Position numbers and translations under genes: made by a program | Part shown: positions 1-64,000 of the stretch, in pieces | Numbering within the stretch: the first letter of the stretch is position 1 | Layout of the letters: the number at the start of each line of letters is the position of its first letter | The notes under the pieces: model-generated | Database searches by the model: none | What the model saw: the letters and a program-made list of their open reading frames with translations, nothing else | Told to the model about the DNA's origin: nothing | NCBI RefSeq assembly: GCF_034087045.1 | Contig: NZ_CP139247.1 | Span: forward strand, 7,156,001-7,220,000 | Reading direction: 5' to 3' | DNA: 64,000 nt | DNA from: Chitinophaga sancti | GTDB taxonomy: Bacteria; Bacteroidota; Bacteroidia; Chitinophagales; Chitinophagaceae

Positions 1-3000
1 TTAAAAGTATCATCTCCCTTAAATCTCGTACGTAGGGCAAGGGTATTCACATAAAAACCTATCTGATCTTCCAGGTCTGCATGTTCCCTGCCAGCGATGG
101 GTGAGCCGATAACGATATCTTCCTGGGAGGTATACCTGTAAAGCAGGACATTAACAGCCGCCACCAGCCCCATGAACAGCGTGCTGTCATGTTCCTCCGC
201 CAGCAGGCGAATACCATCACTGACCGGCTTGCTAAGCTTCGTCCTTACCGCAGCACCACGGTATGTCTTTACCGCAGGTCTGGGTTTGTCTGCAGGCAGG
301 TCTATCACTGGTAATGAGCCTGCAAACTGCCCTAACCAATAGGCTTTGTGATGCTCCTGTTTATCCGCTGATAGCTGTTCCTGCTGCCAAACAGAAAAAT
401 CCTTATATTGAATGTGCAATGGTCTGAGGGCTGGGGCCTGCGCGTTGAGATACCCATGATAGAAGGACATCAGCTCGTGCATGATGATACTCCTGGACCA
501 TCCATCACTAATGATATGATGGGTGATATAGGTAAATATCCATTCATCTTCAGCGGTACGGATAAGGCTTGCCCTGATCAGCGGTCCTGCAGACAGGTCG
601 AAGGAGCATGTAAAATCTTCCTGGACTAATTGTCTGGCCATTTCTACCCGGTCAGCCTTTTCACGCAGGTCATGCATAGCAATGTTAAAATTTAACTCCC
701 CATGCAACAGAACAAATTGTTTCACATGGCCGTCCTCGTCTTCCCGAAATACGGTACGCATTATCTCATGCCGGGCTATCAGTTCATTAAATGCATATAC
801 CAGTGCATCACTGTTAAGTGATCCCCTGAATACCTGCACATCTTTTACATTGTAAGCAACGTTAACATCTTCAAAATGGCATAATATCCATAGGCGATAT
901 TGCGAAGCTGATAACGGGTATCCTGAGGAAGATACAGCCACAGGCAAAATAGGTACAAAGGTTTCCTGTCTGGCCGATTCGATGAATATTGCCTGATCTT
1001 CCAGTACAGGTATGGCGAATATGTCCTTCAGTCCTATATTAATTTCAAATGCCTTGTGGATAAGGCTTACAAGCCGAGTGGCCCTTAAGCTATGACCACC
1101 GACATCAAAGAAGTTGTCCTTTACACTGATCTCCTGTCTTAATAAGATCTCCTGCCAGATACTCAGTAACTTTTCTTCGGTTTTGTTACGTGGTGCAACA
1201 AAGGCCGATTGATCTGCTGCCAGGTATGCCTGCGGACGCGGTAATCTTTTTCTATCCACCTTACCATTCAGGTTAAGTGGCAGTTCATCCAGCTGAATAA
1301 GATATGCTGGCACCATAAATACCGGTAGCTTGTCAGCAAGGAAATATTTCACGGTGGGAGCATCGAGCTGCTTATCTGCTACATAATAGGCCACCAGTTC
1401 TTTCTCCCCATTGTGCAATACGTTTACTGTTACAACTGAAGACCGCACACCCGGACAAGTCTGGAGCACATGCGCTATTTCACCAGGTTCTACCCGGTAT
1501 CCATTGATCTTCACCTGATCGTCCTTTCTACCAATAAACAGGATATTGCCATCTGGCATCCAGCGACCAAGATCCCCCGTTTTATATATGCGCTCATTTT
1601 CCCTGAATGGATCCGGGATAAATTTTGCTTTTGTCAGTTCTTCATTTTTCAAATAGCCTGTAGCCAGCCCACCTCCCACATGTATCTCACCATTTACACC
1701 AACCGGGCATAACTGTCCTTCATCATCCAGTATATAGGCAATGCTGTTGTCAATAGGGCGACCTATAGTTATAGGTTCAACACCTGGTGCGAGCGTAGCG
1801 GTGGTAGAAAAGGTAGTATTTTCAGTAGGCCCATAGCCATTGATGATACGCAGATCAGGATACTGCTGTTGTAAGAGATGAATATGTGTTGCAGATAACC
1901 GGTCCCCTCCTACCAGGATTGTTTTTAACTGATCAAATACCATGAGATCTTCATCCACAAGCTGGTTCAGCCATCCGGATGTAAACCACATTATGGTGAC
2001 CCGATGCTGCTTAATAAGTGCAGATAGTTTTGTGCTATCCAGCAAAGTATTGTTGTCACACAATACCAGGATACCACCATTCAGTAACATGCTCCAGTAT
2101 TCAAAAGTTGTAGCATCAAATGCAACGGCACCGGTAGACAATAGCGTATCTGTAGACGCTACTGCTGCAAAATTGCCTGGCTTTACCAACCGCACAACAG
2201 CACGATGCGGAATAAGCACGCCTTTAGGCATACCTGTAGACCCGGAGGTATACATGACATATGCAACTGCGGTGCTATCTATGTCAGATAAAGGGAATCG
2301 CTCGCATGCCGCTATAGCAGGTGCTTCGATTTCCATTTCCACCAGGCCTCCTTCAAAAGCATGTAATCCAGATATATAATCCAACTGGGTAATCACCACT
2401 TTACAACCTGCTTCCATTAACAAATACAGTTTCCTGTCATCGGGGAAAACAGTATCTACCGGCACATAGGCAGCACCAGCCTTCATTATACCCAGTATAG
2501 CAATGACCAGTTGTTCTGATCGCTCCATCAGGATGCCGACAAAATCGCCTTGCCCTACACCATGCTTTTCCTGCAGGTAAACCGCCAGTTTATCCGACTG
2601 TTCATCCAGTGTTGCATAGGTGAGGATGGTATTACCGGCTATAAGCGCTATGCTGGCAGGTGATAACGATGCCTGTTCGCGGAACAGTGCTGTAATTGTT
2701 TTATCGTGTGGGTAAGGAAACCGGGTATCATTAAATCCGTATAATAATTGTTGTTTTTCTGTATCACTCAGGTAATCCAGCTGTTTAACCGGCTTGCCTG
2801 GTTCATTCACAATCACGTCAAGCAGCTGCTCCAGGTGCTGCAACAACCGTTCAGCAGTACTGTGTTTATAAATATCAGTATTATATACAAGGCCAGCCCT
2901 AACGTAGTCTTCATGTTCAACAAAATCAAAGATGAGGTCAAATCTGCTGGAAATTTTTTTACCTGTTTGATAGTTACTGCCAGCCAGCCCCTGGAGATCG

Positions 3001-6000
3001 CCTTTTGCATCATTTTCATTTCTGGCATTCTGGAGTACGATACACACATCGAACAGCGGGTTTCTACTGCTGTCGTGCTGTATTTCCAGGTCTTTGATCA
3101 ATTCATCAAAAGGATATTGCTGGTGCTCAAATGCATCCAGGGAAAGCTGTCCAATATATTGCTGCAGGTCTAGAAAGTTATCAGTTCCCTTAAACCTGGC
3201 CCTCAATGGAAGGGTATTGATATAAAAACCGATCTGGTCTTCCAACCCAGAATATTCACGACCTGCTGTCAGTGTACCGGTGATGATATCCTCCTGTCCG
3301 GTATACCGGTATAACAAAACGTTTACCGCTGCGGTCAGTGTAATAAACAAGGTACTTTCCTGCCCTTTATTCAATGATTTAACCCGGTCAATGGTTTGCT
3401 TACTGATCTTCCTGTTGGCAAATGCACCATTGTAGGTCCTTCTTACAGGCCGGGGTTTATCTGCCGGCATTTCAAGCACCGGTAATTCTCCTTCAAATTT
3501 CTCCAACCAGTAGCCCTTATGTACGTCCAGACTACCATCATGAAGCCGGTTATGTTGCCATACGGCAAAATCTTTATATTGTATTTTCAGCTTAGGCAGT
3601 TCCTGTACATCGCCATTCAGGTAACCATTATACAGGAAGAGTAATTCTTTTATCAGAATGCCCTTTGACCACGCGTCGCTGATAATGTGATGCATGACAT
3701 AAGTAAAGATCCATTTATCATCTGACAGGCGTATCAAAGCTGTGCGGATAAGCGGGCCGCAGGCAAGATCAAATGGTGAGTGAAATGCTTCGTCAACCAA
3801 CTCCCGCGCCTTCTCTTCCTGTCCGGCCTGATCACTGAGGTCATGCACGACCAGCTGAAAGAATGGTTCGTCGGCAGACAAAATAAATTGTTTCACCTGT
3901 CCCTGCCTGTCTTCCCGGAACACTGTCCTCAATATTTCGTGACGGTCAATGAGGGCCTTTAATGCCGCATTCAGCGCACCTGCATTCAGATTACCTTCAA
4001 ACACATGTGCAGCAGGCACATTATAGCCAACATTGCCTTCTTCGTATTGACTCAATACCCAAAGCCTGTATTGAGATGAAGATAACGGATAACCAAACAA
4101 TGATGCCGGCGCCGGTTCAATGGGCGCCCATGACGCATGGCGGGCATTGGCAATCAGCCTTGCCTGGTCTTCCAGTACAAGTGTTGCGAAAATATCCCGG
4201 AGACCTATATTTACCTGGAATGTTTTATGTATCAGGCTGACTAACCTGGTAGCCCGTAAACTATGTCCGCCAATATCAAAGAAATTATCCGTTACACTCA
4301 CCTGTGCTCTATTCAATACTTCCTGCCATAAACCCACCAGCTGCCGTTCTATGTTGTTGCGTGGTGCTACAAACCCCGCATTAGCGGCACTTTCCGGAGC
4401 AGGCAAACGCTTTCTGTCAATTTTACCATTTGCGGTGACAGGCAGTTGGTCCAGTCTGAGCAGGTATGGAGGAACCATATAGCCAGGCAGGCTGTTAGTC
4501 AGGTAGGTACGCAGTGTGGGCACATCAATTTCTTCAATGCTTACCCAATAGCCTACCAGTTCTTTATCTCCACCCAGGTGCGTACGGGCTGTTACAACAG
4601 CGGCAGAAATACCTTCGAAGGCCAGCAATGTACGCTCTATTTCGGCTAACTCGATGCGATATCCGCGGATTTTCACCTGATCATCTTTCCTCCCAAGGAA
4701 GAGGACCTTGCCGTCAGGAAGCCATAGGCCATTATCGCCTGTCCTGTAGATACGTGCTGTTTTACCAAACGGATCCGGAACAAACTTTTGCGCAGTCAGT
4801 TCCGGACGGTTCAGATAGCCGGCAGCCACACCACGGCCACCAATGTATATTTCCCCTGCTACACCCTGTGGTAGCAGACTTCCATCTTCATTCAGTATAT
4901 AGATATCTGTATTCCCAAATGGTTTACCCAGTGGAATATTACTTTCAATTTTGTCTACCTTGTTTAACAGTTTACCTATGGTTGTTTCAGATGGCCCATA
5001 GTGATTATATACTTCACAAATAGCAGGTGCCTTCCGGATGATTTCGATCACATCCCCCGTAAGGGCCTCACCGCCGAATATCAGGCACTTTTCAGGCAGG
5101 AACAGCTGCTCCCCATCCTGCAGGGCCTTCCAATGGGAGGGTACAATCTTTATACAATCCAATTGCTGCCCGGCCATCCTTTTTGCATCAATCGCTTCCT
5201 CCACAGAAAATATCTGTAAAGTCCCTCCGGTTAATAATGCAGCATAGACAACGGTATTCCCCAGATCTGCCGCCATTGTTGAAACAAGTCCAAAACTACT
5301 ACACGCGTTAACATTCGTAGCCGCCAGCAATCCATAGAAATAATCTATAACGTTGCCATGCGTCACCATCACCCCTTTGGGTTGTCCTGTGGTCCCTGAC
5401 GTATATACCACATACGCGAGGTGTTCCGGACTGATTACGGGACTTATCGGAGCAGATGAAGGAATAGTATCAATCTGTATATCCAGCGCGAAAATATGTC
5501 CCTCAAAATAGTCTAAATCAAATACATAGTCCGTTTGGGTAACCAGCACCTTTACTTCTGCATCTGACATGATGTAAGCCTGTCTTGCTTTGGGAGTATC
5601 GGGTTCGATTACGATGTAAGCGGCTCCCGCCTTTAACACCCCCATGACAGCAATGAGCACTTTTTCTGACCGCTCCATCATGATGGCTACCCGGTCATTA
5701 GCGCCTATCCTGCAGTCTGTTGTCAGGTAGGTTGCCAAACGGTTTGCTTTTTCATGCAGTTCCTTGTAAGTCAGCTGGTTATTACCAGCAATCAGCGCAA
5801 TTGTGCCGGGTGTTTTCTCTACCTGCTCATCAAAGAGAGAAGCAATATTTTTCCCTTCGGGGTATGTTACAGCCGAAGCTCCAAAATCTTCCAGTAACTG
5901 GCTTCTTTCAGATTCATCCAGTATATCCAGTTTTTTTAAGGTCAACGCAGGGGCACCCGTCACTGCATCGATCAGATGCTCCAGGTGAACAGCCATACGA

Positions 6001-7457
6001 TTGATCAGCTGCTCATCATAAATATCTTTGTTATAAACGATTCTCAGTACCAGTTCTTTTCCGGTATCAGTGACAAAGAATGTCAGATCAAATTTATTGA
6101 CCACATGCGACGCCCCATCAAAACTACTGACACGTACACCGTTTAACTTCTGCTCTTCTTCGCGGCCTGAAATATTAATATTCTGCAGCACGACCATCAC
6201 ATCGAACAACGGATGCCTGCTGTTATCACGCTCTATATTGAGTGCATCGACCAGCTCATCAAATGGATAAGCCTGATGCGAATAGGCACCAAGCGTAACT
6301 TCGCGTACTTTATTGAATAAATTACTGAAATTATCATTTCCATCAAAACGCGTTCTCAACGGTAGGGTATTGACATAAAAACCAATCTGGTTTTCGAGCT
6401 CCAGGTTCTCCCTGCTTGCGATGGACGTACCTATTATAATATCTTCCTGCCCGGTATATTTATAAAATAATGTATTCACCAGCGCAAGCATCCCCATGAA
6501 CACGGTACCCCGCTCATTTGCAATCAGCTTTTTGATATTTTCTGTAAGCCGGGAATTGATCGTATAATTACAAACACTACCTTGTTCACTTTTCCTGGCA
6601 GGCCTCACCTTACCTGTCTGTAGTTTTAGTACCGGGATGTCACCTTCAAACTGCTTTAACCAATACGCACGTTGTTGCTTCCCCTCCATACTGACCAGTG
6701 TATGCTGTTGCCATACTGCATAATCTTTGTATTGGATTCGCAACTGTTTAAGCGGGTTGGGTTGTCCGTTGAGATGTGCATTGTACAGGGTCAACAATTC
6801 GCGGATCAACACACCGGTAGACCATGCATCACCAATAATGTGATGCATGAAAAAACAAAATACCCAGCTGCCCGATCCGGTCTGGTAAAGTGTGGCGCGA
6901 ATTAATGGTCCTGCTGAAAGATCAAACGGTGCACTGATTTCCTTCAGTATAAGTTCATTTAAAGCAGCTGCATCTCTATTACGAAAATCGATGCGGGTCA
7001 GGGTGATGCCTGCTGCATCAGGTTCTTTCACATACTGTTTCACTTCTCCTGCGGCATCAGACTGGAACACGGTCCGTAATACCTCATGGCGGAGTATCAG
7101 GTTATTAAAAGCATAATCAAGTGCAACCTGGTCAATTTCACCTTCAAAAACATGGATACCTCTCAGGTTATAGGCTGCACTATCTGGTTCCAGCTGGTTC
7201 AGCAACCATAACCGCTTTTGCGAAGATGAAAGCACATAACCCGTTTCGCGGCTGGCCAATGGTATCAAAAAATCAGACGTATCTCTCATTGCTGACCCAC
7301 CATTGCCTGACAAGATCTGTAAAAGTTCCGCCTTACGCTTTTTGATTTCAGCTATCAGCGATGGATCCGGACTCGTTTCTGCGAAAACTTTCAGTTCGCC
7401 GTCTACAACTTCCAGCAGGATATTATTTTCCTTCAAATCCATCAATAGTTTTTTCAT
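1..7457 (-). CDS. Nonribosomal peptide synthetase, partial (docking-C-A-T-C-A-T-C...)
   Basis: Assembly-line enzyme adding at least two residues to a peptide; the gene runs off the left edge, so only the first ~2,485 residues are visible. The start ATG at 7457 lies 10 bp after the stop of the upstream NRPS. Order seen: TubC-like N-terminal docking domain (residues 1-55), C1 (HHIIGDAWS near 206), A1 (YTSGTTGQPKG near 687), T1 (DIGGHSL near 1062), C2 (HHIISDAWS near 1257), A2 (YTSGSTGMPKG near 1739), T2 (DVGGHSL near 2121) and C3 (HHIISDGWS near 2314), which is cut. Aligning the A domains to GrsA from memory gives pocket codes DLTKIGHIGK for A1 (aspartate type) and DAFWLGGTFK for A2 (valine type). 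No epimerisation or thioesterase domain lies in the visible part. The family is certain; substrates are inferred from the codes. Confidence 0.95.
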   Translation of the reverse strand, partial: MKKLLMDLKENNILLEVVDGELKVFAETSPDPSLIAEIKKRKAELLQILSGNGGSAMRDTSDFLIPLASRETGYVLSSSQKRLWLLNQLEPDSAAYNLRGIHVFEGEIDQVALDYAFNNLILRHEVLRTVFQSDAAGEVKQYVKEPDAAGITLTRIDFRNRDAAALNELILKEISAPFDLSAGPLIRATLYQTGSGSWVFCFFMHHIIGDAWSTGVLIRELLTLYNAHLNGQPNPLKQLRIQYKDYAVWQQHTLVSMEGKQQRAYWLKQFEGDIPVLKLQTGKVRPARKSEQGSVCNYTINSRLTENIKKLIANERGTVFMGMLALVNTLFYKYTGQEDIIIGTSIASRENLELENQIGFYVNTLPLRTRFDGNDNFSNLFNKVREVTLGAYSHQAYPFDELVDALNIERDNSRHPLFDVMVVLQNINISGREEEQKLNGVRVSSFDGASHVVNKFDLTFFVTDTGKELVLRIVYNKDIYDEQLINRMAVHLEHLIDAVTGAPALTLKKLDILDESERSQLLEDFGASAVTYPEGKNIASLFDEQVEKTPGTIALIAGNNQLTYKELHEKANRLATYLTTDCRIGANDRVAIMMERSEKVLIAVMGVLKAGAAYIVIEPDTPKARQAYIMSDAEVKVLVTQTDYVFDLDYFEGHIFALDIQIDTIPSSAPISPVISPEHLAYVVYTSGTTGQPKGVMVTHGNVIDYFYGLLAATNVNACSSFGLVSTMAADLGNTVVYAALLTGGTLQIFSVEEAIDAKRMAGQQLDCIKIVPSHWKALQDGEQLFLPEKCLIFGGEALTGDVIEIIRKAPAICEVYNHYGPSETTIGKLLNKVDKIESNIPLGKPFGNTDIYILNEDGSLLPQGVAGEIYIGGRGVAAGYLNRPELTAQKFVPDPFGKTARIYRTGDNGLWLPDGKVLFLGRKDDQVKIRGYRIELAEIERTLLAFEGISAAVVTARTHLGGDKELVGYWVSIEEIDVPTLRTYLTNSLPGYMVPPYLLRLDQLPVTANGKIDRKRLPAPESAANAGFVAPRNNIERQLVGLWQEVLNRAQVSVTDNFFDIGGHSLRATRLVSLIHKTFQVNIGLRDIFATLVLEDQARLIANARHASWAPIEPAPASLFGYPLSSSQYRLWVLSQYEEGNVGYNVPAAHVFEGNLNAGALNAALKALIDRHEILRTVFREDRQGQVKQFILSADEPFFQLVVHDLSDQAGQEEKARELVDEAFHSPFDLACGPLIRTALIRLSDDKWIFTYVMHHIISDAWSKGILIKELLFLYNGYLNGDVQELPKLKIQYKDFAVWQHNRLHDGSLDVHKGYWLEKFEGELPVLEMPADKPRPVRRTYNGAFANRKISKQTIDRVKSLNKGQESTLFITLTAAVNVLLYRYTGQEDIITGTLTAGREYSGLEDQIGFYINTLPLRARFKGTDNFLDLQQYIGQLSLDAFEHQQYPFDELIKDLEIQHDSSRNPLFDVCIVLQNARNENDAKGDLQGLAGSNYQTGKKISSRFDLIFDFVEHEDYVRAGLVYNTDIYKHSTAERLLQHLEQLLDVIVNEPGKPVKQLDYLSDTEKQQLLYGFNDTRFPYPHDKTITALFREQASLSPASIALIAGNTILTYATLDEQSDKLAVYLQEKHGVGQGDFVGILMERSEQLVIAILGIMKAGAAYVPVDTVFPDDRKLYLLMEAGCKVVITQLDYISGLHAFEGGLVEMEIEAPAIAACERFPLSDIDSTAVAYVMYTSGSTGMPKGVLIPHRAVVRLVKPGNFAAVASTDTLLSTGAVAFDATTFEYWSMLLNGGILVLCDNNTLLDSTKLSALIKQHRVTIMWFTSGWLNQLVDEDLMVFDQLKTILVGGDRLSATHIHLLQQQYPDLRIINGYGPTENTTFSTTATLAPGVEPITIGRPIDNSIAYILDDEGQLCPVGVNGEIHVGGGLATGYLKNEELTKAKFIPDPFRENERIYKTGDLGRWMPDGNILFIGRKDDQVKINGYRVEPGEIAHVLQTCPGVRSSVVTVNVLHNGEKELVAYYVADKQLDAPTVKYFLADKLPVFMVPAYLIQLDELPLNLNGKVDRKRLPRPQAYLAADQSAFVAPRNKTEEKLLSIWQEILLRQEISVKDNFFDVGGHSLRATRLVSLIHKAFEINIGLKDIFAIPVLEDQAIFIESARQETFVPILPVAVSSSGYPLSASQYRLWILCHFEDVNVAYNVKDVQVFRGSLNSDALVYAFNELIARHEIMRTVFREDEDGHVKQFVLLHGELNFNIAMHDLREKADRVEMARQLVQEDFTCSFDLSAGPLIRASLIRTAEDEWIFTYITHHIISDGWSRSIIMHELMSFYHGYLNAQAPALRPLHIQYKDFSVWQQEQLSADKQEHHKAYWLGQFAGSLPVIDLPADKPRPAVKTYRGAAVRTKLSKPVSDGIRLLAEEHDSTLFMGLVAAVNVLLYRYTSQEDIVIGSPIAGREHADLEDQIGFYVNTLALRTRFKGDDTF

Positions 7458-7467
7458 ATAGACAAGA

Positions 7468-10400
7468 TTATATTTCTATTTGAATCAGTTCTTTCTTTTT
7501 TTGTCTTTGGTTGTGCTGCTCCTGCAGGAAGTCAATCTGGCCTGCAATGTTCTCAATGGTACCGTCTTTGAAAATGCTTTGAATAGAAACCTTTACATTA
7601 AAGGTGGTATTGATCCTGGCGATCATCTGGATAGCTTTCAGACTTTGCCCACCCGCTTCGAAGAAATTCTCGGTGATACCAATTTCGTCCCTGCCTAAAA
7701 CTTCCTTCCATATATCGCACAGCTGTTCTTCGGTTTCGGTGCGTGCAGCTACAATTATTTTATTTCCTTCAGGCAACACACCAGGGACAGGCAGTGCTTT
7801 TTTATCCAGTTTACCATTTGTAGTAAGCGGCAATGTGCTCAATTCTATCAATTCTGATGGTACCAGATAATGCGGCAACCTGTTTCGCAGGAAGGTGAGA
7901 ATTGAATCTTTGTCGAATTGTCCGTTTGGTACGATATATCCTACCAGGCGCTTGCTACCACCTTCAGATGCTACTGGTATTGCCACCGCTTCATTTACTA
8001 TTGCACACTCTTTCATGGCATGTTCTACTTCGCCCAGTTCAATTCTGTAACCATGTATTTTGACCTGTTCATCACGACGGCCCAGGTATTCAATATTACC
8101 ATCCGGCAACCACCGCCCTATATCACCTGTCTTATACATCTTATAGGTGCCATTACCAAATGGATCGGCAACAAACCGCTCGGCTGTCAATGCAGGCATA
8201 TTCAGATATCCACGGGACACCCCAATACCAGCTACACATATCTCACCAGCTATTCCTACGGGACATAGCTCATGTGCAGGATTCAGAATGTAGATACGTG
8301 TATTTTGTATGGGCTTTCCTATCGGCACATTAATACTATCTGGTGTATACTGCATAAAGTAGTGACAGATGTCATCAGACGCCTCTGTAGGCCCATACGC
8401 ATTTACTACCGGTATATGTGAGAATGCTTTGTGGTTAAACCATTTGCTGAGCAAGCCACGGCTCACGGCCTCACCTGTCACCAGCAACGTTTTCAGGTTA
8501 TCAAGCAAGGGATGCGTATCTGTATCGAGGGCAATAGTCAGGTAAGAAGGCACCAGTTCGAGTATGGTCACTTTATAGTCATTTACAGCATGTATCAGAG
8601 CAGATGGTTCATAAATCAGCTCATCAGGGAACACGACTATCTGTCCACCCTTTATTAAAGCAGCAAACATCTGCCATACAGAAATATCGAATGTAAATGC
8701 GGCTGTAAAGGCAATGACAGTACTTTCATCTATTGAGAGGTCATGCACTTTTGCCAGCAGGTGGTTCAGCATGCCTGCATGTTCTACTATCACACCTTTC
8801 GGATTGCCGGTAGAACCTGAGGTATAAATCACATATGCGGGTTGATCTGGTGCTGCCTTACATTCTGTTTTGATGGCCGGCAATGCATCAATATGTACCC
8901 AATCTTCTTCCATTACAACTGCACAGATATCCATGTTACTGAATAACCTGTTATGCTCTCCTTTACCACATAAAACAACCTCGGCTTTACAATCATTAAT
9001 AATATAGCTGATGCGGTCTTTAGGGAAGGCAGGATCAATCGGTACATAAGCTGCTCCCAGTTTTAAAATTCCCAATATACCTGTGATCATATCAATTGAC
9101 CGGTCCATACATACAGGTACCAGCGAACCAGTTTTGATACCGAGTGATTGTAACCACACAGCCTGTTTGGAAGAATGCTTATCCAGGTCATAATATGAAA
9201 TAGACTGCTGCTTACATGACACAGCCACTGCGGAAGGCGTCAGCAATACCTGGTGCTCGAACAGGTCAATCATGGTACTTGTGGCAGGGAAAAGCCGGTT
9301 AGTATCGTTAAAGGCATTCAGTAGCAGCTCTTTTTCGGATTCAAGAAGATATGGCAACTGGTTAACCGGCTTTTCTGGTTGGTCTACTGCAGCCGCTATG
9401 AGACGGTCTAGATGGAGGATCATCCGCTCTACAGAAGCCTTTTTATAAATATCAGTATTATACTCAAGCACCAGCTGTAATCCCCCACTACTTTCCGTAA
9501 ATTCAAACAGCAGGTCAAACTTGGCAACAGCTGACTCTTCTCCACCATAAATTTCCTGTACCCGGTGTAGCGGTTTATTCCCATTTACATCACGTAATAC
9601 AAGCATTACGTCAATCAGCGGATGCCTGCTGATGTCGCGTGGAATCTTCAATTCTTCAATTAGCGCTTCGAATGGATAAATCTGGTGTTCATACGCACCT
9701 AACGTTACCTCCCGCACATTGGCTAATATCGTCTTATAATTGTCATTACCGTTAAACCGGTTGCGCAATGGCAGTGTACGCAGATAGCAGCCAATCTGGT
9801 CATCAAGATCTGCATCCCCTCTGCCGGTTACAACCGTTCCAACTACAATATCTTCCTGTCCTGAATAACGGTGCAACAGTATATTCACCATGGCCAGCAG
9901 GCTCATAAACAGTGTTGTACCGGCTTCATTGTTTAGTTGCCGGATGTGGCCGACTGTTGCAGCAGGTATAATGTATCTTAATACTCCACCACGGTATGAC
10001 CTTTCAGCTGGCCGGGGTTTGTCCGCAGGAAGGTCCAGCACAGGCAGTTCACCTTCAAACTGCTTTAACCACCATGCTTTATGCGTATTTATTGCATCTC
10101 CATTCAGTTGTGCCTGCTCCCAGGCAGCATAGTCTTTAAAATGGATCCTCAGGGGCGATAATGACGCTGCTTTTTTAGTAATAGCAGCATTATAAAATGC
10201 CAGTAATTCCTTTATTACGATTGCAAACGACCATTCATCACCAATAATGTGATGCATATTGTAAATCAGCTTCCTTTTACCTTCACTGTTTTGCAGCACA
10301 GCGGCTTTTATCAGAGGTCCTTCTGAAAGGTCAAAAGGCGTGCTCAGGAAGCCTGAAGTAAGTTCTGCTTCACTAACTTCATTATTGTTCGTATCAAAAC

Positions 10401-13400
10401 GTGTTATTTTAAATCCGGCGTCAGCTGCATCTTTCACAAATTGCCTTACTTCGCCTACCTGATTGGTACGAAAGACTGTACGCAAAATCTCATGCCGTCT
10501 GATCAATTCATTAAATGCGGAGATTAATTCGGGAAGATCGACTCCATCTTCAAAAGTATAATCACCATGCATGGTATAGGCTACGTTGCCCTGGTCAAGC
10601 TGGCTAAGTACATATATTCTGAGCTGGGCCGACGATAAGACATATCCTTCCTGGCTATGAACCGGGGCAATAGGCACATAGTTATTTCTGGCAGCTTTGC
10701 CAAGCATATCAGCCTGTGCTTCCAGTACACTATGTGCAAACAGATCTTTTAGGGTGACTTTTACGTTGAATGTTTTATGAATCTGTGCAACCATGCGGAT
10801 AGCTTTAATACTATGCCCGCCTTTGAGGAAAAAATCGTCTGTGACGCTAATCCTGACATCACCCAGGACTGCGCGCCAGATGGCAACAAGCTTTTCTTCT
10901 TTAGCATTGCGTGGGGCTACATAGCCTGTATGCGTATGTGAAATTGGATTATCTGTTGATAGCAGTTTGTCCCTGTCAATCTTTCCACTAAATGTCAACG
11001 GGAATTTATCCAACCTGATATACCAGGAGGGTACCATATATTCAGGCAGTGATTTTTTGAGGAAAAACCGTATGGCTGTATAGTCGGGTTCATTGTCACT
11101 GATCACATATGCCACCAGTTCTTTCTCCTCATGTCCAGCCCTGGTCTGAGCATGAACAAATGCGGCCTGGATACCCGGATACTGCTCAAGTGTATGGCTG
11201 ATTTCTCCCGGTTCTATGCGGAAGCCACGGATTTTCACCTGGTCATCTTTCCGGCCCAGGTATTCGATTTGGCCGTCGGGCAACCAGCGACCAGTATCTC
11301 CGGTGCGGAATATGCGTACACCTACTTTAAATGGATCAGGCGTAAATTTCTGACTTGTCAACGCCTCATTGTTAAGGTATCCTCTTGCCACCCCATCTCC
11401 ACCTATACAAATCTCACCCGGCACCCCGATGGGTACAAGCCGGTCTTTTGCGCCCAGTATATAAATACGGGTATTCCATATAGGACTGCCTATAGAAATA
11501 ATACGATCAGCAGGAGATGTACGGAAGCAGGTTACTTCAATCGAAGCTTCTGTCGGTCCATATAAATTATATACCGGTATATCGGTATGTTCATACCACC
11601 GTTGCATAGTGGCCGCTGATAAGGCTTCTCCACTTGCCATTACTGTCCGTACTGTCCGCAATTGCTCTTTTGTACCCGGCTCCCGGGAGAACAAGGGGAT
11701 AAACTCATTCATCATTGATGGCACAAAATGCACACGTGTTACGCCATTTTTGGCAATCAATGCTGCCAGACGTTCAGGATTAGCGACATCCTCAGCAGGA
11801 CATAAAACCATCCTTGCTCCCAAACACAATGGCATAAAAATTTCAGGCACTGATACATCAAAGGTGATATTCGTTTTTTGCAGGATCACATCAGCAGATG
11901 AAAAACCGAACTCATGCCACATCCACTCCAGCCGGTTGATTACGCCACGTTGCTCCACCATACAACCTTTGGGAAATCCTGTTGAGCCCGAGGTATAAAT
12001 AACATACAGCAGATCCGTTGACTTACCGGCAGGTGCCAGGTTATTTACGGCATACTGATCTGCCTGCGATAGAAATTTTTCTATTTCAGTTTTATCAACA
12101 ACAAGTTTGCAACTGCTATCATTGAAGATATAATCCACACGGCTCTGAGGATAGTCCGGATCCAACGGAAGATAGGCAGCTCCCGTTTTCAGGATAGCCA
12201 GCACAGATGTAATCATCCAGTTGCTACGCTCCTGTTTGATGGCCACCAGATCGCCTGTATGAATATGATAATTCTTCTGTAAATAATTACCGAGGGCATT
12301 GGCTTTTGCATTCAGCTCTCCAAAGGTCATGCTTATATCACCATGAATGACGGCTACTGCATCGGGGGTTTTGCTGACCTGCTCCTCAAAAAGTCCTATA
12401 ACCGTTTTCTGATCTGAATAGGTAACTGTACGACCATTGAATCCGTACAAGAGCTGCCGGTGTGCATCTTCGTTCAGTACATCTAATTCCTGCAGCGCAA
12501 CATCAGGATTTGCAACTATACGCTCAAGGAGATAAATAAGCTGATCCCCGATTTGTTTTACATACTTTTCGTTGTAGCGTTGCTCATTATAATGAATTCT
12601 GATAGTAAAGCTGGCGCCTGGCACGATCGCAATCCAGAAATCAAAATTGGTATGCTCATACACTTCAAGTGAGACAGGGGCAAATTGAGTAGCAGCAGCA
12701 GAGTGACCAGCCTTACCCGCAGCAGCATCAGCCGGTTGGTCAGGGTAATTTTCGTAAACGAGTATATGATCAAATAATTTATGACCTGGTTTTACAATAG
12801 CCTGTATATCTGCCAGCTGTACATAATGGTGTCTGTTCCCATGAACATAGTTCAGCTGAACTTCCTTCAGCAGTTCGCTGAAGCGCTGCTCTTCCTTTAA
12901 CTGTATCCTTACAGGTATTGTATTGATGAAGAGCCCGATCATATCCTCCACACCCTCCAGCTCCGGGGGTCTGCCAGATACCACTGCGCCAAAAACCACA
13001 TCATTGGTATTATTATATCTGCTCAATAATAATCCCCACAGTGATTGAAAAAATATATTTTCAGTTACATTCAAAGAGGCGCACAATTCCCTGATGGCAT
13101 CGCGTGTATCGCCACTGACAGCGATCTGATGTTTCCTGTCCCTGGGCATTTCCAGGCTATTTCCAGCATCAATTAAAGGTATGCTGGTTGTTGTACCTAC
13201 ATTGGCGAGATTCTGCTCCCAATACGTCAGAGAAGCCGATTTATCCTCCTTATTGAGCCACTTGATGTAATTAGAATAAGGTAGTACCCGTTTGAGCTGA
13301 GCAGGTTTACCATCCACCAGTCCGAAATAGATCTGGAAAAACTCCTTAATCAATATCCGCATACACCAGCCATCCATCAGGATGTGGTGGTGGCTCCAGA

Positions 13401-13791
13401 TAAATCCGAACTGATCAGGTGCCGTTTTTAAAACCGTCAATCTCACCTGTGAACCAGATTGGAGATTAAAAGATTGCTTTCTGTCGGCGTCCATATATGA
13501 AGTTACCGGAAGGGCTTCGCTTCCGGTAAGGTCTTTATAGTCAAAAAGAGGGCTCAGGTCAGTTCTCACCACCTGCAGTGGTTCTTCTCCAACAGCATGT
13601 GTAAAAAATGTACGGAGAATCGCATGACGATTTGCCAGCTGTCGTAAGCTATCTTCCAGCAGCTGTATGTTCAGTGTTCCTTTAATCGTGACCCCTATCT
13701 GAGAAAAATATGCGTGTGATTCCGGCTCATTTAACCAATGGTAATATAAGCCTTGCTGCATAGGGCTCAATGGATAGATATCTTCCAACAT
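7468..13791 (-). CDS. Nonribosomal peptide synthetase, two modules (C-A-T-C-A-T)
   Basis: A 2,107-residue NRPS with no thioesterase, so the chain must pass to the next protein. Order: C1 from the N-terminus (SHHHILMDGW near 135), A1 (YTSGSTGFPKG near 604), T1 (LKGGHSI near 989), C2 (MHHIIGDEWS near 1184), A2 (YTSGSTGNPKG near 1659) and T2 (EAGGQSL near 2050), ending in a charged tail. The A1 pocket reads DVPHMSLIEK, close to the serine code DVWHLSLIDK; with sbnA next door it could instead load 2,3-diaminopropionate. The A2 pocket reads DIWELTADDK, which I cannot assign; its acidic residues might suit a basic substrate. C1 opens with LSPMQQGLYYHWL, the form usual in C domains that accept a D-residue or an acyl starter, although no upstream module is encoded here. 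Start ATG 13791 is 24 bp after the sbnA stop. Confidence 0.95.
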   Translation of the reverse strand: MLEDIYPLSPMQQGLYYHWLNEPESHAYFSQIGVTIKGTLNIQLLEDSLRQLANRHAILRTFFTHAVGEEPLQVVRTDLSPLFDYKDLTGSEALPVTSYMDADRKQSFNLQSGSQVRLTVLKTAPDQFGFIWSHHHILMDGWCMRILIKEFFQIYFGLVDGKPAQLKRVLPYSNYIKWLNKEDKSASLTYWEQNLANVGTTTSIPLIDAGNSLEMPRDRKHQIAVSGDTRDAIRELCASLNVTENIFFQSLWGLLLSRYNNTNDVVFGAVVSGRPPELEGVEDMIGLFINTIPVRIQLKEEQRFSELLKEVQLNYVHGNRHHYVQLADIQAIVKPGHKLFDHILVYENYPDQPADAAAGKAGHSAAATQFAPVSLEVYEHTNFDFWIAIVPGASFTIRIHYNEQRYNEKYVKQIGDQLIYLLERIVANPDVALQELDVLNEDAHRQLLYGFNGRTVTYSDQKTVIGLFEEQVSKTPDAVAVIHGDISMTFGELNAKANALGNYLQKNYHIHTGDLVAIKQERSNWMITSVLAILKTGAAYLPLDPDYPQSRVDYIFNDSSCKLVVDKTEIEKFLSQADQYAVNNLAPAGKSTDLLYVIYTSGSTGFPKGCMVEQRGVINRLEWMWHEFGFSSADVILQKTNITFDVSVPEIFMPLCLGARMVLCPAEDVANPERLAALIAKNGVTRVHFVPSMMNEFIPLFSREPGTKEQLRTVRTVMASGEALSAATMQRWYEHTDIPVYNLYGPTEASIEVTCFRTSPADRIISIGSPIWNTRIYILGAKDRLVPIGVPGEICIGGDGVARGYLNNEALTSQKFTPDPFKVGVRIFRTGDTGRWLPDGQIEYLGRKDDQVKIRGFRIEPGEISHTLEQYPGIQAAFVHAQTRAGHEEKELVAYVISDNEPDYTAIRFFLKKSLPEYMVPSWYIRLDKFPLTFSGKIDRDKLLSTDNPISHTHTGYVAPRNAKEEKLVAIWRAVLGDVRISVTDDFFLKGGHSIKAIRMVAQIHKTFNVKVTLKDLFAHSVLEAQADMLGKAARNNYVPIAPVHSQEGYVLSSAQLRIYVLSQLDQGNVAYTMHGDYTFEDGVDLPELISAFNELIRRHEILRTVFRTNQVGEVRQFVKDAADAGFKITRFDTNNNEVSEAELTSGFLSTPFDLSEGPLIKAAVLQNSEGKRKLIYNMHHIIGDEWSFAIVIKELLAFYNAAITKKAASLSPLRIHFKDYAAWEQAQLNGDAINTHKAWWLKQFEGELPVLDLPADKPRPAERSYRGGVLRYIIPAATVGHIRQLNNEAGTTLFMSLLAMVNILLHRYSGQEDIVVGTVVTGRGDADLDDQIGCYLRTLPLRNRFNGNDNYKTILANVREVTLGAYEHQIYPFEALIEELKIPRDISRHPLIDVMLVLRDVNGNKPLHRVQEIYGGEESAVAKFDLLFEFTESSGGLQLVLEYNTDIYKKASVERMILHLDRLIAAAVDQPEKPVNQLPYLLESEKELLLNAFNDTNRLFPATSTMIDLFEHQVLLTPSAVAVSCKQQSISYYDLDKHSSKQAVWLQSLGIKTGSLVPVCMDRSIDMITGILGILKLGAAYVPIDPAFPKDRISYIINDCKAEVVLCGKGEHNRLFSNMDICAVVMEEDWVHIDALPAIKTECKAAPDQPAYVIYTSGSTGNPKGVIVEHAGMLNHLLAKVHDLSIDESTVIAFTAAFTFDISVWQMFAALIKGGQIVVFPDELIYEPSALIHAVNDYKVTILELVPSYLTIALDTDTHPLLDNLKTLLVTGEAVSRGLLSKWFNHKAFSHIPVVNAYGPTEASDDICHYFMQYTPDSINVPIGKPIQNTRIYILNPAHELCPVGIAGEICVAGIGVSRGYLNMPALTAERFVADPFGNGTYKMYKTGDIGRWLPDGNIEYLGRRDEQVKIHGYRIELGEVEHAMKECAIVNEAVAIPVASEGGSKRLVGYIVPNGQFDKDSILTFLRNRLPHYLVPSELIELSTLPLTTNGKLDKKALPVPGVLPEGNKIIVAARTETEEQLCDIWKEVLGRDEIGITENFFEAGGQSLKAIQMIARINTTFNVKVSIQSIFKDGTIENIAGQIDFLQEQHNQRQKKKELIQIEI

Positions 13792-13815
13792 ATCATTTAT
13801 TTTATTCGGATTATT

Positions 13816-14844
13816 TTAGGTCAGCCCATTAGCTGAAATCCACTCCGGGTTGTAGATAGTATCAATGTATGAATTGCCGGCATCCGGCGATATGAAAATG
13901 GCATTTACGCCTGTCTTTCCCCGTTGTCGCAAAAACCGGTCAGCCGCGGCAAATGCTGCACCGGCAGAACCGCCCAGGAAAAGATGGTGATGATGCAACA
14001 GATCATAACATCCTTTGATGATATCCGACTGAGACAGGATGATGAAATCATCAATTATTGCCTGATCATAGAAGCCTGTCCGCAGGCTGGCGCCTATACC
14101 GGGTATTTTTCTGGCAGCAGGAATATTGCTGAACACCATAGATCCTTCAATATCCACAGCTATGATCTTTATATTTTTATACTGCTCTTTCAGTTTGTTA
14201 GACAAGCCGGTAATTGTACCTCCTGTACTGACACTAATAAAAGCATAATCCAGGGAAGGAATGCTATTGGCGATTTCTTCTCCCAGTGTATAATAATAAG
14301 ACATGTAATTATCCGGATTTTCATACTGGTTGGGTTGGTAGGCATTGGCATGCGTAACCAGATATTCCTTTACACATTGAATCCTGTTTAACAGGTAACC
14401 GCCGGTTTTATCTTTCTCTGTGACTTTAATGATTTCAGCACCTTTCAGACGCATGATATGTTCCTTTTCCGAGGTAATATTGGGATCAACAACGGCAATA
14501 AATTTCATATCAAGTGCCTTGCATATACTGGCGAGTGCAATACCAAAATTGCCGGAGGTAGATTCGATGACAGTGGTCTGTGAATCAATAATGCCTTGTT
14601 CCAGCGCCTTTCGGAGAATATAGAATGCGGGCCGGTCTTTAATACTGCCAAAGAAATTTAAATTTTCCAGCTTGGTATATAAATGACCGTATGTGTAATC
14701 CAGTTTATGCAAGCGGGTATGACCGATAAATGACGCCAAATGCCTGATCACTTCACCATACCTGGGTTTATCGGAGGATGTTGGCAGTACGATCCCTGTC
14801 TTCCCTGCGGTAAGCATGGAAGACAAATCTGTTTGTTTAGCCAT
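13816..14844 (-). CDS. sbnA: SbnA-like N-(2-amino-2-carboxyethyl)-L-glutamate synthase
   Basis: PLP enzyme of the cysteine-synthase fold. The SbnA family condenses O-phosphoserine with glutamate, the first step to L-2,3-diaminopropionate. The 342-residue protein has the PLP lysine in GSIKDRPA (K69), the substrate loop ESTSGNFGIALA, and the SbnA-type stretches VVDPNIT, GGYLLNRI and IPGIGAS, which match SbnA better than ordinary O-acetylserine sulfhydrylases. It is the first gene of the NRPS operon, which implies that it supplies a building block. The second enzyme, the SbnB dehydrogenase that releases diaminopropionate, is not in the window. A cysteine synthase acting elsewhere is the main alternative but less likely in this setting. 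Confidence 0.88.
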   Translation of the reverse strand: MAKQTDLSSMLTAGKTGIVLPTSSDKPRYGEVIRHLASFIGHTRLHKLDYTYGHLYTKLENLNFFGSIKDRPAFYILRKALEQGIIDSQTTVIESTSGNFGIALASICKALDMKFIAVVDPNITSEKEHIMRLKGAEIIKVTEKDKTGGYLLNRIQCVKEYLVTHANAYQPNQYENPDNYMSYYYTLGEEIANSIPSLDYAFISVSTGGTITGLSNKLKEQYKNIKIIAVDIEGSMVFSNIPAARKIPGIGASLRTGFYDQAIIDDFIILSQSDIIKGCYDLLHHHHLFLGGSAGAAFAAADRFLRQRGKTGVNAIFISPDAGNSYIDTIYNPEWISANGLT

Positions 14845-15118
14845 TGAAATTATTTAATAGAAGAAAGGGTATTTTATATATGCAGCAGGAACTTAGTCTC
14901 CATAACGCTTTCACTATCACACGATCTCCTCTGTTTTCATTATTTTCCTCTGTCTAAATATGGGTTTATCCTTCATAAGGTGAGTTTGGGTCATTATAGT
15001 GCTCTCAAAATGTTGTTAGCAGTAAATGTTTAGATGATCAAATTACCTTAAATCAGATACCAATAACATAGGGTTAACCCGAAATATAGTTGCGGTTTTT
15101 ACTAATACTCATTAAAAA

Positions 15119-15814
15119 CTACCAGCGGACTTTCACCTCCTGCCTACCGGTTTCATACGAACCAGCCGAAATAATATTTTGTCCTATTGCATATTTAAAC
15201 AGGCCTACTGTGGACTTTACACCTAATTTTTCTTTAAGGTCCTGCCTGATCTTTTCAATAGATTTTATACTTAGGAAGAACTCATTTGCAATTTCCTTAT
15301 TACTCTTTTCCTCCCAAAGCAGCTGTAAAATTCTTCTTTCACGTGTATTTAAAATAATTTCCCGCCCTTCATGATATATATTGGAAGCTTGTTTAACATT
15401 CCAATATAGTGTATCTGTAAAAATATCACTGCGGTGCATTTTCCCTTCTGATACGGCCAGAATGGCTTCTATCAAGCCTTCAGGCTCATCCATTTTGGAA
15501 ATGAATCCATAGATACCAATGTCCAGAAGATTGTTTATCAGCTCCATATCTTTACACATTGATAAAATAATTATTTTCAGATCCGGGTAATTCTCTTTCA
15601 GTAGTTTCATATTTTCTATGGCATCTTTATGATGTAAGATGTCCGTCAGAAGGATATCTGCGGACAAATGTTCCAGTTTACTGATGAGCTGTGGAAAGTG
15701 AACTGCATGGATATTTACCTGGATACGGGAATGCTCCATCAAATAGTTCTTCAATATTTTGGCGAAAAGGAAGCTTTCATCTGCAATCGCTACCTTAATG
15801 GTTTTTACTGGCAT
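15119..15814 (-). CDS. NarL/FixJ-type response regulator
   Basis: DNA-binding response regulator of about 231 residues. The N-terminal receiver domain shows an acidic pair (ADES), the phospho-acceptor aspartate in LLTDIL, a serine switch residue (ILSM) and the conserved lysine (ISKMDE). The C-terminal LuxR-type helix-turn-helix starts at LNTRERRILQLL and ends near EKLGVKST. I chose ATG 15814, giving MPVKTIKVAIA, the usual distance to the receiver; an in-frame TTG at 15832 adds six residues. No histidine kinase is adjacent. It lies upstream of the sbnA-NRPS operon on the same strand with a 274-bp spacer in which I see no clear promoter or terminator, so control of the NRPS operon is only a guess from position. 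Confidence 0.9.
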   Translation of the reverse strand: MPVKTIKVAIADESFLFAKILKNYLMEHSRIQVNIHAVHFPQLISKLEHLSADILLTDILHHKDAIENMKLLKENYPDLKIIILSMCKDMELINNLLDIGIYGFISKMDEPEGLIEAILAVSEGKMHRSDIFTDTLYWNVKQASNIYHEGREIILNTRERRILQLLWEEKSNKEIANEFFLSIKSIEKIRQDLKEKLGVKSTVGLFKYAIGQNIISAGSYETGRQEVKVRW

Positions 15815-16238
15815 GAGGCTACTTTTTTTCAAACCGGAGGGAGGGTCTATATTTAAAAAAGGATATTGTTTATCTTAACTGGGTTCTATCAACGGAAATC
15901 AATATTTACGAACCTATAGTGTAATATTAATATCAGACATAGTTGTATAATAATTAATTTATCGTCCCGGTGGCAGGGTTAATAGGAAAAAACTGGTTAC
16001 TTATAAGTTAAACAAACTTCCATACATAAATTATGATCCCGAAAAATAATTAAGGTTTCCAAATAGTTAATATTTGTGAAAACTTTCATGAGTATTTCTA
16101 CCTTAATAGGCTGTTACTAAATTAATTACTTTTTCTCAGAAAATCCAAACAATAAATAAAATGCGATTCATAAAATTTTATTGTATCTTTTTTGCAAATA
16201 ACTGCAACAAAATCTAAGTTAACCGGTCTTATTCGACA
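15815..16238. other. Divergent AT-rich intergenic region
   Basis: About 420 bp between the response regulator (minus) and the sigma-factor operon (plus). It is strongly AT-rich with no convincing reading frame. It should hold the promoters of both units; the closest match to a Bacteroidota -7 box for the sigma gene is TATCTTTT near 16184, which is weak. Confidence 0.4.
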
Positions 16239-16853
16239 ATGAGCTATTCCGCGGAACATAATTTTACTGACCAATTCCTTGTCGAACAGGTGCTTAATGG
16301 CGACCAGCAGGCATTTACACGGATTATCCGGCAAACTGAAAAACTGGTAGCCCAGATAGTATTTAAAATGATTCCCTCCCCTGCCGACCGGAAGGATATA
16401 GTACAGGATGTCTATCTGAAAGTCTATTCCAATCTTCCCGGGTTCCGTTTAAACGCCAAGCTTTCCACCTGGATAGGGCAGATAACATATAACACCTGCC
16501 TGCATTATATCGAGAAAAAGAAATTGGTGTATTTGCCCTCTTACATTGAAGAGGATGATGCAGAAGATCACCATGACCGTATCAGTTATAAACAGGGTAA
16601 CATCGCGCAGAATGAGGTGGAAAAGGAATTACAGGCCAAAGATCTCACCGCTATTCTCAGCTCAGCTATCAAAATTCTTCAACCACCTATTTACCAGACG
16701 CTGATCACATTGTACCACCAGGAAGAAATGAGTTACGGAGAAATCGCTGAGATCACGTCGCTCCCGGAAGGTACCGTAAAAAATTATCTGTTCAGGGCCA
16801 GAAAGTCGCTTAAACAACAATTGCTGACAACCTATAAAAAAGAAGAAATATGA
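16239..16853 (+). CDS. ECF-type RNA polymerase sigma factor
   Basis: A 204-residue extracytoplasmic-function sigma factor. Region 2 covers about residues 20-90 (core-binding helix DRKDIVQDVYLKVY). Region 4 lies near residues 140-195, with the -35 recognition helix-turn-helix in MSYGEIAEITSLPEGTVKNY followed by LFRARKSLKQQL. The linker is acidic (EEDDAEDHHD). The gene overlaps the next one by 4 bp (ATGA), the usual sigma/anti-sigma translational coupling. ECF factors direct transcription of a stress or envelope regulon; the outer-membrane receptor at the end of this gene group is a likely target, by inference. Confidence 0.94.
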   Translation: MSYSAEHNFTDQFLVEQVLNGDQQAFTRIIRQTEKLVAQIVFKMIPSPADRKDIVQDVYLKVYSNLPGFRLNAKLSTWIGQITYNTCLHYIEKKKLVYLPSYIEEDDAEDHHDRISYKQGNIAQNEVEKELQAKDLTAILSSAIKILQPPIYQTLITLYHQEEMSYGEIAEITSLPEGTVKNYLFRARKSLKQQLLTTYKKEEI

Positions 16854-17299
16854 AGCAGGTACATCTTTCAGAGAATGAAGTACAGCAATTGGCTATGAAA
16901 TTGCAACAGGCTGATCCACTGCAGGCACAGCACCTTCGGGAATGTGCTGCATGTAAGACGGCAATAGCCAGTTACCAGGCAATATTCACTTCACTAAAAG
17001 TAATGGAAAGCCCCACATTCGATTTTGACGTGGAGCAATTGGTAATGCCCCAACTACCTCAGCCGCAAAAGGCTGTTTCCAACAGTCAATGGTCTATCAT
17101 ACCTACCATTGGAATAGCTGTGGCCGTTTTTTGTATTCCTATCTTTATAATGAGCAGGTTCCTTTCTAATCTTGCAAAGGGCATTCCCGAGTACACCTTA
17201 TATATTATTATAGTGACAGCCCTGGTTATTGCGGGCTTCCTGGGCAGGGAAATGGTGACCTCTTACAGGGAAAAAATTCGCCTGTTAAATTTTTATTGA
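16850..17299 (+). CDS. Membrane-bound zinc-finger-type anti-sigma factor
   Basis: A 149-residue protein whose start overlaps the stop of the sigma-factor gene. The cytoplasmic N-terminal part has the HxxxCxxC signature of the ZAS anti-sigma fold (H28, C32, C35 in HLRECAACK). Two hydrophobic segments follow at about residues 82-104 and 115-132. Family members hold the sigma factor inactive at the inner membrane until a signal releases it. It lacks a FecR sensor domain, so it is not a classic iron-transport regulator. The assignment rests on the motif and the coupling to the sigma gene. Confidence 0.82.
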   Translation: MKQVHLSENEVQQLAMKLQQADPLQAQHLRECAACKTAIASYQAIFTSLKVMESPTFDFDVEQLVMPQLPQPQKAVSNSQWSIIPTIGIAVAVFCIPIFIMSRFLSNLAKGIPEYTLYIIIVTALVIAGFLGREMVTSYREKIRLLNFY

Positions 17300-17362
17300 A
17301 AAAGATGCAACATTCATTTGTTTGACCGGTCATATACGGTATAAACAATAAAACAGAAAAAA

Positions 17363-17785
17363 ATGAAAAAGATCATCACTACTATAATGCTCGTTGCACC
17401 TGTATCAGTATTTGCACAATCACCGCTTTTTCCCGCGAACAGCGAACTCACCACTGAACTGCTCAGGAGTACAGTGGCCACCATAGTCCTTTTTATAGCA
17501 TCTTCCTTTATTCTTTCATTGCTCAGAATATTGCTGAATAATCAGCTAAAGAAAAAGATGCTGCAAAAAGGAGTTTCAGAAGAGGTTATTGCCAATATGC
17601 TTCCACGTAAAAGTGAGCAGATTGCAGCAATTAAATGGTTTGCCATTCTTACTGCCATTGCTTTAGGATTAACAATTATCACATTTTTCCCTCCGATCGG
17701 CATTCACTCTGTAATTATAATGGCTGTATGTGTAGCATTGGGCTTTTTAGGTTATTACTTCTGGGTGAAAAAGATTGAAAAATAA
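17363..17785 (+). CDS. Small inner-membrane protein of unknown function
   Basis: A 140-residue protein with an N-terminal signal-like segment ending near VFAQS, then three hydrophobic stretches (about 35-57, 90-108 and 113-132). A charged loop between the first two contains KKKMLQKGVSEEVIANML. I recognise no catalytic motif. It sits 63 bp after the anti-sigma gene on the same strand and is probably co-transcribed, so it may belong to the envelope response controlled by the sigma factor. It is not one of the well-known envelope-stress proteins as far as I can tell. Confidence 0.75.
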   Translation: MKKIITTIMLVAPVSVFAQSPLFPANSELTTELLRSTVATIVLFIASSFILSLLRILLNNQLKKKMLQKGVSEEVIANMLPRKSEQIAAIKWFAILTAIALGLTIITFFPPIGIHSVIIMAVCVALGFLGYYFWVKKIEK

Positions 17786-17831
17786 AGCATGACTGGTTAC
17801 CATCACATTCCTCACATTAATGCTTACATGT

Positions 17832-18221
17832 ATGAAAACGGCATATATTCTATTTTCGGTTAGCGTGGTATTAGTTATCATTTCAATAAGTTTGTTCCTT
17901 AGTAATAATACGACCAGTCATAAAACGGCAGTTTCTTACGCTGAGACACCTACTGCTTATGTGTTTCGCGCATCCTACAATGCCAGTCAGGCTGAGTTGG
18001 TAGAAAAGTACATAGATAGCTGTTTTTTTCCTGTTGTAATTTTCGGCACCACTCATAAAGTAAAGAAAGAAGTGGTAACTGCTGACAATACCCGCTTTGA
18101 TATCAAAGCATCCCAGGGAAACTTTTATGTAAAAGCAGATAAAAAATTAAACAGTCAGGCCGCTTTGGATAAGCTCATTAATACCTGCATGGGCTTGAAA
18201 AGTGTGATTAAACCCATATAA
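17832..18221 (+). CDS. Hypothetical membrane-anchored protein
   Basis: About 129 residues starting MKTAYILFSV, with one N-terminal transmembrane or uncleaved signal segment (residues 5-25) and an exported domain of about 100 residues. The exported part resembles a small alpha/beta fold but has no motif I recognise. An ATG 12 bp upstream (17820) would add MLTC; I prefer 17832 because it starts directly at the signal segment. It lies between the sigma operon and the outer-membrane receptor, all on the plus strand with short gaps, so joint regulation is likely. Confidence 0.7.
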   Translation: MKTAYILFSVSVVLVIISISLFLSNNTTSHKTAVSYAETPTAYVFRASYNASQAELVEKYIDSCFFPVVIFGTTHKVKKEVVTADNTRFDIKASQGNFYVKADKKLNSQAALDKLINTCMGLKSVIKPI

Positions 18222-18249
18222 CCATTACATAATCCATAAACATTCTTAA

Positions 18250-20700
18250 ATGAAACCCTTGATAACCCTCATGGCTGTAAGTGTCATGCTCCTCTCTCTG
18301 TCCACAAAAGCCCAGCTGCCTGTCAGCAAGATTATTGGAAAGATCGTACAGGCTGACCAGCAGCCTGTCAACGCAGCCACCATATCATTATTGGTAGCAG
18401 GCAATACACAACCAGTCAAATTTGAGGTATCTGCTACTGACGGATCTTTTTCATTTGAAGATATCCGGCCCGGCATCTACACGATAGTAGCAACGGCAGT
18501 AGGACACCTCAAATATGAAAGTGCTCCTTTTACAATCGACTCATCCAACAACCAGACTACATTGCCGGTCTTTATAATGAGTAAAGCAGATATTGAGCTG
18601 AAAGAAGTAGCCGTAACAGCCAAGAAGAGTTTTATTGAACAAAAAATAGACAGAACCGTCGTAAATGTGGATGCCATGATTTCCAATGCCGGTACTACCG
18701 CGCTGGAAGTACTGGAAAAAGCACCAGGCGTGCGCGTAGATCCTAACGGTACAATCAGCCTGAAAGGACAACAGGGGGTTACCATTTTTATTGATGACAA
18801 ACCCTCCTATCTTTCAGGTGCTGATCTGCAGAATTATTTACGCTCACTTCCTTCCTCCACACTGGCTCAGGTGGAAATCATGACCAATCCACCTGCCAAA
18901 TATGATGCAGCAGGTAATGGAGGTATTATCAATATTAAAACCGTAAAAAAGAAGATCCAGGGTTTTAATATGGGTATTAACTTAAGCCCAAGATTTTCAA
19001 AATACACCAGCGTGAATAATAGTCTTGACTTTAACTACCGCCACAATAAATTCAACTTCTTTGGCAACTTTGCATACGGTACACGAAATAACTATAACGA
19101 TATCAGCATCACCAGGAAATATAAAAATGAGGATGGCAGTCTGAAAGATATCTTTACACAGGACTCCTACATCCGCAGGAAAGGATATGGTGTAAAGGCA
19201 ACTGTTGGTGCAGATTTCTATGCTTCTGAGAACACCACCCTGGGCATCACCTTTGACAATATGATACGTTATCCAAAGAATACCAATACAAGCACCGGGC
19301 AAATATATGATAGCAAAATGATACTGGATTCTTCAGTCGTTTCGATCAACAATGAAGATGGTAAATTCAAAAGCCATGGTGTCAATTTCAATATCAAACA
19401 TGATTTCTATAAGAATGGTCCATCTATTCTTGCCAATTTCGACTACCTGACATACGATATCAACAACGACCAGATATTCTCTAACAAAAGCTATTCTCCG
19501 GAAGGAGTATTCAAATCGGAAGACAAACTGGATGGTAATTTGCCAACTGATATTAAAATTTATTCTGGAAAGGTAGATTATAGCCAGACGTTCAAAGGTG
19601 ACTGGAAATTTGAAGCAGGTGCGAAGAGCAGCTATACCAATACCTCCAACATCGCTAATTATTTCAATACTATTGGAGGCATCACTTCACCGGATTATGA
19701 AAAAACAAACAATTTTAGTTATAAGGAAAATATCAATGCAGGCTATGTAAACTTGAATAAGGATTTCAACAGGTTGAGTGTACAGTTGGGATTACGTCTC
19801 GAAACAACTTCTTCTAAAGGACATCAGCTTGGGAATTTAGAGAAACCTGATTCGGCCTTTGCCCGTAATTATACGAACATCTTCCCTACGGTATTCCTGA
19901 TGTATAGCCTGGATTCATTAAGCGATCATCAGCTTAAATTTAACTTTGGTCGCAGGATTGACAGGCCTTATTACCAGGACCTCAATCCCTTTATATCTCC
20001 TTTGGATAAGTTTTCCTACTACACAGGAAATCCTTATCTGCAACCATCCCTTTCGACAAAGGTAGAACTGGGCTATATCTTCAAAAACAAACTGACTGCT
20101 ACAGCAAGTTATACAAACACGAAAGACCAGGTTTTTGAAACGATTGAGATCATTGACAATACCTACTATAGCAGACCTGGAAATATTGGAAAAACAAAAC
20201 TCTATACACTTGACCTGGGTGCAGGTCTGGACCCTACCCCCTGGTTTACTTTCCAAATCAATGCACAGTTAAACTATTTTCATTCTAAAGGTAATTTCTA
20301 TACAGGCTTACTGGATACCAAAAGTACTTACCTATATACGCAGGGGATGGCACAGTTTAAATTGAAGAAGAATTGGATTATTCAGCTAGATGGTTATTAT
20401 CAGACCAAAATGACAAACGTACAATTTGAGCTGGCAGCCAGGGGCAGATTGAATGCAGCTGTAGCGAAAGTATTATCGCCAAAGGCAACGCTCAAATTCA
20501 GTGTGTCGGATATCCTGTTTACCAATATCAACAAAGGTACAATCACCAACCTTCAGCTGACAGATGCGTACTTTAAAACGCTTTCTGATTCAAGAGCAGC
20601 TATCCTTACGTTAAGCCTTCGTTTTGGAAAGGCGGTAAAGGGTCAACGTAAACATAATAGCACAGGAGCTGATACTGAATCAAACAGGGTAAAGAACTAA
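18250..20700 (+). CDS. Outer-membrane beta-barrel receptor (PF14905 type)
   Basis: An 816-residue TonB-receptor-like outer-membrane protein. Signal peptide at 1-22 (STKAQ), a carboxypeptidase-regulatory-like domain at about 26-105 (GKIVQADQQPVNAATISLL), then a plug-like domain (VVNVDAMISNAGTTALEVLE, LKGQQGVTIFIDDKPSYLSG, NPPAKYDAAGNGGIINIKT) and a long barrel of aromatic-alternating strands. The sequence around the plug matches the outer membrane beta-barrel family common in Bacteroidota, not SusC; no SusD partner follows. Its substrate is unknown. It is the last gene of the ECF sigma group and is followed by a terminator-like hairpin. Confidence 0.9.
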   Translation: MKPLITLMAVSVMLLSLSTKAQLPVSKIIGKIVQADQQPVNAATISLLVAGNTQPVKFEVSATDGSFSFEDIRPGIYTIVATAVGHLKYESAPFTIDSSNNQTTLPVFIMSKADIELKEVAVTAKKSFIEQKIDRTVVNVDAMISNAGTTALEVLEKAPGVRVDPNGTISLKGQQGVTIFIDDKPSYLSGADLQNYLRSLPSSTLAQVEIMTNPPAKYDAAGNGGIINIKTVKKKIQGFNMGINLSPRFSKYTSVNNSLDFNYRHNKFNFFGNFAYGTRNNYNDISITRKYKNEDGSLKDIFTQDSYIRRKGYGVKATVGADFYASENTTLGITFDNMIRYPKNTNTSTGQIYDSKMILDSSVVSINNEDGKFKSHGVNFNIKHDFYKNGPSILANFDYLTYDINNDQIFSNKSYSPEGVFKSEDKLDGNLPTDIKIYSGKVDYSQTFKGDWKFEAGAKSSYTNTSNIANYFNTIGGITSPDYEKTNNFSYKENINAGYVNLNKDFNRLSVQLGLRLETTSSKGHQLGNLEKPDSAFARNYTNIFPTVFLMYSLDSLSDHQLKFNFGRRIDRPYYQDLNPFISPLDKFSYYTGNPYLQPSLSTKVELGYIFKNKLTATASYTNTKDQVFETIEIIDNTYYSRPGNIGKTKLYTLDLGAGLDPTPWFTFQINAQLNYFHSKGNFYTGLLDTKSTYLYTQGMAQFKLKKNWIIQLDGYYQTKMTNVQFELAARGRLNAAVAKVLSPKATLKFSVSDILFTNINKGTITNLQLTDAYFKTLSDSRAAILTLSLRFGKAVKGQRKHNSTGADTESNRVKN

Positions 20701-20730
20701 TCATTATTTTTTTCATCATGGAAATACAAA

Positions 20731-20766
20731 AGGGTAGCTTCCATTCCTGGAGATTACCCTGTTTTT
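20731..20766 (+). terminator. Probable terminator after the beta-barrel receptor gene
   Basis: AGGGTA (20731-20736) pairs with TACCCT (20755-20760), with partial pairing inside, and is followed by GTTTTTATTT. It lies 30 bp after the stop of the receptor gene. The stem is short, so efficiency is uncertain. Confidence 0.5.
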
Positions 20767-21042
20767 ATTTCAACAGATAACTACTATCGCTGTCTAAAAG
20801 TAATACAACAGGTTTAACTCATTTGGCAATCGTCTATTAATTAAAAAAATCTTTTGGGGGAGAGCAAATAATCTTTGTACTTCACACAGCCTTTAATTAC
20901 ATGGATGTTGCTTAAAAAATGTTGAAAAATTAAAAATTATTTGCATTCAGCTCCACATTGCTTTCATTTTCTCCATTTACAATTCTTATCAAATTCAATA
21001 ATGGGATCAAATGTTCGATAGAGAGCTCCTCCCATGCACATT
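20767..21042. other. Intergenic AT-rich stretch
   Basis: Spacer between the receptor gene and the convergent frameshifted lipoprotein gene. I see no reading frame or repeat here other than the hairpins at its two ends. Confidence 0.4.
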
Positions 21043-21082
21043 AGGCGAAAAATTACTGTTAAAGTGATTTTTCGCCTTTTTT
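21043..21082. terminator. Convergent hairpin terminator
   Basis: An 11-bp perfect stem, AGGCGAAAAAT (21043-21053) with ATTTTTCGCCT (21067-21077), followed on the plus strand by a T run to 21082. It lies between convergent transcription units: the receptor gene from the left and the lipoprotein gene whose stop is at 21081. The U tract favours plus-strand termination; on the minus strand the hairpin lacks one. Confidence 0.65.
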
Positions 21083-21556
21083 ATATTTTTATTGTTATAA
21101 TGACCCTGTTACCAATTATTTCCGATGTAGATGAATATTCTTCGATGACTGGCTCAGTCACAATTATACGGGTTGGATTACATGCATTACCTGTTTGCTT
21201 TTCTTCACTAGTATAAGTGAGAGTAACAGTGCCTATATCGGGAATATTGACAATGTATTTGAATGCACCTTTTTGAGATTCGTCAATAATAAATGCCAGT
21301 GCACCATACAACTCTGATCCGGTTGTTGTATCAAAGGACAGTCCTGACCTTGGTGTAACGTTAATCTTTGTGACATCAATTTTTTTTTTGATATGAGGAT
21401 ATTTTCCCCGGTTGCTTTATCCAGAAAGATAAGCCCTACCTTGGTAGGCGAAGGTAAAGCGGATAAACCTTCACAGGGATCAGTCTGTTTTGTTTTTTTG
21501 CAGGCAGGGCACAAACTGATGACAGCCAGCAATAATAAGAGCAGTGTCTTTTTCAT
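21081..21556 (-). pseudogene. Small lipoprotein gene frameshifted in an A10 tract
   Basis: Two minus-strand frames together form one product of about 159 residues. The first half (start ATG 21556) is MKKTLLLLLLAVISLCPACKK..., a lipoprotein signal with a C at the lipobox, running to ENILISKKK. The second half continues in another frame as KIDVTKINVTPRSG... and ends at GNRVIITIKI. The switch is at a run of ten A (coding strand; ten T at 21380-21389). Eleven A would keep the frame open, so one base is missing. It may be a true mutation, a sequencing error, or a slippage site that yields both forms. No function is recognised for the exported domain. Confidence 0.8.
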
Positions 21557-21747
21557 ATGGAATTGCTTAATATAGGTTAATTGCGATGTTACATTAAATA
21601 TAACGAATCCTCCGTCAAATATGTTACAAGGTAGATATTAGTAAAAAATAAGCTATCAGATATAGACGCGGCTCTTGTTACCTGTCCTTATTCAAAAGCA
21701 ATAAGAAGAAATATCATTGTCAGGTCGATGTAGCAACATAAAAATGG

Positions 21748-21875
21748 AAGAGGGTGCACTTAAAACTCAAAAGTTAAATACACCCTCTTTTAATTCGGAT
21801 ACCTGGTGGGGCCAGATGCCATTTTATGCGATTCTCAGGAGTTCCATCTATTTAATAATACACCTTCTTCTATTG
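21748..21875 (-). repeat. Dispersed repeat, copy 1 (probable IS remnant)
   Basis: An imperfect hairpin, AAGAGGGTGCACTTAA at 21748-21763 against TTAAATACACCCTCTT at 21774-21789, is followed by a block that recurs at 62994-63075 with a constant offset of 41,200 bp over its first ~47 bp and about 87% identity by eye, then one small indel. Read on the minus strand both copies give a short coding-like tail ending KRGCI-stop. In copy 1 that frame is broken by an indel. The inverted repeat GAGGGTGTA is like the termini of some Bacteroidota insertion sequences, so a decayed IS end is the best guess. Confidence 0.65.
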
Positions 21876-21877
21876 AT

Positions 21878-22861
21878 TTATATTTCGATTCCCAGCGTTT
21901 CCAATACTGCTTCAATGGGCGAAACCATAGCATAGGTTATACCATCATCTTCATTTTTCCCCCACAGCAATCCCATTACTTTATCGCCTTTCAATACCAC
22001 ACTACCACTGTCTCCTGACTTTGCAAAATCCTTTCCATCATTTCCCATTATTGCAAATTGATTCGGCTCTATACCATCAGGACCAGAAACAGAAAGGTAC
22101 CTTACAGTTCCTGTAGTAATGGCTGAACTGAGCCCTGACTTCACCACCTGGTCACCTATCGCCACCTGATTGCGGCTTAAAATTCCTGTAACCGGGGTTT
22201 TAATTCCGAACAGTGTTTTCCGCGTCGCCGAACGCCCTTCCAGCACTGTTGCCACAGCACAATCTACGTACGTAGGTATGCCCTGCAGTGTTACATTTCC
22301 CATATAGGCTTCCAGCTTATCTCCGCCGGTATAATTGAAAATACTGTCAGTACGTGCTGGCTGGCAAACTTTTTTTGTCGTCGCATCATAATACATTACG
22401 TGATGATTGCTTAAAATGCCTAATTCCTGAGAGGCGGTACGCAACACGGAAATACCTAACGTACCACTGTAAGGGAATTTAATGATATTCACGTCTGGTC
22501 CGCATGAAATTCCTCCAATCATAGGGTCAAACTTATCCGTTCTGCTTTGATCAAGTTTTACCAGTTCATCTGTATGAATTAAAGGTAGAGGCACTGAGGT
22601 ATGGGGACGCTCTACCACATCTGTAAGAATGCCCCGGTTTGTAAGGTTCTGCAAAAATATCATAGATGGATGACTGGCCGAAAGATCATTCTTTTTTGAG
22701 ACAAAGAGTACCAAACATACCTTTTTTGTATCCTTACCAGCCATGACCTTATGCCCAATTGCAGAGCCCACGACATCTGGCAGCGCATGTAACTGTTGCC
22801 ATAGTTCCTGCTGAACAGCTTCGATCACTCTATACTGTTCTAATTCTTCTGTATTAACCAT
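21878..22861 (-). CDS. Trypsin-like serine protease (PA clan)
   Basis: A 327-residue chymotrypsin-fold protease. The triad can be read as H154 (LSNHHVM), D200 (VDCAVAT) and S285 (KSGDSGSVV), in the right order and spacing. There is no signal peptide; the N-terminal ~110 residues form an extra domain before the GGISCGPD entry to the protease fold, so the enzyme appears to stay in the cytoplasm unless exported another way. It starts 4 bp after the stop of the upstream unknown gene, so the two are almost certainly co-expressed and may form a protease-substrate or effector-activator pair. The substrate is unknown. Confidence 0.85.
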   Translation of the reverse strand: MVNTEELEQYRVIEAVQQELWQQLHALPDVVGSAIGHKVMAGKDTKKVCLVLFVSKKNDLSASHPSMIFLQNLTNRGILTDVVERPHTSVPLPLIHTDELVKLDQSRTDKFDPMIGGISCGPDVNIIKFPYSGTLGISVLRTASQELGILSNHHVMYYDATTKKVCQPARTDSIFNYTGGDKLEAYMGNVTLQGIPTYVDCAVATVLEGRSATRKTLFGIKTPVTGILSRNQVAIGDQVVKSGLSSAITTGTVRYLSVSGPDGIEPNQFAIMGNDGKDFAKSGDSGSVVLKGDKVMGLLWGKNEDDGITYAMVSPIEAVLETLGIEI

Positions 22862-22865
22862 GAGC

Positions 22866-23561
22866 TTACAATTTAATTACGTTACCTGAAGATGGTGCAC
22901 CTCCGCCAGTTGGTGGTGGTCCACCTGCTGCAGCCTGATTTGCCAGCATCCGATATTGTTGCGTCCCTTTCTCTGTTTTTATCGTTCCTGATAAAGTGTA
23001 TAAGTAGAGATCACCAGACACTGCATAATCGTTTGCCGAATTGTTAATGTAGAAATCGAGAGATACAGTAGACATTTTGCTCGCCCGTTCTAAAAAAGCT
23101 TCCATCAGCAGCGTAATCTGGGCATCTGAAAGCCCCTTTGATTTCATGGTTTGCCGGGTACGCTCATAAGATGCAGAAGCCCCGCCACCAAAAAAGTAAC
23201 TGAACATTGACAAATCTGCAGAGACGGATGTTTTTTCCTCTTCTCTAATTTCCTCTTTGTAAGAAGCATTCAGCATTCCCATTGCCAATTCATTGAGATC
23301 TTTAACATCCTGGCTGCTTAGTGCAGAGATCATCAGCTGCGCCTTGAGATAACCACTCGTGTGGGCAGGAATAGTATAGGACAGACCTGTTAATTGTCCA
23401 AGACCAGATACCTCAATTGAATAGGATTCTGAGGCTTCTCCGTCCGCTTCAACAATATCCGGTACTACAAGGGGTACAGGATCAATAAGAGATACACCCT
23501 TATAGGTGATCTCAACAGTAGGTACTTCGGTTGCTATAACCGCGGTTGTTGTGTTAGGCAT
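22866..23561 (-). CDS. Unknown protein paired with the serine protease
   Basis: A 231-residue protein with no signal peptide and no cysteine. After a variable N-terminal part, a middle section carries a helix rich in charge (YKEEIREEEKTSVSADL), a glycine-containing hydrophobic turn (FSYFFGGGASASYERTRQ) and a beta-rich section (STVSLDFYINNS). The C-terminal ~25 residues are Gly/Pro/Ala-rich and look flexible. I do not recognise the family. The 4-bp gap to the protease gene says that the two proteins work together; the loose tail would be an accessible cleavage site, which is inference only. Confidence 0.75.
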   Translation of the reverse strand: MPNTTTAVIATEVPTVEITYKGVSLIDPVPLVVPDIVEADGEASESYSIEVSGLGQLTGLSYTIPAHTSGYLKAQLMISALSSQDVKDLNELAMGMLNASYKEEIREEEKTSVSADLSMFSYFFGGGASASYERTRQTMKSKGLSDAQITLLMEAFLERASKMSTVSLDFYINNSANDYAVSGDLYLYTLSGTIKTEKGTQQYRMLANQAAAGGPPPTGGGAPSSGNVIKL

Positions 23562-23906
23562 AATATTATTGTTTTAATAACCTTGTAAAGGTGCGTTGTC
23601 TATGCCTTTGTAAATAGCGGTGAAACACCTGTTTCAAAAAACAGGTATTTATACTGGGTTATCCAGGTATGGTTTTATACCACTTTCTCTGTCAGAAAAA
23701 ATTACAGCCCGTCCGAAGTTCCGCAATATCGTCGAAGGATAGGCAGGCATCATTTCATTGTAAAGTGTATTGTTGACAGCTTCCTTTCCCTATGCAATAT
23801 TCCAATTATAGTAGTTTTTGACCGTATCACTGAATTCACCTCTATAAGACTTATTAGTACGAATCAACTTCATTCTGGGACTAACGGTTTCAATTAACCT
23901 TAAATT
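23562..23906. other. Intergenic region upstream of the protease pair
   Basis: About 345 bp without a convincing gene. It contains an 8-bp hairpin, ACCTGTTT (23627-23634) with AAACAGGT (23639-23646), about 65 bp upstream of the unknown gene of the protease pair, which could be a regulator site or an RNA hairpin in the leader. Nothing else stands out. Confidence 0.4.
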
Positions 23907-23927
23907 GGCGGAAACATAGTTTCCGCC
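23907..23927 (-). terminator. Hairpin after the Cys/His-rich protein gene
   Basis: A perfect 9-bp stem, GGCGGAAAC (23907-23915) with GTTTCCGCC (23919-23927), 3-nt loop, 15 bp beyond the stop of the small Cys/His-rich gene. The U tract is weak on the minus strand (AATTT) and four T on the plus strand, so it may act in both directions. Confidence 0.55.
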
Positions 23928-23942
23928 TTTTGCTTCTTCAGT

Positions 23943-24164
23943 TCATTTCTTACAGGCACTGGTGCACACATGTCCTTTTTCTCCATGTGCATAAATATGC
24001 TTGCCACTATCATGACATGCCTGGGTACATACATGTGCTTTCATCTTCATTTTCTTCTCTGTCTTAGCTTTTGGAGCATCCTGCTTTTTATCCTGAGCCA
24101 TAGTAGCCAGGGAAAAATGTCCAATCAAAAGCGTTGCAATGAAAATTTTAAGGATTGATCTCAT
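23943..24164 (-). CDS. Small exported Cys/His-rich protein
   Basis: A 73-residue protein with a signal peptide (cleavage near ATMAQ, residue 23), a lysine-rich linker (KAKTEKKMKMK) and a C-terminal motif with two CxxxC units and several histidines (HVCTQACHDSGK and HVCTSACKK). The layout suggests a small periplasmic or surface metal binder, but there is no named family that I can assign with confidence. Start ATG 24164. It is followed by a hairpin terminator and appears to be transcribed alone. Confidence 0.8.
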   Translation of the reverse strand: MRSILKIFIATLLIGHFSLATMAQDKKQDAPKAKTEKKMKMKAHVCTQACHDSGKHIYAHGEKGHVCTSACKK

Positions 24165-24182
24165 GGTGATTTATTTAAATTG

Positions 24183-24544
24183 TTATTGAAGCGTTACTTT
24201 AATAATATTGCTGATAGCAGGCATCATCGTTCTCCCATTTGGGTGAGGAACAACAGCTAATACCTTTGATTCAGTTAAAGGAATACCTGCCAGTGTGAGC
24301 CACTGGCAAATCCGGTATTTGATTTTCCCACGTACCATTGTCCCACGGCTAATTGACCTGGTAAAATTACCGGCAGTATTCCACTTCCCAGGAAGAAGCC
24401 GGTTTCAACCATTAGTTTACCGTCCAGCACATTTTCAATAGCAATAGAAGTTGACCTAACCGATGGTTTATCATCTTTCTGAAAGGTAGCCAGCTTCAAC
24501 ACAGGATCAGATAAAGGACACGGCTTCAGCAGTCTATAATTCAT
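24183..24544 (-). pseudogene. Frameshifted hypothetical gene
   Basis: The frame from ATG 24544 (MNYRLLKPCPLSD...) reads well to LAVGQWYVGK and then stops after about 14 more residues at 24275. A different frame continues smoothly from that lysine as IKYRICQWLTLAGIPLTESK, then VLAVVPHPNG, and ends ...IIKVTLQ at 24183. One extra A in the short A4 tract near 24320 would join the two halves into about 121 residues without a stop. I infer a one-base deletion or a sequencing error. The family is not recognised and no signal peptide is visible. A genuine 89-residue protein remains possible. Confidence 0.55.
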
Positions 24545-24858
24545 TTCCGGTGCATTTTAGTACCACAAAACAAATGAAAAGGTATCCCACAGATATTGCA
24601 GAATTGTAACAAAAGTATCACAATGACTATTCCTGGGTTTCATTTAGCAACTTAGTTATAATCGTCGATCATGGATAACTATACTGTATTTTCAACAGGC
24701 TCAGGATACACAATTTGATTTATTGTAGTAAAACCGCACACAGTTGTACCAAAATCGAACACCCAATAAAACAGAATATCATTTAACTCCTTGGCAATCA
24801 AATATAAATTTAATGGCATTCCCTTAGTGGGTTATATTTACACCACATAGATTGAAGT
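24545..24858. other. Divergent intergenic region before the ABC permease
   Basis: About 310 bp between a minus-strand gene and the plus-strand permease. No reading frame. TATATTTA at about 24834-24841, some 20 bp upstream of the permease start, resembles a -7 box (TAnnTTTG) with one mismatch. Confidence 0.35.
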
Positions 24859-27252
24859 ATGATCAAAAATTATCTCAAAACCGCATGGCGCAGCCTTACA
24901 AGAAACAAAGTCCACTCACTTATAAATATAATCGGGCTTGCAGCAGGTATTACAGTTGTTATGCTAATTGCTTTTTGGGTATATGACGAAACATCGTACA
25001 ATACTTATTTCAAAAATTATAACAGCATTGCCAGGATTAAGCAAAACCAAACCTTTGAAGGAAAAGTATATACTCAGGATGCTATTCCTTTCCCATTAGG
25101 TAAAGCCTTGCAAACAGATTATAGCAGCGACTTTAAGCATGTAATCATGAGTTCCTGGCAGAGCAACCATATTCTGAATTATGGTTTAAAAAGCCTGACA
25201 GAATCAGGCATTTTTATGGACAATGGCGCTGATGACATGCTCTCGTTAAAAATGCTGTATGGCAAGTATGGAAGTCTGATCCAGCCAAATAACATCCTGG
25301 TTTCTGCCTCAGCAGCTAAAGCGCTATTTGGTAATGAAGATCCGATGAACCGCCAGTTGAAAATTGACAACGAAATGGATGTAAAAGTAGCTGGTGTGTT
25401 TGAAGATATCCCCCCAAATACAGAGTTTATGAAATTGAACTTTATTGCCTCATGGAATTTGTATGCCGCTAAAACATGGGTGAAAAATATTCAGAACGAC
25501 TGGGGAGATAACTCTTTCCAAACGTTTATTCAACTTTCGGATAACGTAAATATCAATAACGTTAATAAGAAAATCGCTAATATAAAATACAATAAAACTG
25601 ATGAAGAGGATAAGAAAAATCATTCCAAAATCTTCCTTACACCTATGCGTAACTGGCATTTGCATAACAATTGGGAAAATGGCGTTGCATCAGGCGGCCA
25701 GATTGTATATGTATGGATGTTTGGAATTATAGGTTTATTTGTGCTGCTGTTAGCCTGTATCAACTTTATGAACCTCGCAACAGCAAGAAGTGAAAAACGC
25801 GCTAAGGAAGTAGGCATTCGTAAAGCCGTTGGCTCCGCACGAAAAATGTTGATAGCGCAATTTTATCTGGAATCAATATTAGTAGTTACAATTGCATTTG
25901 GATTTGCTTTATTGTTTGCCGTCATTGCGCTACCCTGGTTTAACAAACTTGCAAATAAGCAAATGAATATTCCCTGGACAAACGCTTACTTTTGGTTTGC
26001 AGGTATTTTATTCATTTTTATTACAGGCATTATTTCAGGCAGCTATCCTGCGTTATACCTGTCGTCTTTTAATCCCATAAAAATTTTGAAAGGAAACTTT
26101 CACGCAACACGTAATGCAGCAATCCCAAGGAAAGCATTAATTGTAATGCAGTTTGCTATTTCACTAATTCTAATCATTGGAACTGCTGTAGTGTACAAGC
26201 AAATAAAATTTGCACAAAACAGACCAGTTGGTTATAGCAGAAATGCTTTGATTAACATCCCAATGAGCACTGAAGATTTTGGGGAAAACTATAATGCTAT
26301 TAAAACTGAATTGATAAGTAAAGGCATTGCAGAAAGTGTAGCAACTTCATCAAGCCCCCTTACACGTTCGTGGTTTACTACGGGAGGATATACCTGGCAG
26401 GGAAAAAGCCCTGACTTAAACCAGGATTTTGTAAAGTATTACGTATCACCTGATTTTGGCAAAACCATCAACTGGCAAATTGTACAGGGAAGAGATTTTT
26501 CATCCGAATTTCCCTCTGATTCTTCCGGGCTTATTATTAACGAATCTGCCGTAAAATACATGGGTTTAAAAAATCCCGTAGGTGCTCTTATCAGCAGAAA
26601 TGATAGTAAGCAGACTACCTATCAAATTGTAGGTGTTGTAAAAAATATTGTTACAGAATCTGCTTATGAACCTGTGCAGCAAACGTTCTATTTTTTTGAT
26701 AAAAGCGGCAAAGCCAACTTTATTTTTATTAAACTCAAGGCAAATAAAAGTGTACATACATCTATTGAACAAACAGGCGATATTTTCAAGAAATATATTA
26801 CCACTGCGCCGTTTGAATACAGCTTTGTGAGCGATGATTTTGCACAAAAATTTTTCAATGAAGAACGAGTAGGAAAACTGGCAGGCTTATTCTCGGCTTT
26901 GGCAGTTTTAATTAGCGCACTTGGATTATTCGGCATGGCATCTTTTATGGCCGAACAGCGAACAAAAGAAATAGGCATACGTAAAGTGCTGGGCGCATCT
27001 GTAATTAATGTATGGGGGTTATTGTCAAAAGAATTTATAGTACTTGTAATTATAGCCATACTGATCGCTGTACCGGTTGCCTATTATTTGATGCATAACT
27101 GGCTGCAGAATTATAACTATAGAACAAATATTCCCTGGCAGATTTTTGTGCTATCAGGAATTGGAGCGTTGGCGATAACGTTAATTACCATAAGCTTTCA
27201 ATCCATTAAAGCAGCAATGGCCAACCCAGTAAAAAGCTTGAGGACGGAGTAG
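24859..27252 (+). CDS. MacB/FtsX-type ABC transporter permease
   Basis: A 797-residue inner-membrane protein with the double FtsX layout typical of Bacteroidota: TM1 at about 20-42 after LKTAWRSLTRNKVHSLINI, a MacB-type periplasmic domain, three TMs (about 285-400) with the EVGIRKAVGS coupling motif, another TM, a second periplasmic domain and three final TMs with TKEIGIRKVLGAS. It lacks an ATPase domain and no ATPase gene is adjacent, so it must pair with one encoded elsewhere. Such permeases act in export or mechanotransmission across the periplasm, often for antimicrobial resistance; the cargo here is unknown. It is a single-gene unit. Confidence 0.9.
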   Translation: MIKNYLKTAWRSLTRNKVHSLINIIGLAAGITVVMLIAFWVYDETSYNTYFKNYNSIARIKQNQTFEGKVYTQDAIPFPLGKALQTDYSSDFKHVIMSSWQSNHILNYGLKSLTESGIFMDNGADDMLSLKMLYGKYGSLIQPNNILVSASAAKALFGNEDPMNRQLKIDNEMDVKVAGVFEDIPPNTEFMKLNFIASWNLYAAKTWVKNIQNDWGDNSFQTFIQLSDNVNINNVNKKIANIKYNKTDEEDKKNHSKIFLTPMRNWHLHNNWENGVASGGQIVYVWMFGIIGLFVLLLACINFMNLATARSEKRAKEVGIRKAVGSARKMLIAQFYLESILVVTIAFGFALLFAVIALPWFNKLANKQMNIPWTNAYFWFAGILFIFITGIISGSYPALYLSSFNPIKILKGNFHATRNAAIPRKALIVMQFAISLILIIGTAVVYKQIKFAQNRPVGYSRNALINIPMSTEDFGENYNAIKTELISKGIAESVATSSSPLTRSWFTTGGYTWQGKSPDLNQDFVKYYVSPDFGKTINWQIVQGRDFSSEFPSDSSGLIINESAVKYMGLKNPVGALISRNDSKQTTYQIVGVVKNIVTESAYEPVQQTFYFFDKSGKANFIFIKLKANKSVHTSIEQTGDIFKKYITTAPFEYSFVSDDFAQKFFNEERVGKLAGLFSALAVLISALGLFGMASFMAEQRTKEIGIRKVLGASVINVWGLLSKEFIVLVIIAILIAVPVAYYLMHNWLQNYNYRTNIPWQIFVLSGIGALAITLITISFQSIKAAMANPVKSLRTE

Positions 27253-27721
27253 GCATTCAAAAAGGCAAGACACTTTAAGCATCTAAATAATTGACGACAC
27301 TGCTTCATCGTCGACAATCTTTATTTAAGAAACATTTTTTTCTTGTAACAGTAAATTTAAAATTTAAAACGCGTTAATTCAGTGAAGAATTGACGCGTTT
27401 CATTTCAGCCAGATGATGGTTACGATTGTGCCATTGACAAACCGTTCTGCAAATCTATAGAATAGCATTAAATATGTTTCGAAGGCAATATTTACGCTTT
27501 CTTTTGTCTGTTATTAATTTATCTATACTTTGCCATTGCGAACCGGTCAATAATGTGTACTTCCGTCTCATAGTTTGTTTTGTGGTAAATCCAAACTAAT
27601 TGATCGATTCGTTTTTTTTTCAAATTTCCTGCCGACTAATTTTTAAACATGGTCTTACTATATTATGTTGATACAAGTTATATCTAAATGAGGAAAGCTG
27701 TTTCCAGGAAGAAATTAAAGC
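27253..27721. other. Gene-free region with a long hairpin
   Basis: About 470 bp with no supported gene. It contains a 14-bp stem with one G-T wobble, AAACGCGTTAATTC (27367-27380) with GAATTGACGCGTTT (27387-27400) and a 6-nt loop, 115 bp after the permease stop. It could be a terminator or a processed RNA end; the T tract is only three long. The remainder is AT-rich without further structure that I can see. Confidence 0.5.
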
Positions 27722-27752
27722 AAAAAAAACCGGTCCCTCTCAGGACCGGTTT
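27722..27752 (-). terminator. Strong terminator of the PorP/T9SS surface operon
   Basis: A 10-bp perfect stem, AAACCGGTCC (27727-27736) with GGACCGGTTT (27743-27752), 6-nt loop, followed on the minus strand by eight T. It lies 5 bp after the stop of the PorP/SprF gene and closes the five-gene operon. Confidence 0.9.
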
Positions 27753-27757
27753 CTCCA

Positions 27758-28675
27758 TTACTTAAATAGCTGTATCGTTGCGCCTATTTCAAAAGCCCCA
27801 TCTACATACGTTTTTATCCCTCCTGTATGCGTTGTATACATCGCCTGTTCCGACACCATTTGCCACGCTTTTACACCAATTCCCGCTGTCACACTTTTGG
27901 ATGAATGATACATCGCCATTATATTCGCCACATTATTCAGGAAACTGACATTCAAACCCGCATCCAGGATATTATCATATCCCTTTACACCTCTATACAC
28001 CAGTTTGGGTTCAATAGATGTGACCTCATCACTCCCTGGCAGGAACCTATAAGACACCGCCGTAAAAAAAAGACCACCACCGTCTACACCCAGGTTATTC
28101 CCTGTAAACAGGTTACGTACATTCGGTAATGCCGCCTGTACATTGAGATGCTTATCCGTATAACCCATTCCAAACTCCGCTTCAAAATAGTTATCCCTGC
28201 GATTAAATCCACTAATAGAAGGGTCGTTGGAATCCCCATTCACTGCCTTTACATCCAGGCGTTGTACATTCCACACAGCAGATAAACCAAAATGAAACTG
28301 TTGCTCCTCTAACCCTAATGGGATACGATAGGCATACGTCATCGCAACACGGGTACGATCTATCAATCCAGCTTTATCGCTCATCACCTGTGCACCTACC
28401 CCTACCCTGCTATTCACCTGCCAATCGCCGGAGGCAAAGGCTGTGACCGGGGCACCGGGCATACCGCCCAACTGACGGCGATAGGCAGCATTGAGACGCA
28501 TGCCTTGTTCCAGACCAGCCATGGCCGGGTTGGCCAGGTACTGGTTCTGGAAATATTGTGTGCCGGAGGGTTCCAGCAATGATTGAGAATTCCCTAAGGA
28601 TTGTGCCTTACTTTCATTGGCCATGCATAGACCTCCAAGTAAGAATAAGCATATATACTTTTGTAAGCTCATCAC
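27758..28675 (-). CDS. PorP/SprF family type IX secretion membrane protein
   Basis: A 305-residue outer-membrane protein with signal peptide (ANESKAQS). The early motif QYFQNQYLANPAMAGLEQGMRLNAAYRRQ is the hallmark of the PorP/SprF family; the rest is predicted barrel ending ...FEIGATIQLFK. Family members work with the type IX system and are typically encoded directly after a large secreted protein with a CHU_C-type C-terminus, as here (16-bp gap). SprF of Flavobacterium johnsoniae is needed to secrete the SprB adhesin, so this protein probably helps to export or anchor the 1,702-residue neighbour. Last gene of the operon. Confidence 0.92.
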   Translation of the reverse strand: MMSLQKYICLFLLGGLCMANESKAQSLGNSQSLLEPSGTQYFQNQYLANPAMAGLEQGMRLNAAYRRQLGGMPGAPVTAFASGDWQVNSRVGVGAQVMSDKAGLIDRTRVAMTYAYRIPLGLEEQQFHFGLSAVWNVQRLDVKAVNGDSNDPSISGFNRRDNYFEAEFGMGYTDKHLNVQAALPNVRNLFTGNNLGVDGGGLFFTAVSYRFLPGSDEVTSIEPKLVYRGVKGYDNILDAGLNVSFLNNVANIMAMYHSSKSVTAGIGVKAWQMVSEQAMYTTHTGGIKTYVDGAFEIGATIQLFK

Positions 28676-28691
28676 CTAATTGTTAATGGGA

Positions 28692-31600
28692 TCAATGCTG
28701 GTCCCTGATGATTGTAATAAAGCCTTTAGCAGGTGTGTTATAACCGTCTGCTTTCAGGATATAATAATAAGTGCCTTCTGCCAGGGGACTACCATTGTAA
28801 GTACCATCCCACTCATTGCTGTAATTCTTTTGATGATATACAACACGACCGGTACGGTCATAGATAATCAGGTCATTGTTTGGATAACGGCTTAGGTCAT
28901 TAATGATCCATTTATCATTCTTGCCATCGCCATTTGGTGTCAGCAGGTTGATCGCATCTATTTTAAATTCATTCACTACTGTGATCGTCACCGCTCCTTC
29001 ATTGATACAACCATTATTATCAGTTACGGTCACTGTGTATACAGTGTTCTCTACAGGCTTGATTTGCAGAGTTGCTGTTTGCTGACCGTCTACAACACCG
29101 CCGGCATTTGACCACTCATAACTGACCCCGCCAGTAGCAGTAAGATTCATGGCTGTTCCCCTGGAGATCACGGTATCCTGATCGGCTGTGATGATGACTG
29201 TTGGTAATGCATTTACCTTGATGGCAAATGTGCTGACCAGCGTATCTACACCACCGTAGGCAGTACCACCATTATCCTTCACTGTAACGGTTACATTGAC
29301 TGTACCGCTGATGTTTGGTTGCAGGTGGTATGTAATCAGACCAGTGGCATTTATGGCCAGAGAAGTAAAGAATGGTTGGTCAGCGCTTACGGTGTAGCTC
29401 AGCGTTTGCCCGTCTTCTACAGCAGAAGCGCCGGTTGTCTGAACAGCCTGTGCTATCGTGATATCACATACTTCCTGATCTGCAATAGCGTCCAGTGTGG
29501 GTGCCTGGTTTACCTGACCTACCTGAATGGTAAAGGATCTTTCAGTATATAAACCATTTGCCAGTGTAGCACGTATGCTGACATTGTAAGTGTTCCTCAC
29601 AGCATAATCCAGTATGGCGTTGGTCAACAGCTGGTTTCCTGAAATCGAGAAGAATGCATTGTCAGCGCCGCCTGCAACTAAGGTATAAGTATATACAGGA
29701 TCTGGTTCCGCTGTTACACCAGAGAGATGACCTACGAGTGTTCCCACAGGTGTGTTTTCAACAATGATCTGGTTATCAAGCTGGATGTCTGTAGGCGGTA
29801 ATGGTACGTATACCACATTTACATCTACTGTGGCAGCATTGCTCACATTCATACCATCACTCACTGCCAGGGTCAGGGTGACAGTTGTATTGTTGTTGGC
29901 ATTCAATGCAGCTTCATCTTTTACAGAGAGCACTCCGGTAGCAGCATTGATGGCAAAGGCACCGGAAAGATCATTAGTTATGGTCCAGTTTTGCAGCACA
30001 CCTGTAGCTTCAACAGCGTTGATCGCACCTACGATGGAGCCTGCGGCACTGTATTCGTCTATACTGAATGTCTGACCGGTGGTGATGACAGGAGCAGTAA
30101 TATCTGATAATACAGAGATTGTATTAGAAGCAGTATTACCATTTGAGCCTTTGTTGATGGCTACATCTGCTGGCAGGGTCACTGTTACATTACCATCTGC
30201 AGATGGAGTGATAGTTACAGTATAAGTGATGTTATCGCTTGTTTGCAGGTTGCTGGCAGTACCATTTATAACGTTAAAGTCAGTGATTATGAGATCTGTT
30301 ACCGCTTCGCTGAATGTAGCGGTAGCGGTATAAGGCGCATTGACTTTTGTAACAGTGGTAGATAATGTCACTGTTGGATGCACGGTATAAACATATATAC
30401 CTGTTGTACTACCTGCATTATAGAGCGTAAGGTCCGCATTGTTAGTAAACACATCCTGGATGCTGCCTGTGATAGCAGATAATGAAATACCATCCAGATC
30501 ATTTTCCCCATCCTGAACAGTATAGCTGAATGACAATGTGTTAGTACCTGTACCGCCAGTGTAAGCAGCATTTACAGTTGTACTGCCGATTGTAACCGGC
30601 AATACCGGCGTACCTGTTACATCCACCACGAAGTTAAACTGAACAGCAAAATCAAGTGTCTGACCTGCATGATAATAACCATTCGCCGGCACACTCACCT
30701 GTGTAATAACTGGTGGGATCGTATTTATTAACACACCAGTCGTAGAAGGCGCTGTGAAAGTCAGTACCGCATCATTATCAAAACCATCTTTAATACTACC
30801 ACCACTTAATACCCCTGTTGCAATACCATCCAGATCCTGATCGCCATCTTTCACCAAATAAGTGAAGGACAATATGGTAGTACCTGTACCAATAAGATAA
30901 TCAGCATATACTGTACTGTTACCGATAGTAAAAGCAATATGTGGAGTACCCCTTACATTCACAGCGTCACTAAATCTTACCTGGTAGAGCAATAAGCGAC
31001 CTGTAGTATAATATCCATCAGCTGGCGCAGTTACCTGCGTAATAACAGACGCTATCGTATTCACAAGTACATCGGCAGTAGAAGGTGTATTCAATGTAAG
31101 TACCGCATCATTACCAGCCGCATCTTTTATACTACCACCACTTAATGCACCTACTCCAATACCATCCAGATCCTGATCGCCATCTACAATTGTATAAGAG
31201 AATGTCAACTCATCAGTACCTGTACCACTAATATAATTAGCATATACCGTACTGCTACCCATTGTAATAGCAATATGCGGCGTACCTGTCACATTCACCA
31301 CTTCACTAAATGTCGCTGTGAAGTTTAAAATGCTACCGGATTTATAATATCCATCAGCTGGCGTAATGACATTGTTAACAATAGGGGCCGTAATATCAGC
31401 CAACAAGGTAAGCGAATTGGAAACTTTATTGCCATTACCGCCTAAATTCACCGCTGCATCTACTGGCAAATTAACTGTTACATTGCCATCGGCAGACGGG
31501 GTGATCGTAAAGGTGTAAGTAATATTATCAGTTGTGGACAACGCACTTGCTATACCATTCACTACTGTAAAATCAGTAGCTGTCAACCCTGTTACTGCTT

Positions 31601-33800
31601 CAATAAAAGTGGCTGTCACGGTAAATGCGCCATTCACCAAAGCAGGCGCCGTAGTGGTCAGTGTCACTGTAGGACGAATACCATTTACCTTTACTCCAGC
31701 TGCTACAGAACTGCTAAAAGAAATATTCAATACATTCCCCGCAGCATCAGTCAGCGAATTCCCATTCACCCGCAGCGGAGACATCGCTTTTATTCCGTCA
31801 TTATCCAGATCTCCTTCCTTTACGGTATAATTAAATGTCCATGTGTTAGTTCCTGCACCTGATGCATAAAAAGCCTTCACTGTAGTACTACCAATGGTCA
31901 GTTCCACATAAGGTACATCACCTGCATTGTCAGTATTCACCACTTCACTCATATTCAATGCCAGCGTGATTACCTGTCCGATATGATAAGTAGCATCTGC
32001 AGAGAATTGTACAGACTGAATGCCCGGTGCTGTCTGGTCTATCGTCCATGAATAAATAGTAATCCGCCCTACATTACCAGCCAGATCTGTTGCTCTCACA
32101 AATACTGAATGTGGCCCATCACTCAATCCAGCTATTGTATAAGGAGAGGTAGCCGGCAGGAAAGGACTTCCATCTATGCTTGCAGAAAATCCAGTTACAT
32201 CTTCATCCGCTGTAAATGTAAATGTCCCGGAATTACTATTTGTAGGGTTCGGAGGCCCTGTTACAATAGTAACCACCGGTGCTGTCTGATCCAGTTTAAT
32301 AGCAGCATTTGTACCACTTACATTACCGGCAGCATCTTTCACCTGCATGTACACTTTCTGATTACCATCACCTGTTGCCAGCCTATATGATTTTGTCGCT
32401 GCAAATGTCTCGTAAGCACTCCAATTACTACTATCTGCCGAGAACCGCATTTGCAGGCCAGCATTTGCATCTGTGCCTGTTTCTGACAATGTTACATTCA
32501 AAGAATTTGTAACAGCTGCACCCCCATTAATACCCAGTGAAATAACCGGCGCTGTCCTATCGATCGTATAAATATCTCCGCTGGTGAACGGTACATTCGA
32601 TATACCAGGAGTAATACCTGCACCATTTACATCCAACCGGATCGTACCATCACCGGTACCTGTATTTACAGCTACAAGATATGTTGTATTGCTTAGCTTC
32701 GTCACTGCTCCTATAGCAGCCCCTGTTATAGCCGTAGTTGTCAGGGTAAAAGCATTTGTTCCCGGTGTCGATACATCCGCGCTAAATGTCACCGTATAGG
32801 TAACTGTGGTTGCATTAGTTGGTGAAGCCCCATTTTTAGCAACACTTAATACTGTAGGCAGACTCAATCTGATCAACCGCCCATTTCCACTCGTAAAACC
32901 ATCTGCTGCATACACCACACCATTACTATTAACAGTCAGTCCTATAGGATAAGTAACCGCAGATATTGTCAAAGATGAATCCAGGAGAACAACAGTTCCT
33001 GCAGCATCATTATATTTTACTACAGCAGCAACGCCTGTTCTCACTGCTTCAATTGTATATAAATTATTTGTTGCATCTGTCGCCAACGCAGAAAAGTTTC
33101 TGCCTGTAGCCTTCGTAGATAAAGCATAGGAAGGATAGGTCAGTTTCATGATAGCACCACCCGAATTTGCCGCACTTTCTATGAAATCTGTAAAATAAAT
33201 ATTTCCCTGTGTGTCTGTTGTCAGACCCCAGGGATAAGAGGTACCAGCTGAAGGTACTGCAATACCATCGTAGATCACTGTTCCAATATATGATTCTGCG
33301 AAGGCAATATAACTCACAACATCAAATTTGGCCGAAGAGCTGTTATACTCTATGGTCAGCAGGTTGTTTGATCTATCTACTGCAATAGCAGAAAAATATC
33401 TTCCGGATTGTACCACCGTTGGTGTATACGAGCCCGCGGTCAGTTTAATAACCTGACCGTTGCCTGTCTCTAAAGAATTAAGCACAAACACATCGCCGAC
33501 GGAGTTAACAGCTATACCGCTGGGGTAATCACCCTTGATAGCTGTACCATGACTCAGACCTGAATAGATAACAGTACCAGTGCCAGTGCCGCTTGTAAAT
33601 TTTACTACATCATATAAATTTGTAGCGCTATTCAGCCTGGTGGTATAAATATTATTACTGGCATCTTTGGCAACAGCTGTGTAAGAACCGCCTGTTTCCA
33701 GCGTGGAAAGGATATACTGTGCCTTGCCCGACTGCCAGACGGTTACAGCAACAATGATCAGGAGTAATACCCTGATACATTGTGTAAATGTATGCTTCAT
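28692..33800 (-). CDS. Giant T9SS-secreted multidomain surface protein
   Basis: A 1,702-residue exported protein. Signal peptide (SGKAQYI), then an NHL/beta-propeller-like section to about residue 320 with repeats such as YPSGIAVNSVGDVFVLNS. Next come many bacterial Ig-like domains, including three adjacent ~115-residue units with the calcium-site-like motif DGDQDLDGI and an earlier diverged relative (EGDLDNDGI). Then cadherin-like sections, a PKD-like domain (SYEWSNAGG) and a C-terminal CHU_C sorting domain (LLTPNGDGKNDKWIINDL ... GTYYYILKADG). This is the layout of an adhesin or surface filament. Its partner PorP/SprF gene follows. The ligand is unknown. Confidence 0.9.
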   Translation of the reverse strand: MKHTFTQCIRVLLLIIVAVTVWQSGKAQYILSTLETGGSYTAVAKDASNNIYTTRLNSATNLYDVVKFTSGTGTGTVIYSGLSHGTAIKGDYPSGIAVNSVGDVFVLNSLETGNGQVIKLTAGSYTPTVVQSGRYFSAIAVDRSNNLLTIEYNSSSAKFDVVSYIAFAESYIGTVIYDGIAVPSAGTSYPWGLTTDTQGNIYFTDFIESAANSGGAIMKLTYPSYALSTKATGRNFSALATDATNNLYTIEAVRTGVAAVVKYNDAAGTVVLLDSSLTISAVTYPIGLTVNSNGVVYAADGFTSGNGRLIRLSLPTVLSVAKNGASPTNATTVTYTVTFSADVSTPGTNAFTLTTTAITGAAIGAVTKLSNTTYLVAVNTGTGDGTIRLDVNGAGITPGISNVPFTSGDIYTIDRTAPVISLGINGGAAVTNSLNVTLSETGTDANAGLQMRFSADSSNWSAYETFAATKSYRLATGDGNQKVYMQVKDAAGNVSGTNAAIKLDQTAPVVTIVTGPPNPTNSNSGTFTFTADEDVTGFSASIDGSPFLPATSPYTIAGLSDGPHSVFVRATDLAGNVGRITIYSWTIDQTAPGIQSVQFSADATYHIGQVITLALNMSEVVNTDNAGDVPYVELTIGSTTVKAFYASGAGTNTWTFNYTVKEGDLDNDGIKAMSPLRVNGNSLTDAAGNVLNISFSSSVAAGVKVNGIRPTVTLTTTAPALVNGAFTVTATFIEAVTGLTATDFTVVNGIASALSTTDNITYTFTITPSADGNVTVNLPVDAAVNLGGNGNKVSNSLTLLADITAPIVNNVITPADGYYKSGSILNFTATFSEVVNVTGTPHIAITMGSSTVYANYISGTGTDELTFSYTIVDGDQDLDGIGVGALSGGSIKDAAGNDAVLTLNTPSTADVLVNTIASVITQVTAPADGYYTTGRLLLYQVRFSDAVNVRGTPHIAFTIGNSTVYADYLIGTGTTILSFTYLVKDGDQDLDGIATGVLSGGSIKDGFDNDAVLTFTAPSTTGVLINTIPPVITQVSVPANGYYHAGQTLDFAVQFNFVVDVTGTPVLPVTIGSTTVNAAYTGGTGTNTLSFSYTVQDGENDLDGISLSAITGSIQDVFTNNADLTLYNAGSTTGIYVYTVHPTVTLSTTVTKVNAPYTATATFSEAVTDLIITDFNVINGTASNLQTSDNITYTVTITPSADGNVTVTLPADVAINKGSNGNTASNTISVLSDITAPVITTGQTFSIDEYSAAGSIVGAINAVEATGVLQNWTITNDLSGAFAINAATGVLSVKDEAALNANNNTTVTLTLAVSDGMNVSNAATVDVNVVYVPLPPTDIQLDNQIIVENTPVGTLVGHLSGVTAEPDPVYTYTLVAGGADNAFFSISGNQLLTNAILDYAVRNTYNVSIRATLANGLYTERSFTIQVGQVNQAPTLDAIADQEVCDITIAQAVQTTGASAVEDGQTLSYTVSADQPFFTSLAINATGLITYHLQPNISGTVNVTVTVKDNGGTAYGGVDTLVSTFAIKVNALPTVIITADQDTVISRGTAMNLTATGGVSYEWSNAGGVVDGQQTATLQIKPVENTVYTVTVTDNNGCINEGAVTITVVNEFKIDAINLLTPNGDGKNDKWIINDLSRYPNNDLIIYDRTGRVVYHQKNYSNEWDGTYNGSPLAEGTYYYILKADGYNTPAKGFITIIRDQH

Positions 33801-33809
33801 ATAAACCTG

Positions 33810-34970
33810 TTAAATGCAGAGAAAAGGGTTCTGCCAGCCAGAGATATTCTCTTGATGAATGATCTGTAAGCTGGCATCGTCATGACGAATTCCCTCGCCC
33901 TGGTCAAGAATAATTTTATTTATCTTTTGGGAAGTGGTATTCAGTTTTATAATGTTGGACACAGGCAATCCTAATCCGGTAGAAGGATGGAAACCTTTCT
34001 CTCCCCTGGGGCCACGGATCGTGTTCGTGCGTAGTTGTGCTTTTACTTTGTCCCAGTCGCCCTTCTGTGCATAGGGCAACAATTCTTTCCACACCAACCC
34101 TGCTTCATAGCCCATCAATCCATATATATTCGCAGGCTGTTGTGCTTTGCGCTCAAATGTCTTTACGAACAGTTTATTTTCTTTGCGTTCATCCTCTTTC
34201 AGCCAGGTGAGTGCACTGTAAATTTCCAGTTCCAGGTGCTTTACATCATCCAGGATATCTTCATAGGCCATCGTCTCCACTACTGTCAATGGAATAGTTT
34301 TACTGAAGGGGCTTTCTTTCCATGCAGCCAGAAAACGAGTGCCCATATTTCCACCGAAAATGGCATGCACATAAGGTGGAGGATTCCGCTCTATTTCCGC
34401 AAAAAAAACAGTGAGGTCCATGGCATTGGTATCTGCAGGACTACTGGATAATACAGTCACCCTCAGCTCCTGTGCACCTGCATAGAATGCTCCCTGTTGA
34501 AATGCATTTGCCAGATGATACCCGGCCTCATAAACTGGCATTACCAGATGTCCTGCATTGCCAAAACGCTTTTGTGCCCAGCGCCCCAGTGCATATTCTG
34601 ATTGCCATATCTGGTGAGATGCATAAAAAATATCCGGATTAATGGTAGCAGGATCAGGAATGAGCTCACCCATGTCAAAGAAGAAACCCAACTTACGCTG
34701 TGCTTCAACTACCGACATGAGTGAGGACAAAGATTTATAACTGATCAAACCTGACAAGACATCGGCCTGATTAAAAAACAATAATTTTTTAGCTGCCTCT
34801 GTGGTCGTAGCCGGGCTACCACTTCTTGTGAACTCCGGCATGATCTGTAAAATTCGCTGACGTGCAGGATCTAATCCCATTCCCAACATCCACCCTGTGA
34901 TCAGGTGTGCTGAATAAAACGGATATACACCGCTATAAGGCGTCAGAAAACCAATGTTCAATTGCTTCAT
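33810..34970 (-). CDS. Periplasmic-binding-fold (Leu/Ile/Val type) protein without signal peptide
   Basis: About 386 residues resembling type 1 substrate-binding proteins of branched-chain amino acid transporters: LNIGFLTPYSGVYPFYSAHLITGW, a central Rossmann-like section (YVHAIFGGNMGTRFLAAWKES) and a C-terminal GYEAGLVWKELLPYAQKGD. Unlike transport proteins it has no signal peptide or lipobox, and no permease or ATPase genes are nearby. The chosen ATG 34970 directly follows the collar-protein stop; an ATG at 35006 would overlap that gene by about 35 bp. It lies 9 bp before the giant surface protein gene. A role as a ligand sensor or structural part of a surface apparatus is inference. Confidence 0.78.
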   Translation of the reverse strand: MKQLNIGFLTPYSGVYPFYSAHLITGWMLGMGLDPARQRILQIMPEFTRSGSPATTTEAAKKLLFFNQADVLSGLISYKSLSSLMSVVEAQRKLGFFFDMGELIPDPATINPDIFYASHQIWQSEYALGRWAQKRFGNAGHLVMPVYEAGYHLANAFQQGAFYAGAQELRVTVLSSSPADTNAMDLTVFFAEIERNPPPYVHAIFGGNMGTRFLAAWKESPFSKTIPLTVVETMAYEDILDDVKHLELEIYSALTWLKEDERKENKLFVKTFERKAQQPANIYGLMGYEAGLVWKELLPYAQKGDWDKVKAQLRTNTIRGPRGEKGFHPSTGLGLPVSNIIKLNTTSQKINKIILDQGEGIRHDDASLQIIHQENISGWQNPFLCI

Positions 34971-34971
34971 A

Positions 34972-35565
34972 TTATGAACGGGAAGGGTACGTTCCTGCTG
35001 TTGCAATACAATAGTTAATGGCTAAGTATGGCTGTATAATAGAAACAGGCTGACTACCTCCCGTAACCATCACTGTAATCGTTCCTGAAACATCACCAGG
35101 TACCAGCGTAGCATCAGGGGAAGCAGTAGTATACCCATTCACATTAAATGTGTTTAACCCTGCACCTAAAGTTGGTAATTTAGCAGGCACCACTGTCGAA
35201 CCAGGTACATTGGTAGTAGCTACACCTGTACTTGCCTTGGGTGCCGCAGTGAGTGTATGAGTGGTGGTATGTGTATGCGCAGGCAGTTGATTCATGGTAA
35301 GGGCAGTTGATTCTACACCTCCCATTTGTCCAATATTATAATTAGAAAGTCCCTGTCCCTGTCCCATACCTATAGGTATTCTGCCACGCAAATCAGGAAC
35401 AGCAAAAGTACTCATGCCATCACCTCCATAATAGGTGCCGAGAAGGGAGAATAATGCCGTGTTCTGGGCAATTGAAATCAAAGCTCCATTACAAGCTAAC
35501 CAGCTGCTATAGGGGGTGAAATTAAATGCAAAAGCTACGATAAGCGCCATGTAAGGTTCATTCAT
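34972..35565 (-). CDS. Phage tail-collar domain protein (MdpB-like)
   Basis: A 197-residue protein with the phage tail collar fold: an N-terminal FNFTPYSSWLACNGALISIA, the FSLLGTYYGGDGMSTFAVPDLRGRIPIG signature and a His/Thr-rich middle (LPAHTHTTTHT), ending with SIIQPYLAINYCIATAGTYP. In bacteria these collar proteins (microcystin-dependent protein family) occur outside intact prophages. No other phage gene is present here. It is 27 bp downstream of the oxidoreductase-like gene and one base before the binding-fold gene. It lacks a signal peptide; how or whether it leaves the cell is unknown. Confidence 0.9.
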   Translation of the reverse strand: MNEPYMALIVAFAFNFTPYSSWLACNGALISIAQNTALFSLLGTYYGGDGMSTFAVPDLRGRIPIGMGQGQGLSNYNIGQMGGVESTALTMNQLPAHTHTTTHTLTAAPKASTGVATTNVPGSTVVPAKLPTLGAGLNTFNVNGYTTASPDATLVPGDVSGTITVMVTGGSQPVSIIQPYLAINYCIATAGTYPSRS

Positions 35566-35592
35566 TGCAAGAAAAAATTATTGAAGTGTATA

Positions 35593-36681
35593 TTAAATAA
35601 GATTACAATCAGGAAATGCAAATACCTTTCCTCCCTGCATGGCAGACTGACGACCCAATAAGCCAATCAGGCTATGAGTTGCCGCTGTATAAACAGGTAG
35701 TTGACTGCCCGGAGTTTTTAAGGTATTTATCAATTCATTCAATGCCATGGCAACCGGAGAGGCGGCATGTTGTTGCAGGTGCAGTTGGTCAGCTTCCCAT
35801 TGATTATCACCAACCCGCATAGCTTTTGCAAAATCGATCCAAAATACTTCCGTACCATGAATATGGGTGCCTGTTGAATATCCCTTTTCTGCTTGCAGAT
35901 ACACCCGCTGTCCCTGTGTAGTGGTCAGACAGATGAGTGGAATATTTCCATTCTTAATAATAGTCAATTGTTGACCCGTTTTAGGATCTACCTTATTGAC
36001 AATATAGTCCCGCTGCTGTGTAGTAGCCGCGATCGTTTCGAATCTGTTGTCTTTTCCTAACAAACTTTGTAAAAATAAAGCGGGATATAACGGATACGTA
36101 TCTACCTGGGGAGGCATTGCATCATAAGGCGCACCTGCATATATTTTTTCCAGTGTGCCGAAACTGATATTGGAAATTGCCTGCAGATCATGCCGGTAAC
36201 TTTGCTCATCCAGGGTAAAGTAATGACGACCTGTTTGCTGACTGGTCCTTATTATATCCCGATGCTCAGCTACCGTTTCGCCCATCACAGGACCACAGGC
36301 CACATGTTTACCCGCCAGCATCGCTGCTTTGGCAATCATATAGTGGGTATGTGCAGGGGTGGCAATAATCACCAGATCCAGCTCATCGCTGGCTAGTAAC
36401 TTTTGCCAGTCAGTGTAGACTTCCGGACGATCAGATCCTTTAAATAATCGAAGACTCTCCTGTAAGGAACCATTGTCCGAATCACATATTGAAATGATTG
36501 CCAGATCTTTTTGGGGAAGTGCTGTTGTAAGATATTCTCGTCCCCAGATGCCGGTTCCGATAAATCCTGTGCGCAAACCTTTACTAACATTTTTAGAGAA
36601 CAGAGACGACGGCATAACGGCCAGTGCAGGCAGTATATAGGCGACGTTTCTGAAAAATTCTCTCCTCTTTTGATTGTACAT
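35593..36681 (-). CDS. Gfo/Idh/MocA-like protein with altered catalytic motif
   Basis: A 362-residue protein with a Tat-like N-terminus (KRREFFRN then a hydrophobic stretch to residue 28) and a Rossmann domain (GFIGTGIWGREY, residues 39-50; IICATPAHTHY-like strand near 105-114). In the family the strand after this normally carries EKP, whose lysine is catalytic; here residues 129-134 read CGPVMG, so glutamate and lysine are missing. The second domain lacks the usual dinucleotide-dependent dehydrogenase residues that I would expect. It heads the five-gene operon. A non-catalytic or altered role is likely, with export through Tat. Confidence 0.82.
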   Translation of the reverse strand: MYNQKRREFFRNVAYILPALAVMPSSLFSKNVSKGLRTGFIGTGIWGREYLTTALPQKDLAIISICDSDNGSLQESLRLFKGSDRPEVYTDWQKLLASDELDLVIIATPAHTHYMIAKAAMLAGKHVACGPVMGETVAEHRDIIRTSQQTGRHYFTLDEQSYRHDLQAISNISFGTLEKIYAGAPYDAMPPQVDTYPLYPALFLQSLLGKDNRFETIAATTQQRDYIVNKVDPKTGQQLTIIKNGNIPLICLTTTQGQRVYLQAEKGYSTGTHIHGTEVFWIDFAKAMRVGDNQWEADQLHLQQHAASPVAMALNELINTLKTPGSQLPVYTAATHSLIGLLGRQSAMQGGKVFAFPDCNLI

Positions 36682-36831
36682 TTACAATTTATAGGGATAA
36701 TTATTCAAATCGTTTACTCAATGGCTTTTTATAGGAATGAGGCTAAAAATTGAATTAAATTTGCCAGGTATGGTAGCACAAATGTATATATAAATTATAC
36801 AAATATTAAAATATATTTTCCTGCAAGGCAA

Positions 36832-36865
36832 TAAAAAACCGGGACCTGCTCACGCAAATCCCGGT
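36832..36865 (-). terminator. Terminator of the sus/maltose operon
   Basis: ACCGGGA (36838-36844) pairs with TCCCGGT (36859-36865); on the minus strand six T follow. It lies 20 bp after the stop of the MFS transporter gene, the last gene of the locus. Confidence 0.85.
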
Positions 36866-36884
36866 CAAACTTTAGGTATATGTG

Positions 36885-38276
36885 TCAGGCTCTCTGTTCT
36901 TTCACATTCAACACTGCTACAGCAGCTATCATCATAAATACGCCCGCCATTACCAACGCATATATAGGCTGATCGTGAAAACAATACCTGACGATGAGAC
37001 CACCGAACAAGCCATTCACAATCTGTGGGAATGTGATAAAGAAATTAAAGATACCCATGTATACCCCCGTCTTATGCGGAGGTATCACACCTGATAGGAT
37101 AGCATAAGGCGTTGATAAAATGCTTCCCCATGCAAAACCAATACCGATCATAGGCAGTACCAGCAAGTCAGGAGATTGTATAAAAAAGATGGAGATCAGT
37201 GATACCCCTCCTGCTATCAAAGAGAAGGCATGCGCAACTCTCCTGTTTGTTTTACGCGCTATTGTAGGCAGGATCAGTGAATACACCGCCGATACCGCGC
37301 TATAAATGCTAAACAAGAAACCTACTTTATTGCCCGCATCAGCATAACTTGATGATGAGGTATCACCCGGCATTACCTTATAGATATGTTGCGCCACAGC
37401 CGGTGTGGTAAACACCCACATGGAGAACAAGGCAAACCAGGAACAAAACTGTACCAACCCTAACTGCCGCATAGCCGATGGCATGGCTGCAAAGTCTTTT
37501 GCGATTGTTCCCAATCCGGATGATACAGATGTTCCTTCAGAAGAAGGATTAAACTGTGCAAACTCCTCCGGACTATACTCCCTGCTCATAAATACAGACC
37601 ACAGTATCGTCGCTATTAACACCACCGCACCTATGTAAAAAGAATAAATCACATTGTTTGGAACCACACCCGGTGCTGCTACTTTCGATACACCCGCATA
37701 TTCCGCCAGCAAATAAGGCAATGAAGAACCCAATACGGCCCCCGCCCCTATCAGGAAGGTTTGTACTGAAAACCCCATACTCCGCTGCTCATCCGGCAAA
37801 TTATCAGATACAAGCGCACGAAAAGGCTCCATGGCAACATTGATACTTGCATCCATCAATGTGAGCATCCCTGCTCCTATCAGCATCGGTGGCAACAGGT
37901 AAGCCAGCATGGACGAATTCGGTAACAGGATCAACGCTAATGCCGTCAACAGCGCACCGACAAGAAAGTAAGGACGGCGGCGCCCAAACCTGTTCCACGT
38001 ACGATCACTATAATGCCCGATGATGGGCTGTACGATCATTCCGGTCACCGGTGCGGCTAACCAGAAAAGGGATAAATGTTCTACCTCTGCGCCATAGGTC
38101 TGTAGAATACGGGATGCATTTCCATTCTGTAATGCAAAACCAAACTGTATTCCGAAAAACCCCATGCTCATGTTCCAGATCCTTGCCGCAGATAAGCGTG
38201 GCTTTGTCATGCCTTTCATGGAATTCTTTTTTTCTGAAAACGATTTCATTCCACTTAGTGAATCCCCCGCTTTCAT
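36885..38276 (-). CDS. MFS sugar transporter (SLC45/GPH-like)
   Basis: A 463-residue inner-membrane transporter with about 12 TM segments. Early sequence RIWNMSMGFFGIQFGFALQNGNASRIL and the loop HYSDRTWNRFGRRRPYFLVG are typical of the MFS branch that includes maltose/sucrose symporters. In this locus it most likely brings maltose or short maltodextrins from the periplasm into the cytoplasm, where the GH65 phosphorylase acts. Gap to the GH65 gene is 7 bp, and a terminator follows. Confidence 0.9.
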   Translation of the reverse strand: MKAGDSLSGMKSFSEKKNSMKGMTKPRLSAARIWNMSMGFFGIQFGFALQNGNASRILQTYGAEVEHLSLFWLAAPVTGMIVQPIIGHYSDRTWNRFGRRRPYFLVGALLTALALILLPNSSMLAYLLPPMLIGAGMLTLMDASINVAMEPFRALVSDNLPDEQRSMGFSVQTFLIGAGAVLGSSLPYLLAEYAGVSKVAAPGVVPNNVIYSFYIGAVVLIATILWSVFMSREYSPEEFAQFNPSSEGTSVSSGLGTIAKDFAAMPSAMRQLGLVQFCSWFALFSMWVFTTPAVAQHIYKVMPGDTSSSSYADAGNKVGFLFSIYSAVSAVYSLILPTIARKTNRRVAHAFSLIAGGVSLISIFFIQSPDLLVLPMIGIGFAWGSILSTPYAILSGVIPPHKTGVYMGIFNFFITFPQIVNGLFGGLIVRYCFHDQPIYALVMAGVFMMIAAVAVLNVKEQRA

Positions 38277-38283
38277 AAATGTT

Positions 38284-40587
38284 TTATTTGACCAGGTCCC
38301 TGTTGTTCAATTGTACAACAGCGCCCGCCTTTACTACGAATGTATCTTCATATACCTTTACAGCTACATCGCCACCCTCTTTATTCTCCAGGACAACACG
38401 ATTTTTGTTGATCTCCACTTTCAGGATATTACTCCTGAAACGAATACTGAAAGCAAATGACTGCCAGCTATCCGGCAGAAAAGGTGTAAACTGTAACTGC
38501 CCATCACGTACACGCATACCTGCAAATCCTTCTACCACACTCATCCAGGTACCCGCCATCGAAGTGATATGCAAACCATCTTCTGTATCATTGTTATAAT
38601 CATCCAGGTCCAACCGGGAAGTTCGCAGGTAAAACTCATACGCCCGCTCTCCATCTCCCAGCTTCGCAGCCAGGATCGCGTGGATACAAGGTGATAATGA
38701 ACTTTCATGCACCGTACGTGGTTCGTAGAAATCAAAGTTTCTACGCAGCGTATCTATATCGAACCTGTCTTCCAGGAAATAAAATCCCTGCAATACATCT
38801 GCCTGCTTGATAAAACAACTTCTCAATATTCTATCCCAACTCCACTTCTGGTTCAATGGTCTTTGAGACGGATCCAGGTCTTTTACGAGTATCTGCTCTT
38901 TATCCAGGTAACCATCCTGCTGCAGGAAAATACCTCGCTCCGCATCTTCAGGATAGTACATATTATCTATGATATTTTGCCATTGCGCAACTTCAGTACC
39001 AGCATCAAATGAAGTTTTCTGGATAATAGCATCAGTTACCTGCGCCAGTGCCTCTATCGTATATTCCAAACACCACGTTGCCATGGTACTCGTATACCAG
39101 TTATTATTGATGTTATTCTCATACTCATTCGGCCCCGTTACGCCCAGCATCACATACTGCTTACGCGCCTCACTCCAATTCACTCTCTGTGCCCAGAAAC
39201 GTGAAATACCAATCAGTACTTCCAGACCATACTCCGCTAAATAAGCAACATCACCGGTATAACGGATATAGTTGAATATCGCAAATGCAATGGCCGCATT
39301 TCTATGAATCTCTTCGAAGGTGATCTCCCACTCATTATGACACTCCTCCCCATTCATCGTCACCATCGGGTACAATGCCGCTCCCTTGTTAAACCCTAAT
39401 TTACCCGCATTTTCTATCGCTTTATCCAACTGGTTATAGCGATAGACTAACAGGTTTCTCGCTACCTGCTGATCAGCTGTAGCCAGGTAAAAAGGTATAC
39501 AATATGCTTCTGTATCCCAATAAGTGGATCCACCATATTTTTCACCCGTAAAGCCTTTCGGACCTATATTCAAACGGGCGTCTTCACCTGTATAAGTCTG
39601 GTTCAGCTGGAAGATATTGAAACGGATACCCTGCTGTGCAGCAGCATCTCCTGTTATCACTATATCGCTCTCCTGCCATTTACCGGCCCAGGCGGCGGCC
39701 TGTTCTTCCTGCAATTTTGCAAACCCTTTGGCCGCTACTTTATCCACTACCTTCCTACATGCTGCCAGCAATTGTTCAGCAGCATGATTCTCTGAAGTCA
39801 GGTTCGCTGCATATTTAAATATCACAGTTTCCTGATTCCGTGTTGCAGCCACAGTCAACTTACCACCTACAAATTTATCTTTATTCACTGCTGTAACAGC
39901 TGACGCCAGTTTGCGCCCCTGCTGATATACATGGAATAACATGCCCGTACAAACTTTAAAACCTGTTTTCTTTGTACGTAATGTAAGATAAGCTGTATTG
40001 TCGTGTATGCTGCTTTCTACGAAATCCCAGAATCCCTCGTCATAATTCGCATCCTGGTTTCTCACAGCGCCATCTATAAAAGAGGTAATCTCAATCTCCC
40101 CATCAAAATTCAATGGCGTAATACTATAACGCAATGCACCTGCCTCATCATCTACAATACTACAAAAGCGGGTCGCTTTTACTGCTACCTGTTTACCTGA
40201 AGATAAGGTCGCTGTAAACGTACGTTCCAGGTAACCTTCTTTCATATTCAGCACACGACGAAAATCAATCACAGTAGCATGATGTAAATCCAGCGCCACC
40301 CCATCTACCCTGATCTCTAACCCGATCCAGTTGGCAGCATTCAGCACTTTGGCAAAATATTCAGGGTAACCATTTTTCCACCAGCCCACACGTGTCTTGT
40401 CAGGATAATAGATCCCTGCTACATAGCTACCCTGTAATGTTTCGCCTGAATACGTCTCTTCAAAATTGCCACGCTGACCCATACGGCCATTGCCCAAACT
40501 GAAGATACTTTCTGAGATTTTGTTGTAACCCGGTATAAATCCTTCTTCGATGATATTCCACTCATCGACCTTTATATACTGCTTCAT
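38284..40587 (-). CDS. Glycoside hydrolase family 65 maltose-type phosphorylase
   Basis: A 767-residue cytoplasmic enzyme, full length for the family. Family GH65 phosphorylases split alpha-glucobioses with phosphate, giving glucose and beta-glucose 1-phosphate. Visible are the N-terminal domain (FSLGNGRMGQRGNFEE), the catalytic barrel with the general acid glutamate in VTGPNEYENN, and the phosphate-site stretch TVHESSLSPCIHA. No signal peptide. The adjacent beta-phosphoglucomutase and the sus genes point to maltose as substrate; trehalose or kojibiose phosphorylase are alternatives that the sequence alone does not exclude. Confidence 0.92.
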   Translation of the reverse strand: MKQYIKVDEWNIIEEGFIPGYNKISESIFSLGNGRMGQRGNFEETYSGETLQGSYVAGIYYPDKTRVGWWKNGYPEYFAKVLNAANWIGLEIRVDGVALDLHHATVIDFRRVLNMKEGYLERTFTATLSSGKQVAVKATRFCSIVDDEAGALRYSITPLNFDGEIEITSFIDGAVRNQDANYDEGFWDFVESSIHDNTAYLTLRTKKTGFKVCTGMLFHVYQQGRKLASAVTAVNKDKFVGGKLTVAATRNQETVIFKYAANLTSENHAAEQLLAACRKVVDKVAAKGFAKLQEEQAAAWAGKWQESDIVITGDAAAQQGIRFNIFQLNQTYTGEDARLNIGPKGFTGEKYGGSTYWDTEAYCIPFYLATADQQVARNLLVYRYNQLDKAIENAGKLGFNKGAALYPMVTMNGEECHNEWEITFEEIHRNAAIAFAIFNYIRYTGDVAYLAEYGLEVLIGISRFWAQRVNWSEARKQYVMLGVTGPNEYENNINNNWYTSTMATWCLEYTIEALAQVTDAIIQKTSFDAGTEVAQWQNIIDNMYYPEDAERGIFLQQDGYLDKEQILVKDLDPSQRPLNQKWSWDRILRSCFIKQADVLQGFYFLEDRFDIDTLRRNFDFYEPRTVHESSLSPCIHAILAAKLGDGERAYEFYLRTSRLDLDDYNNDTEDGLHITSMAGTWMSVVEGFAGMRVRDGQLQFTPFLPDSWQSFAFSIRFRSNILKVEINKNRVVLENKEGGDVAVKVYEDTFVVKAGAVVQLNNRDLVK

Positions 40588-40589
40588 AA

Positions 40590-41249
40590 TTATAAATCTT
40601 TTAAACGCTGAAGACTCATGTCTCCAAGACCACTGACAATCATATCTGCGTTACCAAGCACCTCTACCGAACCAATACCCACTACTTTCATCCCACCTGC
40701 CTTCGCTGCCTGTACACCCGCTACTGCATCTTCAAATACCACACAGTAAGCAGGATCTGCATGCAAACTATTCGCCCCTTTCAGGAACACTTCAGGATCT
40801 GGTTTGGAAGCTGTGACTGAGTTACCATCTACCACTACATCAAACAATGCAGTCAACCCCACTCTTTCCAGGATAGTACCCGCATTTTTACTCGCTGAAC
40901 CCAAAGCCGTTTTTACACCCGCCTTTTGCAGACTTTCCAAAAACGCTCTTGCACCGGGCAATACCTCATCTGGTTGCATATGACGGATCATATCCACATA
41001 CCATTCATTCTTGCGGGCCGCCTGTGCAGCTTGTTCTTCAGCGGATAGCTGCACACCTCCTATTTCCAGTATGATCTCGAGTGAGCGGGTACGACTCAGG
41101 CCTTTGAGTAATTCATTTTGTTCCTCCGTGAAGTCGAACCCCATCTCATTTGCCAGCCTTTTCCAGGCTTTGTAATGGTATTTGGCGGTATCTACTATCA
41201 CGCCATCAAGGTCGAAAATACATGCGTCTATTCTGTCCATATCATCCAT
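40590..41249 (-). CDS. pgmB: Beta-phosphoglucomutase (HAD family)
   Basis: A 219-residue HAD-superfamily enzyme turning beta-glucose 1-phosphate into glucose 6-phosphate. Motifs: FDLDGVIVDTAKYHYKAW (nucleophile and acid/base aspartates, and the cap hinge), GLSRTRSLE of the cap, ALGSASKNA (motif II), ASKPDPEVFL (motif III lysine) and VFEDAVAGV (motif IV). Two bp separate it from the GH65 gene, whose product it consumes. Start could be ATG 41249 or, three codons later, 41240. Confidence 0.93.
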   Translation of the reverse strand: MDDMDRIDACIFDLDGVIVDTAKYHYKAWKRLANEMGFDFTEEQNELLKGLSRTRSLEIILEIGGVQLSAEEQAAQAARKNEWYVDMIRHMQPDEVLPGARAFLESLQKAGVKTALGSASKNAGTILERVGLTALFDVVVDGNSVTASKPDPEVFLKGANSLHADPAYCVVFEDAVAGVQAAKAGGMKVVGIGSVEVLGNADMIVSGLGDMSLQRLKDL

Positions 41250-41261
41250 TTATTTGCTGTC

Positions 41262-43109
41262 TCAGTGAGCCAGTTCCAGTACCAGTGTAGTAGTAGCCGG
41301 TACATGCAGGCTGTCTGAAAGGCTATAGGTTTTATCAGTTACTATATCGTGCGCGCTGGAAAATCCAGTAGTTCTTTCTTTGAATCGACTCACATCAATG
41401 GTGACAGGATCACTGTTTGGGTTCAATACGATCATCACTGTATTGTCTGCATTATACCTGAAGTAGGTGTATACATTATTCTGAGGAATGTATTGCATCA
41501 GCTTACCGGTTTGTACCACAGGATTGTTCTTCCTGTAGTTAGCCAGCTTTTGTACATAATTATGCAGTTCATTTTCATCTTCATTACGACCTGCTGCGGT
41601 GAACTTATTCACCTTATCATTCTTCCAGCCACCTTTAAAATCTTCACGCACTAATCCATCCGGTGCACTGAAGTTCTTCATACCAATTTCACTACCGTAA
41701 TACAACTGTGGAATACCACGGGTTGTCAGCAACCACGCCAGCGCAGCTTTGTACTTACCTTTGTTTTCCCCGATCACGGAATAGAAACGGCTCAGGTCAT
41801 GATTATCCAGGAATACGACATTGCGCATCGGATCCTGGTATTGATAGTCTGATGCGAGGGTTGTATACAGTTTTACTGCACCATCATCCCACGCAGCTTT
41901 ATCATTCATCGTGCCAGTGATCGCCCAGAGTGAATTGAAATCTGTGAGACCGGGTAATTGTGTATCCAGGTGCTGGTTCACAGTTTTACCCTGTGTAAAG
42001 TATACCTGGTCTGCTACACCTTTCACCCATACTTCTCCAAAGAAGGTAAAGGTTGGATATGCATCCTTGATCGCTTTGCCCCATGCTGCCATAAACTCGC
42101 CGTCATTGTAAGGATATGTATCGAGGCGGAATGCATCCACACCCGCATACTCTATCCACCAGATATGACTTTGCGTAAAATAGTTACGTACAAAAGGATT
42201 AGACTGATCCAGGTCTGGCATATGATTATCAAACCAGCCATTGGTCATCACATCCTTATCATACTGGGATGCATAAGGATCAAAGTCAGGCTGGGCCCTG
42301 AAACTGGAACGGGTGAACTCAGGCCACTGGTGTACCCAGCTCTTCATCGGCATGTCTTTCATAGTCCAGTGCTGGCTACCGATGTGGTTGTGCACGAGGT
42401 CCATGACCAACTTCATACCACGTTTGTGCAGACTATCTGCCAGTGTTTTGTATAATTCATTGGTACCATAACGGGGATCAGTACGGAACTGTTCTGTAGC
42501 AGCATACCCATGGTAAGATGCCTGTGGCTGATCGTTGGTGATCATAGGCGTCATCCACAGTGAAGTAGCGCCCAGTTCCTGCAGGTAACCAAGATGGTTA
42601 ATAATACCCTGTATATCACCGCCATGGCGGTAATACATAGAGTCTCTGTTCAGCGTTGTCTCCTGCATACCTTTGATCACATCGTTCGTAGTATCCCCGT
42701 TTGCGAAGCGATCCGGCATAATAAGATATATCAGATCGCCCGCATTGAGGCCTTGTGCTTTCGTGCCAGTATTCCTGGCTTTCAGCTCGTAACTAAACAC
42801 CAGATCTTTGCTGCCTTTCTTCAGGAACCTGATCGGGAATGTACCCGGAGCTGTTGAAGGATCAATATTGAGATCAATAAACAGGTAGTTCGGGTTTTCC
42901 ACTTTATTCACCTTCAGGAGTGTAACCCCGGGATATTCCAGTTTGACGTCTCTTTCTGCGATCTTATTACCATGTACGATCAGTTGTAAAAAGGGCTGTT
43001 GCATTTGTACCCACCAGTTAGCAGGTTCAATACGCTCCAGGCTGGGAATTTGCGCCATTGACGTACTTGCCATCAACAGCAGCATCGTGATCCACCGAAT
43101 CTGTTTCAT
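41262..43109 (-). CDS. GH13 alpha-amylase/neopullulanase (SusA-like)
   Basis: A 615-residue exported amylase. Signal peptide (STSMAQIP), a cyclomaltodextrinase-type N-terminal beta domain (residues ~20-125), and the GH13 barrel with all conserved regions: DLVHNHIG, the nucleophile aspartate in GVDAFRLDTYPY, the acid glutamate in TFFGEVWVKG and the transition-state aspartate in VFLDNHDLSR. A C-terminal beta domain ends the protein. It probably cuts imported maltodextrins in the periplasm. It sits in the sus operon, 13 bp after the SusE-like gene. Confidence 0.94.
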   Translation of the reverse strand: MKQIRWITMLLLMASTSMAQIPSLERIEPANWWVQMQQPFLQLIVHGNKIAERDVKLEYPGVTLLKVNKVENPNYLFIDLNIDPSTAPGTFPIRFLKKGSKDLVFSYELKARNTGTKAQGLNAGDLIYLIMPDRFANGDTTNDVIKGMQETTLNRDSMYYRHGGDIQGIINHLGYLQELGATSLWMTPMITNDQPQASYHGYAATEQFRTDPRYGTNELYKTLADSLHKRGMKLVMDLVHNHIGSQHWTMKDMPMKSWVHQWPEFTRSSFRAQPDFDPYASQYDKDVMTNGWFDNHMPDLDQSNPFVRNYFTQSHIWWIEYAGVDAFRLDTYPYNDGEFMAAWGKAIKDAYPTFTFFGEVWVKGVADQVYFTQGKTVNQHLDTQLPGLTDFNSLWAITGTMNDKAAWDDGAVKLYTTLASDYQYQDPMRNVVFLDNHDLSRFYSVIGENKGKYKAALAWLLTTRGIPQLYYGSEIGMKNFSAPDGLVREDFKGGWKNDKVNKFTAAGRNEDENELHNYVQKLANYRKNNPVVQTGKLMQYIPQNNVYTYFRYNADNTVMIVLNPNSDPVTIDVSRFKERTTGFSSAHDIVTDKTYSLSDSLHVPATTTLVLELAH

Positions 43110-43122
43110 ACTATTATTCTAA

Positions 43123-44157
43123 TTATTGAGCTGTGAGAGAATAAGTATAGTTTCCCGGGTTGCTTAAGTTCATGCTGATTGTATAAGTACCCGCTGCTTC
43201 TACAGTAATAGCGCCTGTTGTACCTGAAGCCAGTGTACCATTGTTGCTCACATCACTCAGGGTGATGGCATCTGCACTATTGGCTCTGAAGTAGAAGGTA
43301 CCTGCACTTAATGTAGTCGTCACCGTCCATACACCTGTGCCAGCGTTAAAAGTCATGGCTGCATCTACACTACCAACTGCACTACCATAAATGCTCCAGG
43401 TGGTATTCGTCATTGTATATTTGAGTTGGTTGATATCTACTGTGAGGCGATAATAACCTCCTTCTGATACAGCGATATTACCACCGCTGGATGACAGCGA
43501 TCCACTGCCACCATCGCCATAGTTCACATCCCAGCTCTTTGCAGTCGTTACTTTGAACTCTGTAGCGCCGGTGAGGTACATATACCCTTCGTAGTTACCA
43601 TCGTTCTTTACAGAAGCCACACTATCCAGCCCTGCATTGTCAAATGACCAGCCTTCATAAGCACCCGGTAAATACAGGTATGTATATACTTTAGGTACAT
43701 AGTAAGGTGTCACGGTCAGAGAAATACTGTCTGAATACACCTCATCTCCTACTGCATCTACAGCTGCTTTCACACGGATCACGAGATCATGTTGACGGCC
43801 GGCTGCCAGTCCCATATTATTAATGACCTGGTTCAGGGCAGCTACAGTATAAGCTTTCGTTAACGTACCTGTACCAATAGTAACGTCTGTTGCACTCTTA
43901 AAGCCATTGCCTTTCTCATCTATCTGCAGATAATAAGTAACGATGGATTTGTAACCCCAATCCTCAGAGGCAGTCCAGCTATAAGTTACTGCCGCGTTGG
44001 AAGCATCTGCTTCCGTAAATACAAATACGGAATCAGTCGCTGTAAATACGGGCGTAGTACCGCTTTTCACCTGGGTAAAGCTGCCATCCTTTTTACAGGA
44101 GAACAGGATCAGCATACTAAGGCTGAGGATGTATATATAATTGAAACGGAACTTCAT
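43123..44157 (-). CDS. SusE/SusF-like starch-binding outer-membrane lipoprotein
   Basis: A 344-residue surface lipoprotein with lipobox LILFSCKK, an N-terminal SusE-type Ig domain (ATDSVFVFTEADASNAAVTYSW) and C-terminal carbohydrate-binding-like repeats (YLYLPGAYEGWSFDNA, WSIYGSAVGSVDAAMTFNAG) like those of SusE and SusF. Such proteins bind starch or maltodextrin at the cell surface. Located 17 bp after the SusD gene. Confidence 0.9.
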   Translation of the reverse strand: MKFRFNYIYILSLSMLILFSCKKDGSFTQVKSGTTPVFTATDSVFVFTEADASNAAVTYSWTASEDWGYKSIVTYYLQIDEKGNGFKSATDVTIGTGTLTKAYTVAALNQVINNMGLAAGRQHDLVIRVKAAVDAVGDEVYSDSISLTVTPYYVPKVYTYLYLPGAYEGWSFDNAGLDSVASVKNDGNYEGYMYLTGATEFKVTTAKSWDVNYGDGGSGSLSSSGGNIAVSEGGYYRLTVDINQLKYTMTNTTWSIYGSAVGSVDAAMTFNAGTGVWTVTTTLSAGTFYFRANSADAITLSDVSNNGTLASGTTGAITVEAAGTYTISMNLSNPGNYTYSLTAQ

Positions 44158-44174
44158 GATGGAAAATGTTTTGA

Positions 44175-45767
44175 TTAGTAACCACTGTTCTGTTTGAGAT
44201 TTGGATTAGCCACCAGTTCTGTAGCTGGAATCGGATACAGTGTGCGGAAGTCTCCTACAGCTGTACCAGCTGCTACACCGCCTTTCCATGGCCATACATA
44301 ACTGTTGCCCGTGAAGTATCCATAACGGATCAGGTCTGTTCTGCGATAACCTTCCCAGTAGAATTCACGACCTCTTTCATCCAGAATGAATTGAAGGTTG
44401 AGCTGACCACTGGTGATATCTCCGCTCGCATCGCCATAAGCTCTTTCACGGATTTTGTTTACATAAGTCAGTGCCTCGGCGGTGCTACCACCGGTACCTC
44501 CTCTCAATACAGCTTCTGCATAGTTCAGGTAAGCTTCTGGTAAACGGAACAACGGAAAGTCAGTATCTACAAATGTGGTGCTGGAACCAGTACCACCAGC
44601 AGATGTTTTATTGCTCCATTTGGTTACCGCATAACCATCGGTGAAAGTGGTCAGGTCTGTGATTTCCAGGTTTTGCCCGCTGGTATAAAACATCGCCCGG
44701 CTATCAGTCGCACCTGTTACATCTGGAAATAATTTCACAAATGCACTGGTAGTACGTAAACCAGCCCAGGCACTGCTTACACCAAAGTCAGAAGGTGTCA
44801 TCGTTCCCCCCAATTGCGCGCAGACCAGGTATGTAGTACCTCCATAAGTCTGGGTTCTGGCACCGTCAAAGTTGGAAGTGAGCAGAAACTCTGATTTGGA
44901 AGTAGCGTTGTTATCTGCTTTAAACATGTTTGCATAACTGGACACCAGTGAATAACCGGAGTTGATCACTTTGGTACTATAGGTAATCGCATCAGTGTAA
45001 TGATCAGTACCTGTATATACCTGTGCATTCAGGTATAACCTGGATAAGAGCATCCATACACAGGCCTTATCTGCACGACCATATTCATTGGCACCTGGAT
45101 CTGCCAGCAGTGTTTCCAGTTCTTTCAGCTCTGACTCTATATATGTGAACAGTTCTGTACGGGAAACCTGGTTAGGATAATAGTAGGATACTTCGTTCGT
45201 ATCGGTAGAGAAAGGTACATTCCCAAACATGTCCAATGCATGATAGTAACTCAGTGCACGCAGGAACCTGGCTTCTGCCCTGAATGTTTTTGCTTCTTCT
45301 GCATTCGTACCAGTAATACCATTGCTGCTCAGTTTTGAATCAGACGTCTGACGGATAAACTCATTACACTGGGAAATCTGGTAATAGAGACGGGCAAACA
45401 TGGCAGTGATGAAGTTGTCATCCGCTGTCCAGTTCATTTTGTGGAAGTTCTGAATAGTACCATCATTCCATCCCATCACAGCTTCATCAGTAGGTAATTC
45501 CTGCATCTGGTAGTAAGCACGGATGTAGTTGGATGTACCTTCGTCTATACCACTTATATCAGCACTACCGGTTGGTCCGGTTTGCCCTGTAGTAGCCAGA
45601 CCTGCATACAGCTTGGCCAGTATACTTTTGTAGTTACTAAAGTCTGTATATACACTGGCCGTCGTTTCTTCCGTGATAGGATTGCGGTCCAGGTCTTTTG
45701 TACATGCTGCCAGTCCCCATATCATCACACCGGCAAGTAATGTATTATATATGAATTGCTTGATCAT
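44175..45767 (-). CDS. susD: SusD/RagB family glycan-binding lipoprotein
   Basis: A 530-residue outer-membrane lipoprotein (lipobox IWGLAACTK). N-terminal SusD-like section (NYKSILAKLYAGLATTGQ), TPR-like helices, and the C-terminal RagB/SusD part with FPLFRLPEAYLNYAEAVLRGG and LQFILDERGREFYWEGYRRTDLIRYG. It forms the lid of the SusC pore and captures maltodextrins. It lies 18 bp after the SusC gene. Confidence 0.95.
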   Translation of the reverse strand: MIKQFIYNTLLAGVMIWGLAACTKDLDRNPITEETTASVYTDFSNYKSILAKLYAGLATTGQTGPTGSADISGIDEGTSNYIRAYYQMQELPTDEAVMGWNDGTIQNFHKMNWTADDNFITAMFARLYYQISQCNEFIRQTSDSKLSSNGITGTNAEEAKTFRAEARFLRALSYYHALDMFGNVPFSTDTNEVSYYYPNQVSRTELFTYIESELKELETLLADPGANEYGRADKACVWMLLSRLYLNAQVYTGTDHYTDAITYSTKVINSGYSLVSSYANMFKADNNATSKSEFLLTSNFDGARTQTYGGTTYLVCAQLGGTMTPSDFGVSSAWAGLRTTSAFVKLFPDVTGATDSRAMFYTSGQNLEITDLTTFTDGYAVTKWSNKTSAGGTGSSTTFVDTDFPLFRLPEAYLNYAEAVLRGGTGGSTAEALTYVNKIRERAYGDASGDITSGQLNLQFILDERGREFYWEGYRRTDLIRYGYFTGNSYVWPWKGGVAAGTAVGDFRTLYPIPATELVANPNLKQNSGY

Positions 45768-45785
45768 AACGTTCCTGTTTGTTAA

Positions 45786-48743
45786 TTAGAAATCAAGGTT
45801 AACGCCCAGGGAATATACTCTTGGACGTGGATAGAACTTATCATCTATACCGCTGAAAACTTCCGGATCCTGACCACTGTATTTAGTGATCACGAATACA
45901 TTCTGTACGTTCGCATTTACACGCACACCTAATTTCTGATGCCAGATGCGGCCAAAATCATACGCCAGGTTCAGATAATCCATACGCACAAATGAACCGT
46001 TTTCTACATAGTAATCAGACCAGTATTGCGGGTTGGCGAAATTTGTCTTCAACACACTGGATGACATATTTGCCAGGAAAGCAGCATTCTGGAAAGACTT
46101 ATAGTTACCGAAGTTGGAAGCCTGGTTGTTGTAGATATAGTTACCAATGTTACTACGCAGACTGAAACCAAGGGTCCACTCTTTGTAATTGAAATTTGAA
46201 TTGAAGCTCAGGTATAAAGTTGGATTTGGTGATTTGTAACGGTATTTATCTGCCGCCGTAATAGCACCATCGCCATTCCTGTCTTCATACAAACCTTCAA
46301 TTGGCTTACCATTCTTATCGTAAATCTGTTTGTAAACGTAGAAGGAATTGATGGCATAACCTGTTGAATTGATCTGGATAGTATTACCAGTACCACCAGA
46401 AATGCCGCCTGTAGCAAAACCTACAGCTGTATCACTTTGCACCTTGGAAAGAGACAGGATCTTGTTTTGATTGTAGGTGATGTTGAAACCTGCATTCCAG
46501 GAGAAGTCTTTTGTCATGATAGGTGTAGCATTCACAATGAATTCCACCCCCTTGTTTTCCAGGCTACCTACGTTTGTGAACAGTGTATTAGTCAGGTTAG
46601 TACCTGCAGGAGCTGTTACGGTCGCCAGCAGATCGCTGGTTTTCTTATAGTAGAAATCCACACTACCGTTGATCCTGTTATTCAGGAAACCATAATCCAG
46701 TGCAACGTTGTAAGTTGCAGTTTGCTCCCACTTGATGTTCTGATCGTAACCTGCTGCACGCAGCGTCTGATAATAAGAATCTCCCAGTTGATAGGAAGAA
46801 GCGGCATCCCCCCAGGTATAGCGGGATACAGCAGCATAATCCTGCCCGATATCTTCCTGGCCGGTTACACCATAACCCAGTCTCAGTTTCAGGTCAGAGA
46901 GTACTTTAGAATTCTTCAGGAAAACTTCGTCTTTAATTCTCCATGCCAGTGCTACGGAAGGGAAGTTACCCCAATGCTTTGCGAAGCGGGAAGTACCGTC
47001 ACGACGCAGGGTAGCAGTCAGCATATACTTCTCATTGAATGTATAATTCAAACGGCCAAAGAAGGAAACAAGTGTATGTTGTGATTTACTATAGTTACCC
47101 GCAGCAGTCGTAGTATCTCCGGAACCATCCAGTGTTGCAAACGCTGGTGTGGTGGTGATGAAATCCTGGTAGGAATAACCGGCAGTCACATTAACAGAGC
47201 TCTTAATCGCCTTTAATGCTTTGCTATAGTTCAGGTAAAAATCAAAGAGTTTGTCCTGTTTTTCCTGTTCGTAATGATGATAGGAACCGCCACTACCATT
47301 GTAATAAGACAATGCTGCATAAGCTGGTATATTCGTATTACCGGTACCTTTAGAGTAGTCATAACCCAGGTTCATATTCGCATGCAGGTCAGGCAGGAAA
47401 TGGAACTTGTAGTCGAACTGTAAGTTGCCGATACTTCTCTTCACAGTAGATGCATCATTCTTCAGTTTCAGCATACCCAGCGGGTTTCTTGTAGCCAGCG
47501 CAAACAAATCACCATTTTGCAGCCACTCATAGTAACCACCAAAGTTGTCATTACCAGAATAAACAGGTTTGGTCGGATCAAACGCAACTGCTGCGTTGAT
47601 AGCTCCCTGGTCAGCAAAACGGTTATCGGCAACAGATCCTTTCAGGTTCAGGTTTATTTTCAGGTGATCGTCGAAGAGGCTTGGAGAGAGGTTGACTGCT
47701 CCGGAAGTTCTTTTCAGGTTGGATGTTTTAAGTATACCATCCTGGAAGAGGTGACCTACAGAAACGCGGTAAGGTAATTTTTTCCAGGAACCGCTGATGC
47801 TCAGGTTATTGTCAGAGCTCAGGGCTGACTGGTAAATTTGTTTTTGCCAATCGGTATTATCAGTACCCAGCATGCCGATCTGTGTATCATTACCATGTGC
47901 TTTCACTATATCAGTAAATTCTGCAGCAGATAATACAGGAGAATAGCTGGTCACTTTAGACACCGCATTGTTTGTACTGAAAGCGAGTTTCAGTTTATCG
48001 CCGGCACGACCTTTCTTGGTAGTGATGATCACCACACCATTGGAAGCGCGGGAACCATAGATAGCGGTGGCAGATGCATCTTTCAATACGCTGAAAGATT
48101 CGATATCATTTGGGTTCACCATGGCCAGTGCATTGGAAGAACCGCTTACATTACCGTTTTCAACAGGTACGCCATCTATTACAACCAGCGGATCGTTGGT
48201 AGCATTCAGAGAAGCACCACCACGTACGCGGATGGTACTACCACTACCAGGTGCACCACCATTGGAAGTGATCAGTACACCGGGAACTTTACCAGTGATG
48301 AGTTGTTCAGGAGAAGAGGCAGGGCCTTTGTTAAAATCTTTCGTAGTTACGAGGGCGATAGAGCCGGTGAGGTCGCTTTTCTTTTGCGTACCATAACCGA
48401 TCACTACGACTTCGCTTAACCCTTTGGTATCAGTTTTCAGTTGAATGTTCAGTTCCGTATTGTCATTGCCTACTGTGATGGCTTTTTCTACGCCTTCGAA
48501 ACCGGCCATTCTTGCTACCAGTACATAACTACCGGCACTTATACCTTTGATAGTGTAATGGCCTACACTATCTGCAACTGCATTTTTGCTGGTGCCTTTT
48601 ATAAAAAGGATGGTTCCCGGAACCGGACTATTCGTGTCGTCCGTAACGGATCCGCTGATACTTCCTGATTGGGCATATACGCCTAAGGTAACCAGGATAA
48701 AACACAACAGCAGCGCTAACCGGGTAAAGTGTGTTCGTTTCAT
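45786..48743 (-). CDS. susC: SusC/RagA family TonB-linked outer-membrane transporter
   Basis: A 985-residue outer-membrane importer. Signal peptide (LGVYAQS), carboxypeptidase-regulatory-like domain (GSISGSVTDDTNSPVPGT), the SusC hallmark SEVVVIGYGTQKKSDLTGSI (TonB-box region), plug domain with IRVRGGASLNATNDPLVVIDG and a 22-strand-type barrel ending ...RPRVYSLGVNLDF. It passes maltodextrins into the periplasm with TonB energy and pairs with the downstream SusD. First gene of the seven-gene operon. Confidence 0.96.
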   Translation of the reverse strand: MKRTHFTRLALLLCFILVTLGVYAQSGSISGSVTDDTNSPVPGTILFIKGTSKNAVADSVGHYTIKGISAGSYVLVARMAGFEGVEKAITVGNDNTELNIQLKTDTKGLSEVVVIGYGTQKKSDLTGSIALVTTKDFNKGPASSPEQLITGKVPGVLITSNGGAPGSGSTIRVRGGASLNATNDPLVVIDGVPVENGNVSGSSNALAMVNPNDIESFSVLKDASATAIYGSRASNGVVIITTKKGRAGDKLKLAFSTNNAVSKVTSYSPVLSAAEFTDIVKAHGNDTQIGMLGTDNTDWQKQIYQSALSSDNNLSISGSWKKLPYRVSVGHLFQDGILKTSNLKRTSGAVNLSPSLFDDHLKINLNLKGSVADNRFADQGAINAAVAFDPTKPVYSGNDNFGGYYEWLQNGDLFALATRNPLGMLKLKNDASTVKRSIGNLQFDYKFHFLPDLHANMNLGYDYSKGTGNTNIPAYAALSYYNGSGGSYHHYEQEKQDKLFDFYLNYSKALKAIKSSVNVTAGYSYQDFITTTPAFATLDGSGDTTTAAGNYSKSQHTLVSFFGRLNYTFNEKYMLTATLRRDGTSRFAKHWGNFPSVALAWRIKDEVFLKNSKVLSDLKLRLGYGVTGQEDIGQDYAAVSRYTWGDAASSYQLGDSYYQTLRAAGYDQNIKWEQTATYNVALDYGFLNNRINGSVDFYYKKTSDLLATVTAPAGTNLTNTLFTNVGSLENKGVEFIVNATPIMTKDFSWNAGFNITYNQNKILSLSKVQSDTAVGFATGGISGGTGNTIQINSTGYAINSFYVYKQIYDKNGKPIEGLYEDRNGDGAITAADKYRYKSPNPTLYLSFNSNFNYKEWTLGFSLRSNIGNYIYNNQASNFGNYKSFQNAAFLANMSSSVLKTNFANPQYWSDYYVENGSFVRMDYLNLAYDFGRIWHQKLGVRVNANVQNVFVITKYSGQDPEVFSGIDDKFYPRPRVYSLGVNLDF

Positions 48744-49073
48744 TTAACGTTTCATTTTAAAGACAAAGAATTGCTGTTACGCTACTGCCAGATGCAGTGC
48801 GTTTAATCAAAAGACAAGAAAATGGCTGTAGAATTCCTTATTAGAATTCAGTGCTATTCTTCATTGTGGTAATTGGGAAGGGATAAATGATAAGTTCAAA
48901 GCAGGTCCCAGTCCCCCTGTTGCTTGCCCGTAAGTTTTAAGTTGAAAGCATAATGTATCTGTGTTGAACATTTCCGGGAACGTTCCCGGAGCGTGGAATA
49001 AAATAGATTTATGATGCTAAAGTATGCATTTTTTTGTTTTTCCTAACATTTTGTTTCATTTTTTTTCCTTTGC
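48744..49073. other. Regulatory spacer upstream of susC
   Basis: A 330-bp region between the LacI-type regulator gene and susC, both minus strand. It holds the 18-bp palindrome described separately and should contain the sus promoter; I could not find a clear TAnnTTTG box. A minor inverted repeat GAATTC...GAATTC is at about 48830-48848. Confidence 0.5.
48973..48990. promoter_or_regulatory. LacI-family operator-like palindrome
   Basis: A perfect 18-bp palindrome, TCCGGGAACGTTCCCGGA, with the central CG usual in LacI/GalR operators. It lies about 230 bp upstream of susC and about 85 bp beyond the stop of the LacI-type regulator gene, so it is the most likely binding site of that regulator. Confidence 0.75.
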
Positions 49074-50081
49074 TTACACTTTTGCCGAGGAGTAACGGGG
49101 AATGAGCCTGGAACCCAATACGATATGATTGTTCTGAGGGGGTGTTCCTTCCAGTACTTTGAAGAGCATTTCTGCAGCATGTGTGCCTAAATCGTAGGCT
49201 GGCTGCGTAATGGTGGAGAGTGCCGGATTGAGTAGAGAGGCAATTTCCAAACTCGAAAAGCTCACGACTTTTACATCCTTCGGAATATTGATACCCAGGT
49301 CGTGGCAAACGTAATAACTTGAAATAGCAAGACGTTCTACGGCAGTGAAGAGGCCATCAGGCCGTTCGTGCAGTAAGAAATTGGTCAGGATCTGGTAGTT
49401 TTTGTCATAATCATTGCTACAATCTACCACCAGTTGTTCCTGAAATGGGATGCCCGCATGCTGCAAAGCGTCTCTGTAACCCTGCATACGAACATTACCA
49501 ATAGACAGACTCTTATTAATTACTAGGAAAGCGATCTTCTGGCAACCTGCTTCTATAAGATGACGGGTGGCGGAGAAAGCACTTTCATAGTCATCAGTGG
49601 TCACTTTCGGTACGTCTACATCATCATATACCCTATCGAAAAAGACCAGCGGAATACGTTTATTCCCCATATTATTCAAATACCGGTGATCATTGGCTTC
49701 GCCGGAGGCTGACATAATGATACCATCCACACGACCATTGTACAATTTCTCTATGAACATGACTTCTTTGTCAAAATCATCGTCGGTGAGGTAGATCAGG
49801 GTGTAATAATCTTTTTCACGGGCTACACGTTCTATACCGTGGATGGCCTGAGAGAAGAAGTTATTCGCGATTTCCGGTACTATGATGGCGATGGTATTAC
49901 TTCGCTTATCCCGCAGATTACTGGCATGGTGATTTGGCTGGTAATTGAATTCCTTTGCTGCAGACAAGATTCTTGCTTTAGTTTCCGGATTGATATCGCT
50001 GTTACCTCTAAATGCCCTTGAAACAGTAGATGTGGATAGGTTGAGCTTTTCTGCCAATCGTTTTATATCAACACGCTCCAT
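49074..50081 (-). CDS. LacI-family maltodextrin locus regulator
   Basis: A 335-residue LacI/GalR-type regulator. N-terminal helix-turn-helix (DIKRLAEKLNLSTSTVSRAF) with hinge (NYQPNHHASNLRDKRSNTIA), then the periplasmic-binding-like sensor domain (IIVPEIANNFFSQAIHGIE, GRVDGIIMSASG, TTDDYESAFSATRHLIEAG, PDGLFTAVERLAIS). The final residues keep LGSRLIPRYSS. It is encoded just upstream of the sus operon on the same strand and probably controls it through the palindrome downstream, as repressor or activator; Bacteroidota starch regulators of this family can do either. Confidence 0.93.
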   Translation of the reverse strand: MERVDIKRLAEKLNLSTSTVSRAFRGNSDINPETKARILSAAKEFNYQPNHHASNLRDKRSNTIAIIVPEIANNFFSQAIHGIERVAREKDYYTLIYLTDDDFDKEVMFIEKLYNGRVDGIIMSASGEANDHRYLNNMGNKRIPLVFFDRVYDDVDVPKVTTDDYESAFSATRHLIEAGCQKIAFLVINKSLSIGNVRMQGYRDALQHAGIPFQEQLVVDCSNDYDKNYQILTNFLLHERPDGLFTAVERLAISSYYVCHDLGINIPKDVKVVSFSSLEIASLLNPALSTITQPAYDLGTHAAEMLFKVLEGTPPQNNHIVLGSRLIPRYSSAKV

Positions 50082-50106
50082 AAAAGGTGGTTTTTGACCT
50101 TAAGGG

Positions 50107-50114
50107 CCAAGGTA
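50107..50114 (-). promoter_or_regulatory. Possible -7 box for the LacI-type regulator gene
   Basis: TACCTTGG on the minus strand, one mismatch to the Bacteroidota -7 consensus TAnnTTTG, 25 bp upstream of the regulator start at 50081. No clear -33 element. Confidence 0.35.
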
Positions 50115-50130
50115 GAGAAAATAGTGGAAT

Positions 50131-50430
50131 TCAAAAAATGATCAGTATCCCCTCCCTGACCAAAATCATCCCACCACCACAGTGAGCCGGTTTCATTTTC
50201 GCGATCATATTTTTATATTTTGAGGGACTATGCATGCCCAGCGATTCACTCCAATCCACATCGAAATAGTGAATATAGAAATGATCTACATGTAATTGAC
50301 TGATGAGTGCAGTATCGACGCCAGAGAAAGACTGGTCATCAAATTTCCAGTAATAAAAAGCATGAGAATGCTATTTGGGTTGATCATGACAACCCAGCAA
50401 AAAAGGTAACAACAAAATGAGGTAACGCAT
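50131..50430 (-). pseudogene. Decayed lipoprotein gene with in-frame stop
   Basis: From ATG 50430 the minus strand reads MRYLILLLPFLLGCHDQPK, a good lipoprotein signal with lipobox LLGC, then an in-frame TAG at codon 20. The same frame goes on as HSHAFYYWKFDDQSFSGVDT, ALISQLHVDHFYIHYFDVDW, SESLGMHSPS and stops at 50131. The continuation is protein-like and rich in aromatic residues, while competing frames are not. The 3' part looks truncated. Function of the parent family is not known to me. A single nonsense change plus 3' loss makes it a pseudogene unless the stop is a sequencing error. Confidence 0.7.
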
Positions 50431-50509
50431 GAATAGGAATTGCTCTCTAAAGGTAGAATTCCCTTCGATATCAATGGTGGGTATAATTCAAATTCACACA
50501 AAATGGTGA

Positions 50510-50785
50510 CTACTTCATCCTGTTAAGGCCATTCATCACCCCGGCAATGTCCTTCATTACCCTCCTTGTCTTCTCTGCATTCCCTGCCGACTCCGCAAAG
50601 GAGGTCTTCAGCACCAGCAGACTGTCCATTATGCTTGCGGAACAGGTGCCGTACTTACCGAGGATGGTAAATACCTCCTCCAACTGAGGAGCCGCATAGC
50701 TATGAATCTTGAATGTATATGGCGGATCAAGAAAGTATAATTTGATCTCCGCCATCCGCACAGTATCCGTATTATTCATTTTCAT
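50510..50785 (-). CDS. Small hypothetical cytoplasmic protein
   Basis: A protein of about 91 residues starting MKMNNTDTVRM, with no signal peptide or TM segment. The C-terminal half is helical (MDSLLVLKTSFAESAGNAEK, then TRRVMKDIAGVMNGLNRMK). A clean -7 box ends 4 bp before ATG 50785; starting later at MAEIKLYFL (about 50755) would leave a normal leader. No family recognised. The promoter and the upstream terminator show that it is a separate transcription unit. Confidence 0.6.
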   Translation of the reverse strand: MKMNNTDTVRMAEIKLYFLDPPYTFKIHSYAAPQLEEVFTILGKYGTCSASIMDSLLVLKTSFAESAGNAEKTRRVMKDIAGVMNGLNRMK

Positions 50786-50789
50786 ACTG

Positions 50790-50797
50790 CAAAGGTA
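50790..50797 (-). promoter_or_regulatory. Bacteroidota -7 box (TACCTTTG)
   Basis: A perfect TAnnTTTG match on the minus strand directly upstream of the small gene ending at 50510. The expected transcription start falls at about its first ATG, which suggests a leaderless transcript or a downstream start. Confidence 0.6.
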
Positions 50798-50805
50798 CAA
50801 CAAAT

Positions 50806-50838
50806 AAAAAAACTGGCAGGGAATGATCCTGCCAGTTT
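50806..50838 (-). terminator. Terminator after the glycolipid-binding protein gene
   Basis: AACTGGCAGG (50811-50820) pairs with CCTGCCAGTT (50828-50837), 7-nt loop; on the minus strand a run of seven T follows. It lies 136 bp after the stop of the gene at 50974. Confidence 0.88.
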
Positions 50839-50973
50839 AGTACAATCCATATTGTAGGCACAATATGTCTAATTGTGAAAAGATAGCTTTACGGTTCAGT
50901 TTTTCATAATTATTTCAGTTGTGGAAGGTAAAAAACTCAGTTTGACAGATTAAATCATCGCATAGGCATTATC

Positions 50974-51522
50974 CTAATATATCTTTTGCCATACGCCAGG
51001 GTAATCAACTACATACCCCTCATCGTCTACAATCAACTCTGAAATATACCCGGAGTGCTCATTCTCATACTTGTAAATCTTACTCCCCTTGTTCAGATAC
51101 CGCTGTTTCACCCTTTTCACATCTCCATTTTTAATATCTACCCATACAACACTGATGTTCTGCCCCTCTCCTTTCGTGAGCTGCAGCCTGTTGATAGGCA
51201 ATGAATTGGTAAAAGGCGTGAAAGAGATATCTACATCTACACAACCATCAAAGGCTTTTAGGTGCTCTCCTTTTTCATTCAACCACTGTTGTAAATCATT
51301 CTTATACAACTCAATGGTATAGTTCTGCTCAGACATTACTTCGATGATTACTGTCTGTGCTTCCCAACGTGGATTGAGTGTGAGCGTATATCTCACCAGC
51401 CATGGCTTTCCGAAGCCCTCGCCGGTGATATATCCCTTGACGGTAGTCATTTCTTCCTTTTCAATACTGACAAATTCAGTCGTATTGATCGTACTGTTTT
51501 TCCAAACTATTATCTTTTGCAT
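50974..51522 (-). CDS. Putative glycolipid-binding domain protein (PF06475 type)
   Basis: A 182-residue cytoplasmic protein. The central DGCVDVDISFTPFTNSLPINRL and the end QRYLNKGSKIYKYENEHSGY...VDYPGVW match the putative glycolipid-binding family. These proteins have an unusual wide beta-barrel-like fold and no known enzymatic role; the name comes from a structural resemblance. Single-gene unit, divergent from the DUF2339 gene, with a strong terminator downstream. Confidence 0.85.
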   Translation of the reverse strand: MQKIIVWKNSTINTTEFVSIEKEEMTTVKGYITGEGFGKPWLVRYTLTLNPRWEAQTVIIEVMSEQNYTIELYKNDLQQWLNEKGEHLKAFDGCVDVDISFTPFTNSLPINRLQLTKGEGQNISVVWVDIKNGDVKRVKQRYLNKGSKIYKYENEHSGYISELIVDDEGYVVDYPGVWQKIY

Positions 51523-51604
51523 CTCTTAATGTAATCATTTTAATTCTTGAATTCAAATAGCTACGCAAAAAATTAACGCCAATATAATTGTAGGAGAATA
51601 GATT

Positions 51605-51612
51605 ATATTTGA
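51605..51612 (+). promoter_or_regulatory. Possible -7 box of the DUF2339 operon
   Basis: TATATTTG matches TAnnTTTG, 34 bp upstream of the DUF2339 start. A TTG at 51588 is 14 bp away, shorter than the usual spacing, so only the -7 element is supported. Confidence 0.45.
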
Positions 51613-51646
51613 ACGCAATATATTTCCTATACATATTTATTATTGT

Positions 51647-53998
51647 ATGTTCGAAACTATCATTTGTTTACTCCTGGTTGTTATCCTGATCATTATCATC
51701 AAATTGAAGAGTGACCTACTCGATCAGCTGAGTTCCCTGCATCGCAGGCTGGACAACCTCACACTGCCACAGGTAGAAAAGGAGATTACACCACCATCAC
51801 CTGCCTACACGCCGCCACCGGTTTATACACAGCCGCCGCCTAAACCGGTCCCGCCGCCGCTACCTAAACCGGAATCACCGCCTCATGCCAGAGAACCGCA
51901 GCCTGTTCCCCATAAAGAAACGTATATTCCATATCCACCTATGAGCGTAGTGGAAACACCACCGGAGCCTATTCCTACCTTCTGGGAAAAATACCCTGAT
52001 CTGGAGAAATTTATCGGTGAAAACCTCTTTAACAAAATTGGTATTGGTGTGTTAGTGATCGGTATTGGTTTCTTCCTGAAATATGCGATCGACCAAAACT
52101 GGATCAACGAAACCGGCCGTACTTTCATCGGCATTCTATGTGGCGGCATCCTGCTGGGTATTGCACACCGTATGCGCAAAACCTTTGCTGCATTCAGTTC
52201 TGTACTGGTAGGCGGAGGGATCGCTGTATTGTATTTCTCTATCACAATTGCTTTTCAGCAATATCATCTCATTAGCCAGACGCTGGCTTTCATCATGATG
52301 ATATTGATCACCGCATTCGCTGTTTTTCTATCTATCAGTTACAATCGTGTGGAACTGGCCGTATTAGCAATCTTAGGCGGCTTCACCGCGCCTTTCCTCG
52401 TAAGTACAGGCCATGGTAATGCAGGTGTATTATTTACTTATATCCTCATTCTGAATACAGGTATGCTGGTGCTGGCTTACTTTAAAAAGTGGCACCTTGT
52501 CAATATCATTTCGTACATCGCAACGGTGTTGTTATTTGGCACCTGGCTCTCTTATAGCATCGGTACTGAATCGCCGGCCAAACCTGTACCTTATATCACG
52601 GCACTGGTATTCGCAACCTTGTTCTATATCGTGTTTTTCCTCATGAATGTGGTGAACAATATTCGTTTGCACAGACCATTCAGGGAACCTGAAATCATCC
52701 TGCTGCTAAGTAATACATTCCTGTATTATGCCGCAGGTATGGTGATCCTCGCACATATTCACGGTGGCATGTTCCAGGGATTATTCACGGCGATGATCGC
52801 TGTATTCAATTTTGTCTTTGCATATGTATTGCATAGGAATAAATACGCAGACCGGCTGTTGATCTACTTCCTCATAGGATTAGTACTTTCTTTCCTGAGT
52901 CTTGCTGCGCCTATTCAATTGAAAGGCCATTACATCACCTTGTTCTGGGCAGCAGAAAGTGTATTGCTGTTATACCTCTACCAGCGCTCTGCACTCAAAC
53001 TGATGAAGATTGCATCGCTCATTGTAATGGTACTCACCGCTGGTAGTCTGATCATGGACTGGTTCAATCTATATGGTTATCACATGGTGCTAATGACACC
53101 TGTGCTAAACAGGGGTTTTATTACTAATGCAGCTGTTGTAGCCGCATTATTTATCTACAGGAAATTGCTGGCAAAGGAAAAAGATGAAAACTTCTTCCCA
53201 ATACTGCCATTGCCGCACATGCAGTTGCTGTTGAACATCGCTTTCGTTGTGCTCATCTATGCGACCATACAAATGGAAGTGTTCTTCCAGTTCCACTTAC
53301 GCATACCACCTATTGCCGGTATGATGGCACATCTGGTCAACTATATTGCACTGGCCGTATTGCTGTACATTACCAGCAAAGGACATGCGATGTTCAGGTA
53401 CCTGATCCTCATATTCACCCTGATATCACTGGCCGTGTTTGTGAATGATAATGATACAGCTGTGATTTTCCGGAATGCATGGCTGACTGGCGCTGGAACG
53501 GGTAGTTATTTCGGCACGTATTTCATCATTCCTCCTGTAGTGATAGTGATGCTATTCATGGTCTGGAAATTTATCAAACCTTTGCTCAAAGACAACCGGG
53601 TATTCCTGCTACAGATCCTGAATACAGTGGTTGTACTATATACCCTCAGTGCATTGCTGGATCACGTGGTGGTACTGATCGCTATGCATCCACGGGCTGA
53701 CATTGACAGCATTGTGCATAGTAATCAGAAAACCGGGTACAGTATTTTATGGGGTATCTATGCCTTTGTACTGATGTTCCTTGGTTTAAAATGGGCGGAC
53801 AAAAATGTGCGTATTATCGCGATCGCACTCTTTGGTATCACCATTTTAAAATTATTCCTGGTAGATATCAGTACCCTCTCAGAAGGTGGTAAGATCGCCG
53901 CATTTATATCATTGGGCGTATTATTACTGATTATTTCCTTCATGTATCAACGATTGAAAAAAATCATTCTGGATGACAAGCAAGAACAAAAAGCTTAA
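51647..53998 (+). CDS. DUF2339 polytopic membrane protein
   Basis: A 783-residue inner-membrane protein of the DUF2339 family. An N-terminal TM (3-20), a short coiled section and a long proline-rich linker (residues ~47-110) precede FWEKYPDLEKFIGENLFNKIGIGVLVIGIGFFLKYAIDQNW, the family's signature, and then more than 20 hydrophobic segments. Biochemical function is unknown; members are often encoded with a DUF3999 protein, as here, where the next start overlaps its stop by 26 bp. Confidence 0.9.
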   Translation: MFETIICLLLVVILIIIIKLKSDLLDQLSSLHRRLDNLTLPQVEKEITPPSPAYTPPPVYTQPPPKPVPPPLPKPESPPHAREPQPVPHKETYIPYPPMSVVETPPEPIPTFWEKYPDLEKFIGENLFNKIGIGVLVIGIGFFLKYAIDQNWINETGRTFIGILCGGILLGIAHRMRKTFAAFSSVLVGGGIAVLYFSITIAFQQYHLISQTLAFIMMILITAFAVFLSISYNRVELAVLAILGGFTAPFLVSTGHGNAGVLFTYILILNTGMLVLAYFKKWHLVNIISYIATVLLFGTWLSYSIGTESPAKPVPYITALVFATLFYIVFFLMNVVNNIRLHRPFREPEIILLLSNTFLYYAAGMVILAHIHGGMFQGLFTAMIAVFNFVFAYVLHRNKYADRLLIYFLIGLVLSFLSLAAPIQLKGHYITLFWAAESVLLLYLYQRSALKLMKIASLIVMVLTAGSLIMDWFNLYGYHMVLMTPVLNRGFITNAAVVAALFIYRKLLAKEKDENFFPILPLPHMQLLLNIAFVVLIYATIQMEVFFQFHLRIPPIAGMMAHLVNYIALAVLLYITSKGHAMFRYLILIFTLISLAVFVNDNDTAVIFRNAWLTGAGTGSYFGTYFIIPPVVIVMLFMVWKFIKPLLKDNRVFLLQILNTVVVLYTLSALLDHVVVLIAMHPRADIDSIVHSNQKTGYSILWGIYAFVLMFLGLKWADKNVRIIAIALFGITILKLFLVDISTLSEGGKIAAFISLGVLLLIISFMYQRLKKIILDDKQEQKA

Positions 53999-55172
53999 TT
54001 TTTTATTGATCATATTCCTCCTTTGCAATGCTTCACTGACTGCACAGGAGATAGCTGCGAACGAGTTTTCATGGCAGGCTGTCATTACCAATGTGCCGCG
54101 AAATGGATTTTATAATATCCTGCTCGGACCTGGCCTCATCAGCGGAAGCCAGGCACCGGGTTATACAGACTTCCGCATCTATCAGGATAAAAAAACAGAA
54201 GTACCCTACCTGCTGAAGAAAGAAGCCATGCACTACGACATAGCCAGTATCAAATCATTTGCTGTCATAGAAAATAAACAGGTAACTAATGGTACCTCTT
54301 CCTTCATTTTCAGTAATGCAACCGGCCAACCAATCAATTATGTAACACTCATGGTCAAAAACACATGGGTTTCAAAATCTATGAATGTCACCGGCAGCAA
54401 TGATCTAGAACAATGGTATGGACTGGTTCCGGATTTTTACTTTGATCCGACCAAACCTCAGATCAATCTGCCAAACACTGATTATAAATATATCCGTCTG
54501 CTCATCAATGATTCCAGCAGTGCACCACTGAATATTACAGGTGCAGGACAGTATTATAATGAACAAAAGTCTACTAGCCCATTACCGGTTCCTTCTTCCG
54601 GGATAAATATCCGCCATGCAAACAAAACGACTATCATCAAACTTGCATTCCCCAAAAAGTATGTGATCGACAACCTCTCTTTCAACATCACAGCGCCTAC
54701 CTTATACAAGCGGCAGGCATGGGTGGATGGAGAATCTTTTACACTTACTTCCGGCCAATCGAATGAAGTGGTATTGTCGCACGAGGTCAAAACAGATACC
54801 CTTGAAATACGCATTGACAACCAGGATAATCCTCCTTTAAAAATTGAGGATGTAAATGCCTGGCAACTACCCCGATACATGGCGGCTTATCTGGAACAGG
54901 GAAAGTCATATCTGATATTAACAGGCAATGCTGATCTAACTGCCCCCAAATACGATCTCACCTATTTTGCAGATAGTTTGAATAGGGAGCTACCACTGAT
55001 CAGTATACCTAGGGAGCAGATGAAATATATCAACCATTCAAAACCTTCACCAGCAAAAGGCTTCACCCTTTTTACCAGTCAGGTGTGGATCTGGATTGCC
55101 ATCGTCGGTATTATCGCCCTGTTAGGTTTCATGGCTTTTCGTATGTTAAAAGAAATGCAGGAAAAAAAGTAA
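53973..55172 (+). CDS. DUF3999 exported membrane-anchored protein
   Basis: A 399-residue protein with a signal peptide (NASLTAQEI, residue ~25), a large periplasmic beta-rich part with two galactose-binding-like modules (NYVTLMVKNTWVSKSMNVTG; KYVIDNLSFNITAP) and one C-terminal TM (about 368-388) with a basic tail. It matches DUF3999. Its start lies inside the last codons of the DUF2339 gene, so the two are translationally coupled and their products very likely form one membrane complex of unknown role. Confidence 0.87.
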   Translation: MTSKNKKLNFLLIIFLLCNASLTAQEIAANEFSWQAVITNVPRNGFYNILLGPGLISGSQAPGYTDFRIYQDKKTEVPYLLKKEAMHYDIASIKSFAVIENKQVTNGTSSFIFSNATGQPINYVTLMVKNTWVSKSMNVTGSNDLEQWYGLVPDFYFDPTKPQINLPNTDYKYIRLLINDSSSAPLNITGAGQYYNEQKSTSPLPVPSSGINIRHANKTTIIKLAFPKKYVIDNLSFNITAPTLYKRQAWVDGESFTLTSGQSNEVVLSHEVKTDTLEIRIDNQDNPPLKIEDVNAWQLPRYMAAYLEQGKSYLILTGNADLTAPKYDLTYFADSLNRELPLISIPREQMKYINHSKPSPAKGFTLFTSQVWIWIAIVGIIALLGFMAFRMLKEMQEKK

Positions 55173-55225
55173 TACGCACATCCAGTGCGTAGCGCTCCAT
55201 GTACTTTTATCGTAACTTCGAAGTC

Positions 55226-56497
55226 ATGGGAACACAAATCACCTGTCCTAACTGCAGGCACCAGTTTGTCATGGAGGATGCATTTGCAGCAGATATTGAA
55301 AAAGAGATGCGCGGTAAAATGGAAACTGAATGGCGCAAACGTGTGGATGCATTACAAAATGAAAAAAATCAACTGGCTCAAATCCGCCAGCAGGTAGAAC
55401 AACAAAAGCAATCACAACAGGAGGAGCTCACTAAGTTACTCGAAACTGAAAAGAGTAAACTACAGGCGACCCTGTCTGAGAATATCCGTAAGAGCATATC
55501 CGAAACTTACGAAAACCAGTTACAGCTCCTGCAACAGGCCAATATAGAACAGGAAGAAAAATTGAAGGAGGCCAGGCGCCAGGAACTGGACTTCCTGCGC
55601 AAGGAACAGGACCTGATGGCCAAGGAGCAGGAAATCGAAATCTCTATCCAGAAAAAACTACTGGAAGAGCGTAACCTGCTCACTGAAAAGATCCGCAGGG
55701 AAGAAGCCGACCGCAACCAGCTGAAAGACCATGAGTACCAGTTAAAACTGGCTGAAATGGCCAAACAACTGGAAGACCAGCGCAAACTGGCCGAAGAAAT
55801 GCGGCGTAAAGCAGAACAGGGTTCTACACAGTTACAAGGTGAAATACAGGAACTGGTGCTGGAAGAACTGTTGAAAGGCGCCTTCCCCTTCGACGAAATC
55901 GCTGAAGTGGGCAAAGGCGTAAGAGGCGCCGACTGTATTCAACTGATCCGAAACCAGTTCGGGCAGGAATGTGGCAAGATCATTTACGAAAGCAAACGCA
56001 CAAAAGACTTTGCAAGAGACTGGCTGGAAAAGCTGAAAGCCGATATGCGCAGCCAGGGAGCAGACATTGCCATCCTCGTGACCCAGGCCATGCCGAAAGA
56101 CATGGAACGGTTTGGTGAAAAAGAAGGCGTATGGATCTGCACATTTAACGAAGTAAGGGCACTGGCGCATGTACTCAGAGAAGGTATTATCAAAGTAGCC
56201 GGTGCACTCAAAACCCAGGAAAACAGGGGCGATAAAGTACACATGCTCTATGGCTACCTGACCAGTGGCGAATTTGCCGAACAATGGAAAGCGATCCGCG
56301 AAGGATTTATGGCCATGAAAATCTCTATCCAGAAGGAAAAGGATGCCATGGAAAAGATCTGGAAAGCAAGAGAAAAACAACTGGAAAAGGTATTACTCAA
56401 CGCCGCACATATCAAAGGCTCTATCGAAGGTATTGCAGGAACAGATTCGGTAGATCTGAAACTCCTGGAAGATGCCGCCGATGCAATGCTGGATTAA
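55226..56497 (+). CDS. DUF2130 coiled-coil protein
   Basis: A 423-residue cytoplasmic protein. It starts MGTQITCPNCRHQFVMEDA with a CxxC pair, has a long charged coiled coil (about residues 40-205), and the DUF2130 domain (LVLEELLKGAFPFDEIAEVGKGVRGADC ... KIIYESKRTKDF ... WICTFNEVRALAHVLREGI). This domain resembles restriction-endonuclease-like folds in general outline, but its activity is unproven. I use ATG 55226; an in-frame ATG at 55199 adds nine residues and overlaps a TAACTTCG sequence that could be the -7 box. Confidence 0.88.
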   Translation: MGTQITCPNCRHQFVMEDAFAADIEKEMRGKMETEWRKRVDALQNEKNQLAQIRQQVEQQKQSQQEELTKLLETEKSKLQATLSENIRKSISETYENQLQLLQQANIEQEEKLKEARRQELDFLRKEQDLMAKEQEIEISIQKKLLEERNLLTEKIRREEADRNQLKDHEYQLKLAEMAKQLEDQRKLAEEMRRKAEQGSTQLQGEIQELVLEELLKGAFPFDEIAEVGKGVRGADCIQLIRNQFGQECGKIIYESKRTKDFARDWLEKLKADMRSQGADIAILVTQAMPKDMERFGEKEGVWICTFNEVRALAHVLREGIIKVAGALKTQENRGDKVHMLYGYLTSGEFAEQWKAIREGFMAMKISIQKEKDAMEKIWKAREKQLEKVLLNAAHIKGSIEGIAGTDSVDLKLLEDAADAMLD

Positions 56498-56501
56498 CAA
56501 T

Positions 56502-56535
56502 AAAAGCGCTTTTACTACCCGGTATCAGCGCTTTT
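56502..56535 (+). terminator. Terminator after the DUF2130 gene
   Basis: AAAAGCGCT (56502-56510) pairs with AGCGCTTTT (56527-56535), 16-nt loop, ending in a T tract, 5 bp after the stop. Confidence 0.75.
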
Positions 56536-57186
56536 ACTATTCAAATGGTAATTATTCCACAGATACTATTTAAAACTGTTGCCTCTTTGCTACATCTTTA
56601 ATCTCACTCCTCTACTCACAATTTTTTTCTTTAAAATCGCAAATATTTAGCAATCCCTATCATAGGGATACACGATAACCATAAGAAAATCAATTACTTA
56701 ATTTTAAGAACACATTAACAGCCACTTGCTAACCATACATAAGATTCTGCTTTTAAATACGTTGTATGTAAAGTGATAAGTCTGTTTGGCATATTTCATG
56801 TTGTAACATTTGTAGACCATTAAAAGAGGGAAATAAACAGTCTAAAAAGAGGGATATAGACAATTTAACTTTCGTAGAAATTCTAATTGAGCAGACAGGA
56901 ATTATTTCATTATATTATTTTCTAAACTGGGAATTTTTTTGGACCTTGGTGATTGATTTTTATTGGTTTAGTGAAACCGTACTATTTCATTATTCCGTAT
57001 GTAACATTATGTTTGGCTGCTAACTAATTTTTGTGAGTAATTCTTGCCAGCGTTCTTTATTTGATAAATCACCCATTCAGACGAAATTGAACTTATTTTT
57101 ATTACGATTGTAATAATAGTATTGGTATATGTGTGGGTGATAGATAAAAAGGATTTTCGCATATTCTATAAAAAACCAAGTATGAG
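56536..57186. other. Long AT-rich gene-free region
   Basis: About 650 bp between convergent units, with no open frame of note. One small palindrome, ATCCCTA-TCA-TAGGGAT, is at 56653-56669. I see no tRNA, repeat or remnant here. Confidence 0.5.
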
Positions 57187-57210
57187 AGGGCTGCTATTTT
57201 TAGCAGCCCT
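57187..57210 (-). terminator. Hairpin terminator after apbE
   Basis: A 10-bp perfect stem, AGGGCTGCTA (57187-57196) with TAGCAGCCCT (57201-57210), TTTT loop, directly after the apbE stop (57214). The following bases are not T-rich on the minus strand. Confidence 0.65.
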
Positions 57211-57213
57211 AAA

Positions 57214-58164
57214 TTATTCAGGGAACCCCGGAGAGAAGCTTTCCTGTATATTGCCTTCCGTATCTTTATAAATAAAACCCGCTTCCAGCTGCAATTCCGG
57301 ATGTAGCCGTATAAAAGCGAATGCTTTTTCTACACCCATTAAAATCAGGGCATTGTCAAAACCATCCGCCGTCATAGCATCTTTTGCCAGAACTGTGACA
57401 CTGATAATATTATTGTGAATGGCTTGTCCATTTCGGGGATCGATGGTGTGCGCAAACCGTTTACCCCCTGAGTCAAAAAAACGACGGTAATTACCGCTGG
57501 TAGTGACTGCCCTGTCTTGCAATGGAATGACCCGCTGGTTTTCACCTTCTATACCAACAGTCCAGTATTGCTGCTGACTGTTTTTCCCTTTTGCACACAG
57601 TTCTCCACCTACATCTACCAGGTAGTTTTGAATGCCTTTACTATCAAGGAAACGGCCTATTACATCGGTAGTGTATCCCTGGGCAATACCATTGCAATCG
57701 AGAGTTATACCAGCTTTGGTGCGGAAAAGTCCGGAACCTTTTATTTTCAGATATTGATATCCTACGTGAGATAAGATAGTTCTTAAAGTATCGGGAGATG
57801 GAATTTTTCTTTCTGCCGGAGCATGGACACCAAATCCCCATACATCGACCAATGGTTTAACCGTGATGTCAAATGCGCCATTGGTGATCTTACTGATCAC
57901 GAGTGCTTTTTTGATGACGGCCTGCATGTGGGTATCCATTTGCACATGCCCCTTTTCATTGAATTGATTGATCAGGGAATGGGGTTTGTACAAAGACAGG
58001 GATTGGTCAATGTCTGCGAAAATAGCCTCGATTTCCCGCTGCAGTGATGTCGTATCTGCTGAGATGTATTTAATGACATAGTAAGTACCCTGTGCTTTTC
58101 CTTCCAATACTGTTTGGGAATACGCCGTCAAAGGGAGTAATAATAACAATAATAATAGCCGCAT
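57214..58164 (-). CDS. apbE: FAD:protein FMN transferase (ApbE)
   Basis: About 316 residues, exported by a hydrophobic N-terminus (MRLLLLLLLLPLTAYSQ). ApbE uses FAD and Mg2+ to attach FMN covalently to a threonine in flavoproteins such as NqrB, NqrC and RnfG. Visible: substrate-site DCNGIAQGYTTD, YLVDVGGELCAKG, TSGNYRRFF and the HTIDPRNG motif, with the metal-binding DAMTADGFDNAL near the end. Start ATG 58164 is next to the stop of the acyl-CoA dehydrogenase gene (58166); an ATG 15 bp upstream would overlap it. No target flavoprotein gene is in the window. Confidence 0.92.
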   Translation of the reverse strand: MRLLLLLLLLPLTAYSQTVLEGKAQGTYYVIKYISADTTSLQREIEAIFADIDQSLSLYKPHSLINQFNEKGHVQMDTHMQAVIKKALVISKITNGAFDITVKPLVDVWGFGVHAPAERKIPSPDTLRTILSHVGYQYLKIKGSGLFRTKAGITLDCNGIAQGYTTDVIGRFLDSKGIQNYLVDVGGELCAKGKNSQQQYWTVGIEGENQRVIPLQDRAVTTSGNYRRFFDSGGKRFAHTIDPRNGQAIHNNIISVTVLAKDAMTADGFDNALILMGVEKAFAFIRLHPELQLEAGFIYKDTEGNIQESFSPGFPE

Positions 58165-58165
58165 A

Positions 58166-59344
58166 TCAATGAAAAGCATCCAATCCGGTGATGTCCATAC
58201 CGGTAATAAGTAAGTGAATTTCGTGGGTACCTTCGTAAGTGATCACGCTTTCGAGGTTCATCATGTGACGCATCACGGGAAACTCGCCGGTAATGCCCAT
58301 ACCACCCAGTATCTGCCTTGCATCGCGGGCTATCTGGGTAGCGATGGCGCAGGAGTTGCGCTTAGCCATAGAAATTTGAGCAGGGGTGGCTTTACCTTCA
58401 TTTTTTAGTACCCCTAAGCGCCAGTTCATAAGCTGGGCTTTGGTGATTTCAGTGATCATTTCGGCCAACTTTTTCTGCGTAAGCTGGAATCCACCGATAG
58501 GACGGCCGAATTGCTCCCTTTCTTTAGCATATCGCAGGGCGGTGTCGTAGCAATCCATGGCAGCACCGATTACACCCCAGGCTATACCGTAACGGGCAGA
58601 AGACAGGCAGCTTAACGGGCCTTTGAGCCCTTTGGCCAATGGGAGTATATTTTCTTTAGGAACCCTGACATTATCAAAAACAAGTTCGCCTGTAGCACTG
58701 GCCCGCAGGCTCCATTTCCCTTTGGTTTCAGGGGTGGTGAATCCGGGCATCCCTCTTTCTACAATGAGACCTCTTATTATACCTGCTTCATCTTTTGCCC
58801 ATACTACAGCGATTTGTGCAAAGGGGGCGTTGGATATCCACATTTTTGCGCCATTCAGGATCACATGATCGCCGTCTTCCTTGAAGTGGGTGACCATGCC
58901 GGAAGGATTAGAGCCAAAGTCTGGTTCTGTAAGACCAAAACACCCCATCCATTCACCAGAGGCGAGTTTGGGGAGGTATTTTTTCTTCTGCTCCTCACTG
59001 CCGAAAGTAAAGATGGGAAACATAACAAGGGAACCTTGTACAGAGGCAGTAGACCGCACCCCGCTGTCACCTCTTTCCAGTTCCTGCATCATGAGCCCAT
59101 AGGCAATGTAGTCCATACCGCCGCCGCCGTATTCCGTTGGGATAGTGGGACCAAAACAACCTAGTTCGCCCAGCCCCGGGATGATCTGGGCGGGAAAAGT
59201 AGTGGTTTGACAGGCTTCTTCTATAATGGGAGATACGTCCTTCTTTACCCATTGCCTGACAGCATCGCGCACCATGATATGTTCGGAGGAGAGAAGGTCA
59301 TCTATCCGGAAGTAGTCGGGGGATTGAAACAAGTCTTTCAGCAT
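58166..59344 (-). CDS. gcdH: Glutaryl-CoA dehydrogenase
   Basis: A 392-residue FAD enzyme that oxidises and decarboxylates glutaryl-CoA to crotonyl-CoA in lysine and tryptophan breakdown. Closely similar to mitochondrial GCDH along its length: GVRSTASVQGSLVM (substrate carboxylate site), GCFGLTEPDFGSNPSGM, WSLRASATGELVFD, ARYGIAWGVIGAA, and the catalytic base glutamate in TYEGTHEIH. No signal peptide. Followed directly by apbE; no other genes of the pathway are nearby. Confidence 0.92.
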   Translation of the reverse strand: MLKDLFQSPDYFRIDDLLSSEHIMVRDAVRQWVKKDVSPIIEEACQTTTFPAQIIPGLGELGCFGPTIPTEYGGGGMDYIAYGLMMQELERGDSGVRSTASVQGSLVMFPIFTFGSEEQKKKYLPKLASGEWMGCFGLTEPDFGSNPSGMVTHFKEDGDHVILNGAKMWISNAPFAQIAVVWAKDEAGIIRGLIVERGMPGFTTPETKGKWSLRASATGELVFDNVRVPKENILPLAKGLKGPLSCLSSARYGIAWGVIGAAMDCYDTALRYAKEREQFGRPIGGFQLTQKKLAEMITEITKAQLMNWRLGVLKNEGKATPAQISMAKRNSCAIATQIARDARQILGGMGITGEFPVMRHMMNLESVITYEGTHEIHLLITGMDITGLDAFH

Positions 59345-59390
59345 GTGGAACAGGTTAGATAAGGAATCAATTTAAAGAAAAGGGGCGAAT

Positions 59391-59422
59391 AAAAAAACAC
59401 CGCACGGGGGCGGTGTTTTTTA
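59391..59422 (-). terminator. Terminator between pyrF and gcdH
   Basis: ACACCGC (59397-59403) pairs with GCGGTGT (59410-59416); T runs flank it on both strands, so it can terminate pyrF transcription (minus strand) and works in either direction. It separates pyrF from gcdH. Confidence 0.85.
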
Positions 59423-59452
59423 TTATCGGTTTTAATTGAATAATAGCGTGGC

Positions 59453-60274
59453 TTATCTTGTAGCTGGCGCAACGTCTAAGTATTCCGCCATTTCGAGTTG
59501 TAAAGCTTGTGCAGCTATTCTTGCATCCTGTGCAAAATCTTCTCCGTTTCCGGCATATATGATTGAGCGGCTGGCATTCACCAGTAATCCGCAATCCTTA
59601 TTCATCGCTACGGCTGAGATCTCCTGCAGATTTCCGCCCTGTGCACCTACTCCCGGCACCAGGAAGAAATGATCAGGTACCAGCTGACGAATATAGGCCA
59701 GTTGTGAGCTTTGGGTGGCACCAATCACGAACATCATATTGTCCGGTGTACCCCAGCTCATTCCTGCTTTCAGCACTTTTTCATACAGCATCTCATCTCC
59801 ACTCTGTGTAAGCTGAAAATCTTTGCTGCCTTCATTGGAGGTCAGGCCCAGCATAATGGTCCATTTCTCATTGAAAGAGAGGAATGGCTGCACACTGTCG
59901 CGACCCATATAAGGGGCTACCGTTACGGCATCAAAGTTATATGTTTCAAAGAATGTTTTGGCATACTGTGTAGAAGTATTTCCTATATCTCCACGTTTAG
60001 CATCAGCGATAGTAAAGTGGGTGGTCGGGATATACTCTACTGTGCGTTGCAGTGTTTCCCATCCACGGATACCCATACATTCGTAAAAGGCTGTGTTGAT
60101 CTTGTAAGACACGCAAAGATCCTTAGTGGCATCGATAATTGCCTTGTTAAAAGCAAATACCGGGTCTGCATGTGAAAGCAGGTGACGGGGAATCTTTGTG
60201 ATGTCTGTGTCTAAGCCAACACAGAGATAAGATTGCCTCTCCTTGATCAGATTCACCAGTTCGTGTCTGTTCAT
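59453..60274 (-). CDS. pyrF: Orotidine 5'-phosphate decarboxylase
   Basis: A 273-residue enzyme that makes UMP in pyrimidine synthesis. N-terminal LCVGLDTDITKIP, the catalytic lysine in ADAKRGDIGNTS (K93), AVTVAPYMGRDSV and the phosphate loop VPGVGAQGGNLQE. Length and motifs fit the longer OMPDC class found in Bacteroidota. Single-gene unit with its own -7 box and terminator. Confidence 0.96.
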   Translation of the reverse strand: MNRHELVNLIKERQSYLCVGLDTDITKIPRHLLSHADPVFAFNKAIIDATKDLCVSYKINTAFYECMGIRGWETLQRTVEYIPTTHFTIADAKRGDIGNTSTQYAKTFFETYNFDAVTVAPYMGRDSVQPFLSFNEKWTIMLGLTSNEGSKDFQLTQSGDEMLYEKVLKAGMSWGTPDNMMFVIGATQSSQLAYIRQLVPDHFFLVPGVGAQGGNLQEISAVAMNKDCGLLVNASRSIIYAGNGEDFAQDARIAAQALQLEMAEYLDVAPATR

Positions 60275-60294
60275 ATAAATACTTATTTGGGGCG

Positions 60295-60302
60295 CAAAGG
60301 TA
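60295..60302 (-). promoter_or_regulatory. -7 box of pyrF (TACCTTTG)
   Basis: A perfect TAnnTTTG match, 20 bp upstream of the pyrF start. A TTG at 60316-60318 is closer than the usual -33 spacing. Confidence 0.6.
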
Positions 60303-60452
60303 AGTAAAACTTATTCAATGCGGGCGTAATGAGCAATATTATACTATTTTATCATGACTGCATGGCAGTATACTTCCCTATCGATGAAGTTAAAGTTCTG
60401 GTAAATTTTTTAAAAAATGGAAAAAACCTTTTGAAAAAGGTATCGGGTGTGG

Positions 60453-60621
60453 ATTAATTCTTCGATACGGCTTCGGTGTTTCTTTAATGCTTGTTCGACG
60501 CTTCTTCGATACAACTTCGTCACTTCTTCGTCACTAAAAGGTCACCTCAATATCCCCTGGATAATGAAGTGACCTTTTAGTGACCTTTTGGTATCGAAGT
60601 AACACCGAAGCTATACCGAAG
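60453..60621. repeat. Inverted- and tandem-repeat island
   Basis: A gene-free island built of CTTCGATAC / CTTCGGT / CTTCGTCAC words. Its core is a perfect 16-bp inverted repeat, GTCACTAAAAGGTCAC (60530-60545) and its complement (60569-60584), with a 23-nt loop. Each arm carries an 11-bp tandem duplication: CTTCGTCACTT/CTTCGTCACTA at 60515-60536 and AGTGACCTTTT twice at 60568-60589. Further out GTATCGAAG and AACACCGAAGC match complementary words on the left. It can fold into a long imperfect hairpin. It lies between divergent pyrF and the plus-strand isomerase-like gene. Confidence 0.8.
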
Positions 60622-60704
60622 ACCCACCGACCGTTTATCAAGAAGATTTTTGATTTTTTAAATAATGTTCCTACCTTTTCCATCCACGTTTTTTTGGAAG
60701 AAAT

Positions 60705-61562
60705 ATGAAAAACTCCCCTATCTGGCTCTTATGCCTTTTTTTATTCATTTGTTTGCAATCGAATGCACAAACCCGGTTGCCCAAATTAGGGGTTACCACC
60801 ACCTATAGAAGTGATTCCATTTTACACGCCGCCGGATTTGATTATATTGAGGGCAGTGTAGGCAAACTACTTTCTCCTGACATCCCGGAAGACACCTTCC
60901 AGGTATTTCTAAGAGATAAACAAAAAATGCATTGCAAATTCAATACCTGCAATGGCTTTATTCCTGCCGAAATACCCATCGTAGGCCCCAAAGCCGATGA
61001 ACAAAAGATCCTGACTTATGTAGATAAAGTGATGCAACGGGCCCAAAAAGCAGGAGTATCTACCATTGTACTCGGTAGCGGCAATGCCCGCAAACTGCCA
61101 GAAGGCTGGACACCCGAAAAGGAAAACCCACACTTCGTGAGCATCTGCCGGAAAATAGCCGAAACAGCAGCTAAATACAATGTGGTCATTGCCATCGAAA
61201 ACCTGAACAGTACCGAAACGAATTATATTAATACGCTGGAGGAGGCGAATGCCATCGTGACCGCGGTAAACCATCCAAATTTTAAACTTACGGCAGACAT
61301 TTACCACATGCTGAAGGAAAATGAGCCTGCTGTGAACATCGAAAAAGCGAAAAAGAACCTGGTCCATTGTCACATTGCAGAGAGAGAAAAACGGACTGCA
61401 CCTGGTGTAGCCGGTGATGAAGTGAGACCTTATATCGCAGCATTGGCAAACATCCGTTACCAGGGTGGTATTTCCGTCGAAAGCCGCTGGGATCCTATGG
61501 ATGTACAAGCTGCACCAGCACACAAATATTTACATCAACTCATCCTTGAACTGTATCATTAA
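60705..61562 (+). CDS. Exported sugar isomerase/epimerase-like TIM-barrel protein
   Basis: A 285-residue protein with signal peptide (LQSNAQTR) and the xylose-isomerase-like TIM barrel. Probable metal ligands are E in VIAIENLNSTET, D in KLTADIYHML, H in NLVHCHIAE and E in GGISVESRW, the usual set for this superfamily. The reaction is unknown. It is 13 bp upstream of a Tat-exported oxidoreductase, an arrangement seen in Bacteroidota loci for modified sugars, where the oxidoreductase makes a 3-keto sugar and the barrel enzyme acts on it; that link is inference. Confidence 0.85.
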   Translation: MKNSPIWLLCLFLFICLQSNAQTRLPKLGVTTTYRSDSILHAAGFDYIEGSVGKLLSPDIPEDTFQVFLRDKQKMHCKFNTCNGFIPAEIPIVGPKADEQKILTYVDKVMQRAQKAGVSTIVLGSGNARKLPEGWTPEKENPHFVSICRKIAETAAKYNVVIAIENLNSTETNYINTLEEANAIVTAVNHPNFKLTADIYHMLKENEPAVNIEKAKKNLVHCHIAEREKRTAPGVAGDEVRPYIAALANIRYQGGISVESRWDPMDVQAAPAHKYLHQLILELYH

Positions 61563-61575
61563 AAATTAAATTCCA

Positions 61576-62931
61576 ATGAAATCACGTCGTGAATTCCTGA
61601 AACAATCCCTGCTGGCCGGTGCAGGTGTTTCTATTACGGCTATGGGCTTGCCAGCCAGTAGTTATGCCCGCATCATGGGGGCCAATGACAGGGTAAATAT
61701 AGGATTGGTCGGATTTTCCGATCGTGCACGCCAGACACTCCTGCCCTGCTTCTTCAATAACAACAAGGAACTGAATTTTGATATTATCGCCGTATCTGAC
61801 ATCTGGAAACGTCGCAGAGAAGAAGGTCAGGCCTTTATCTCCCAAAAAGCAGGTCATGATATACAGGCATGTGTCAACAATGATGAGCTGTACAAGATCA
61901 AGGATCTGGATGCGGTGATCATTGCTACGGCCGACTTCCAGCATGCTTATCACACTATCGAAGCGGTAGGTCAGCGGAAAGATGTGTACTGCGAAAAACC
62001 ATTTGCTGAAACGATGGACGATGCCCGCAAAGCACTGAAAGCAGTGAAAGACTCCGGCAAAATTTTCCAGGTAGGTACACAGCGTCGTAGCGGGGATAGT
62101 TATCACGCTGCAAACCACTTTATCCAGCAAGGTAAATTCGGCCCCATTACCATGGTTGAAATGACCTGGAATGTGAACCAGCCGGGTCGCTGGCGCCGCC
62201 CTGAATTAGTAAAGGAAATCAGGGAACAGGATACTGACTGGACCCGCTTTCTGGCAGGCCGCCCGAAAGATACCTGGGATCCTAGGAAATACCTCGAATA
62301 TCGCCTGTTCTGGCCGTATTCTTCCGGTATATTTGGTCAGTGGATGACTCACCAGATCGATACGGTGCATTGGTTTACAAATCTGAAACACCCACGTAGC
62401 GCAGTAGCAAACGGTGGTATCTATATGTGGAAAGATGGTCGTAAAAATGCAGATACGATCACGGCTGTTTTTGAGTACGGACCTGACAATGATCCAACCT
62501 CCGGTTTCCAGGTGCAGTATAGCTCCCGCTTCTCCAACTCTGCTGGTGGTGTGAAGGAAATGTACTACTCTAATGGCGGTACCATCGATATCGATAAGAA
62601 CAAGATCTCACCAACCGGTGGTTTGACTGAACGCGAAGCAAAGGAAATGGGAATGCATGCGAATCTGCTGCCTGAAATGACATTGAGCAATAACAGTAGT
62701 GGCGTAGCTACATCTGCTGATATGGGTGGCGATCCACTAACGAATGCACACGTACGTAACTGGATGGAAAGTGTAAGAAAGGGACAGCAGGGAAATGCAC
62801 CGATCGAAGCGGCTTATTCACATTCTATTGCGCTGATTATGGCAAATGCAGCGTATAGGACTGGGATGAAGGCTACTTTTGATGAGAAAAAACAAGAGGT
62901 AATAGTAGGTGGCAAGCCTTTTATAATATGA
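61576..62931 (+). CDS. Tat-exported Gfo/Idh/MocA family oxidoreductase
   Basis: A 451-residue protein with a clear Tat signal (MKSRREFLKQSLLAGAGVS), NAD-binding domain (NIGLVGFSDRAR, DAVIIATADFQHA) and intact catalytic CEKPFAET. The C-terminal domain has the HQID stretch (WMTHQIDTVHW) common to the family. It may oxidise or hydrolyse a sugar by a redox mechanism in the periplasm; the substrate is unknown. Probably an operon with the upstream isomerase-like gene; followed by a strong terminator. Confidence 0.9.
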   Translation: MKSRREFLKQSLLAGAGVSITAMGLPASSYARIMGANDRVNIGLVGFSDRARQTLLPCFFNNNKELNFDIIAVSDIWKRRREEGQAFISQKAGHDIQACVNNDELYKIKDLDAVIIATADFQHAYHTIEAVGQRKDVYCEKPFAETMDDARKALKAVKDSGKIFQVGTQRRSGDSYHAANHFIQQGKFGPITMVEMTWNVNQPGRWRRPELVKEIREQDTDWTRFLAGRPKDTWDPRKYLEYRLFWPYSSGIFGQWMTHQIDTVHWFTNLKHPRSAVANGGIYMWKDGRKNADTITAVFEYGPDNDPTSGFQVQYSSRFSNSAGGVKEMYYSNGGTIDIDKNKISPTGGLTEREAKEMGMHANLLPEMTLSNNSSGVATSADMGGDPLTNAHVRNWMESVRKGQQGNAPIEAAYSHSIALIMANAAYRTGMKATFDEKKQEVIVGGKPFII

Positions 62932-62952
62932 TCAGGCGAGTTATCCGCAATT

Positions 62953-62994
62953 AAAAGAGGGTGTATCTAAAAATTAGATACACCCTCTTTTTTT
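62953..62994 (+). terminator. Strong palindromic terminator
   Basis: An 18-bp perfect stem (62953-62970 with 62974-62991), 3-nt loop, followed by T to 62994. It lies 21 bp after the stop of the oxidoreductase gene. The stem contains the GAGGGTGTATCTAA word shared with the hairpin at 21748 and is the outer end of repeat copy 2. Confidence 0.88.
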
Positions 62995-63075
62995 GCGGAT
63001 ACCTGATGGAGCCAGATTCCATTTTATGCGTTGCTCAGGAGTTTCATTTATCAATGATACTCCTTCTTTTTTTGC
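62953..63075 (-). repeat. Dispersed repeat, copy 2 (probable IS remnant)
   Basis: Same element as at 21748-21875, in the same orientation. Read on the minus strand this copy has an intact 31-codon tail, EGVSLINETPEQRIKWNLAP and then SGIRKKRGCI-stop, the stop lying in the hairpin arm. Copy 1 has the same tail with substitutions and an indel. That shows a shared coding ancestor, most likely the 3' end of a transposase next to its terminal inverted repeat. No full element is present at either site. Confidence 0.7.
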
Positions 63076-63117
63076 AGGACCTGCGGCCAGCCTGAATGCC
63101 GGGCCGTTATGATTTCT

Positions 63118-64000
63118 TTATACAAATACTTCTACAATTCTCGTAGGCGCTACATTCGCATTCCTCATCGCAATGCTTCTTGCTGCCATACTTGCAAAGC
63201 CCATAAACGCCAGCTTGGTAGCATCCTCTCCACCCAGCATAGCCGGTACTCCTTCATCTCCACCTTCACGAATGCTCTGAACGATCGGGATCTGACCCAG
63301 GAATGGAATTTCCAGGTCTTCCGCCAACCGCTTACCGCCATCTTTACCAAATATGTAATATTTGTTATTGGGCAGCTCAGCAGGTGTGAAATAAGACATG
63401 TTCTCCACCAGGCCAATGATCGGTACATTAATTTGTGGACCATTGAACATAGCAATACCTTTCTTCGCATCAGCCAGTGCCACATCCTGCGGAGTGGTTA
63501 CTATCACTGCGCCTGTAACCGGTACAGTCTGTACCAGGGTCAGGTGAATATCGCCAGTGCCAGGAGGCATGTCAATTACCAGATAATCCAGCTCATCCCA
63601 GTATACGTCGGTAATGAACTGCTTGAGGGCGCTGCTGGCCATTGGACCACGCCATACTACTGCCTGTTTCTCATCGATCAGTAAACCGATGGACATCAGT
63701 TTGATACCATGCTTCTCCAAAGGAACGATCATGCCTTTTCCATCCACATTCACCATCATAGGACGGTGACCACGAACCCCAAACATAATTGGTACTGAAG
63801 GTCCGTAAATATCTGCATCCATCAACCCTACTTTGGCACCGCCTTCAGACAGGGCGAGAGCCAGGTTGGCCGCTACAGTAGACTTACCTACGCCTCCCTT
63901 GCCGGAAGCTACCACGATGATGTTTTTCACACCTGGCAGCAGGCTCTTTCCATCCTTACGGTTGGAGTTTACGTTGGCAGTCATATTTACATGCACCTCA
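63118..64000 (-). CDS. apbC: Mrp/ApbC iron-sulfur carrier P-loop protein, partial
   Basis: Minus-strand gene open to the right edge, so its N-terminus is outside the window. Visible is the ParA/MinD-type ATPase domain: deviant Walker A ASGKGGVGKST, DADIYGPSVP, VIDMPPGTGDIHLT and IGLVENMSYF. The residues before it (VHVNMTANVN) match the end of the N-terminal MIP18-like domain of full-length family members. These proteins carry and transfer Fe-S clusters. The usual CxxC pair after NMSYF is absent here (FTPAELPNNKYYIFG). Confidence 0.92.
   Translation of the reverse strand, partial: EVHVNMTANVNSNRKDGKSLLPGVKNIIVVASGKGGVGKSTVAANLALALSEGGAKVGLMDADIYGPSVPIMFGVRGHRPMMVNVDGKGMIVPLEKHGIKLMSIGLLIDEKQAVVWRGPMASSALKQFITDVYWDELDYLVIDMPPGTGDIHLTLVQTVPVTGAVIVTTPQDVALADAKKGIAMFNGPQINVPIIGLVENMSYFTPAELPNNKYYIFGKDGGKRLAEDLEIPFLGQIPIVQSIREGGDEGVPAMLGGEDATKLAFMGFASMAARSIAMRNANVAPTRIVEVFV

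Follow-up and report, generated by a model that had tools for sequence, protein, structure and literature searches.

What brings a tail-collar protein of phage type, a binding protein without a signal peptide and a giant adhesin together in one operon of Chitinophaga sancti? The locus lies in a window of 64,000 nucleotides, the whole stretch of DNA that was analyzed, and its gene products were compared with relatives in other genomes, on plasmids and in phages.

The operon and its five products

Five minus-strand genes occupy positions 27758 to 36681, as claimed in the initial annotation, and are separated by 27, 1, 9 and 16 bp. These spacings presume that the gene of the type 1 periplasmic-binding-fold protein (PBP) starts at the ATG at 34970; an alternative start, the TTG at 35006, gives the longest reading frame and would result in an overlap with the collar gene. 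All five family assignments were borne out (GFO_IDH_MocA 7.8e-16, Collar 2.4e-23, Peripla_BP_6 5e-21, CHU_C 3.5e-26 and PorP_SprF 7e-43). The terminator said to close the operon was found as an intrinsic-terminator-like site at 27723..27756 on the minus strand, where a 15-pair stem with a T-run reads from 27756 to 27723. A second site of this type (36837..36866, minus strand) lies 3' of the upstream MFS gene, between that gene and the operon. Since a terminator scan of the 17-kb stretch gave 23 sites compared to 13.2 expected, single terminator-like sites are no proof. A candidate -7 element, TACATTTG (36779..36786, minus strand), was read by eye and has no well-spaced -33 element; the Bacteroidota consensus for the -7 element is TAnnTTTG.

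The Gfo/Idh/MocA-like protein (Gfo; 362 aa; 35593..36681, minus strand) begins with a Tat-like signal (KRREFFRNVAYIL). The EKP motif expected of Gfo/Idh/MocA oxidoreductases is missing, as had been claimed, and CGPVM stands in its place. CG(P/A) was found at this site in seven of nine Gfo relatives, and the search pattern did not locate the site in the other two. Gfo was rejected as a core gene and is considered accessory, since only 9/76 loci have it within three genes of the core, all nine of them in the window's own family or in records named Chitinophaga, Niastella or [Flexibacter].

The giant protein (1702 aa; 28692..33800, minus strand) carries NHL, Big_12 and cadherin domains and a C-terminal CHU_C/type B sorting domain of the type IX secretion system (T9SS). 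It adjoins PorP/SprF (27758..28675, minus strand; PF11751 7e-43, TIGR03519 1.2e-40), the outer-membrane protein that partners type B T9SS cargo. The initial annotation called adhesin plus PorP a known pairing, and it is commonplace here: in this genome, CHU_C scored above the cut-off 36 times, and there are 16 PorP proteins. The T9SS core protein GldM (6.3e-115) and TatC were also found in the genome. Export of the giant protein to the cell surface, as predicted from its sorting domain, is well based.

The collar gene (34972..35565, minus strand; PF07484 2.4e-23) is one of the two core genes and encodes a T4 gp12-type tail fibre protein of 197 aa without a signal peptide. Its profile matched T4 gp12 (1ocy, 1.2e-7) and a long tail fibre (8kec, 1.4e-12). 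The motif P-x-H-x-H (P94, H96 and H98; 35272..35286, minus strand) was invariant in the 33 sequences of alignment A3 and was present in 99/103 collar reading frames. The H-x-H, which binds metal in T4 gp12-type collars, aligns to the long tail fibre 8kec. The AlphaFold model of the collar was weak outside the N-terminal domain (pLDDT 74, pTM 0.46). In a simple hydropathy test for a signal segment, 11/103 collars reached the cut-off, compared to 13/16 PorP proteins.

PBP (33810..34970, minus strand; Peripla_BP_6 5e-21), the other core gene, encodes 386 aa from the ATG. AlphaFold2 gave a confident type 1 fold (pLDDT 89.5, pTM 0.90), with 4zpj and 4evq among the Foldseek matches. The claim that PBP has no signal peptide was upheld: the hydrophobic signal segment is absent, and 2/67 PBP reading frames reached the hydropathy cut-off. 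No RR was found in the first 20 residues of any of the 120 relatives listed, out of 177 found. A role of PBP in an ABC importer (HAAT) was rejected, since the operon has no permease or ATPase genes and PBP has no export signal.

PBP ends in SGWQNPFLCI (33813..33842, minus strand), a strictly conserved tail of the pattern (S/T)GW-x-NP(Y/F)LC(I/V) that is disordered in the AlphaFold2 model. None of the 19 matched solved chains aligned over this tail in its best stretch. All 120 listed of the 177 relatives end in W-x-N-[PSTN]-[YFL]-x-C-x, and W-x-N falls within the last 14 residues of 66/67 PBP reading frames; the remaining one is the first half of a gene that is split. Searched at the DNA level, the tail pattern was found at 19 places in 294 genomes, compared to one place for the reversed pattern. 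Eighteen places were already known as PBPs, and the nineteenth (in G015) is a PBP as well, a divergent one with three collars next to it. The strict pattern misses 7 of the 25 places of one PBP search, where the tails are variant. The tail as a general sorting tag on other proteins was rejected within the 294 genomes, as every one of the 19 places is a PBP gene; likewise, no PBP-type tail was seen on the formyltransferases or collars listed. P0133, an ordinary relative, carries a Tat-like signal but lacks the tail. Separately, a QPYL strand near the collar C-terminus is a candidate likeness to NPYLC in the PBP tail.

The collar and PBP genes in other genomes

In PBP-based searches, the collar gene immediately adjoined PBP on the same strand in 51/61 loci and lay within two genes of it in 59/61. 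With five loci outside the 61 that were found through their collars (L167, L169, L170, L171 and L174), these counts became 56/66 and 64/66. Four PBP places were left unwidened, L014, L022 and L024 of 25 and L115 of 22; in their short flanks the collar was seen at L014, L022 and L115, but not at L024. Sixty genomes of the family gave 23 collar loci, 10 of them with PBP, in a count that leaves out G051:C16 and in which the search missed the collar of L168. Absence of the pair beside adhesins elsewhere had been named in the initial annotation as evidence against its proposal; instead, the pair recurs in many genomes. Collar and PBP very likely make up a conserved unit of genes, which a giant T9SS protein often joins.

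The five-gene unit as first described found no support in other genomes, where Gfo has the narrow distribution given above, PorP was found within five genes of 16/66 PBP genes, and a same-strand reading frame of at least 900 aa was found within three genes of 39/66. The other 27 PBP genes had no such reading frame within three genes (for example, L048, L053 and L058-L064), in part because some contigs end inside the giant gene. Reading frames of at least 900 aa made up 38/227 of those within three genes of PBP compared to 13/397 further away (Fisher p 9e-9, which is optimistic as the loci are related). The large reading frames near PBPs numbered 44, of which 35 had a complete 3' end. The C-termini of 31 were scanned, with the window's giant used in place of L026 and with L035, L049, L122 and L135 excluded as masked or not adjacent; 18/31 matched CHU_C and 22/31 Por_Secre_tail, in overlapping sets. 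The giant T9SS protein is a frequent, but not constant, partner of the core.

Collar clusters, mostly triplets, were also found on plasmids of Alphaproteobacteria, Comamonas, Deinococcus and Paenibacillus. Among 17 plasmid regions from four phyla, hand-picked for variety from the search matches rather than at random, 15 have a non-phage protein of at least 899 aa within three genes of the collars, and 11 of these 15 giants are annotated as Ig-like, VcbS or similar. A true phage region likewise has a large neighbor, a phage tail protein of 1080 aa; thus, neighbor size alone proves nothing. Three of four Deinococcus regions carry a giant, three collars and a PBP that ends in SGW..YL and has a Tat-like signal. 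Two of these three PBPs had profile scores of 58 and 57 bits, below the 149 bits of the ordinary protein 4evq, and, therefore, were assigned to the family by tail and position and not by score.

A possible adhesion module and its alternatives

We tentatively favor the explanation that collar, PBP and giant protein make up a cell-surface adhesion module, and give it a chance of being right that falls a little short of even. As we infer its mechanism, the collar would form a trimeric tip that binds the receptor, the giant protein would be exported and extend from the cell as a stalk, and PorP would seat the giant in the outer membrane. PBP would be a dedicated partner of the collar, its W-x-N-P-Y-L-C tail gripping either the collar or a third party, and could serve as an adaptor in assembly or export or, alternatively, as a latch that responds to a ligand. 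In this model, Gfo would be a local accessory. The "surface apparatus with a ligand sensor" of the initial annotation is treated here as a hypothesis. In favor of the module are the adjacency of collar and PBP, the enrichment of large reading frames near PBP, the sorting domains of the giants, the conserved PBP tail, the plasmid regions of other phyla, the exoproteome detection of a Ruegeria collar protein and the Acaryochloris gene lists (both described below), and the presence of GldM and TatC in the genome. Counting against the module, which would need collar and PBP at the surface, neither of the two has a signal peptide in most Bacteroidota members, and 27/66 PBP genes have no giant nearby, partly due to contig ends.

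Another possible explanation, though an unlikely one, is that PBP is a cytoplasmic sensor like AmiC, which functions without a signal peptide. Its ligand would be a small molecule, possibly an aromatic acid, and binding would switch the expression of collar and adhesin. A type 1 fold without a signal peptide would suit such a role. AmiC (1pea, 1qo0) was among the fold and sequence matches of PBP, and the best sequence relatives, 4evq and 4ey3, were solved with 4-hydroxybenzoate. Histidine kinase-like and response regulator-like genes, judged from sequence, were found in 7/62 loci (L091, L093, L124, L125, L127, L130 and L133), and genes annotated as such stand close to the collars in two of the plasmid regions (L179 and L184). 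However, the window's operon has no regulator or antiterminator gene, and the constant neighbor of PBP is the collar. The matched part of the AmiC-like structures excludes the PBP tail, and the Tat-like signals on the Deinococcus PBPs suggest that those, at least, exit the cytoplasm.

It is unlikely to the same degree that the collars are free extracellular factors, as RhiB of Rhizobium might be, with PBP aiding their folding or release and the giant a mere frequent neighbor. In Ruegeria pomeroyi, the exoproteome contained a collar protein (PMC4949626), and RhiB, which has a collar domain, is linked to plant interaction (PMC13133039); both are consistent with secretion, as is the lack of a giant near the 27 PBP genes noted above. 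The enrichment of giants beside PBP and their presence in 15/17 plasmid collar regions argue against it.

We find it rather improbable that the system spans several phyla in the following form. The collar would fold in the cytoplasm, be bound by the PBP tail and be exported together with PBP through Tat as a folded complex. Outside, a giant surface protein of Ig-like or T9SS type would carry it as an adhesive tip under ligand control. The Deinococcus PBP would use its own Tat signal, and the Bacteroidota complex would hitchhike on a Tat neighbor, for example, Gfo or a protein resembling metallophosphatases. Reading frames with a Tat signal numbered 20/382 within three genes of the core compared to 8/450 further away (p 0.0066). 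This enrichment is a hint only: the test is home-made, the loci are related, only 16/76 have such a neighbor, and at least one match (L030, 410 aa) resembles a membrane protein.

More doubtful still is a peptide-modification locus, in which the PBP tail or the collars would be substrates of neighboring formyl- or acetyltransferases, hydroxylases and sulfotransferases. A formyltransferase lies within three genes in 27/76 loci, and distant loci have Asp/Asn hydroxylase, sulfotransferase, 2OG oxygenase and carbamoyltransferase families. GNAT or N-acetyltransferase genes occur in 11/17 plasmid regions, and lasso-type genes adjoin the collars in L180 and L187. Nevertheless, the window's operon keeps the tail without having any such enzyme.

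Although the collar domain belongs to phage tails, chance carriage of a phage remnant or of part of a tailocin is very improbable, as none of 50,697 phage records matched PBP at E 1e-5, a genuine phage collar locus differs in appearance, and no tube, sheath, baseplate or other tail gene was found in the operon or among the ten annotated recurring neighbors (the rest of the genome was searched for collars only). An anti-phage defence system was also tried as a candidate and rejected, with no PADLOC match for eight proteins at E 0.01.

Relation to known systems

The last two genes of the operon are an ordinary T9SS type B adhesin/PorP pair, but many collar/PBP loci have a type A tail on the giant or no PorP. 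To our knowledge, collar and PBP genes are no part of this pairing. T4 gp12 and related tail fibres share the homologous collar domain, but the collar here is a stand-alone protein of 197 aa with no phage genes around it. The AmiC and HAAT proteins (4evq, 4ey3 and 1pea) have the type 1 binding fold of PBP and differ in that its C-terminal tail falls outside the alignments of all 19 matched chains. The Rhizobium rhiABCD operon, compared by its paper's description alone, also has a collar protein, RhiB, in a non-phage setting tied to host interaction; in contrast, the available part of that paper mentions neither PBP nor a giant T9SS protein, and it gives RhiA and RhiC as without a Pfam domain (PMC13133039). 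The plasmid clusters resemble the collar/PBP loci in having collars beside a giant, with PBP too in three Deinococcus regions, but have an acetyltransferase instead of a formyltransferase and mostly three collars instead of one. In Acaryochloris, lists of the most changed genes include collars together with an acetyltransferase, their locus tags being consecutive (PMC11633204). The initial annotation could match the operon to no described system, and our literature search, which covered mostly non-subscription papers and subscription papers thinly, likewise found no description of the set of collar, PBP and giant.

If the adhesion module is real, a phage tail-fibre domain would have been adopted by several phyla for surface adhesion, outside phage tails, tailocins, the T6SS and known adhesin operons. 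This would help account for the stand-alone "tail collar" and "tail fiber" genes on bacterial chromosomes and plasmids, and it would provide a role for proteins that are currently named "ABC transporter substrate-binding protein". The ten-residue tail of PBP would then offer a direct experimental handle on the system.

The operon and the pairing of collar and binding protein

Five minus-strand genes run from position 36681 to 27758 in the order Gfo/Idh/MocA-like protein (Gfo), tail-fibre-type collar protein (collar), type 1 periplasmic-binding-fold protein (PBP), 1702-aa T9SS protein and PorP/SprF. The intergenic gaps of 27, 1, 9 and 16 bp reported in the initial annotation were borne out when the ATG was taken as the start of PBP, and terminator-like sites were found at 27756-27723 and 36866-36837. 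The genome is a single contig of 8.32 Mb. Among named organisms, PBP is closest to the proteins of [Flexibacter] sp. ATCC 35208 (96% identical) and Chitinophaga silvisoli (85%); in each of these, all five genes are present in the same order. Upstream of the operon (36885-41249, minus strand) are an MFS sugar transporter (GPH sucrose-like), a 767-aa ORF that we take to be maltose-phosphorylase-like and a HAD-type 219-aa ORF, presumably beta-phosphoglucomutase-like. These are probably a disaccharide-use cluster distinct from the operon.

At E 1e-20, and with our own genome included in both counts, 21 of 294 family genomes contained PBP, as did 22 of 395 genomes from the phylum when a profile of 35 sequences was used. 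Among named genomes, 41 candidate stretches yielded 19 confirmed PBP loci in Chitinophaga, [Flexibacter], Niastella, Mucilaginibacter, Algoriphagus and Aquimarina. For neighbour counts, wider regions around the loci were retrieved and flanking genes inspected. A same-strand collar directly adjoined 51 of the 61 PBPs from PBP-based searches and lay within two genes of 59, so that the neighbourhood singled out in the initial annotation does recur elsewhere; in the two exceptions, L062 and L063, the collar was five genes away. Adding five loci found via their collars gave 56/66 and 64/66, respectively. In the reverse search, collars turned up in 17 of 60 family genomes, and PBP stood alongside 10 of their 23 collar loci (one locus not fetched); formyltransferase occurred at two collar loci without PBP in this set. 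Because they are conserved together, collar and PBP almost certainly form one functional unit, judging by gene neighbourhoods, and it usually sits beside a giant surface protein. PorP was within five genes of 16/66 PBPs. Of 76 loci, 9 had Gfo close to the core, 27 had formyltransferase there, and one had both.

The PBP gene of Aquimarina algiphila (L044, 10001-11178) is broken into two ORFs. Six Aquimarina loci (L039-L044) have a conserved 145-168-aa gene upstream of the collar, and the L040 copy matches a retropepsin-like aspartyl protease. Five loci of the same phylum (L116-L120) have a ~125-aa family directly upstream of the collar, with no Pfam match for the one member searched.

Fold and C-terminal tail of PBP

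The AlphaFold2 model of PBP is a type 1 fold (pLDDT 89.5, pTM 0.90) in which residues 377-380 and 382-384 score below 50. Its nearest solved structures are solute-binding proteins, several of them with bound aromatic acids (4evq, 4ey3), together with 4zpj; AmiC ranks lower. None of the 19 matched chains aligns, in its best stretch, beyond profile position 363 of 382, which lies ahead of the conserved C-terminal tail (SGWQNPFLCI in the window).

The alignments indicate that this tail is the best conserved portion of PBP. W379 and N381 were within nine invariant columns among 35 sequences and within four in a wider set (27). W-x-N falls inside the last 14 residues of 66/67 PBP ORFs, and the one exception is the N-terminal half of a split gene. 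The ending W-x-N-[PSTN]-[YFL]-x-C-x is shared by all 120 relatives listed (177 were found). The DNA pattern W-x-N-P-[YF]-L-C-[IV]-stop, which misses 7 of the 25 PBP places of the family-genome search owing to variant tails, gave 19 hits, spread over 15 of the 294 genomes. Eighteen were PBP genes from that search and the nineteenth was a divergent PBP adjoining three collars; a control with the reversed pattern gave one match. Since the matches are all PBPs, the tail is specific to the PBP family in these genomes, and a general tag was ruled out there (19/19).

Giant proteins and accessory genes

ORFs of at least 900 aa made up 38 of the 227 ORFs within three genes of PBP versus 13 of the 397 farther out (p 9e-9, an optimistic value, the loci being related). 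A same-strand ORF of this size was within three genes of 39/66 PBPs, a count in which some contigs stop too early to tell; none was found in, for example, L048, L053 and L058-L064. Of the 31 giant C-termini scanned, 18 had CHU_C and 22 Por_Secre_tail, in overlapping sets. Outside the C-terminus the giants vary widely, with 1702 aa in the window and 2981 aa in C. silvisoli, and the L134 giant, from a genome of the same class, has 14 SprB repeats. Several giants (for example L129, L131, L134 and L036) start with M-K-x-[FI]-[YF/T]-[ST] within the first 15 residues, ahead of a hydrophobic signal core, which resembles autotransporter extended signal peptides. The initial annotation regarded adhesin plus PorP as a known pairing, and it is ordinary in this genome, which has 36 CHU_C matches above cut-off and 16 PorP. 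GldM was also found.

In five distant PBP-collar loci, an Asp/Asn hydroxylase and a sulfotransferase precede PBP and a formyltransferase follows it; the first two were identified by Pfam in L060 and by clustering or eye in L059, L061, L064 and L155. An adenylylsulfate-kinase-like gene was also seen by eye in L060, L064 and L155. In our own genome (6479022 region; L091, 9008-16594), another collar triplet is followed by a formyltransferase-like gene and lasso-peptide-set-like genes, judged from sequence as asparagine synthetase-like, B2-like, HprK-like, PqqD-like and nucleotidyltransferase-like. Annotated lasso-type genes also adjoin collars in Azospirillum (L187) and Deinococcus QL22 (L180). 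Genes resembling a histidine kinase and a response regulator occur as a pair near 7/62 loci (L091, L093, L124, L125, L127, L130 and L133), and also near the collars of two plasmid regions (L179 and L184). Such pairs speak for signal-dependent regulation, though not via PBP. Tat-signal proteins beside some Bacteroidota loci include Gfo, a metallophosphatase-like family and small proteins.

Collars elsewhere and the possible role of the unit

The window collar belongs to PF07484, and profile searches matched it to T4 gp12 and to a further, long tail fibre. P94, H96 and H98 were invariant among 33 aligned collars, and P-x-H-x-H was present in 99/103 collar ORFs; histidines of this kind are metal ligands at the trimer axis of T4 tail fibres. 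The monomer model was confident in the N-terminal domain only, which would fit an intertwined trimer without proving it. Three more collar loci were found in our own genome, all lacking PBP. Our own genome also encodes a protein of 552 aa (L093, 5566653-5567978) in which the collar domain occurs three times; a large CHU_C/PorP pair lies a few kilobases away.

PBP had no match among 50,697 phage records. We examined 17 plasmid collar regions, hand-picked for variety (10 Pseudomonadota, 4 Deinococcota, 2 Bacteroidota and 1 Bacillota). One of the Pseudomonadota regions, Rhizobium bangladeshense p7, is phage-like, its collar lying amid tail genes and adjoining a 1080-aa phage tail protein. A non-phage protein of at least 899 aa was within three genes of the collar in 15/17; its annotation is Ig-like, VcbS, cellulose-binding or similar in 11 of these and hypothetical in four. 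The Azospirillum oryzae region has lasso-type genes and no giant. Acetyltransferase was present in 11/17 regions, formyltransferase in 1/17 and PBP in 3/17, all Deinococcus. These three PBPs scored 195, 58 and 57 bits against the family profile; the latter two were assigned by tail and position because the ordinary protein 4evq gets 149 bits. All three have a Tat-like start, judged by eye, and a C-terminal SGW-x-x-x-Y-L. A search with one of them returned 13 proteins, of which 12 combine a Tat-like start (by eye) with the C-terminus (S/T)GW-x-x-x-(Y/F)-L; the other is an ordinary relative without such a tail. No signal was seen in the one Deinococcus collar inspected.

Published reports mention a collar protein in the exoproteome of Ruegeria pomeroyi (PMC4949626), RhiB of rhiABCD with a collar domain (PMC13133039), three Caulobacter collar genes classed as phage genes (PMC4221894) and Solibacter collar paralogs with an indication of positive selection (PMC3174227). 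Most-changed-gene tables for Acaryochloris include AM1_3684 and 3686-3690 (three collars, an acetyltransferase and conserved hypotheticals), which, from their adjoining locus tags, we infer to be one cluster (PMC11633204). Searches of the literature accessible without subscription found no description of the collar/PBP/giant set. The component families are all known; their combination with a tailed PBP matched no system that we found described there.

Folded export is faintly suggested by the Tat-like starts of the Deinococcus PBPs and by the Tat-signal neighbours at some Bacteroidota loci. PBP most likely serves the collar via its tail, and could act as an adaptor, chaperone or ligand-controlled latch. 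The favoured, though tentative, reading is that the unit is a surface adhesion module, in which the collar would be the tip and the giant the stalk.
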